DNA from: a virus
Virus record (IMG/VR): IMGVR_UViG_3300006924_000150
Location: 1 to 25,453 of that record
DNA length: 25,453 nucleotides
Direction: 5' to 3' (one strand)
This document shows, piece by piece, positions 1 to 25,453 of the stretch. The translations under genes and the position numbers were made by a program. The notes beneath the pieces were generated by a model. That model did no database searches. It saw nothing but the letters and a program-made list of their open reading frames with translations, and had not been told where the DNA came from. Each line of letters opens with the position of its first letter. Position 1 is the stretch's first letter.

Positions 1-135
1 CACGTTGTACGCTTCAGTCACAGTTAAGTTCTCATCAAAGCCATTGTCCATAGCATTGATAAGCCAATCGAAAGTCTTGCCGTAGAACTCTGTTGCTCTA
101 CGGTTCAGAACACCTATTGCACCTTTGATCTTCAT
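1..135 (-). CDS. Partial hypothetical protein (N-terminal 45 residues)
   Basis: The reading frame starts with ATG at 135 and is open to the window edge, so the C-terminus lies outside. It begins MKIKGAIGVLNRRATEF. A good Shine-Dalgarno sequence (TGGAGGT, 144-150) precedes the start. The start overlaps the stop of the upstream gene by four bases (ATGA), the usual sign of translational coupling in this phage. I do not recognise a family from the visible part: it is a soluble, charged segment without signal peptide or membrane helix. Confidence 0.75.
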   Translation of the reverse strand, partial: MKIKGAIGVLNRRATEFYGKTFDWLINAMDNGFDENLTVTEAYNV

Positions 136-317
136 AAGTTTGTACCTCCAATAGCCATTTCTTCTTGGGCATCTTGGATGTCCATCAGATCGACTTTCAA
201 CTCAGCTAGTAAGACCTTAGTCTCTTGAGGTATCGCACCAGGGCGAATACTTTCAATTGTAGCAAAGGCGTTTTGTGCGGCATTGATTGCCTGCATTTTT
301 TCACTCACATTTTTCAT
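132..317 (-). CDS. Small hypothetical protein, 61 aa
   Basis: The frame is open from 371, but the better start is ATG at 317, because GGAG lies six bases upstream and the longer start would overlap the preceding gene by 37 nt. The protein begins MKNVSEKMQAINAAQN and is predicted largely helical, with alternating charged and hydrophobic residues and an acidic C-terminal half. No signal peptide or membrane segment is seen. It is coupled to the downstream partial gene by an ATGA overlap. I recognise no family. Placed last in a short early operon behind the promoter at 548-575, so probably expressed early. Confidence 0.65.
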   Translation of the reverse strand: MKNVSEKMQAINAAQNAFATIESIRPGAIPQETKVLLAELKVDLMDIQDAQEEMAIGGTNL

Positions 318-334
318 TACATTCTCCATATCGA

Positions 335-517
335 TTATGACGTTTTCCAAAGCTTTTCGATCAATTCCCAATCATAGGTGATCTCTTTAGTCTTACGATT
401 ACGCTCGTAAGCCATCTCAATTCCAGTGTACTCTTCAAGGTACGCTACAGCGGCTTTGACATCTTCAAACTCTTTGATGCCGATATTGTTGTTCAGATTA
501 GGTTTTGCAGTCCACAT
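335..517 (-). CDS. Small hypothetical protein, 60 aa
   Basis: The frame extends to 556, but the start at 517 (MWTAKPNLNNN) is preferred: it follows an AAAGAGAGAG purine tract at suitable distance, and a start at 556 would lie on top of the promoter's start region. The product is small and soluble, with an aromatic and charged C-terminus (YDWELIEKLWKTS). No recognised domain. It is the first gene behind the promoter at 548-575 and is followed within 20 nt by the next small gene, so the two and the partial gene at the window edge form one operon. Confidence 0.65.
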   Translation of the reverse strand: MWTAKPNLNNNIGIKEFEDVKAAVAYLEEYTGIEMAYERNRKTKEITYDWELIEKLWKTS

Positions 518-547
518 ATGATTTACTCTCTCTTTGATTACATTATA

Positions 548-575
548 ATAATACACTATCTACAGATAATGTCAA
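548..575 (-). promoter_or_regulatory. Sigma70-type early promoter
   Basis: Reading leftward, TTGACA (570-575), a 16-nt spacer and TATTAT (548-553). The -35 box overlaps the TGA stop of the HD hydrolase gene. The spacer contains the near-perfect palindrome TATCTACAGATA (557-568). Upstream of -35 is AACCAAATTAACCC, shared with other promoters in the window. Confidence 0.8.
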
Positions 576-1102
576 GGGTTAATTTGGTTTTTTTCCATAT
601 TTTCCCAAAGATCCATAGTCTCAACAGTACCCATAGCGACCATCAAGCTTGCTGTTTCTGCTTTGAATACTGTCCAGAAGTTAGGGTCATGCTCTTCGAT
701 GCTCAGGCTGTTGTGAAACATATCACAAGTCTTGATAATCTTTATTATATCAGGCGCTTGAGCCAAACGGGTCTCACACAAATGCTTACGCTCTGCACGA
801 TTACCAACGAAAGCGGGAGTTTTGGTTAAAAACCATACACCTTGAGCAACTTTAAAACCAAAGAGTTCTTGTATCGTCTCAATGGTAGTCTCAGTATCTT
901 CTACAGTGTCGTGGAGTAAGGCGATCTGAATCGCAGTTTGTATCTCTTCTTCGCTGAAAGTACCCTTAGAATCCATGTACTCTTCAACAAGATCAGCTAC
1001 AGCGATTGGATGAGTGATGTACTCTTCGCCAGTATATTTACGATATTGCCCTTTGTGCGCAATAGTTGCGAAACGTAGGGTATCATAGACAGTCATTTTC
1101 AT
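572..1102 (-). CDS. HD-domain hydrolase, SpoT/MESH1-like
   Basis: A 176-aa single-domain protein of the HD superfamily, closest by motif to SpoT/MESH1 guanosine-3',5'-bis-pyrophosphate 3'-pyrophosphohydrolases. Visible motifs are AHKGQYRKYTGEEYITHP (residues 15-32, with His16 and His31), ALLHDTVEDT (61-70, the HD pair His64-Asp65) and CDMFHN (126-131, Asp127). These match the four metal-ligand positions of the family. There is no synthetase, TGS or ACT domain, so it should only degrade (p)ppGpp or a related nucleotide. Start at 1102 follows GAGAGG at ideal spacing; the frame is open five codons further upstream. It is the only gene between the promoters at 1128-1155 and 548-575. Family assignment is firm; substrate is inferred. 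Confidence 0.88.
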   Translation of the reverse strand: MKMTVYDTLRFATIAHKGQYRKYTGEEYITHPIAVADLVEEYMDSKGTFSEEEIQTAIQIALLHDTVEDTETTIETIQELFGFKVAQGVWFLTKTPAFVGNRAERKHLCETRLAQAPDIIKIIKTCDMFHNSLSIEEHDPNFWTVFKAETASLMVAMGTVETMDLWENMEKNQINP

Positions 1103-1127
1103 GTATATTCCTCTCAATTACTAGTGT

Positions 1128-1155
1128 ATTATACCACATCTCAGAGGATTGTCAA
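1128..1155 (-). promoter_or_regulatory. Sigma70 early promoter, consensus boxes
   Basis: TTGACA (1150-1155), 16-nt spacer, TATAAT (1128-1133), reading leftward to the HD hydrolase gene. Both hexamers are perfect consensus. It is followed by ACTAGTAATTG, resembling the leader after the promoter at 20964-20992, and preceded by AAATAACCC. Confidence 0.88.
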
Positions 1156-1168
1156 GGGTTATTTTGAA

Positions 1169-1378
1169 TTAATTTGGTTTATTTACCCTTTTAAATTTGC
1201 GTCTTGACTTTGAGAACTGCTTCATAGGCGATTTGAACCATATTTCAGCACTAGTTCCAGACTTGATATAGCCCGCTAGTTGACCAGCTTTGTTCAGGAT
1301 ATATGTGTGATTGCTCACGCTATACGATGTCTCATCCCAAACAGTCACTTCTTGAAGGTAGTCGAATTCACTCATCAT
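1169..1378 (-). CDS. Conserved phage hypothetical protein, 69 aa
   Basis: The protein begins MMSEFDYLQEVTVW and ends in a strongly basic tail (SKSRRKFKRVNKPN). Start at 1378 follows GAGGAAAACA; the next codon is also ATG. The frame is open to 1447 but that would overlap the preceding membrane-protein gene by about 80 nt. The centre (SVSNHTYILNKAGQLAGYIK) looks like a small beta-sheet domain. The basic tail suggests nucleic-acid contact, which is inference only. No known family recognised with certainty. Overlaps the upstream gene's stop by 11 nt, so translation is probably coupled. Confidence 0.65.
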   Translation of the reverse strand: MMSEFDYLQEVTVWDETSYSVSNHTYILNKAGQLAGYIKSGTSAEIWFKSPMKQFSKSRRKFKRVNKPN

Positions 1379-1532
1379 TGTTTTCCTCAATTTTATTACC
1401 ATAGTAATCGTGTGTGCCTGCTCTGTAGTTCTTCTTTCTCTCATCAAGCATAAGTGTTGAGATCCAGATAGCCTTGCACATGATCAAACATATGACTAGA
1501 AAGAAGGCTGTGGTGATAATATCAAATAACAT
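1368..1532 (-). CDS. Small single-pass membrane protein, 54 aa
   Basis: Start at 1532 has AGAGG at good spacing; an upstream in-frame ATG (1556) would overlap the preceding gene. Residues 3-25 (LFDIITTAFFLVICLIMC region) form one transmembrane helix, followed by a charged cytoplasmic tail (DERKKNYRAGTHDYYGNK). No known domain. It lies between two other small genes in an operon that starts at the nuclease gene (2442), with an 8-nt gap to the upstream stop and an 11-nt overlap with the downstream start. Function unknown. Confidence 0.65.
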   Translation of the reverse strand: MLFDIITTAFFLVICLIMCKAIWISTLMLDERKKNYRAGTHDYYGNKIEENNDE

Positions 1533-1540
1533 AATAACCT

Positions 1541-1777
1541 CTATAGTATAAACCAACGATATATGCCAATCACATCAATAACTGTGAAGCACGAATTTTG
1601 AACAATCATGGGTGTGTCATTAGCTTTGATAAATGCTACAACCAAACCAACATGTCCAACGAAGAATAATAGGAAGCCAATCTTTGATACGTCTATATTC
1701 AATGATAACAACAGACCAGCCATAAGGAATAACGAACCCGATATCCACTTTAACCCTTGTACTGTTTTTTCACTCAC
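1541..1777 (-). CDS. Small membrane protein, 78 aa
   Basis: GTG start at 1777 that overlaps the stop of the nuclease gene (TAGTG), with AAAGG six bases before it. Two or three hydrophobic helices are apparent: about residues 9-27 (LKWISGSLFLMAGLLLSL), 33-50 (IGFLLFFVGHVGLVVAF), and a weaker C-terminal segment. The segment ISGSLFLMAGLLLSLNI resembles small membrane proteins I recall from marine T4-like phages, but no function is known for them. Cotranscribed with the nuclease. Confidence 0.7.
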   Translation of the reverse strand: MSEKTVQGLKWISGSLFLMAGLLLSLNIDVSKIGFLLFFVGHVGLVVAFIKANDTPMIVQNSCFTVIDVIGIYRWFIL

Positions 1778-2442
1778 TAGATGCCTTTGTCCTCAGCATA
1801 CTTAATTCTTGCATCAAGTAGCTTGTTGAGATAGTCATGTGTCTTGCCTGTAAATACTTGAGGCTCATTATCATCTACTGCGATAACGATAGCGAACTGC
1901 TTAATAGACACGCCTGTGCGCTCATAGAACGCCGCCGCATAGAAAGCGGCTTGTGTAAAGTAATTCTCAATCCATTCTTTCTTCTTAGGCTTACGAGAAG
2001 TCTTGAAGTCGATAATAGTTAACTGACCATCGAACTCTGCGATACAGTCAACACGACCAGCAATCTTGAACTTGTCGCTGTACAGAGGCACTTCTTGCGC
2101 CCAGACATTATCAAGTCTTTCATCTAAGATAGTTTTGATTTGATTGAATGAGAAGATATTGGCGGGCATTGCACCCTTTGACCAATCTTCTTTATTGTTA
2201 ATGTAGTCTTCTGCTAGAGTGTGTACGGCTGTACCACGTGTAGCGGCTTGTGTGCTAATCTTGTTAGCTACTTCTTCACCGACACGCTTGCGCCACGCTA
2301 GAATACCTTCTTTAGATAGATTTCCAAGCACGGTTGTGATAGAGGGATATTTGTTACCCTCGGGTGTGATATACGTTCTGCCCGTAGGTAGAGTTTCGCA
2401 TTCAAGTTCAGGCAACGCTTTCATTGCAACATGGTTAAACAT
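1777..2442 (-). CDS. PD-(D/E)XK nuclease, Cas4/RecB-like exonuclease
   Basis: A 221-aa protein of the PD-(D/E)XK nuclease superfamily (PDDEXK_1 type). Motifs in order: GTAVH (70-74) with the following helix, AGRVD (128-132, Asp132), IIDFKTS (143-149, catalytic Asp145 and Lys147), and YFTQAAFYAAAF (161-172, the Q/Y motif). No clustered cysteines for an iron-sulphur centre are present. Families like this act as DNA exonucleases in phage recombination or host DNA breakdown. ATG at 2442 has AAGG ten bases upstream, and the promoter at 2470-2498 lies immediately before it. It heads an operon with three small genes. Nuclease fold is well supported; precise role is inferred. Confidence 0.9.
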   Translation of the reverse strand: MFNHVAMKALPELECETLPTGRTYITPEGNKYPSITTVLGNLSKEGILAWRKRVGEEVANKISTQAATRGTAVHTLAEDYINNKEDWSKGAMPANIFSFNQIKTILDERLDNVWAQEVPLYSDKFKIAGRVDCIAEFDGQLTIIDFKTSRKPKKKEWIENYFTQAAFYAAAFYERTGVSIKQFAIVIAVDDNEPQVFTGKTHDYLNKLLDARIKYAEDKGI

Positions 2443-2469
2443 AGTAAAATACCTTTTAATTCAGACTAT

Positions 2470-2498
2470 AGTATAGCGGGTTGCAACCCCTTTGTCAA
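2470..2498 (-). promoter_or_regulatory. Sigma70 early promoter with palindromic spacer
   Basis: TTGACA (2493-2498), 17-nt spacer, TATACT (2470-2475). The spacer contains a perfect 12-bp palindrome, GGGTTGCAACCC (2478-2489). Preceded by AAATAAACCC repeated twice (2501-2520 region). Confidence 0.88.
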
Positions 2499-2500
2499 GG

Positions 2501-2520
2501 GTTTATTTGGGTTTATTTGG
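2501..2520. repeat. 10-bp tandem repeat, two copies plus a degenerate third
   Basis: GTTTATTTGG occurs twice head to tail, followed by a degenerate copy (ATTAATTTAC). It lies between the stop of the PAAR gene and the -35 box of the nuclease promoter, where an AT-rich UP element would act. Confidence 0.6.
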
Positions 2521-2526
2521 ATTAAT

Positions 2527-3009
2527 TTACAGTTCTGTAACTACTACTACTGTATTACCATCGCTATCAGTCGTGGTAGTGGTCAATGTGTTAGGAGTAA
2601 CAGTCGTGTCAACTGATTCAGATGTCGATCCACCTTCTGCATACACTTTAGATGCTCCTGTGCTTATCTCATGATCAAAGCCGTTATGACTTCGATTGTA
2701 CTTATCACCAATTCGAGCCATCTGAGATCCTTCGATGAACACTTTAGGCGAATAAGAACTGCAAATAGGTGTATGGTTTACAGGTGCGACAACACAAGGT
2801 TCGCCATTTGGATGTGCAGTCATCGCATCACCCTTAACTACTGGTCTCTTAGTCTCAACATATGTCTTCGAAACTGTGACAGCTCCAGATGTTGATGTCA
2901 GCGCCGAACTCCAAGTATACTTGGTTGGGTTTGTTGCGCATACACCATTCTGCGTTCCATCCGCACAGGCGACATTACTTTGTGCATTCGCAAATGCTAC
3001 TAAAGGCAT
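2527..3009 (-). CDS. PAAR-motif protein, tail spike tip
   Basis: A 160-aa protein with a PAAR-type domain: the segment VFIEGSQMARIGDKYNRSHN (about 89-108) followed by a histidine and ISTGASKVYAEGG is the typical layout in which Cys/His residues bind a metal at the tip of the central spike. T4 gp5.4 is the T4 counterpart. The C-terminal 30 residues are Thr/Val-rich and look like a beta-strand extension. Start at 3009 follows GGTAAGATAA and directly abuts the TAA of the upstream 41-aa gene. As a structural protein it should be late; a TATAAATA octamer on this strand inside phoH (3393-3400) could serve it. PAAR call is good; the exact zinc ligands are not resolved. Confidence 0.82.
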   Translation of the reverse strand: MPLVAFANAQSNVACADGTQNGVCATNPTKYTWSSALTSTSGAVTVSKTYVETKRPVVKGDAMTAHPNGEPCVVAPVNHTPICSSYSPKVFIEGSQMARIGDKYNRSHNGFDHEISTGASKVYAEGGSTSESVDTTVTPNTLTTTTTDSDGNTVVVVTEL

Positions 3010-3135
3010 TTATCTTACCAGTGTAACTGTATCGTTTGCTTTAAGATACGCTGTAGTCTCAGCTTCAGTTAGCTGGCGCACATAGCGTTTACCTTCTGCA
3101 TCTTCGAATACTCTAAGTCTTGGTTTCTCTGACAT
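3010..3135 (-). CDS. Very small hypothetical protein, 41 aa
   Basis: MSEKPRLRVFEDAEGKRYVR starts the protein; it ends VTLVR. ATG at 3135 is preceded by AAAGGAAACTGAAA, a good ribosome binding site, and its TAA directly abuts the ATG of the PAAR gene. It lies between a MazE-like small protein and PAAR with overlaps, so all three are likely co-translated. The sequence is charged, with alternating strand-like segments. Function unknown; it may be a DNA-binding or assembly accessory. Confidence 0.65.
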   Translation of the reverse strand: MSEKPRLRVFEDAEGKRYVRQLTEAETTAYLKANDTVTLVR

Positions 3136-3292
3136 TTTCAGTTTCCTTTAAAAAGATTGTCTCTTCTTCTATGATCCATTCTAATAGAGTTTGTTCATCC
3201 CAGCCCATTGAGCCTAGAAGTTCGATGGGGAGTTGTACCATCATTTCCCCATCATCACCTTCAATAACTTCACCAATATAATTATTTTGCAT
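3113..3292 (-). CDS. Small AbrB/MazE-like protein, 59 aa
   Basis: Start ATG at 3292 overlaps the TAA of phoH by one base (TAATG); the stop is at 3113-3115. The region VIEGDDGEMMVQLPIELLGS (residues 9-28) followed by MGWDEQTLLEWI matches the pattern of the SpoVT-AbrB/MazE swapped-hairpin fold (polar strand, 'lP.ellel.Gw..Gd.L.W'). I see the pattern directly; the fold is inferred. Homologous small ORFs next to phoH are familiar from marine T4-like phages. It overlaps the next gene by 23 nt. No toxin partner is visible beside it, so a regulatory rather than antitoxin role seems more likely. Confidence 0.68.
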   Translation of the reverse strand: MQNNYIGEVIEGDDGEMMVQLPIELLGSMGWDEQTLLEWIIEEETIFLKETENVRETKT

Positions 3293-4044
3293 TACAAACC
3301 TAACTTATCTCTATTAATAATGTACGACTTAACAAGTTTACTTCGAACAATATCTCCGATCTGAAACTCTATAAAGTCAAATTCTCTCATGTTATTTATA
3401 ATCCTCATAAAATCTCTTAAACCAGACATCTCTTTCTTACGCTCAGATGTTAGGTCGTCTTGCTTAACATCACCGCAGAAAATGATTCGGCTGTTCTCAC
3501 CAACACGTGTCATCACTGTGTGTAATTCGCCTGCACTCATATTCTGTACTTCGTCTACAACGATAATACAGTCTTCGAATGTACACCCACGTAGATACGA
3601 GGTTGATGCAAAGTTGACAATTTGTTTTTGTTTGAGAATTTGATAAGCATCACCACGATTAAATAACTTGGTTGCGATATCATAGTAAGGCTCTTCGTAT
3701 ACAGCCTCTTTTTGTTTTTGATTACCAGGCATAAAACCTTGGTCTCTAGTTGGTACTGTTGATCTTACGATAAACACTTTTTCGTGTGGGCTATTCTGCT
3801 TCATCACTTCACTGATTGCGAAGTGTAGACCTAGGAAAGTTTTACCTGTTCCTGCGATCCCATGTAGCATTAGATTGTACCCCTCACCCCAACTCTCAAA
3901 GGCGACCCTTTGATTTTCAGTCATGGGTTTAATGTTGCGGTCAATTTGGAATACGGTTGATAATTTGTTTTCGTTGTCTAGAATACCTTGTTGTCTCAGT
4001 ACTCTTCTCTGTCTTTTAGTCAGACGTTTTTCGTGTGCAGGCAT
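3292..4044 (-). CDS. phoH: PhoH-like P-loop ATPase
   Basis: A 250-aa protein of the PhoH family. Walker A is GIAGTGKT (62-69) and Walker B is IIVVDEVQN (160-168, Asp164-Glu165). The Arg-rich N-terminus and the FCGDVKQ segment (189-195) are also typical of PhoH. PhoH proteins are ATPases linked to RNA handling or stress; their job in phages is unresolved although they are among the commonest marine phage genes. Start at 4044 has AAGGA 11 bases upstream. It is followed without a gap by the AbrB-like gene and lies 23 nt after the FmdB-like gene. A TATAAATA octamer inside its 3' part may be a late promoter for the downstream PAAR gene. Confidence 0.94.
   Translation of the reverse strand: MPAHEKRLTKRQRRVLRQQGILDNENKLSTVFQIDRNIKPMTENQRVAFESWGEGYNLMLHGIAGTGKTFLGLHFAISEVMKQNSPHEKVFIVRSTVPTRDQGFMPGNQKQKEAVYEEPYYDIATKLFNRGDAYQILKQKQIVNFASTSYLRGCTFEDCIIVVDEVQNMSAGELHTVMTRVGENSRIIFCGDVKQDDLTSERKKEMSGLRDFMRIINNMREFDFIEFQIGDIVRSKLVKSYIINRDKLGL
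3393..3400 (-). promoter_or_regulatory. Possible T4-type late promoter inside phoH
   Basis: Exact TATAAATA on the minus strand within the phoH coding region, about 100 nt before the first of three downstream genes that include PAAR. T4 late promoters consist of this octamer alone. It could be chance in AT-rich coding sequence. Confidence 0.45.
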
Positions 4045-4067
4045 TGTTGAATCAATCCTTATTATTA

Positions 4068-4316
4068 TTATCTGGTTTTGATTGTGGAGTCCGTGATACC
4101 CTTTGAGTTTCCTTTTTTAATGTGTTTGAGTAGTGAATTGAATGAATCAGGTGTCTTAACGATACCCATTCGGTGTGGATCACCAATTGATGGTGCCCCG
4201 GTAATAATTTGTTTGATGTGGGGGTTCTTTTTGAGATAGGCTTCCCTATCTGCAATTTTCATTAACATATCATACTTTTCATCAGTCTTAGTATCATGAA
4301 ACGAATACATTGGCAT
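4068..4316 (-). CDS. FmdB-like small protein without zinc cysteines, 82 aa
   Basis: Start at 4316 is preceded by AGGAGAGCATAA, an excellent ribosome binding site. The N-terminus MPMYSFHDTKTDEKYDMLM has the layout of the FmdB-type zinc ribbon ('MPtYeY.c..cg..fe'), but no cysteine is present in the protein. The middle (LKKNPHIKQIITGAPSIG) and the C-terminal basic stretch (LLKHIKKGNSKG) match small proteins I recall beside phoH in T4-like cyanophages. Possibly a degenerate zinc-ribbon fold used as a virion or accessory protein. A terminator hairpin and a late-promoter octamer lie just upstream. Function unknown. Confidence 0.75.
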   Translation of the reverse strand: MPMYSFHDTKTDEKYDMLMKIADREAYLKKNPHIKQIITGAPSIGDPHRMGIVKTPDSFNSLLKHIKKGNSKGITDSTIKTR

Positions 4317-4330
4317 TTATGCTCTCCTAT

Positions 4331-4359
4331 AAAAAAAAGGCAATCCGTGATGGACTGCC
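4331..4359 (-). terminator. Rho-independent terminator
   Basis: Reading leftward, GGCAGTCC, loop ATCAC, GGATTGCC form an 8-bp stem (one G-T pair), followed by eight T. It ends the HAD phosphatase transcript, yet lies between a late-promoter-like octamer (4384-4391) and the next gene. Confidence 0.85.
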
Positions 4360-4383
4360 TCGTAACTGTCTTATCACTGTTGA

Positions 4384-4391
4384 TATTTATA
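4384..4391 (-). promoter_or_regulatory. Possible T4-type late promoter overlapping a stop codon
   Basis: Exact TATAAATA, minus strand; it includes the TAA stop of the HAD phosphatase gene (codons GTA TAA ATA). Transcription from it would pass the terminator hairpin before reaching the FmdB-like gene, so function is doubtful. Confidence 0.4.
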
Positions 4392-4965
4392 CAATTAATT
4401 CGTATATTTCTTTCCAGTTGTCAACTTTTGTTACATCATCATTGTGAAAATCTGCATTGTGGTGATGATTGATTAGATAGCTATCTAGTCCTAACTCAAG
4501 ACCAACTACTGCATTCTCGGGCTTATCTTCGACCCACATGCACCCACTGTCTTTGTAGGGTAACAACTCTGCATCTTTATCAGCACCAGTATCTAAGTAG
4601 ACATACTTCTCAAAAGCAGTGTCACCAAACAACTCTCTAAGGTTCTTAGTCCTTAGATGCTGTGCATACTGATCGTTACTCAAGCTAGTAATTGCATGGA
4701 AGATATACCCATGCTCTTCGTGTAACTTCTTAACGTACTTCATTGCATCTCTGAGAGGTGGCAACTTTCTAATAGCCGCACTCTCATTGAACATCCTGAT
4801 GAGTCTTTTGATCTCATCTTTAGGCATATCGTAACAAATAGACATGTCGTATTCACATACACCAGTCTTGACATACCCATGTCTTTTCATCCAGTAATCG
4901 AATGAGTATTCCCAATCTAAGAGAACACCATCACAATCAACTAATATCACTTTATCTTTATTCAT
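4387..4965 (-). CDS. HAD-superfamily phosphatase, 5'-nucleotidase-like
   Basis: A 192-aa single-domain HAD hydrolase. Motif I is VDCDGVLLDW (9-18) with Asp10 as nucleophile and Asp12 as acid/base. Motif II is the TS at 93-94 (HAITSLS). Motif IV is WVEDKPENA (144-152), where Glu-Asp bind magnesium. A C1-type cap lies between motifs I and II (about 20-75). Such proteins in T4-like phages are usually called 5'(3')-deoxyribonucleotidases or unspecified HAD phosphatases, fitting nucleotide metabolism. ATG at 4965 has a weak AAAGTGAG site. It is transcribed alone from the promoter at 4995-5023 and ends at the terminator 4331-4359. HAD is certain; substrate is inferred. Confidence 0.88.
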   Translation of the reverse strand: MNKDKVILVDCDGVLLDWEYSFDYWMKRHGYVKTGVCEYDMSICYDMPKDEIKRLIRMFNESAAIRKLPPLRDAMKYVKKLHEEHGYIFHAITSLSNDQYAQHLRTKNLRELFGDTAFEKYVYLDTGADKDAELLPYKDSGCMWVEDKPENAVVGLELGLDSYLINHHHNADFHNDDVTKVDNWKEIYELIV

Positions 4966-4994
4966 AATTTAACTCACTTTCTTATTTCACACAC

Positions 4995-5023
4995 ACTATA
5001 ACACTGATCTAGTCAGTTGTCAA
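4995..5023 (-). promoter_or_regulatory. Sigma70 early promoter with palindromic spacer
   Basis: TTGACA (5018-5023), 17-nt spacer, TATAGT (4995-5000). The spacer holds ACTGATCTAGTCAGT (5003-5017; 5-bp arms, 5-nt centre). It lies just past the stop of the small basic gene at 5032. Confidence 0.87.
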
Positions 5024-5031
5024 GTGGTAAA

Positions 5032-5196
5032 TTAGGAAAAGAATGAATTTTTTTGTTTAGCTTTTTGCTTACGAGCCTTTTGAATCTTGGCTCTTTTTTT
5101 GTCATAGCGTTTGCTATCTTGCTTTTTAAAACGGGGCTCTTTATCGCCCCATTCGTCTTCCTCACACCAGTCACGGAAGTTCTTGCGTTTCGACAT
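5032..5196 (-). CDS. Small, very basic protein, 54 aa
   Basis: ATG at 5196 opens a frame beginning MSKRKNFRDWCEEDEWGDKE and ending in a Lys/Arg/Gln-rich tail (KKRAKIQKARKQKAKQ) and SFFS. This frame is preferred to an overlapping 65-codon frame in the same interval because it has the acidic-then-basic layout of small T4-like phage proteins and its codon usage resembles that of neighbouring genes. The preceding gene stops 16 nt upstream (5212). The ribosome binding site is weak (GAGTGAG). The basic tail suggests nucleic-acid binding; function is otherwise unknown. Confidence 0.7.
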   Translation of the reverse strand: MSKRKNFRDWCEEDEWGDKEPRFKKQDSKRYDKKRAKIQKARKQKAKQKNSFFS

Positions 5197-5211
5197 TTTA
5201 GATTACTCACT

Positions 5212-5631
5212 CTACTCCGAAATTAAACCAGGAAATGCTTCTTTGACTAAAGCAAGTGTCAAGCCCTTGAAAGGCTTTTGCTTAATCACTTCGCATAGTA
5301 ATTTTGCATCTGCAGGATCTACTGCTTCTAGAATTTGAATAAACAATGCTTCTCTACGAATTGGATGAATGTTATCACCATCAAATCCTTTAACGAAGTA
5401 GGGAAGTTTTCGTGTTTCTCTAAACAGCATCCCATGCGAATCAGGCATGATAGATGGCTCATAAGGTGGAGCAGAATTTGGTATGTTCAACTCCATAGAC
5501 TTATCATAGGTTACTTTGAGAATATTGCGCAGAGGCTTGCTGTTCTTTGCTTGCAAAAATTCAATCTTCTCTTTCTTGGTTTTCATTTCACGGGCTGTAT
5601 TAATAATTTCAGCCAAAGATTCTGTAGACAT
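5212..5631 (-). CDS. DUF6433-like conserved T4-type phage protein
   Basis: A 139-aa protein whose layout matches the T4-like family I know as DUF6433: an N-terminal helical part (EKIEFLQAKNSKPLRNILKV region, 22-41), a proline-rich centre (PNSAPPYEPSIMPDSHG), then RKLPYFVKGF, RREALFIQILEAVDPADAKL (92-111) and GLTLALVKEAFPGL. Function unknown, but the family is widespread in T4-type phages and often near replication genes. ATG at 5631 abuts the stop of the RNase H gene (5632) and has GGAG seven bases upstream. Probably cotranscribed from the promoter at 6513-6541. Confidence 0.8.
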   Translation of the reverse strand: MSTESLAEIINTAREMKTKKEKIEFLQAKNSKPLRNILKVTYDKSMELNIPNSAPPYEPSIMPDSHGMLFRETRKLPYFVKGFDGDNIHPIRREALFIQILEAVDPADAKLLCEVIKQKPFKGLTLALVKEAFPGLISE

Positions 5632-6483
5632 TTAAAACTCCGATATTACTTCCATAAGATTTTTTAACTTGTTCTTGATGAAATAGTTTAACAACTGCGA
5701 TCTATCTTTTGCAGGCTCATTTAACCAAATGTCCATGATCTGATCTTTAATATAATCAGGTATCATTTCTAAGTCGATAAGAGACTTATTACGCAAGTAG
5801 TTTCTTTTAACATCTTCTGTCATAGTATTTATGTCTTGCCAACCTTCTAGTCTTTTCTTAGTAATAGGACGTTGACGTTCACCAATAACTAAACAGTTAT
5901 CAGCAGATAAGATGTTAGGCACACCATCACCAGTATCACCTTTAATGATATGCTCACAAAGATACTTCTCAGGAGATGAGTGTGTAATCCAACGCTTGCG
6001 TGTAGGATCGTATTGTTTTACATTCGCATACTTGTGTAATTGAATATAATCTTTATCACCAGACAAGACTAGAATAGGCTCACCAGTATTCAGTAGAGTA
6101 CCTTCGTGATGTACGATTGTACCAATGATGTCATCTGCTTCAGCAGTTTCAATCTGAATAACTCGGTAAGGGAAGTATACTTTAATCTCATCACGAATAT
6201 TGTTCAAAGCATTGAAGATTGCAGACCAGTCTAGTTCAGACTCAGTACGTGCTTTTCTACGATTAGCTTTGTAATACGCAAAGTTATTTCTGCGCCAATA
6301 GTTCTTGTCATCACAACAGATGACTAGTTCGCCAAAGTCGGCATTGAACTTTTTACGATTGGCTCTTAGTGTGTTGAGAATCATATGCCTCAACATGTTT
6401 TCGTCAATAGGCATGTTTTTATGATTGCCGATTTGAGCCATCATATTACTTATCATCACCTGATTTAAATCTACTAGTATCAT
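5632..6483 (-). CDS. rnh: RNase H / 5'-3' flap exonuclease (T4 Rnh type)
   Basis: A 283-aa homologue of T4 RNase H, the 5'-nuclease that removes RNA primers during lagging-strand synthesis. Visible family signatures are VDLNQ (4-8, Asp5), ICCDDKNYWRR (55-65), YYKANRRKARTESELDW (70-86), AEADDIIG (114-121), LSGDKDYIQLHKY (140-152) and the helix-hairpin-helix metal site KGDTGDGVPNI (181-191). The acidic residues expected for two-metal catalysis are all present. ATG at 6483 follows TGGAGAAATATA. The promoter at 6513-6541 is 30 nt upstream. Length and motif order match the T4 protein closely. Confidence 0.95.
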   Translation of the reverse strand: MILVDLNQVMISNMMAQIGNHKNMPIDENMLRHMILNTLRANRKKFNADFGELVICCDDKNYWRRNNFAYYKANRRKARTESELDWSAIFNALNNIRDEIKVYFPYRVIQIETAEADDIIGTIVHHEGTLLNTGEPILVLSGDKDYIQLHKYANVKQYDPTRKRWITHSSPEKYLCEHIIKGDTGDGVPNILSADNCLVIGERQRPITKKRLEGWQDINTMTEDVKRNYLRNKSLIDLEMIPDYIKDQIMDIWLNEPAKDRSQLLNYFIKNKLKNLMEVISEF

Positions 6484-6512
6484 TATATTTCTCCATATTT
6501 GATATAAGTTAT

Positions 6513-6541
6513 ATAATACTACACTTTTATCAATATGTCAA
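6513..6541 (-). promoter_or_regulatory. Sigma70 early promoter
   Basis: TTGACA (6536-6541), 17-nt spacer, TATTAT (6513-6518), reading leftward to rnh. Preceded by CAAATTAAGAC; the stop codon of the 113-aa gene lies four bases upstream of the -35 box. No spacer palindrome is visible. Confidence 0.85.
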
Positions 6542-6544
6542 GTC

Positions 6545-6886
6545 TTAATTTGAAAATTCGTTTAAAAAATTGGATAAAGCCTTAGTAGGCTCTTTGATAT
6601 TATCGAATACTTTGTCACTTATCTTTTGAAACTCAGTTTGCTCACCATGAATACGCATGATGATAGACCTTATTGATTCGACTCCAGACAATATATCTTT
6701 AATGCAATTGGGGTCTTCGAAGAGATCGATGTCCATCTCTTCTAATGCTTCTACTACATCCATCATAGCAGAGAGGGCGAAGTCCCCTGCAAAGTTCTCT
6801 ACGATCTCTTGCTCTTCGCCCAGTTCATCCATTCTATCCTGTATTCGTTTTGCACGTACAGCATTAAAATCTACGATATTGCTCAT
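6545..6886 (-). CDS. Conserved phage protein, 113 aa, helical
   Basis: Begins MSNIVDFNAVRAKRIQDRMD. The segment VVEALEEMDIDLFEDPNCIK (43-62) followed by DILSGVESIRSIIMRIHGE matches small all-helical proteins conserved in T4-like cyanophages. Strongly acidic, no membrane segment, no catalytic motif. ATG at 6886 overlaps the stop of the preceding gene by four bases (ATGA), so the two are translationally coupled and may act together. Function unknown. Confidence 0.75.
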   Translation of the reverse strand: MSNIVDFNAVRAKRIQDRMDELGEEQEIVENFAGDFALSAMMDVVEALEEMDIDLFEDPNCIKDILSGVESIRSIIMRIHGEQTEFQKISDKVFDNIKEPTKALSNFLNEFSN

Positions 6887-7443
6887 TGATCATATTCGAT
6901 TATCTTCCCATCGACCTCTATTTTATTGTCTGAGATATAAACCCCACCTAAGTCAGAGTAGTAAACACCATAGCTACGCTTAGGTGTACCGTCTGGATGA
7001 TAAGCCATCGCTACACAGAATGTTTTAATTCTACTCTGTTGATGCTCACCATAGAACATGTCTAAGTAGACACCATGCTTGATGTATCGTTCAAGGTTAC
7101 GAACATACCCTTCGATACGTGCTACTTTCGCAACAGCACCTTTGGCGTTTGCTCGAACTTCTTGTTTAGCCGCCGCTAACATATCTTTCTGCGTTTTAAT
7201 CCAAGAGCGAACATTCTTCAGAGACAATGTTTCATCATCGTCTAATGCTAAGACATCTGGGTGAACATTCTTAGGTCCACCTTGCTTTTCTAAACGAACC
7301 GCACGTGCTTTCGCTAAACGCTCGACAGCCGCCGCCTTTTGCTCTTCAGACATAGGCTTACGCTTCTTGCGGATCTTCTTTACAGGTCCACGTTCTTTCG
7401 CAAACTGTTCACGCATTTCTAATTTTTTGCTTTTACGAGCCAT
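6883..7443 (-). CDS. Conserved phage protein, 186 aa, basic N-terminus
   Basis: The first 55 residues are highly basic (MARKSKKLEMREQF...KKIRKKRKPMSEEQ), then a helical part (VRSWIKTQKDMLAAAKQEVR about 78-97) and a C-terminal beta-rich part with CVAMAYHPDGTPKRSYGVYY. This three-part layout is a recurring hypothetical protein in T4-like marine phages. The basic segment suggests nucleic-acid or polymerase binding; no enzyme motif is visible. Start at 7443 has GAGGAG at good spacing and the promoter at 7474-7502 is directly upstream. Heads an operon with the 113-aa gene. Confidence 0.78.
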   Translation of the reverse strand: MARKSKKLEMREQFAKERGPVKKIRKKRKPMSEEQKAAAVERLAKARAVRLEKQGGPKNVHPDVLALDDDETLSLKNVRSWIKTQKDMLAAAKQEVRANAKGAVAKVARIEGYVRNLERYIKHGVYLDMFYGEHQQSRIKTFCVAMAYHPDGTPKRSYGVYYSDLGGVYISDNKIEVDGKIIEYDQ

Positions 7444-7473
7444 ATAGACTACTCCTCATTTAAGTTACGAATC

Positions 7474-7502
7474 ACTATAACATGAAACTTTACTTATGTC
7501 AA
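7474..7502 (-). promoter_or_regulatory. Sigma70 early promoter overlapping a gene end
   Basis: TTGACA (7497-7502), 17-nt spacer, TATAGT (7474-7479). The -35 box is made by the last codons of the glycosyltransferase gene (TTG ACA TAA: Leu, Thr, stop), so promoter and coding sequence coincide. Confidence 0.87.
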
Positions 7503-8444
7503 GAGGTTTTTTAGGAAAGAGTTCCATTCTATCTTACGATTTTGCCAATTAAAGCGATAATTAGCTAACGCTTGCATATTTCCAGTCGTACCTTTCAATA
7601 TCTGATACGTATTTGGGTTACGATGTATCTCAATCGCATTCTTAAGTTCTAAATAAAACTGATTCGCATGATCTTGTGCATTCTCTACATAGCCATACAT
7701 TGAGGTCAGTCCCATTGATGTTTCTGGTAATGCCGCTAGTGATGAGTGAACGCTCAAACAACCCGCAGACATTGCTTCCATTAGACAGAGACAAGATGTC
7801 TCTTTCCAAGTTGATGGGTAAGCAAAGATATGAGACTGCTTTAGTACTTCACGTATCTCTTCATTACTAACAGACTTGTAGTAATTAATCTTCTTATGCT
7901 CACGTAATCTATTAAACAGTTCTTTGAATGGCTCATCTCGTTCAGGCCATCCATACAGTAAGAACGATGAATACACATTTAGTTCAATGTTGTCATACTC
8001 TTCTGCTAACTGTCTAAACACTGCATACAAAATATCAAGCCCACGATGTGGTGTTGAGAAGTATACAAGTCTAATCTTTTCTTTGGGGTCTGGCTTCTGA
8101 TGTTGCTCAATAGGTTCAATCGCATTACGCAATACAACACCTGCTGAGTACGGCACACCTAGAAATAAGTTGTACATCTCTTGTTGCCAATGAGATACAA
8201 ATACCAACTTATCAAACTTTTGCCAACCACCATCTTTCAGATGTTGTACTTCTGGATCTTGTGGCAGATCGTGGAGAACGTAAATCTTCTTTCTCTTTGG
8301 ATCTAGTTCACGTACCCTAGAATGTATAATCTGAAATTGATCGAGGAGAGACTTGTTACAGTCCCTCTCGATTCTATGTGCCATGAGTTCAGTACCACCC
8401 ATGGACTTCTTATTCAACTCATTCAGTTCAGGCAAAAACTTCAC
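7494..8444 (-). CDS. GT-B glycosyltransferase
   Basis: A 316-aa family-4-like GT-B glycosyltransferase. The N-terminal part has GGTELM (16-21) and KIYVLHDLP; the C-terminal nucleotide-sugar domain has RLVYFSTPHRGLDIL (about 124-138), YKSVSNEEI, and FAYPSTWKETSCLCLMEAMS with AGCLSV, containing the E-x7-E donor-binding motif. The start is a GTG at 8444 with a poor ribosome site, overlapping the upstream gene by 17 nt; MKFLPELNELN is kept because related phage enzymes begin the same way. Possible roles are modification of phage DNA, virion protein or host surface glycans; the sequence does not decide. Its 3' end carries a promoter -35 box. Confidence 0.9.
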   Translation of the reverse strand: MKFLPELNELNKKSMGGTELMAHRIERDCNKSLLDQFQIIHSRVRELDPKRKKIYVLHDLPQDPEVQHLKDGGWQKFDKLVFVSHWQQEMYNLFLGVPYSAGVVLRNAIEPIEQHQKPDPKEKIRLVYFSTPHRGLDILYAVFRQLAEEYDNIELNVYSSFLLYGWPERDEPFKELFNRLREHKKINYYKSVSNEEIREVLKQSHIFAYPSTWKETSCLCLMEAMSAGCLSVHSSLAALPETSMGLTSMYGYVENAQDHANQFYLELKNAIEIHRNPNTYQILKGTTGNMQALANYRFNWQNRKIEWNSFLKNLLT

Positions 8445-8685
8445 CGTTTACTGTCTGAAGTTTATCCCATCGAAATGAACGCCAGCCTTCAGCATTAACA
8501 TCCCAGACAGAAAGAGATGTATCACTCTTCTTCTTGGGAGCCTTCTCTTCAATTTCAGCAACGACTTCAGGCATTTTGTCTGACTGCAACGTTGCTTCCA
8601 TCTTACGATATTCACCATTGACCTTTGTAAATTCAACTGTCACTACGCCCTCTTTCATAAGGGCAACTACATTAGATTGGTCCAT
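8428..8685 (-). CDS. SH3-like beta-barrel phage protein, 85 aa
   Basis: Start at 8685 (MDQSNVVALMKEGVVTVEF) has AGGAG eight bases upstream; in-frame ATGs at 8691 and 8739 are too close to, or upstream of, that site. The pattern 'GVVTVEFTKVNGEYRKMEAT' (13-32) followed by a linker rich in Lys and the closing SVWDVNAEGWRSFRWD (59-74) matches small phage proteins annotated as SH3 beta-barrel-fold containing. Overlaps the glutaredoxin stop by 14 nt. Probably a nucleic-acid or protein-binding adaptor; the role is unknown. Confidence 0.75.
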   Translation of the reverse strand: MDQSNVVALMKEGVVTVEFTKVNGEYRKMEATLQSDKMPEVVAEIEEKAPKKKSDTSLSVWDVNAEGWRSFRWDKLQTVNGEVFA

Positions 8686-8920
8686 CACCATAACTCCTCG
8701 TATTTTCAATTTCACTGGCGAATTGTGATAATCCGCCAACAGGTTTATTATGCCACAATATCTGCGGCACTCTATTCACACCAGGAAAACGTTGCAGAAA
8801 TTCTGCCATGTATTCCTTGCGAGAAACATTTTTGAACTCCCAATCGAATCCATATTGATCAGCAAGTGTTTTTGCTTTGTCACAATCTGGACAGATAGAG
8901 TTTCCATAAATCGTAATCAT
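8672..8920 (-). CDS. Glutaredoxin
   Basis: An 82-aa glutaredoxin of the thioredoxin fold. The redox motif is CPDC (10-13) after an ITIYGNS strand; the cis-proline motif is RVPQI (50-54) and the GG that contacts glutathione is at 62-63. In T4-type phages such proteins (T4 NrdC) donate electrons to ribonucleotide reductase. ATG at 8920 overlaps the upstream stop (ATGA). No nrd gene is within the window, so the partner is inferred. The CPDC active site differs from the common CPYC but is seen in phage glutaredoxins. Confidence 0.92.
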   Translation of the reverse strand: MITIYGNSICPDCDKAKTLADQYGFDWEFKNVSRKEYMAEFLQRFPGVNRVPQILWHNKPVGGLSQFASEIENTRSYGDGPI

Positions 8921-9111
8921 TTCATAGTCAATTCTTCTAAACGGTCTGCTATCGAAGTCCAGGGCTCTTTAGTAGTCCAATGAGCCATAGTTCTAAGTTT
9001 ATCAATCATTGCTTGATCACTCATCTGTCTTTCTTTAGCATTATCTTCACGTGTACGCCGAAGCATATATTCGTAGTAACGCTCTTGAGGTTCTGGTCTA
9101 CAATTAGGCAT
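8917..9111 (-). CDS. Small hypothetical protein, 64 aa
   Basis: Begins MPNCRPEPQERYYEYMLRRT; helical and highly charged, with one cysteine and several tryptophans in AHWTTKEPWTSIADRLEEL. No membrane segment or known domain. ATG at 9111 overlaps the preceding gene by 8 nt, with AGAGG 11 bases upstream, and its stop overlaps the glutaredoxin start by ATGA. It is embedded in the operon read from the promoter at 9830-9858. Confidence 0.7.
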   Translation of the reverse strand: MPNCRPEPQERYYEYMLRRTREDNAKERQMSDQAMIDKLRTMAHWTTKEPWTSIADRLEELTMK

Positions 9112-9529
9112 CTTTAGCTAAGTCCTCTGTAAACTGCTTATTCTCTTCCTCCATAGCGACCATCTTTTCTGCACGTAACTTTTCTTGCAATGCTACCTCA
9201 TCGGTAAGCGACATCTTACTGTTACGCCAGTCATGAATCCAAGAAATCTTTTGATCTTCTGTCCAGTCTTTTAGATAGTCATTATCTGCATCAAAGAACT
9301 GTAGCACTTCTGGCTCACGTAGAACTTGTGCATCAATGATTTGTTCACCAACGTGACGTTGACTGAACTCTTTTACATCTTCACATGTAACAGCATCAAG
9401 TGCCCACGAAGGATCTACTTCAGCGTCTGGATTCATTTTCTGTAGTTCGTCTACGGGTATTACATATCGATTACGAAAGGTTGATACACATGTAACAACT
9501 ACGTACTCAGGTTTTTGTTTGATTGCCAT
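9104..9529 (-). CDS. Hypothetical protein, 141 aa
   Basis: Start ATG at 9529 (MAIKQKPEYVVVTCVSTFRN); a TTG three codons upstream is less likely. The N-terminal 75 residues look alpha/beta (YVVVTCVSTFRNRYVIPVDE, then HVGEQIIDAQVLREPEVLQF); the C-terminal part is a charged helix (LQEKLRAEKMVAMEEENKQF). No catalytic motif recognised. Overlaps the upstream gene by 23 nt and the downstream gene by 8 nt, so it is tightly coupled. Similar proteins occur in other marine T4-like phages to my memory; function unknown. Confidence 0.72.
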   Translation of the reverse strand: MAIKQKPEYVVVTCVSTFRNRYVIPVDELQKMNPDAEVDPSWALDAVTCEDVKEFSQRHVGEQIIDAQVLREPEVLQFFDADNDYLKDWTEDQKISWIHDWRNSKMSLTDEVALQEKLRAEKMVAMEEENKQFTEDLAKDA

Positions 9530-9806
9530 TATTTTCAATTTCCTCTATCATGTTTAACAACTTGCGCTTATACTTGTTGGCGTCTTCAAAAGATTCAGAT
9601 GTTCTTTTGTGATCAGCGCCTAACATGCTCTGTGATGCGTATGCACCATTTGTAGCTTCAACGTATTTTAAAAATGTATCTTTTAGCGACATAGGTCTCT
9701 CCAAGTACGATTCGGGTACACCTTCAGCATACTCCCATTGATTAAATTCTTCTTCATCACTGCTATTAGCAAACGTGTTGTTTATGAGTTTTGCAAACCA
9801 TTCCAT
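9507..9806 (-). CDS. Hypothetical protein, 99 aa
   Basis: Begins MEWFAKLINNTFANSSDEEE; acidic first half, then FLKYVEATNGAYASQSMLGA and a charged C-terminal helix. ATG at 9806 has GGAGAAATT directly before it and the promoter at 9830-9858 is 24 nt upstream, so this is the first gene of the operon that runs to the glycosyltransferase. No known domain or targeting signal. Confidence 0.7.
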   Translation of the reverse strand: MEWFAKLINNTFANSSDEEEFNQWEYAEGVPESYLERPMSLKDTFLKYVEATNGAYASQSMLGADHKRTSESFEDANKYKRKLLNMIEEIENNGNQTKT

Positions 9807-9829
9807 AATTTCTCCATATTTAAGTTTAC

Positions 9830-9858
9830 ATTATATCACCATTATGGCGAAAAGTCAA
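9830..9858 (-). promoter_or_regulatory. Sigma70 early promoter
   Basis: TTGACT (9853-9858), 17-nt spacer, TATAAT (9830-9835). The spacer contains CCATTATGG (9839-9847), a short palindrome. It lies just past the stop of the 71-aa gene at 9863. Confidence 0.82.
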
Positions 9859-9862
9859 GTAT

Positions 9863-10078
9863 TTAATATAACTTTCTTTTAAAAAAGTCAAAGTCCTCTG
9901 AGGTTTTGAACTCAACTTTCTGCCCATTCTCATCTTTACCCTTGAAATGCTTGCTATTCAGCTTGCTTATCTCAGACATATAGAACTTACGAGGTGCGTT
10001 ATCTTCTTGCATGATAGTGACTTCATACAGATCAAAGAATAATCGATAAAAGAAGCCTGGTTTTCTTGGCATAGGCAT
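9863..10078 (-). CDS. Conserved phage hypothetical protein, 71 aa
   Basis: Start at 10078 (MPMPRKPGFFYRLFFDLYEV) is preferred over ATG at 10087 because CGGAG lies nine bases before it and abuts the other. The sequence continues into YMSEISKLNSKHFKGKDENG and a basic C-terminus FFKRKLY. The 'DLYEVTI ... KHFKGKD..G.KVEFKT...FD' layout looks like a small beta-barrel and is familiar from marine T4-like phages, without known function. It is transcribed from the promoter at 10136-10164, which diverges from the plus-strand cassette. Confidence 0.75.
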   Translation of the reverse strand: MPMPRKPGFFYRLFFDLYEVTIMQEDNAPRKFYMSEISKLNSKHFKGKDENGQKVEFKTSEDFDFFKRKLY

Positions 10079-10135
10079 TTTTGACATCTCCGTTCTACTA
10101 CCTTACATTATATATAGTAGTTGCTGTAAGGTGAC

Positions 10136-10164
10136 ATTATAACATCAACTTTCGCAAATGGCAA
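10136..10164 (-). promoter_or_regulatory. Sigma70 early promoter in divergent intergenic region
   Basis: TTGCCA (10159-10164), 17-nt spacer, TATAAT (10136-10141), reading leftward to the 71-aa gene. It sits in the 148-bp gap between divergent gene sets; the plus-strand side has a late-type octamer. Confidence 0.75.
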
Positions 10165-10174
10165 GGCACGTTTA

Positions 10175-10182
10175 CATAAATA
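10175..10182 (+). promoter_or_regulatory. Probable T4-type late promoter for the plus-strand cassette
   Basis: CATAAATA, seven of eight matches to TATAAATA, 45 nt before the first gene of the plus-strand cassette. No convincing TTGACA/TATAAT pair is present on this strand in the gap, which fits late expression of the cassette. Confidence 0.5.
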
Positions 10183-10226
10183 AACATGTAATATGATTTT
10201 TGACAATTAATATATGGATTGGAACT

Positions 10227-10820
10227 ATGACTAGACTAATTTTACTTTTTGTTATGAGTATGTTCGTGACAGGATTTGTACATGCACAAGAAGCAACAGA
10301 AGATGGAACAACACCAGAAGACCCATCATGCCCAACAGGTTACATATGTACAATATCAAATACAGATAGCACTGTAGACACTAGTGCAGATAGTACGACT
10401 AAAGTGATATCACCGCCACCATCGGCAATTGCACCAAACATTAATACGGCAAACTCCGACTTATGTACAGTCGGTATGTCAGGTGCAGTGCAGACGCAGA
10501 TTTTAGGTTTGTCTGCTGGTAAATCAGTAAGAGACATGAACTGTGAGCGACTTAAAAATGCAAAGACCCTATATGATATGGGGATGAAGGTCGCCGCCGT
10601 CTCTACCATGTGTGGTGACAAAAGAGTATTTAAAGCGATGATGATGGCAGGCACACCCTGTCCATACGATGGCATGATCGGCGCACAAGCAAAGGCGGCA
10701 TGGGAAGAAAACCCAGATATGCAACCTGATGCAAAAGGGAGGTTTATAGATGAAGATAACAAGAGTACCCTATTCGGTGGTGGTATTATTGGCGGCATCT
10801 TGCTTCTACTTTTACTCTAA
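10227..10820 (+). CDS. Exported protein with C-terminal membrane anchor, 197 aa
   Basis: Start ATG at 10227 with GGA five bases upstream; a TTG at 10200 is in frame but unlikely. The N-terminus MTRLILLFVMSMFVTGFVHA is a signal peptide with cleavage after AHA-like VHA. The body contains LCTVGMSGAVQTQILGLSAG, then MNCERLKNAKTLYDMGMKVA and AGTPCPYDG, with several cysteines likely to form disulphides. The C-terminus, LFGGGIIGGILLLLLL, is a membrane segment. The CERLK...YDMGMKVAAVS pattern recurs in marine phage proteins of unknown function. The last 71 nt also encode the start of the next gene in another frame. First gene of the plus-strand cassette. Confidence 0.82.
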   Translation: MTRLILLFVMSMFVTGFVHAQEATEDGTTPEDPSCPTGYICTISNTDSTVDTSADSTTKVISPPPSAIAPNINTANSDLCTVGMSGAVQTQILGLSAGKSVRDMNCERLKNAKTLYDMGMKVAAVSTMCGDKRVFKAMMMAGTPCPYDGMIGAQAKAAWEENPDMQPDAKGRFIDEDNKSTLFGGGIIGGILLLLLL

Positions 10821-11658
10821 TCAGGTAGTCGCCCAAGAGACAACGGGCACAACACCAAACGCCGCCGCAAACGGATTTACGTGGAACATGTTTAGTGTTC
10901 TGCCTGCTCAAGCTGGTCTAACATTCAATGGATTGTTTTACACGTACACGGCAGATAAAGAAACAGAAGATGATTTTACAGTAACTATTCAAAACGAGTA
11001 TGCCAATGGCGTTGGATATGTTATACAGGAGACAGACGATTGGTCTGGTCTACCTGGTGCGACAATTAATAAAAGAATAGATTTACCTAATATCTCACAG
11101 TCAATTGTGGGTGACGGGTCAATAGTTACAACAGGCGAAGGTGAAGTTTTAGATCCTTCGGTAGTATACAGTTTTAGGTTTGACGAGTGTTTTGTTCCCA
11201 TCAGTAACCCCGCATGTCCAGGTTATCAGGACGCACTTTATCAGTACCTATTAGACAACGGGCTTCTAAACAGTGAACCGAGTTTAGATGATCCATTTTA
11301 TGATGAATGGGTTCAGTTTCAACTGAACAGGGATGGTGAAGACAATGCAGAAGATGATGATGAGAAGAAAATTAGAGAAGATACTACCGAGCTTGATGAA
11401 GACGTAGGAATCGAAAAGCTGAATGCGGAAGTTAACATTGATGAATTTGTCGATGGTGCTACGCAGAATGCGATCATAACAGCATTGTCAACAATACCTA
11501 GGTTTGATTTATATACAAGTGCTACCTTAGACGGTGGAGTGTATAATGATGCGGTCACATTAAATGATGGAATTCTAAACGATAATAATAGAGCCTTGAG
11601 ACAATTCGCTACTGATAAAGTGCATAAAGATATGGTACGCTCACAATATGAAAAATAA
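10750..11658 (+). CDS. Secreted phage protein of unknown function, 302 aa
   Basis: ATG at 10750 is marked by a very strong ribosome site (GGGAGG) although it lies 71 nt inside the preceding gene. Residues 1-29 form a signal peptide (hydrophobic SVVVLLAASCFYFYS, cleavage near VVAQ). Next is LPAQAGLTFNGLFYTYTADK (52-71), then 'DDFTVTIQNEYANG' and DDWSGLPG, a pattern I recall from marine T4-like phage proteins. The centre has a strongly acidic stretch (GEDNAEDDDEKKIREDTTEL), and the C-terminal third is beta-rich. Predicted periplasmic, extracellular or virion-associated. No enzyme motif recognised. Confidence 0.85.
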   Translation: MKITRVPYSVVVLLAASCFYFYSNQVVAQETTGTTPNAAANGFTWNMFSVLPAQAGLTFNGLFYTYTADKETEDDFTVTIQNEYANGVGYVIQETDDWSGLPGATINKRIDLPNISQSIVGDGSIVTTGEGEVLDPSVVYSFRFDECFVPISNPACPGYQDALYQYLLDNGLLNSEPSLDDPFYDEWVQFQLNRDGEDNAEDDDEKKIREDTTELDEDVGIEKLNAEVNIDEFVDGATQNAIITALSTIPRFDLYTSATLDGGVYNDAVTLNDGILNDNNRALRQFATDKVHKDMVRSQYEK

Positions 11659-11674
11659 AAAACGGAGATAAAAA

Positions 11675-12187
11675 ATGAATAAAGTTAAACTAACAGCTTT
11701 TGCCTTTTTTACTTGTGGCGCACTCATCACAAGTACAGCGATAGCACAAGATACGCCCATTGTCGGTAATGTAGAGTCAAAATGCTCTATCTTCACTGAT
11801 AGAGAAGGCGTATATGGTAACCCTACACCTGATAAGCTTAGTACAGCAAGCAACAATGGCGGCGTTAAACCAAGAATTAGATATGATATAATTCAAGGTG
11901 GATACTACGAAGCTAGGATTGGTTACCCAGACTCTTTCTCAAGTAGTCCATCACTTGTTGATTCAGTCACTTGGTCAGGTCTCACAGAAGTAGCTGAAGT
12001 TTCAGACACAGCTATGTCAGACTATGAGACAAATAAAGTCGAATACAATAATAAGACTGAATACGATCTTCACACCGCTGGTACAGTATGGTTCGATGTA
12101 TCATCAAATGCAACATACGGTGTTGGTAAATCGTTTCCATCAGGCTCATACACAGCGATGGTAACTGCTGAGTGTATCGCAAAGTAG
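11675..12187 (+). CDS. Exported beta-rich protein, fimbrial-subunit-like, 170 aa
   Basis: Signal peptide MNKVKLTAFAFFTCGALITS ending TAIAQ, then a mature domain of about 145 residues starting DTPIVGNVESKC. Two cysteines (near the mature start and in the C-terminal AECIAK) could form a disulphide joining first and last strands. The end of the domain, FPSGSYTAMVTAEC, resembles the last strand of fimbrial or spore-coat-U-like beta-sandwiches; this is a resemblance by eye, not a proven homology. CGGAG precedes the ATG. The next gene encodes a candidate beta-sandwich partner. Probably virion surface or host envelope. Confidence 0.82.
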   Translation: MNKVKLTAFAFFTCGALITSTAIAQDTPIVGNVESKCSIFTDREGVYGNPTPDKLSTASNNGGVKPRIRYDIIQGGYYEARIGYPDSFSSSPSLVDSVTWSGLTEVAEVSDTAMSDYETNKVEYNNKTEYDLHTAGTVWFDVSSNATYGVGKSFPSGSYTAMVTAECIAK

Positions 12188-12197
12188 GACAAACTAA

Positions 12198-12575
12198 ATG
12201 CGTTTTGTTATTGCTATATTATTTTGGTCTTTGGGGTTAACTTGTGTTGCGCAAGCGCATGAGTTAACTCCGACCTACCCCAAACTGAAACCGTCGGTTT
12301 ACGACAATATTTTGACTACAACAATGGTTATCTTCAATAGAAGATCAGATGTGAACTATTATCAGATTGAAGTATGGGATGCAGATTGGAATAAAGTACC
12401 TTTTGCTAGTTCTGAAAAAATTATTAAGATGAACTATCTTGAACGCAAAAGATTAGAAATATACTTTAAAAATCGTGACGCAAGCAGAATTAAGTACATC
12501 TGCACACGATCAAAATTGTTAAAAGGGGGCGGGCAGTCTGTTGTTGCATCCAACATTTGCTCCAAAGTTAAATAG
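12198..12575 (+). CDS. Exported Ig-like protein, possibly chaperone-like, 125 aa
   Basis: Signal peptide MRFVIAILFWSLGLTCVAQA, mature start HELTPTYPKLKPSVYDNILT. The remaining 100 residues alternate strands: TTMVIFNRRSDVNYYQIEVW (about 40-59), then VPFA, then RLEIYFKNRDASRIKYICTR (91-110). This is the length and pattern of the N-terminal domain of PapD-type periplasmic chaperones (basic residue before the F1 strand, FNR.SD turn), but with no C-terminal domain. AGGA precedes the ATG and the gap to the upstream gene is 10 nt. The chaperone idea is inference. Confidence 0.8.
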   Translation: MRFVIAILFWSLGLTCVAQAHELTPTYPKLKPSVYDNILTTTMVIFNRRSDVNYYQIEVWDADWNKVPFASSEKIIKMNYLERKRLEIYFKNRDASRIKYICTRSKLLKGGGQSVVASNICSKVK

Positions 12576-12582
12576 GTGAATA

Positions 12583-12999
12583 ATGATGAGATATTTAATT
12601 ATTGTTTTATTGATGATAGCGACAAATGCATACGCAGATTCTAGTTCTTTGAACTTAGCACTGCCCAGTATGCCAGGTAACTATCAATCAGACAAGTTTA
12701 GAACTGGAGATTTAGATTGCTCTAATGCAATTGGATCTGCAACGAAGATGGAGATGGGCGTAACGGGTATTATATCAAGAGAGAATCAATCTCCGTTTGC
12801 TCAAGACCCAACAAGTTTCGGGGATAGCCCAAGAGACATAGGTGTATACGCAAGAATTACAATTCCGCTTGGTAAGAGAGTAAAGAATAGAATAAATTGT
12901 AATGAGTTGTATCAATTAGAACTTAGAAAAAAGAGACTCGAAGTAATGAAGCTTGAACGTGAATTGCTACAGATGCAGACGTTAGAATTCGAGAACTAG
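12583..12999 (+). CDS. Exported protein with C-terminal coiled coil, 138 aa
   Basis: Two consecutive ATGs (12583, 12586) after AGGTG; the second has better spacing. Signal peptide MRYLIIVLLMIATNAYA, then SSSLNLALPSMPGNYQSDKF, LDCSNAIGSATKMEMGVTG and GVYARITIPLGKR, and a C-terminal helix from INCNELYQLELRKKRLEV to the end, a clear heptad-like coiled coil (KRLEVMKLERELLQMQ). Two cysteines are placed before the first strand and before the helix. This design resembles a protein I associate with marine phages, function unknown. It may attach to the envelope or virion through the helix. Starts 7 nt after the previous stop. Confidence 0.8.
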   Translation: MMRYLIIVLLMIATNAYADSSSLNLALPSMPGNYQSDKFRTGDLDCSNAIGSATKMEMGVTGIISRENQSPFAQDPTSFGDSPRDIGVYARITIPLGKRVKNRINCNELYQLELRKKRLEVMKLERELLQMQTLEFEN

Positions 13000-13008
13000 A
13001 GGTAAGGA

Positions 13009-13626
13009 ATGGCTAATAAAGATTTAGGTGAAGGAATAGAGAACTTCGAAGAAGAAGTAGAGAACCTTAAAAACACAAAGATGAAACTCTTTGGCATTAC
13101 GATGACGCCAACTACAATCGGTGCGTTGTTTGCATTGCTCGGTACAATTGGTGGCGGTCTTTACGGAGGCTTTGAAGTCTACAAAGACTACATGGATATG
13201 AAAGAGATCATCCAGAACGTTGACACAGACGCTATAGAAGCACGTAACAACGTCATAGAGACTAAACTAGACGAAGCCATAGACTACACAAGAGACATTA
13301 AGGGCGACCTTAAAAATGATATCATCAAACTTGAAGCACAGATCGATAGATTGGAAGACAAGATAGATGAGTCAGAGGTGCGTATCAACTCAACAAAGAA
13401 AGAGATTGATATTACACTAAAAGAAATTAGAACAGAAATGAACACATTACAGAAAGATGTGACTTCTAGTATTAGAGAAGTAGAAAGTATTGTACGTGAA
13501 TCCGAAAAGGGTACACGTAAAGAAATGCGTGATTTGAGAACTAACCTTGAAACTGATATGGATACGCTTGAAAAAGATATGAAAGAAACTGTACAAGAAG
13601 CATTAGATAACCCATTAGCAGATTAA
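13009..13626 (+). CDS. Membrane-anchored long coiled-coil protein, 205 aa
   Basis: Begins MANKDLGEGIENFEEEVENL, followed by one transmembrane helix (about 35-56: TTIGALFALLGTIGGGLYGG) and then 140 residues of nearly continuous coiled coil (IVRESEKGTRKEMRDL, DTLEKDMKETVQEALDN). No signal peptide; an acidic N-terminus with the hydrophobic segment inside suggests an inner-membrane protein with a long rod. The layout fits a lysis or envelope-spanning accessory, or a virion-associated rod; nothing decides. GAGG lies six bases before the ATG. Confidence 0.82.
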   Translation: MANKDLGEGIENFEEEVENLKNTKMKLFGITMTPTTIGALFALLGTIGGGLYGGFEVYKDYMDMKEIIQNVDTDAIEARNNVIETKLDEAIDYTRDIKGDLKNDIIKLEAQIDRLEDKIDESEVRINSTKKEIDITLKEIRTEMNTLQKDVTSSIREVESIVRESEKGTRKEMRDLRTNLETDMDTLEKDMKETVQEALDNPLAD

Positions 13627-13635
13627 GGAGAAATT

Positions 13636-14367
13636 ATGATAGAAAACTCACACAAGATGGCGTTATGCGCCTCTATAGCATACCTAGACGAAGAAGAAGC
13701 ACGACCTAAGTTTCGTGAAATTGGTTTTAGAAAGCACGTATTCATTGAGCGAGATGGCGCTCAGTGTCATATAGTTTGGACTGGACAACAGATAGTACTA
13801 TGCTTTCGTGGAACAGAACCAGGTGAGTTCTCTGATATCAAAGCAGACTTAAATGCTATGCCTGATAAAGCAGACAACGGATCTGGTTGGGTACACAATG
13901 GCTTTCAAACAGAAGTAGATAAAATCTGGGAAGACATTATGAAGCATGTAGACTTAAAACTACATGAGAAGAAAACACTATTAATTTGTGGTCATTCACT
14001 AGGTGGTGCAATGGCGACAATCGCAACAAGTAGATTATGTGATAGAGTATCAGCACTCTTCACATATGGATCACCAAGAGCAGGAACAGGAAAATTTGTC
14101 AAATCTTTTAAACACATACCTCATTATCGTTTTGTTAATAACAATGACGTTGTACCTAAAGTACCCTTCGCTTTCCTCGGATATAGACACACCTGCAAAC
14201 CACAGTACATCAATTACTACGGAAATATTAGATCCGCTACATACTGGCAAAGAGTAAAAGATCAATGGCGTGGTCGTTGGAGAGCATTAAAGAAGGGCAT
14301 GCCTTTCGATGGCGCATACGATCATGGAATGGACCACTATTGTAAATACACTAAGGAGACAAAGTGA
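13636..14367 (+). CDS. Class 3 lipase (alpha/beta hydrolase)
   Basis: A 243-aa Lipase_3 family protein. The nucleophile elbow is GHSLGGA (119-125, Ser121); the acidic residue is in FVNNNDVVPKVP (Asp171); the histidine is in YRHTC (His185). FRGTE (58-62) and WVHNGF (85-90) are typical oxyanion and lid-region motifs of the family. The enzyme should hydrolyse acylglycerol or phospholipid ester bonds. There is no signal peptide, so it needs lysis, holins or virion packaging to reach its substrate. AAGGAG precedes the ATG. Its stop overlaps the GTG start of a cysteine protease gene. Likely acts on host membrane during lysis or entry; inferred. Confidence 0.93.
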   Translation: MIENSHKMALCASIAYLDEEEARPKFREIGFRKHVFIERDGAQCHIVWTGQQIVLCFRGTEPGEFSDIKADLNAMPDKADNGSGWVHNGFQTEVDKIWEDIMKHVDLKLHEKKTLLICGHSLGGAMATIATSRLCDRVSALFTYGSPRAGTGKFVKSFKHIPHYRFVNNNDVVPKVPFAFLGYRHTCKPQYINYYGNIRSATYWQRVKDQWRGRWRALKKGMPFDGAYDHGMDHYCKYTKETK

Positions 14368-14822
14368 CTAGAGAAGAACTAGTAACACGGGACAACATAG
14401 TATCAGACTTCACCAGTAAGTGGAAGTACAGATACGACAAAGAGCAATACGGCTCATCAGATGCTTGGGTCATCATACGTAGCGAAAGCGAAGAAGGCAA
14501 GTTCGAAGGTGACTGCGAAGACTACGCTTTATCACTATTATGGAGACTTTGCGATAAGAAAGACTGGAAGATGTGGTGGATGCTACTTACAAGACAAGCA
14601 GGCATTTGCTGTGTTGGATCATCAAAGACTAAGATCACTCACGCTGTATTAAGATACAAAGGCGACTATGTAGATAACTGGACTCGTAAGTTTGGTCCTA
14701 AGTCTGAGATAGAAAAGAATCATACTTTTCATTTTCTGTATGGGCATGGATTATTTCACTTCACTGTGATTAAAATGCTCACCAGTAAAATTGTAAGAGT
14801 AATAAAAGGTATAAAGAGATAG
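14364..14822 (+). CDS. Transglutaminase-like cysteine protease (BTLCP/C93)
   Basis: GTG start at 14364, overlapping the lipase stop, with AAGGAG before it. The 152-aa product carries GDCEDYALSLLW (49-60, Cys51), HAVLRY (93-98, His93) and VDNW (103-106, Asp104): the Cys-His-Asp triad of bacterial transglutaminase-like cysteine proteinases. Such enzymes cleave periplasmic proteins (for example LapG) or, in phages, act as morphogenesis or lysis proteases. The C-terminal part is basic (VRVIKGIKR) and contains a hydrophobic stretch, with no signal peptide. It sits between lipase and membrane proteins, so an envelope function is likely. Confidence 0.87.
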   Translation: MTREELVTRDNIVSDFTSKWKYRYDKEQYGSSDAWVIIRSESEEGKFEGDCEDYALSLLWRLCDKKDWKMWWMLLTRQAGICCVGSSKTKITHAVLRYKGDYVDNWTRKFGPKSEIEKNHTFHFLYGHGLFHFTVIKMLTSKIVRVIKGIKR

Positions 14823-14831
14823 GAGAACTAA

Positions 14832-15110
14832 ATGGATTTACTTAGCAGAATGATGGGCGATACACTGTGGATTTACACAGCAATCGCTGGATCAGTACTA
14901 GGTGCCGCATTTCTAGCGTACTTCAAAGATACACGTGCAGGACTATGGTGCTATGCCAAGTTAGATCAGACACTTGACTTTTTAGTAGAACGTTGGGGTT
15001 GGACTTGGTTTGAACAACCAACTGACGCATGGCGAAAGAAATATCCTTACGTAACCAAGAAGATTGATGAACTTGAGAAGCGTATCAAGGATCTAGAAGG
15101 GAATGGTTAG
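14832..15110 (+). CDS. Small membrane protein with C-terminal helix, 92 aa
   Basis: ATG at 14832 after AGGAGAACTAA. One transmembrane helix near residues 12-30 (LWIYTAIAGSVLGAAFLAYF), a Trp-rich middle (VERWGWTWFEQPTDAWRKKY), and a charged C-terminal coiled coil (KKIDELEKRIKDLEGN). The Trp-rich, basic part is suited to the membrane interface. Candidate holin or envelope-anchoring protein, but no family recognised. Part of the plus-strand cassette. Confidence 0.75.
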   Translation: MDLLSRMMGDTLWIYTAIAGSVLGAAFLAYFKDTRAGLWCYAKLDQTLDFLVERWGWTWFEQPTDAWRKKYPYVTKKIDELEKRIKDLEGNG

Positions 15111-15112
15111 TT

Positions 15113-15316
15113 ATGACGAATGGCAAAAAAGAATCCTCGATATTCGAGCCCGGATTGCCTATTTACGAAGTTGCATTGAAGGGTCAAAGCGATCCAATTA
15201 CACATCTGCGACACAACGAAGAACTTCATGTCGATCAACAGAGATGGAGAAATCGCCACAAGATGTGGGAAAGTCTGCAAGAAATAAAGAACTTGACAGC
15301 ATCAAAGCAAAGCTAA
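15113..15316 (+). CDS. Small hypothetical protein, 67 aa (frame uncertain)
   Basis: MTNGKKESSIFEPGLPIYEV begins the product, then LKGQSDPITHLRHNEELHVD and a Trp-rich segment RNRHKMWESLQE. ATG at 15113 has AAGGG 11 bases upstream. A second frame (15103-15330, MVSYDEWQKRILDIRARI) covers the same DNA and its stop overlaps the GTG of the next small gene (GTGA), so it could be the expressed one, or both could be. I favour the 15113 frame on ribosome-site spacing and residue composition, moderately. Function unknown. Confidence 0.55.
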   Translation: MTNGKKESSIFEPGLPIYEVALKGQSDPITHLRHNEELHVDQQRWRNRHKMWESLQEIKNLTASKQS

Positions 15317-15326
15317 GAAGAAAGTC

Positions 15327-15428
15327 GTGATAATCGAATACGAGAAAGTATCATACACAAAGAACTTTATATTAGTTTGTTCAATAGGGTTGAATATTGG
15401 TTTTATTATAGGACTATTATTCATATAA
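15327..15428 (+). CDS. Very small membrane protein, 33 aa
   Basis: GTG at 15327, overlapping the stop of the alternative frame by GTGA. Residues 12-32 (NFILVCSIGLNIGFIIGLLF) form one transmembrane helix after a short charged N-terminus (MIIEYEKVSYTK). Ends 13 nt before the next ATG. Small holin-like or regulatory peptides of this size are common in phage lysis cassettes; nothing more can be said. Ribosome site is weak. Confidence 0.5.
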   Translation: MIIEYEKVSYTKNFILVCSIGLNIGFIIGLLFI

Positions 15429-15441
15429 AAAGGAGAAATAA

Positions 15442-15603
15442 ATGAACTGGTTAAAAAATAGATTTACAGAAAGAACTTCACTAGACGGCGTAGTATTAAT
15501 CGGCGTTGGTCTTGTAATCATTCTCGCAGGTCCATTCGCTAAGATTGCCGCTTATGCCGCAATTGGATGGGGCGCTATTACACTGTTTAAAAAGGAAAAA
15601 TAA
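15442..15603 (+). CDS. Small membrane protein, 53 aa
   Basis: ATG at 15442 after AGGAGAAATAA. Starts MNWLKNRFTERTSLDGVVLI, with a hydrophobic segment through VVLIGVGLVIILAGPF and a second one through AKIAAYAAIGWGAITLF, then KKEK. Two short helices with a charged end match the layout of small phage membrane proteins near lysis genes. Its TAA directly abuts the ATG of the EF-hand protein. Function unknown; holin is possible. Confidence 0.72.
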   Translation: MNWLKNRFTERTSLDGVVLIGVGLVIILAGPFAKIAAYAAIGWGAITLFKKEK

Positions 15604-15954
15604 ATGGCTGGTAAGAAGTTAGAAGAAGGCACAACTACCATTGATTCAGAAGCGGCGGCACAGATCGATGCTAATGGCGATGGTCATATCTCAGCAGATG
15701 AGATGGCAATGCACTTAGAGTTTAAACGCAAGCGCCTTGAGGATGAAGATGCTCAACGTGACGCTATGCGTAAGATGACTTGGTTTGCTTTGTTTGGAAT
15801 GCTCTTGTATCCAGCGGGTATTGCTTTGACATCATGGCTAGGGCTAGATGAAGCATCAGGGTTGATTGGTGATATTGCACCGACTTACTTTGTTGCAATC
15901 TCTGCACTAGTATCAGTATTCTTTGGTGCTAACGCATACTCTGCAAACAAATAA
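15604..15954 (+). CDS. EF-hand membrane protein, 116 aa
   Basis: A single canonical EF-hand loop, DANGDGHISADE (22-33, with Asp22, Asn24, Asp26, His28 and Glu33), is followed by a charged helix (FKRKRLEDEDAQRDAMRK) and two transmembrane helices (about 59-77 and 92-110). Calcium binding is expected from the loop; a His at position 7 of the loop is tolerated because its backbone carbonyl binds. Membrane topology with the loop at the N-terminus suggests a Ca-responsive membrane protein, perhaps a holin or virion-associated protein. Last gene of the cassette; the terminator at 15978 follows. Confidence 0.82.
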   Translation: MAGKKLEEGTTTIDSEAAAQIDANGDGHISADEMAMHLEFKRKRLEDEDAQRDAMRKMTWFALFGMLLYPAGIALTSWLGLDEASGLIGDIAPTYFVAISALVSVFFGANAYSANK

Positions 15955-15977
15955 TAACACATAAAGAAAAAGATTAA

Positions 15978-15999
15978 GGGAGCTTCGGCTCCCTTTTTT
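15978..15999 (+). terminator. Strong intrinsic terminator, partly bidirectional
   Basis: GGGAGC-TTCG-GCTCCC followed by six T. Flanking AGATTAA (15971-15977) and TTAATCT (15998-16004) extend the symmetry, so the opposing transcript ending at 15998 may also terminate here. Confidence 0.95.
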
Positions 16000-16321
16000 A
16001 ATCTACGAATGGTTCGAAGTCGTAACCATTAGCAACTTGACAAGCCCACCCATTAGGAAATAGTGATACTAAAGACCAAGTACCTGAGTCTTGATTCACA
16101 GTAAATACGAATTCAGAATTTACGTATCTACCGCTTGCGTGTTGCTGTACTATCTTTCCATTGAATAGAACTGATTCATTAAATTGTTTCGCACTAGCCG
16201 CTAAGTCTTGAAGCGTATAGCATTTTTGTGCCGAAAAAAACGGTGGCACTTCATTATTCTCTTGCGCAGTACCTATGTTAGTTGTACACAGTACTGCAAT
16301 TACTGCTATCAAATATTTCAT
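15998..16321 (-). CDS. Exported protein of unknown function, 107 aa
   Basis: Signal peptide MKYLIAVIAVLCTTNIGTAQ, mature part starting ENNEVPPFFSAQKC. The two cysteines (near mature start and in GWACQVANG) and the strand sequence FVFTVNQDSGTWSLVSLFPN match a small secreted protein family I recall from T4-like cyanophages. No enzymatic motif. ATG at 16321 follows AAAGGAATATC. Placed 14 nt after the tail-fibre stop and therefore expressed with it from the late promoter at 19820. It may be a virion-surface or periplasmic accessory. Confidence 0.78.
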   Translation of the reverse strand: MKYLIAVIAVLCTTNIGTAQENNEVPPFFSAQKCYTLQDLAASAKQFNESVLFNGKIVQQHASGRYVNSEFVFTVNQDSGTWSLVSLFPNGWACQVANGYDFEPFVD

Positions 16322-16335
16322 GATATTCCTTTCTC

Positions 16336-19300
16336 TTAGTCGAAGTAAACTATATGAATTACTCCGTCATTACCTGCACCGCTTGAACCACCTATATTTG
16401 CTTCACGTGAAGAACGTGCGAATCCGCCTCCACCTGCTCCATAGAACCCGCCGCCACCAGCGGCATTAAATCCGTTAATAGTTTTTCCACCTGCACCACC
16501 GACACCAGTGATTACACCTAAATGACCGCCTTCAAAAGGAGAAGGAAGTGATTCCTGTCGAACTGCATACCCTTGGTACTCTCTGTAGTCAGGTTGTGCG
16601 GGTGAACCGCCATGTGTACCTATTAATAGACCTGGCTCATCTCCTGCTTGCCCACCTTGTATATTATACAGACCGCCTTCTGCGATGCCACCTGGGACTG
16701 TGATACTAACACCACCGTCGTTAACAACTTGAGCGTGTTTGCCACCTTCGCCACCGTAACCCTTTAGATCAATACCGTTTCCACTCACTATAGTATTTCC
16801 ACCATCAGTACCATTTTCAGCCAGAAAAGATTCACCTTGTGTTTGTAGGGCTCTAGCAGGACCACCGACACCAATAGAGCAAGTAAATGTCATTGAAGTT
16901 GTAACATCCGCAAACACTACTGCCATACCACCTGCTCCACCGCCCCATGCGGCATTCTGATTTTCAGTTCCATCTACTCTTACTAGTCTGCAAGCACCGC
17001 TTCCGCCAGCACCTAATGCTACGATTGCGGCTCTACCGCTTCTAATAGGAGTAAACGAAGTAGCGGGGTTAGTTCTTATGCTAAAGTTCCAATTCTGTTG
17101 GTAGGTATATCCAGTTTCAGAATCTCCCCTAATCAGTGTTACAGCTTCACCGCCAACGAATGCGGGGAACGTTGTAATATTCTGATTTATAGTATCTGGA
17201 TTAACTTCGGATGTGATAGTTACACCATTCAGCACAATGACTAGTGTTGAGTCCCCACCAGAGTTAACCACTTGATTAATTCTCCAATAGGTATCACTTT
17301 GATTATAGGTTGGAAGTGTAGTAGTAACATTCCTATTAATAGTTTGAGTATCTACTATGTCAGCAATTGAAGTTCCTTCTCGAAAGTTACCGTCTGTAGT
17401 ATCAAGAGTTAAAGTGTTCGATGGTTGTGGTTGATTGAAGGTCCAGTAAATTCTTATATTACCGTTTTCAGCACTACCACCTGCATTACCAAATGTAGAA
17501 ACACCAGTAGTTGATAATTCACTAAATCCTGCACCACCCCAATCTGAGTTACCACCCGGCAAGTTTCCATTACTTGCAGTTCCGTATTGTGGTCCTTCAG
17601 TAGTTCCACCTTCGCCACCTCTTAGTAATGTTGGTGAATTACTACCACTAGGTAACTGTAATACACTCTGCGCTGGTATATTTGTTAAGGCGATACCATT
17701 TACCACTGTACCAGATGAGTCTCTCCAGTAAAGTTGACCCTGCCCACCTGTGCCACCAATATTAAAAGCTGGTTCCTGCTGACTCGCAATATGTTGCGTG
17801 GTGCCTACTGATTTTGCGCCGCCTTGCGCAATAAAGTTTGTTAAAGTTCCAGCTGGAGTAAGCCTTACTAAAGTATCTCCACCATCAGTAATATTATCTG
17901 TTTCACCAGCACCAATAAGACCATAAAATCCACTTTGACCTGCGACACCAATTTCATAATTTACACTAGATGGGACTTCGCTACCCTTTACTGCGATTAG
18001 ATACGCACCACCTGCTCCACCAAAGGATTCGCCTCCAGCACTGTTGTTTCCTGCGCCTGCGCCAATTAGATAGAATACAACCCAGTCATCATCACCTATA
18101 GAAGAAGGTTTAGTCCAAGTGCTACCATCAATTAAAGTCTGATCAGGAAGGTTCCAGAATGGTACGGGTGGCACATCTCCTGTAACAGGAGCGGGATCAG
18201 GTCCGTAGATTGTGCCATTATCTGTTAGAGTAATTGTAGTACCAGTTGCTTGCGTAATAGGCTGTCCACCTGCTCCGCCAAACGAAGCGGCTTTACCCCA
18301 CGCTCCTCCACCAGTCGCACCGTTGCCTGCTGTATTTTCTACGTTTGTGCCACCAGGTGTATTGAATGTTGAAGATAGAATTCGCCCGCCACCTGCACCA
18401 GGTATATTTTGAGTAGTGTTACCTCCTTGACCACCGCAAGCATCACCAAAAGCACCTGCTTCTCCGATTCCACCAGGTGTGCCCCGATTTGGAAAATTAG
18501 GATTGTTTCCTGCGCCAGTGCCGCCTCCTGCTCCACCGCCACCAAGCGCACTAGCGCCACCGCCACCACCGCCAGCTATAAATCCTGTAGAGTTGTTAAT
18601 GATGCTTAGACTAGTAGGTCCACCAGATAGAATTTGTAAAGCTGGACCACCAGGATTACTATTACCATCTCCACCTTTACCAGCGATTTTTCCGTTGTTG
18701 ATTATAGTAACAGGTTGTGAAGACGGAAAGTCTCCGTCTATGATAAGCCCACCTTTAGTAGTATCATCTGAGTACAACCATATATCATTACCAGCATTAT
18801 CTTTTTCTCTGACTGTAACTGTAAGAGGAGTTGTTCCTGTCCATCCTTCTGCGACAGCCCAGTCGTATAAGTTTAACTCTTGATAAGTTTGATCGATTAT
18901 AAAAATCAGATTCTCACCTTGACCACGATAATCAGATAGACTTAGACCTGTGCTACCGTATGCAGGTATATTGTCTGTATTACCACCAGGTAGAATAAAA
19001 GAGTTTGGAATATTAGAATGCATACCAGCTTGACTGCTTGTAAGCATAGAAGGAACATTGTTATCGTCATTCCATAAACATAGGTAAGCATTTGCTGTTT
19101 CAGTACGTCTAACAAAATGTTCTAATTCACGTGGAGGTCCTAATGTAAATGACTTACCTCTAACCCAACCCCAAATATCCCAAGTACCCGTACCTGTTCT
19201 TGTTGGTATAATATTTTTTGTTTCTGTTGTCTCAACACCAGTTACTCTGTCTACTGTTGTTGTAGTAATACCAGCACTAGTGATAACCTCACCATCAGAA

Positions 19301-19785
19301 TTTGGTATAGTTGTAAGAAGGGTGTATTCGAAATTGTGTGCTATCGTAGGCATTGTGAAGACAAGAACCCAATTACCACTAGTGTTTTGATACCCTATTC
19401 GATACTTAGTTATGAGTTGTGCGCCGACAGCTATATTTTTGTATGGCGTTTTGGCATCACTGAATTGTCCACCAAAGCCTTGACTTCTATTAAGAATATC
19501 AAGCCCAGTATCTTCGTGTGCGTATATCGCCATACCTTCATCGACTTTATCACCATCTTCAGCAGATACAACCATACTAAAGAACTCAGGCTTTGCTTTA
19601 CCACGTACTAGATTCCCTGCTATTTCAGTTGAACCTGTGATATGACCAGACATATATCCGTTGCGTAAACCTTCTTCGAGGTTATTGACTGTTTGTACAC
19701 AAGTTATTTGAGCAGAACTTCTACCTGAGTAAAACTCAGTTCGCAAATCACCAATTGATATTGCTCCAGATGATGGTAGTGTCAT
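16336..19785 (-). CDS. Tail fibre / adhesin with glycine-rich modules, 1149 aa
   Basis: Starts MTLPSSGAISIGDLRTEFYS, a typical N-terminus of phage tail fibres and adhesins. Residues 1-365 include beta-rich segments such as TGTGTWDIWGWVRGKSFTLG. Then come three glycine-rich modules: about 365-505 (INNSTGFIAGGGGGG), 575-775 (GAGAGNNSAGGESFGGAGGA, ending ENGNIRIYW) and 920-1149 (GAGGSGACRLVRVDG, ending GNDGVIHIVYFD). Modules 2 and 3 share start and end patterns, indicating internal duplication. Polyglycine folds like these are used by distal receptor-binding proteins of T4-like phages. ATG has AGAAGG upstream and a perfect late octamer 35 nt away. Receptor is unknown. Confidence 0.9.
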   Translation of the reverse strand: MTLPSSGAISIGDLRTEFYSGRSSAQITCVQTVNNLEEGLRNGYMSGHITGSTEIAGNLVRGKAKPEFFSMVVSAEDGDKVDEGMAIYAHEDTGLDILNRSQGFGGQFSDAKTPYKNIAVGAQLITKYRIGYQNTSGNWVLVFTMPTIAHNFEYTLLTTIPNSDGEVITSAGITTTTVDRVTGVETTETKNIIPTRTGTGTWDIWGWVRGKSFTLGPPRELEHFVRRTETANAYLCLWNDDNNVPSMLTSSQAGMHSNIPNSFILPGGNTDNIPAYGSTGLSLSDYRGQGENLIFIIDQTYQELNLYDWAVAEGWTGTTPLTVTVREKDNAGNDIWLYSDDTTKGGLIIDGDFPSSQPVTIINNGKIAGKGGDGNSNPGGPALQILSGGPTSLSIINNSTGFIAGGGGGGASALGGGGAGGGTGAGNNPNFPNRGTPGGIGEAGAFGDACGGQGGNTTQNIPGAGGGRILSSTFNTPGGTNVENTAGNGATGGGAWGKAASFGGAGGQPITQATGTTITLTDNGTIYGPDPAPVTGDVPPVPFWNLPDQTLIDGSTWTKPSSIGDDDWVVFYLIGAGAGNNSAGGESFGGAGGAYLIAVKGSEVPSSVNYEIGVAGQSGFYGLIGAGETDNITDGGDTLVRLTPAGTLTNFIAQGGAKSVGTTQHIASQQEPAFNIGGTGGQGQLYWRDSSGTVVNGIALTNIPAQSVLQLPSGSNSPTLLRGGEGGTTEGPQYGTASNGNLPGGNSDWGGAGFSELSTTGVSTFGNAGGSAENGNIRIYWTFNQPQPSNTLTLDTTDGNFREGTSIADIVDTQTINRNVTTTLPTYNQSDTYWRINQVVNSGGDSTLVIVLNGVTITSEVNPDTINQNITTFPAFVGGEAVTLIRGDSETGYTYQQNWNFSIRTNPATSFTPIRSGRAAIVALGAGGSGACRLVRVDGTENQNAAWGGGAGGMAVVFADVTTSMTFTCSIGVGGPARALQTQGESFLAENGTDGGNTIVSGNGIDLKGYGGEGGKHAQVVNDGGVSITVPGGIAEGGLYNIQGGQAGDEPGLLIGTHGGSPAQPDYREYQGYAVRQESLPSPFEGGHLGVITGVGGAGGKTINGFNAAGGGGFYGAGGGGFARSSREANIGGSSGAGNDGVIHIVYFD

Positions 19786-19819
19786 GTGTTTAGACCTTCT
19801 TGGTAAATAGTTATATGTC

Positions 19820-19827
19820 TATTTATA
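19820..19827 (-). promoter_or_regulatory. T4-type late promoter for the tail fibre
   Basis: Exact TATAAATA on the minus strand, 35 nt upstream of the tail-fibre ATG. T4 late promoters consist of this octamer, recognised by the phage sigma factor gp55, so it fits expression of a structural gene. No sigma70 boxes are seen here. Confidence 0.8.
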
Positions 19828-19850
19828 TTAGAAGTGATACAGCCTTGCTG

Positions 19851-19926
19851 TGGTGCGCCTGATATGATTCGAACATATGACTTTCGGTTTCGTAGACCGA
19901 TACTCTATCCACTGAGTTACAGGCGC
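19851..19926 (-). tRNA. tRNA-Arg (ACG)
   Basis: Complete cloverleaf on the minus strand: acceptor GCGCCTG/CAGGCGC, D-loop ACTCAGTGGATAGAGT, anticodon stem TCGGT/ACCGA around CTACGAA (anticodon ACG), T-loop TTCGAAT. CCA is encoded (TGG at 19851-19853). The last tRNA of the operon. Confidence 0.96.
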
Positions 19927-19929
19927 AGA

Positions 19930-20266
19930 TATAAATGTGTGGGTAGGACTTGGGAGTACCTACATCTACTCGCACTGAACGCTCCCGTCAACTGGCTTTC
20001 GAACTTTCTTGCATCCGCTAGGACAGGGCGCTACCCTCTTCAGAAATACCTTATACGCACGATCACGTATTTTTCAGTCACCACGATCTTACTCCGTCGA
20101 GTAAAAACTTTGAATATGGCCCGCCCTATACTTTTGGTATAATAAAGTATTCCTCTCTTCTCCTGATCGACGGGCAATCAGAGCGTAGGTTGTTTCATAT
20201 TATCAGAGAATGGTTAAACAACCCAAACACACACTCTCTGTCCCCACTACTTAATCGTAGCAGAGA
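19930..20266 (-). ncRNA. Hairpin-rich non-coding interval in the tRNA operon
   Basis: About 340 bases without a plausible gene. Several stems are visible: GGTTGTTT/AAACAACC (20188-20195 with 20216-20223), TCTCTG/CAGAGA (20235-20240 with 20261-20266) enclosing CTAC/GTAG (20247-20250, 20257-20260), CTGAT/ATCAG (20163-20167, 20177-20181), TTACTC-GACG-GAGTAA near 20087-20102, and ATACG/CGTAT near 20051-20068. It does not fit a tRNA. T4 has stable RNAs of unknown function in its tRNA cluster; this may be similar. Strand assigned by operon direction. Confidence 0.35.
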
Positions 20267-20270
20267 AATC

Positions 20271-20347
20271 TGGTCTCAGTGGATGGATTCGAACCACCGA
20301 CATCTACGTCCCAAACGTAGCGGTCTACCAGACTGACCTACACTGAG
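20271..20347 (-). tRNA. tRNA-Pro (TGG)
   Basis: Acceptor CTCAGTG/CACTGAG, anticodon stem CTACG/CGTAG around TTTGGGA (anticodon TGG), T arm GGTGG-TTCGAAT-CCATC, encoded CCA. 77 nt, as usual for this tRNA. Its first 23 nt also form the 3' end of the small gene at 20325-20495. Confidence 0.96.
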
Positions 20348-20495
20348 TTTCTTCGTCTTCACTGAAGCTATCACTTAATATAGCTTCTGTAATCTTACAA
20401 TTGTACTCAGTATCATAAGTATCATATTTAGTAAATCTTAGCTCTCCAACGTCTGGACCAAAACTAATCATCGATACTATATATAACACCCACAT
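20325..20495 (-). CDS. Small protein, 56 aa, overlapping tRNA-Pro
   Basis: ATG at 20495 has AAGGA (20504-20508) eight bases upstream; that site sits between the end of tRNA-Met/Ile and the ATG. The product begins MWVLYIVSMISFGPDVGELR and continues FTKYDTYDTEYNCKITEAIL, with an acidic tail ending CRSVW. A short hydrophobic N-terminus is present but too short for a firm signal call. The MWVLY...KYDTYDTEYNCKIT style recalls small phage ORFs, function unknown. The last seven codons and stop lie inside tRNA-Pro, so RNase P maturation would cut this message. Confidence 0.6.
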   Translation of the reverse strand: MWVLYIVSMISFGPDVGELRFTKYDTYDTEYNCKITEAILSDSFSEDEETQCRSVW

Positions 20496-20513
20496 CTACT
20501 TAATCCTTGTTCT

Positions 20514-20588
20514 TGGTGCGAGAGGCAGGGTTCGAACCTACGACCTGGACGTTATGAGCGTCTTGCTCTACCACTAAGCTACTCTCGC
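20514..20588 (-). tRNA. tRNA with CAT anticodon (Met, or Ile2 if modified)
   Basis: Acceptor GCGAGAG/CTCTCGC, D-loop GCTTAGTGGTAGAGC, anticodon loop CTCATAA (CAT), T arm GTAGG-TTCGAAC-CCTGC, encoded CCA. One A-C mismatch at the top of the anticodon stem. Sequence alone does not separate elongator Met from lysidine-modified Ile. Confidence 0.93.
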
Positions 20589-20598
20589 ACATTATTCT

Positions 20599-20683
20599 TG
20601 GTGCGAGTGAGAGGACTTGAACCTCCACGTCTTGCGACACTAGAACCTAAATCTAGCGTGTCTACCAATTCCACCACACTCGC
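20599..20683 (-). tRNA. tRNA-Leu (TAG)
   Basis: Acceptor GCGAGTG/CACTCGC, anticodon stem CTAGA/TCTAG around TTTAGGT (TAG), long variable arm (TGTCGCAAGACGT) typical of Leu, T arm GGAGG-TTCAAGT-CCTCT, encoded CCA. First tRNA of the operon. Confidence 0.96.
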
Positions 20684-20685
20684 AT

Positions 20686-20786
20686 ACACTAATTTATAAT
20701 ACACACTCACTTGTGACCTTGTGAGTCCTTGTCCCATACACTAGAAAGCAGGTGTATCTACTCTGGTGTGTATTATAAATTTGTGT
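20686..20786. repeat. Long inverted repeat with two internal hairpins
   Basis: The arms 20686-20706 and 20766-20786 are 21 nt and complementary except one position. Between them, ACTCAC/GTGAGT (20705-20710, 20721-20726) and ATACAC/GTGTAT (20736-20741, 20752-20757) form two hairpins with 10-nt loops. The whole would fold as a three-way junction in RNA or a cruciform in DNA. It lies between the 48-aa gene and tRNA-Leu in the same transcript, so it may guide processing or protect RNA ends. Confidence 0.8.
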
Positions 20787-20788
20787 AA

Positions 20789-20935
20789 TCAAAGGCAGAT
20801 CAACTCCGCCTTTGTTACTTTTGAACCTCGGCACTTGCGAGATATACCGTAGAAGAAACCTTTTGCAGACTGGTAGTCATCGAAGATTTTTTCGTGGTGA
20901 TACTTGCGATAGATAGTATATGTTACTTTGTACAT
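20789..20935 (-). CDS. Small basic protein, 48 aa
   Basis: ATG at 20935 opens MYKVTYTIYRKYHHEKIFDD, then YQSAKGFFYGISRKCRGSKV and TKAELICL. No signal or membrane segment; basic and aromatic. It is preceded by GAGTGAG and the promoter at 20964-20992, and its TGA stop is followed at once by the inverted repeat 20686-20786 and then the tRNAs, so it heads the tRNA operon. Function unknown. The residue pattern (Y/K/R-rich beta strands then a helix) is natural for a small nucleic-acid binding protein, which is inference. Confidence 0.7.
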   Translation of the reverse strand: MYKVTYTIYRKYHHEKIFDDYQSAKGFFYGISRKCRGSKVTKAELICL

Positions 20936-20963
20936 GTGTCTCACTCTTTCTGATTACTAGTAC

Positions 20964-20992
20964 ACTATAACTGGTTTGTGCCTCAGTGTCAA
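20964..20992 (-). promoter_or_regulatory. Sigma70 promoter of the tRNA operon
   Basis: TTGACA (20987-20992), 17-nt spacer, TATAGT (20964-20969). ACTG and CAGT bound the spacer (20970-20973, 20984-20987). Followed by GTACTAGTAATC, much like the leaders at 1128 and 21540, and preceded by AAGCCC. Confidence 0.88.
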
Positions 20993-20996
20993 GGGC

Positions 20997-21221
20997 TTAT
21001 TTAACTAATTTTAGTTTTTTTCTTGCCCTTCGCTTTTGTGCTTCTAAACGCTTTTTCGCTTTAACACGATCTTTAGCGTCTTTGTCTTCCTTAATTTGAG
21101 TTACAGTTTTAACTTGCTTGACCACTCTTCTGCGGATTCGTGCCGCTTTCGATCTCACCAATCTGTCGCCTCGACTTGCTCTTACGATAATTGGTTCTGG
21201 TTCTTGTGTTTCTTCAAGCAT
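20997..21221 (-). CDS. Small, very basic hypothetical protein, 74 aa
   Basis: MLEETQEPEPIIVRASRGDR, then RSKAARIRRRVVKQVKTVTQ and a long Lys/Arg helix (VKAKKRLEAQKRRARKKLKL). More than a third of residues are Lys or Arg, so it very probably binds nucleic acid or acidic protein. ATG at 21221 follows AGGGG at suitable spacing. Its stop lies just upstream of the tRNA operon's -35 box. Cotranscribed with the 88-aa gene from the promoter at 21540-21568. No known family. Confidence 0.7.
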   Translation of the reverse strand: MLEETQEPEPIIVRASRGDRLVRSKAARIRRRVVKQVKTVTQIKEDKDAKDRVKAKKRLEAQKRRARKKLKLVK

Positions 21222-21244
21222 ATTAGTACCCCTTGTTTTGAAAG

Positions 21245-21511
21245 TTAAGCACCCACAATCTTACTTATATCATCGCCAAACAATCTTGACATATAATTGT
21301 AAATTCTATTGTACGCATTACACTCATATTGATAATGGTCAAAGAAATCGCTATCATCAGAGAAACGGACATCTGATTCACAATGCTCAATCCAGACACG
21401 TTGCATAGCACTCATACCTTCAAGTGCATCACCCCGTCCGAACGAGATCATAGCGTCCCAGGCTTGAGAAAAGTTAATAGTTTCTTTATAAGCATTAGGA
21501 ATTCTAAACAT
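21245..21511 (-). CDS. Hypothetical protein, 88 aa
   Basis: Begins MFRIPNAYKETINFSQAWDA; helical, with an acidic centre (VRFSDDSDFFDHYQYECNAY). No membrane segment or signal. ATG at 21511 has the purine tract AAAGAAAG before it, and the promoter at 21540-21568 is 29 nt upstream. The motif 'NRIYNYMSRLFGDDISKI' closes the protein. I recognise no family. Two Cys residues are not arranged as a zinc site. Confidence 0.7.
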   Translation of the reverse strand: MFRIPNAYKETINFSQAWDAMISFGRGDALEGMSAMQRVWIEHCESDVRFSDDSDFFDHYQYECNAYNRIYNYMSRLFGDDISKIVGA

Positions 21512-21539
21512 TTGATTCTTTCTTTTTGATTACTTGTAT

Positions 21540-21568
21540 AGTATAGCTGATTTGGAATCAGATGTCAA
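21540..21568 (-). promoter_or_regulatory. Sigma70 early promoter with palindromic spacer
   Basis: TTGACA (21563-21568), 17-nt spacer, TATACT (21540-21545). The spacer is largely CTGATT-TGG-AATCAG (21547-21561; 6-bp arms). AAAGCCC precedes the -35 box and the previous gene's stop is 10 nt away. Confidence 0.88.
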
Positions 21569-21577
21569 GGGCTTTAT

Positions 21578-21745
21578 TTACATCCATCCTAACTTTGTTG
21601 CATTGTGTATTATAATCATGAAACAAGTGGCGATGTGTATTGCCCACCAAAATGTTCTGATTATAGCGACTACATCTGCTTGTCTATCAGATTCGCCTAC
21701 TTTTTCTCCTAGAGATTGCGCCCATATACGCCACCATTTACTCAT
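21578..21745 (-). CDS. Small membrane protein, 55 aa, paralogue of the next gene
   Basis: Begins MSKWWRIWAQSLGEKVGESD, then RQADVVAIIRTFWWAIHIAT with a single transmembrane helix (about 28-48, FWWAIHIATCFMIIIHNATK). Matches the layout WW.IW..SLG...(A/R)IIRTF.....TCFMII that I recall from T4-like cyanophages. ATG at 21745 overlaps the upstream stop (ATGA) and has AAGGA eight bases before it. Its upstream neighbour is a clear paralogue, so the pair arose by tandem duplication. Function unknown. Confidence 0.78.
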   Translation of the reverse strand: MSKWWRIWAQSLGEKVGESDRQADVVAIIRTFWWAIHIATCFMIIIHNATKLGWM

Positions 21746-21927
21746 AGCCAGTCCTTAACAATGTTAATTATAATTATCCAAGCGCATAGAAGATTGGTAC
21801 ACACTATGAAGGTCCTAATTATTGATATTCTATTCTCGTTAATAGGATCATACCCGTCTTCTTCATCAAAAGATCCGAGTGCGTGTTTCCAAACCTTCCA
21901 CCACCTGTTAGTCCCAGAGCCCTTCAT
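21742..21927 (-). CDS. Small membrane protein, 61 aa, tandem paralogue
   Basis: Start at 21927 (MKGSGTNRWWKVWKHALGSF) with GGTG upstream. Then FDEEDGYDPINENRISIIRT, and FIVCTNLLCAWIIIINIVKD as the transmembrane helix. Same WW.VW..(S/A)LG...IIRTF....I..CxxII..N..K layout as the downstream protein, but with a longer acidic linker and fewer aromatic residues in the helix. Overlaps the upstream gene by 20 nt and the downstream gene by 4. The frame is open to 21954 but that start lacks a ribosome site. Confidence 0.76.
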   Translation of the reverse strand: MKGSGTNRWWKVWKHALGSFDEEDGYDPINENRISIIRTFIVCTNLLCAWIIIINIVKDWL

Positions 21928-22270
21928 AATATTCACCAAATAGTTTAAAGCCATTAGTCATTCGTTCTTGCGTTTCTTTCAAACATTCTTTACAAACTGG
22001 ATCACCAAAGTTTGAACATTTATCAGCACACATATCTACAGCATCAATTTCTTTTGACTTGTGACCAAACGCCCAGATCATTTCATCTAGTATTTCATTC
22101 CAACGTTCTTCAGTAAGAGTTGACGGATATCCATGCTGTGTTGCTTTGAGTTGTACAAGCATAGGATGAATAATCATAGCAAGTGTACAATCCATACTAT
22201 ACGTATCGTGCGGCTCTATCTCAACTCTTGTAGCACGATTCTTTCTATATGGTCCAATTCTAACTTTCAT
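21908..22270 (-). CDS. Conserved phage hypothetical protein, 120 aa
   Basis: ATG at 22270 (MKVRIGPYRKN); the frame is open 12 codons further but coincides with the preceding gene. Visible blocks are HDTYSMDCTLAMIIHPMLVQ, LKATQHGYPS, ILDEMIWAFGHKSKE, then CADKCSNFGDPVCKECLKET (four cysteines, maybe an insert) and RMTNGFKLFGEYYEGLWD. The 'D.YSMD.TLA.II.PML.QLKAT.HG' and 'RM.NGF.LFG.YY..LWD' blocks recur in many marine phage proteins of unknown function. The cysteine cluster in the middle (CxxxC...CxxC-like) is unusual and may bind zinc. Confidence 0.8.
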   Translation of the reverse strand: MKVRIGPYRKNRATRVEIEPHDTYSMDCTLAMIIHPMLVQLKATQHGYPSTLTEERWNEILDEMIWAFGHKSKEIDAVDMCADKCSNFGDPVCKECLKETQERMTNGFKLFGEYYEGLWD

Positions 22271-22451
22271 CAGGAGTCTCTGTAGGTATTGATAGAAATT
22301 TTGCAACCTTTATCATATACTCTTCTACATCTCTTTCTTCGATTTTACCCAATCTAAAGTCACGCTCGACCTGTTCTACTTCTTCTAGTAACTCATCTAG
22401 AGACTTTTCGCTCACGGAATCGTGAGTCTTTGTTTCAACTGTATCGTTCAT
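22260..22451 (-). CDS. Small acidic hypothetical protein, 63 aa
   Basis: Begins MNDTVETKTHDSVSEKSLDE; an acidic helix (LLEEVEQVERDFRLGKIEER) follows, then VEEYMIKVAKFLSIPTET. ATG at 22451 has AAGGAG at good spacing. Overlaps the downstream gene start by 11 nt. No known family, no targeting signal. Its 5' end is 18 nt from the plus-strand late octamer of the divergent lysin gene, so the two genes share an intergenic region of about 30 bases. Confidence 0.7.
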   Translation of the reverse strand: MNDTVETKTHDSVSEKSLDELLEEVEQVERDFRLGKIEERDVEEYMIKVAKFLSIPTETPDES

Positions 22452-22468
22452 AATTACACTCCTTAATG

Positions 22469-22476
22469 TATAAATA
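22469..22476 (+). promoter_or_regulatory. T4-type late promoter for the putative endolysin
   Basis: Exact TATAAATA. The expected late start site is about six bases downstream, almost on the ATG at 22482, so the message could be leaderless. Confidence 0.7.
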
Positions 22477-22481
22477 TGTAT

Positions 22482-22994
22482 ATGAAGAAGATAATAGTAT
22501 TTCTTTTACTATGTGCTTGTGATACGACCGCTATAGAATCCTTTAATAAACCAATCCCGACATACCCACACTATCTCAAAACTGCTGATGCGTTTGTCGG
22601 CTTCAACGAGACGGCAAACAGGAATGATCTAAGGACTTTATTAAAGATTGACCCAGTCTCATACGAGTGGTGCGCCGCTTTCGTAAACGCAATTCTGCGG
22701 GTTAATAAAATCCCAGGCTCTGATAGTGTCAACGACTATCCGTTCATGGCACGTAGCTTTCTCTTTTGGGGAGAGCCCGTTGATGAACCACGACTAGGAG
22801 ATATAGTTGTATTCTCTAGAGGCAACCAAGGCTGGCAAGGTCACGTAGGGTTCTATATCTATCCCGTGTCGATAGAAGGTGAAGATCATTACGTCATACT
22901 AGGTGGCAACCAAGATGACAAAGTTTCTTATGACACATATCCTGTATCTAAAGTGTTAGACATCAGACGTTCAGTATATACCGACATAAACTAG
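22482..22994 (+). CDS. CHAP/NlpC-type (TIGR02594-like) lipoprotein, putative endolysin
   Basis: A 170-aa protein counted from ATG 22482 (MKKIIVFLLLCAC); ATG 22476 is in frame but overlaps the promoter octamer. The start is a signal with a possible lipobox (LCAC). The catalytic domain has YEWCAAFVNAIL (Cys), GHVGFY (His) and ILGGNQDDKVS (Asn), the Cys-His-Asn order of TIGR02594/CHAP proteins, which cleave peptidoglycan peptide or amide bonds. It is likely exported to the periplasm by a signal-anchor or lipoprotein route. No ribosome site is visible before either ATG. Most likely a lysis enzyme; a role in virion entry is an alternative. Confidence 0.82.
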   Translation: MKKIIVFLLLCACDTTAIESFNKPIPTYPHYLKTADAFVGFNETANRNDLRTLLKIDPVSYEWCAAFVNAILRVNKIPGSDSVNDYPFMARSFLFWGEPVDEPRLGDIVVFSRGNQGWQGHVGFYIYPVSIEGEDHYVILGGNQDDKVSYDTYPVSKVLDIRRSVYTDIN

Positions 22995-23087
22995 ATAGCC
23001 TAACAATAGCCACACAATACCTTTAATCAGAAAAAACAAAAAGGCTAATAAGCCAATTCGTTTTAAAGTTTTCTTAAAATTTATCAA
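22971..23087 (-). CDS. Hidden small membrane protein, TTG start, 38 aa
   Basis: TTG at 23087 opens MINFKKTLKRIGLLAFLFFL, followed by IKGIVWLLLGYLVYVGIY. AGGAG lies nine bases upstream of the TTG, inside the oxygenase gene. The frame overlaps the end of that gene by 14 nt and the end of the convergent endolysin gene by 24 nt. A positively charged start followed by one long hydrophobic helix (11-38) is the typical design of tiny phage membrane proteins; I recall close lookalikes from marine T4-like phages, often with ATG. Not detectable with ATG-only calling. Confidence 0.55.
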   Translation of the reverse strand: MINFKKTLKRIGLLAFLFFLIKGIVWLLLGYLVYVGIY

Positions 23088-23781
23088 TACCACCGTCTCC
23101 TGTGTGAACTCTCACATAGAAAGCGATGCTTAATCTAGTAAAATTATCTTCTTCAGTTGGTGTTACTAGATGAGGTAAATATGTTGGGAACAATACAACA
23201 GTCCCCTCTTTTGGTTTTATCGTAATTGGGTTACCCCAATATGGATATCGATCAGTCTTCTTTGATGCAACACCCGTCTTCACAAACTGTAACGGATCTA
23301 GTATCGTCAGACTACCAGGTTCAGGCTGAGTTCTTGAGGTAATATCTACTATTTCATCTAAGTTCTGTGACTTAGAGATAGCAACACCGTCTCGCCAACC
23401 AGACGTAGGAAAATATACGCCTGTCCACATGTATCCATCTAGTTGATGGGAATGTGGCATATGAAACGCAGACCTATTGGTGTTCATATTAGCCCACAAG
23501 AACTCAGCCTTAATATCAGTATTATGGGTTCCTGCATCAAAGATAGTACTCTTACTATATTCGGTGAGCATTCTACTCAGTATTTCGTATGAAGCGTAAT
23601 GTCTCTCCAGACCTGATACAGTCTGTTGAATATGTATACCAGTACGCTCTTCTACTTCTACTTCATCAAATGCTTTAAACGAGTCTTCGCATAACTTAAT
23701 ATTTAACTCACGTGACTCTTCACCTAAAGTACCAACACTCATCGGTATAGGAAAAACATCTAGCTTTGCTACATTTGCCAT
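23074..23781 (-). CDS. 2OG-Fe(II) oxygenase (TIGR02466-like)
   Basis: A 235-aa protein resembling the TIGR02466 / putative 2OG-Fe(II) oxygenase family. FHMPHSHQLDGYMWTGVYFP (106-125) carries the metal-binding His cluster and the beginning of the core; LFPTYLPHLVTP (197-208) supplies the distal His204, and RLSIAFYVR (216-224) supplies the Arg expected to hold 2-oxoglutarate. Such enzymes hydroxylate unknown substrates; they are frequent in T4-like marine phages and have been suggested to act on nucleic acids or proteins. ATG at 23781 has a weak AAAGATCAG site. The exact ligand set needs alignment; family confidence is good. Confidence 0.85.
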   Translation of the reverse strand: MANVAKLDVFPIPMSVGTLGEESRELNIKLCEDSFKAFDEVEVEERTGIHIQQTVSGLERHYASYEILSRMLTEYSKSTIFDAGTHNTDIKAEFLWANMNTNRSAFHMPHSHQLDGYMWTGVYFPTSGWRDGVAISKSQNLDEIVDITSRTQPEPGSLTILDPLQFVKTGVASKKTDRYPYWGNPITIKPKEGTVVLFPTYLPHLVTPTEEDNFTRLSIAFYVRVHTGDGGIDKF

Positions 23782-23793
23782 AATCTGATCTTT

Positions 23794-23961
23794 CTATTGC
23801 AGAGGTTTAGTTGAGCGTGACCACTGAAAGTCATCATCGCCATAGTAATCAACAGCAAAGACTTCACGTACCATCTTACCATTCTTATTTCTGTAGATGA
23901 TGATCTCAACATACGTCACATCCTCATCGTCAAAATCCTCTGCAAAATCTTCTAGTCTCAT
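23794..23961 (-). CDS. Small acidic hypothetical protein, 55 aa
   Basis: Begins MRLEDFAEDFDDEDVTYVEI, then IIYRNKNGKMVREVFAVDYY and GDDDFQWSRSTKPLQ. Acidic ends around a strand-rich middle. ATG at 23961 overlaps the upstream stop by ATGA and has GGAG 11 bases upstream. No known domain; part of the operon of small genes up to 25423. Confidence 0.68.
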   Translation of the reverse strand: MRLEDFAEDFDDEDVTYVEIIIYRNKNGKMVREVFAVDYYGDDDFQWSRSTKPLQ

Positions 23962-24188
23962 TTTACGTATTGCTCCATTCCAGGTTTTGCAATAAGGTAC
24001 TTATCGACCATTGATAGCAGATCATCGTACTTAGCAACTTCATCAAGTTCCTTTTCAATCTCTGCAATGATATCGCCGTGTTCGCCAACGCCTGCTGGAT
24101 GTTCCAGTAGAACCTCAACGTTCACAACGTGTTTATCGATATGACCTTTAGCGTGGCTAACAAAAGCCTTAATCAGTTTATCTCTCAT
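23958..24188 (-). CDS. Conserved phage hypothetical protein, 76 aa
   Basis: Start at 24188 (MRDKLIKAFVSHAKGHIDKH) has AGGAG seven bases upstream; ATG at 24194 is too close to it. The segment HVVNVEVLLEHPAGVGEHGD followed by a charged helix (IEKELDEVAKYDDLLSM) matches small proteins I recall in many marine phages ('NVE..L..P.G.GEH.D'). Function unknown. No signal peptide or membrane helix. Confidence 0.78.
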   Translation of the reverse strand: MRDKLIKAFVSHAKGHIDKHVVNVEVLLEHPAGVGEHGDIIAEIEKELDEVAKYDDLLSMVDKYLIAKPGMEQYVK

Positions 24189-24207
24189 AGTCATTCTCCT
24201 CTTTATT

Positions 24208-24378
24208 TCACTCTTCGCTTACACACTCATTGTATACTTTTTGCACATTGTATGTAGTTATGTTTTCAATGGTGAATGTAGTTCCATCGAAATCTTTCTT
24301 AGCGATTATCTCTGCATCTCTTAGTTCCGAACACAAAGCAACTGTATCGCCATTTGTATCATTCTTTACTGCATACAT
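24208..24378 (-). CDS. Small hypothetical protein, 56 aa
   Basis: ATG at 24378 with AAGGA at good spacing. MYAVKNDTNGDTVALCSELR, then DAEIIAKKDFDGTTFTIENI and TTYNVQKVYNECVSEE. Looks like a small beta-alpha-beta fold. The downstream gene's ribosome site follows its stop by about 10 nt. No known family. Confidence 0.68.
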   Translation of the reverse strand: MYAVKNDTNGDTVALCSELRDAEIIAKKDFDGTTFTIENITTYNVQKVYNECVSEE

Positions 24379-24388
24379 AATAAATTCC

Positions 24389-24562
24389 TTACATATTGAT
24401 ACACAGTGCTTGTGTACCTAGTTTAAAGTAGCCACCACCTTTTCCGTGAAACTCACTCAAGGCTTCTCTGGCTTTAAAGCACTCGACCATTGAGTCGTGT
24501 GCAGATATCTTTTCTACATATGGGATTGTATCGTAGAAGTACACAAAAACTAGTACCCACAT
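24389..24562 (-). CDS. Conserved phage hypothetical protein, 57 aa
   Basis: Start at 24562 (MWVLVFVYFYDTIPYVEKIS) has GGGG nine bases upstream; an upstream ATG (24583) lies over the previous gene. The rest is AHDSMVECFKAREALSEFHG and KGGGYFKLGTQALCINM, which matches a small ORF family I associate with T4-like cyanophages ('MW.V.FVYFYD..PYVEK...CF.ARE'). Two cysteines. Function unknown; an N-terminal hydrophobic strand may be a signal or a core strand. Confidence 0.76.
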   Translation of the reverse strand: MWVLVFVYFYDTIPYVEKISAHDSMVECFKAREALSEFHGKGGGYFKLGTQALCINM

Positions 24563-24563
24563 T

Positions 24564-24704
24564 TTACATCCCCAAAATACCAAACAGATTAAACCAACCC
24601 ATTGATGTTCCTATTATAACAGGTATCCCAATCATTGTAAAGGCAATAATTAAAAATGCTAAACCAACGCCTTTGTTGTGATACGGTTCATTTGAGTTAC
24701 TCAT
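24564..24704 (-). CDS. Small single-pass membrane protein, 46 aa
   Basis: Start at 24704 (MSNSNEPYHNKGVGLAFLII) with a GGACAGAAG site; an upstream in-frame ATG at 24770 would overlap the previous gene fully. One or two hydrophobic stretches, residues 13-32 (VGLAFLIIAFTMIGIPVIIG) and a short C-terminal one (WFNLFGILGM). Overlaps the upstream stop by 8 nt. Function unknown. Confidence 0.65.
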   Translation of the reverse strand: MSNSNEPYHNKGVGLAFLIIAFTMIGIPVIIGTSMGWFNLFGILGM

Positions 24705-24915
24705 CTTCTGTCCAATATCTATAGCTGAACTGATCACCAAAAGAATCAATCTCTTTTTGCGGATAGCCATTTGCGACTAACCACTCTGCTACATTAAAGT
24801 CTTTAACTACACCGTAGTCAGTGCCACCGTAATGTATTGTAGCTTCTTTTGGTAATGCTCTTGGAAATCCATATAGATATCCCGAAGGTACATCACACAT
24901 AAGAACTTTACTCAT
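24697..24915 (-). CDS. Conserved phage hypothetical protein, 72 aa
   Basis: MSKVLMCDVPSGYLYGFPRA, then LPKEATIHYGGTDYGVVKDF, VAEWLVANGYPQKEIDSFGD and QFSYRYWTEDE. The 'MSKVLMCDVPSG..YGFP.ALP' start and 'WLV..GYPQK.IDSFG' block recur in marine T4-like phages to my memory, without function. AGGAG is eight bases before the ATG at 24915. Coupled by ATGA to the upstream gene's stop. No targeting signal. Confidence 0.78.
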   Translation of the reverse strand: MSKVLMCDVPSGYLYGFPRALPKEATIHYGGTDYGVVKDFNVAEWLVANGYPQKEIDSFGDQFSYRYWTEDE

Positions 24916-25169
24916 AAGATATACTCCTCATTCTCATTCTCCCAGTATCGGACAATGTTGTACATACCCATAGATAACATGTCGCCATAATGCTCATCAA
25001 GTTCTTCTGCAACAGCAATCACTTCTTCGATTTGCTCTTTCGTTAACTCAGAAATTTCTTCACACCCAAAATGTTCTTCGACATGATTTTCTGCCCATTG
25101 TGTAGCTTCACCTTCTAACCAGTCAAGCATCTTGTGGGCACGATGTACTGCAAACTTACCTTCGCTCAT
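24912..25169 (-). CDS. Hypothetical protein, 85 aa, helical and acidic
   Basis: Start at 25169 (MSEGKFAVHRAHKMLDWLEG) with a strong TGGAGG site; an upstream ATG at 25193 lies over the previous gene. Helical, acidic, with LTKEQIEEVIAVAEELDEHY and MGMYNIVRYWENENEEY. No known domain. Coupled by ATGA to the downstream gene and overlapping the upstream membrane-protein gene by 4 nt. Confidence 0.72.
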   Translation of the reverse strand: MSEGKFAVHRAHKMLDWLEGEATQWAENHVEEHFGCEEISELTKEQIEEVIAVAEELDEHYGDMLSMGMYNIVRYWENENEEYIL

Positions 25170-25423
25170 TTTTTCCTCCATTCGGTAATCCATTTGGCAC
25201 CATCACGTTCAGCATCAATAAAGACACCATTAGTAATAGCGATAGGAATTAGAATAGACACGTGAACCCAGATACTTGTTACGATATCGTATCCCATGAA
25301 GCCCATGTGGTAGATTGCTATCATACCAAAGAATGCACTCCACATGATAAACAGTACAAGCATAAAGTATGTTTGCATGACGGGATCAGGAATAAAACGT
25401 AAAGGATTATACTTTACATTCAT
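25166..25423 (-). CDS. Conserved phage membrane protein, 85 aa
   Basis: Begins MNVKYNPLRFIPDPVMQTYF; hydrophobic segments at about 17-39 (MLVLFIMWSAFFGMIAIYHM) and 44-64 (DIVTSIWVHVSILIPIAIT), then NGVFIDAERDGAKWITEWRK. The 'KYNPLR.IPDPVMQ.YFML' start and 'VFIDAERDGAKW' end match small membrane proteins I recall from T4-like cyanophages. Two helices, function unknown. ATG at 25423 has only a weak ribosome site. The 30 bases upstream to the window edge may be the end of another gene. Confidence 0.78.
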   Translation of the reverse strand: MNVKYNPLRFIPDPVMQTYFMLVLFIMWSAFFGMIAIYHMGFMGYDIVTSIWVHVSILIPIAITNGVFIDAERDGAKWITEWRKK

Positions 25424-25453
25424 TATTAATCGCCAACAGTCTACGGCAAATAC

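Follow-up and report, generated by a model that had tools for sequence, protein, structure and literature searches.

T5 exports a receptor-blocking lipoprotein, Llp, which acts at the outer membrane. In chaperone–usher pili, the genes for pilins of the FimA or CsuA/B type adjoin those for chaperones of the PapD/FimC type, a family with two Ig-like domains; the subunits have an incomplete Ig fold and an N-terminal donor-strand extension. Two-component spanins (Rz/Rz1) pair an i-spanin with a small outer-membrane lipoprotein, the o-spanin, and are needed to disrupt that membrane at lysis. They have been reviewed (PMC6139136). Curli (type VIII secretion) operons are carried by pelagimyophages, HTVC023P-type pelagiphages, and the methylophage Melnitz (PMC7029224, PMC9599517, PMC9004378), and the phage version was proposed to serve "sibling capture" (PMC7029224).

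The window analyzed here, the whole 25,453-nt stretch of IMG/VR virus record IMGVR_UViG_3300006924_000150, carries six consecutive genes (g1–g6, Table 1) that form one conserved cassette, an undescribed set that recurs in hundreds of phages from marine and fresh waters. Since it comes with neither an usher nor CsgG, the cassette was rejected both as a chaperone–usher pilus and as a curli operon of the known phage type: at E ≤ 1, the usher profile PF00577 matches nothing in 16 phage records, including six full records of cultured Vibrio phages, and the CsgG profile PF03783 has no match in 18 records. Like phage curli operons, the cassette is a marine-phage set of exported proteins that suggests a surface fiber or envelope pore, but it consists of other protein families in a predicted late operon, often near an endolysin. 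Like an i-spanin, g6 has one N-terminal TM segment followed by a periplasmic coiled coil and lies near lysis genes; the cassette differs from spanins in having six genes rather than two, additional disulfide-type proteins, and no o-spanin-type lipoprotein (a lipobox occurs in 0/67, 1/82, 0/76, 2/86, and 6/73 members of the g1–g5 families, respectively). Nor are g1–g5 lipoproteins in the manner of T5 Llp, from which the cassette also differs as a multigene late set. Searches of all six proteins against Pfam, NCBIfam, PHROGs, and PDB profiles returned nothing with a function, and no open-access paper on a phage-encoded chaperone–pilin set or exported cassette was found.

Extent, export signals, and promoter of the cassette

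An earlier note on this DNA described five adjacent signal-peptide genes at 10227-12999; the ORFs are as it stated, and all five test positive in a simple signal-peptide test. Its five-gene set is indeed a conserved cassette, which does not, however, end at 12999, as g6 belongs to it and adjoins g5 in 146/174 loci. Conservation of the gene set had been fixed beforehand as the refuting test, and the full g1–g6 set is present in 125 of the 174 loci examined. These full cassettes are tightly packed, lie on a single strand (125/125), and have an identical gene order (124/125) that persists at only about 31–72% identity to the window proteins. The overlap of the g1 and g2 ORFs, 71 nt in the window, is kept in 125/125 (median 71 nt). 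No sign of strong diversification was seen, with dN/dS at 0.03–0.13 across the cassette genes except g4 (0.41, on 13 changes). Taken alone, this anatomy is in our judgment highly probable.

Table 1. Features of the cassette and adjoining genes in the window.
Feature	Position	Strand	Description
Candidate late promoter CATAAATA	10175-10182	+	Inexact, 7/8 match to TATAAATA; 45 nt before g1
g1	10227-10820	+	197 aa; exported, 4-Cys core domain, C-terminal hydrophobic anchor
g2	10750-11658	+	302 aa; exported, acidic
g3	11675-12187	+	170 aa; exported pilin-like beta-sandwich subunit (predicted)
g4	12198-12575	+	125 aa; exported single-domain PapD-like chaperone candidate
g5	12583-12999	+	138 aa; small exported protein, C-terminal helix
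g6	13009-13626	+	Inner-membrane protein; one TM segment, then long periplasmic coiled coil
Class 3 lipase	13636-14367	+	Pfam Lipase_3, 4.6e-23; operon gene after g6, accessory rather than core
C93-like peptidase	14364-14822	+	Pfam Peptidase_C93, 5.7e-4, under curated cut-off (weak)
Small membrane proteins	14832-15110, 15442-15603, 15604-15954	+	ORFs, holin-like by eye
EF-hand	in product of 15604-15954	+	Pfam EF-hand, 9.3e-5, under curated cut-off
Seventh exported protein	15998-16321	-	Optional accessory; family present in 19 loci

The lipase occurs in just 20/174 loci, and the rest of the operon beyond it spans 14364-15954 (+). Relatives of the 15998-16321(-) product are the immediate upstream neighbor of g1, on the cassette strand, in 14 loci.

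Export of g1–g5 to the envelope, as the earlier note had it, is supported on sequence grounds because the signal peptides are accompanied by even numbers of invariant cysteines (four in g1 and two in each of g2–g5). Across related loci, the signal-peptide test is positive for g1 in 52/67, g2 in 52/82, g3 in 75/76, g4 in 81/86, and g5 in 70/73 members, compared with 16–20% of flanking ORFs (n = 1443). The only other long window ORFs flagged are 15998-16321(-), 22476-22994(+), and the lipase, whose flag looks like a false positive. A small lipoprotein-like ORF is found near only 24/125 full cassettes.

The late character assigned to the cassette in the same note agrees with T4-type late promoters at g1. 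An exact TATAAATA lies near g1 in 42/99 cassettes (42%) versus 50/1070 other genes (5%), and in none near g2, g3, g5, or g6; this distribution indicates one late operon with a putative T4-type late promoter at its start. Sigma-70-type promoters show no excess over shuffled sequence in this region. The T4 major capsid protein gp23 was found in 6/16 other contigs searched.

Predicted properties of the gene products

The product of g4 is predicted (AlphaFold2, pLDDT 89.2) to fold most like the N-domain of pilus chaperones of the PapD type, in keeping with the PapD-N-domain pattern recognized previously. Its five best Foldseek matches in the PDB are all pilus chaperones (PapD, SfaE, SafB, FaeE; E 2.5e-4 to 7.5e-4), its roughly 105 residues after the signal peptide form a single domain of PapD N-domain length, and its invariant cysteines (45/45) sit in predicted strands F and G. 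Sequence comparison with the chaperones is weak (hhalign E 0.0056), and the protein falls short of the Pfam PapD_N threshold. A copper-binding, CopC-like role, raised by the mature N-terminal His of marine forms, was dropped, as the Vibrio relatives are without this His.

The g3 product, modeled with a pLDDT of 90.6, appears to resemble pilins, more weakly than g4 resembles chaperones. Foldseek matches include the PapG pilin domain, CfaB, FimF, FimG, and CsuA/B, none below E 1e-3, such that the fold match alone is not significant; a Foldseek search of viral models likewise gave nothing below 1e-3. Also pilin-like is a Gly at position -14 from the C-terminus (50/50 members), which 15/15 pilins of E. 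coli K-12 also have. Together, these features lend support to the note's reading of a fimbrial-subunit-like beta protein. The penultimate residue is Ala in 48/50 members rather than the Tyr of pilins, C37 and C167 are invariant (45/45), and residues 25-36 are modeled as a coil of lower confidence, the extension before the first Cys being short; a clear N-terminal donor-strand extension was not seen. The g3–g4 pair shares with chaperone–usher pili a chaperone N-domain fold, a pilin-like beta-sandwich with its Gly, and adjoining subunit and chaperone genes, and differs in the single-domain chaperone, the one subunit gene without an usher in virulent phages, the missing penultimate Tyr, and the company of four other cassette proteins, unrelated and likewise exported or anchored.

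The g1 family (over 590 relatives in IMG/VR) matches phrog_20531, of unknown function, at 6.5e-15. The window protein has a linker rich in Ser/Thr/Asn ahead of the core domain; C80, C106, C129, and C145 are invariant (45/45), and 60/67 members end in a hydrophobic tail. The signal peptide of g2 is encoded over this g1 anchor in a different frame. The g2 protein contains 51 D/E versus 18 K/R and invariant C147 and C156 (45/45), and gains no function from Pfam, PHROG, or NCBIfam. A likeness to a long acidic pelagiphage protein (HTVC023P gp46, Mosig_201) was first suspected by eye from the C-terminus; the match was not significant (hhalign E 0.049), leaving that protein only a positional counterpart.

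With 205 relatives in IMG/VR, g5 matches phrog_37374 (1.6e-7) and has invariant C46 and C106 (30/30). An N-terminal TM-like segment is found in 63/64 g6 proteins, with a coiled-coil-like region behind it and no conserved Cys; 61/64 end in NPLx (NPLAD in the window), and family matches in profile searches were discarded as coiled-coil noise.

Relatives and genomic neighborhood

Parts of the cassette occur in cultured phages: Vibrio phages carry g3-g4-g5 alone, and pelagiphages carry g1 plus a g6-like protein. The Vibrio relatives were reached via g5 and gene order; tblastn of g2, g3, and g4 gave no match in named phages. The window trio matches genes of T5-like Vibrio phages in collinear order (E 1.6e-6, 1.5e-4, and 2.5e-10 for g3, g4, and g5 in single hhalign comparisons), and the marine g3 profile retrieves pVp-1 at E 2e-5. 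A search of some 85,000 genomes of bacteria and archaea gave only 3 matches, all MAG contigs, as expected for a virulent-phage trait. This near absence from bacteria, together with the lack of an usher in the 16 phage records, led to rejection of a bacterial pilus operon acquired by phage.

Lysis genes recur nearby: in 52 loci a cell-wall hydrolase gene, some 3 kb upstream of g4, a holin and M15 endolysin close to the trio in Ceto and pVp-1, and an M15 gene directly 3' of the g6-like gene in HTVC023P. This neighborhood is weak evidence of function because terminase and tail-fiber genes are likewise among the cassette neighbors.

Readings of the cassette's function

As a whole explanation, we propose, at a little under even confidence, that g1–g6 constitute one late, phage-specific module building a Gram-negative envelope structure. 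The chaperone-assembled envelope structure envisaged earlier is supported in part, by set conservation, export signals, late promoters, and the predicted g4 and g3 features; the lack of an usher, the single g3 per genome, and the want of a clear donor extension in g3 count against a classical chaperone-assembled fiber. In the proposed mechanism, g4 would fold or cap g3 in the periplasm by lending a strand, g1 and g6 would fasten the assembly in the inner membrane through their C-terminal and N-terminal anchors, and g2 and g5 may complete it toward the outer membrane. The resulting envelope-spanning complex would weaken or reshape the outer membrane as infection ends, beside holin and endolysin, to let virions leave. 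Aiding outer-membrane breakdown or release is the most likely job, offered tentatively, and we favor it over receptor shielding or an adhesive fiber. Against it stand the lack of an o-spanin-type lipoprotein in the cassette, the few small lipoprotein-like ORFs near it, the weak sequence match of g4 to chaperones, and the non-significant g3 fold match. In some Vibrio carriers, moreover, small Rz1-like lipoproteins are encoded separately beside the endolysin, so no further outer-membrane disruptor would be needed.

Receptor masking, in which the exported proteins would cover or modify the outer membrane late in infection and block competing phages or stop released progeny sticking to debris, as T5 Llp does, is unlikely on present evidence. 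It would suit the Vibrio trio of T5 relatives, which follows two long tail-fiber-looking genes and precedes a small lipoprotein gene, as well as a porin-like gene (ending SFAF) upstream of g1 in 14 IMG/VR loci and, in some loci, a small barrel-like protein between g5 and g6 that matches a PagP-related PHROG. However, neither of the two Vibrio genes has a named function, nothing in Pfam or NCBIfam matches the porin-like gene, the promoter is late for classical exclusion, and g3 and g5 are strongly conserved over many phages, unlike a receptor-matched factor.

Still less probable is an adhesive extracellular fiber, a g4-aided g3 polymer that would clump cells or keep new hosts near. The pilin-like features of g3 and the fold of g4 accord with it, and a curli secretion operon does occur in unrelated marine phages (PMC7029224, PMC9599517), but neither an usher nor CsgG is available for export, g3 is single copy and shows no clear donor-strand extension, and no adhesin-like subunit was seen. 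Virion components, such as head or tail decorations bound during or after lysis, would match the late operon and the nearby tail-fiber and terminase genes, yet are very unlikely given cytoplasmic virion assembly, five proteins with signal peptides and disulfide-type cysteines, and no structural-family match. That separate exported late genes merely co-travel for transcriptional convenience, as the sub-modules of Vibrio phages and pelagiphages might suggest, is the least credible reading in view of the conserved order at such low identity and the conserved g1/g2 overlap.

Returning to the envelope module, a six-gene block conserved in order over hundreds of phages, yet without a name in Pfam, NCBIfam, or PHROGs, suggests a general, unstudied envelope step of infection. 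We give slightly less than an even chance to a class of phage system not described before: a late chaperone–subunit module, usher-less and anchored in the inner membrane, with which virulent phages of aquatic habitats, T4-type and others, would build an envelope-spanning structure as infection ends, for release or outer-surface control. If g4 and g3 truly are a chaperone–subunit pair, donor-strand assembly would operate without an usher in virulent phages. The system is tractable now, with the trio in cultured Ceto and pVp-1 and g1 plus the g6-like gene in cultured pelagiphages.

Conservation and extent of the cassette

The five genes previously read as adjacent and signal-peptide-bearing (g1-g5) all lie on the + strand, and all five products score as signal-peptide proteins in a simple test of hydrophobicity and cleavage motif. 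Searches of IMG/VR retrieved 205 relatives with the g5 query and >590 with the g1 query, and the best 80 of each were fetched. One profile HMM grown per window gene was run over 174 loci. Each of six families was present in 146-153 of the 174 loci. All six co-occurred in 125, on one strand in 125/125 and in the same order in 124/125, with successive median gaps from g1 to g6 of -71 (g1/g2), +11, -11, +3, and +9 nt; these full cassettes encode 102 distinct g4 proteins. Given this co-occurrence and order, g6 belongs to the set, so that the conserved unit comprises six genes rather than the five of the earlier note. Incomplete cases were mostly of three kinds: short fragments, Vibrio phages with g3-g4-g5 alone, and pelagiphages or roseophages with g1 and, in some, g6. 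A class 3 lipase (20 loci) and a C93-like peptidase (10 loci) are accessories. Profile searches found a single g1 and a single g3 in each carrying record. Between the window and a close relative (L009), substitutions are mostly synonymous (dN/dS 0.03-0.13), with g4 at 0.41 on only 13 changes.

Features of the window and of related loci
Feature	Position	Strand	Remark
PAAR-motif protein	2527-3009	-	phrog_281; likely tail spike tip
Late-promoter match	10175-10182		CATAAATA, 7/8
g1	10227-10820	+
g2	10750-11658	+
g3	11675-12187	+
g4	12198-12575	+
g5	12583-12999	+
g6	13009-13626	+
Class 3 lipase	13636-14367	+	immediately follows g6 in the late operon of the phage; might act in lysis by attacking phospholipids
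C93-like peptidase	14364-14822	+	weak assignment
Small protein	15604-15954	+	one EF-hand motif, then two membrane segments; 58/174 loci
Glycine-rich protein, 1149 aa	16336-19785	-	tail-fibre-like by eye; no PHROG match
tRNA genes (Arg, Pro, Met, Leu)	19851-20683	-
Exported protein	22476-22994	+	candidate exported endolysin; matches tail-lysozyme and endolysin PHROGs; TATAAATA at 22469
Ceto gp146	L002:7657-8064		annotated start too late; ORF with signal peptide is 135 aa
Small lipoprotein	L002:8305-8508 and equivalents		phrog_16916; 3' of g5 in Vibrio phages; possibly the fourth gene of the Vibrio set
Porin-like exported protein ending SFAF	L022:3716-4585 and relatives		upstream of g1 in 14 loci, directly in 13
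Small barrel-like protein	L050:7417-7776		17 loci; PagP-related PHROG, 3.7e-11

Late expression and export

In this 25,453-base fragment of an IMG/VR virus record, g1 opens a rightward operon; the genes of DNA metabolism behind it (PhoH-like, two exonucleases, glycosyltransferase) run leftward, away from it. This layout, together with the PAAR protein, the four tRNAs, and the late-promoter usage of the window's relatives, fits a T4-type myovirus, a lineage we can only infer because no gp23-type capsid gene was found in the fragment; gp23 was found in 6/16 other contigs searched. The T4-type late promoter TATAAATA lies near the g1 start in 42/99 cassettes versus 50/1070 other genes of the same loci (Fisher p 1.5e-24, the loci being not fully independent), and near none of g2, g3, g5, or g6 in the same comparison. 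Upstream of g1 it occurs in 29/67, versus 1.9 expected from shuffled upstream sequences.

Invariant cysteines number four in g1 and two in each of g2-g5 (100% of aligned members), with no conserved Cys among aligned g6 members, a pattern that would follow from folding of g1-g5 in an oxidising compartment. A lipobox is almost never present in the g1-g5 signal peptides. The stretch that encodes the C-terminal hydrophobic anchor of g1 (60/67 members) overlaps, in a different reading frame, the one for the signal peptide of g2. g6 carries an N-terminal membrane segment (63/64) and ends in NPL plus <=3 residues (61/64).

Predicted folds and relatives in cultured phages

AlphaFold2 predicted confident single domains for g4 (pLDDT 89.2, pTM 0.79) and g3 (pLDDT 90.6, pTM 0.76). 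The PapD-N-domain pattern noted earlier in g4 is borne out by the model, whose five best PDB matches are all pilus chaperones (PapD, SfaE, SafB, FaeE twice), in alignments that span roughly one N-domain. At the sequence level the connection is no more than suggestive: hhalign gives E 0.0056 across 127 columns, pairing the C-terminal K-x-R-L-Y-x-P of the Vibrio forms with the chaperone R/K-I-K-L-Y-Y-R-P. The conserved cysteines fall in the last two predicted strands, a placement similar to the F1-G1 disulfide of FGL-type chaperones. We regard g4 as PapD-N-like with good confidence. The fimbrial-subunit likeness of g3 fares less well: no PDB match fell below E 1e-3, and the recurring pilin matches above it (PapG pilin domain, CfaB, FimF, FimG, CsuA/B, PapA) are accompanied by MSCRAMM adhesins and archaeal cannulae. 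Gly stands at -14 from the C-terminus in 50/50 g3 proteins, as in 15/15 E. coli K-12 pilins, but the penultimate residue is Ala in 48/50 where pilins have Tyr. A pilin-like g3 merits moderate confidence.

The g3-g4-g5 trio recurs in the same order in cultured Vibrio phages (T5-like Ceto and pVp-1, the 83-kb K478a type, and the 60-kb D96a/1.205.O types), preceded by two long genes without known function and followed by a small lipoprotein gene; holin and M15 endolysin genes lie nearby in Ceto and pVp-1. Homology with the window trio is supported three ways: by matches to PHROGs of the three corresponding families (weak for g4, E 0.0047, and g3, E 0.11), by single-comparison hhalign E-values (g3 1.6e-6, g4 1.5e-4, g5 2.5e-10), and by recovery of pVp-1 with a marine g3 profile (E 2e-5). 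Pelagiphages and one roseophage carry g1 (hhalign 1.5e-47) and a g6-like protein with a membrane segment (1e-7), genes that adjoin M15 in HTVC023P.

Known systems and candidate function

Searches of Pfam, NCBIfam, PHROGs, and PDB sequences gave no functional match for any of the six proteins, nor was a published description of the set found in the open-access literature. The whole module is unlike any nameable system; the g3-g4 pair alone resembles a known kind, at fold level. Late timing, envelope targeting, the inner-membrane coiled coil of g6, nearby lysis genes, and the window's downstream lipase and small membrane proteins lead us to favor, tentatively, outer-membrane weakening or release. 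That these exported proteins instead form a receptor shield, much as the earlier note had suggested, is less likely, and an adhesive fibre less likely still. A chaperone-usher pilus was rejected, since such pili have an usher whereas none was found in 16 phage records searched. Phage curli operons, reported in pelagimyophages, HTVC023P-type pelagiphages, and Melnitz (PMC7029224, PMC9599517, PMC9004378), have CsgG, which was absent from 18 records searched, and were likewise rejected. Because g5 occurs in only three MAG contigs among ~85,000 bacterial and archaeal genomes, lysogenic conversion was dismissed, and the cassette is a trait of virulent phages.

Upstream of the cassette, 52 loci have a cell-wall hydrolase, 20-21 have tail-fibre and tail-fibre-assembly genes, and 14 have a member of the exported 15998-16321 family. 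The porin-like SFAF protein, for which Pfam and NCBIfam gave no match, is another upstream neighbour; an outer-membrane barrel encoded by a phage would be of note. Terminase genes often lie 3' of the cassette, and the PagP-related-PHROG protein lies between g5 and g6 in many of its loci.
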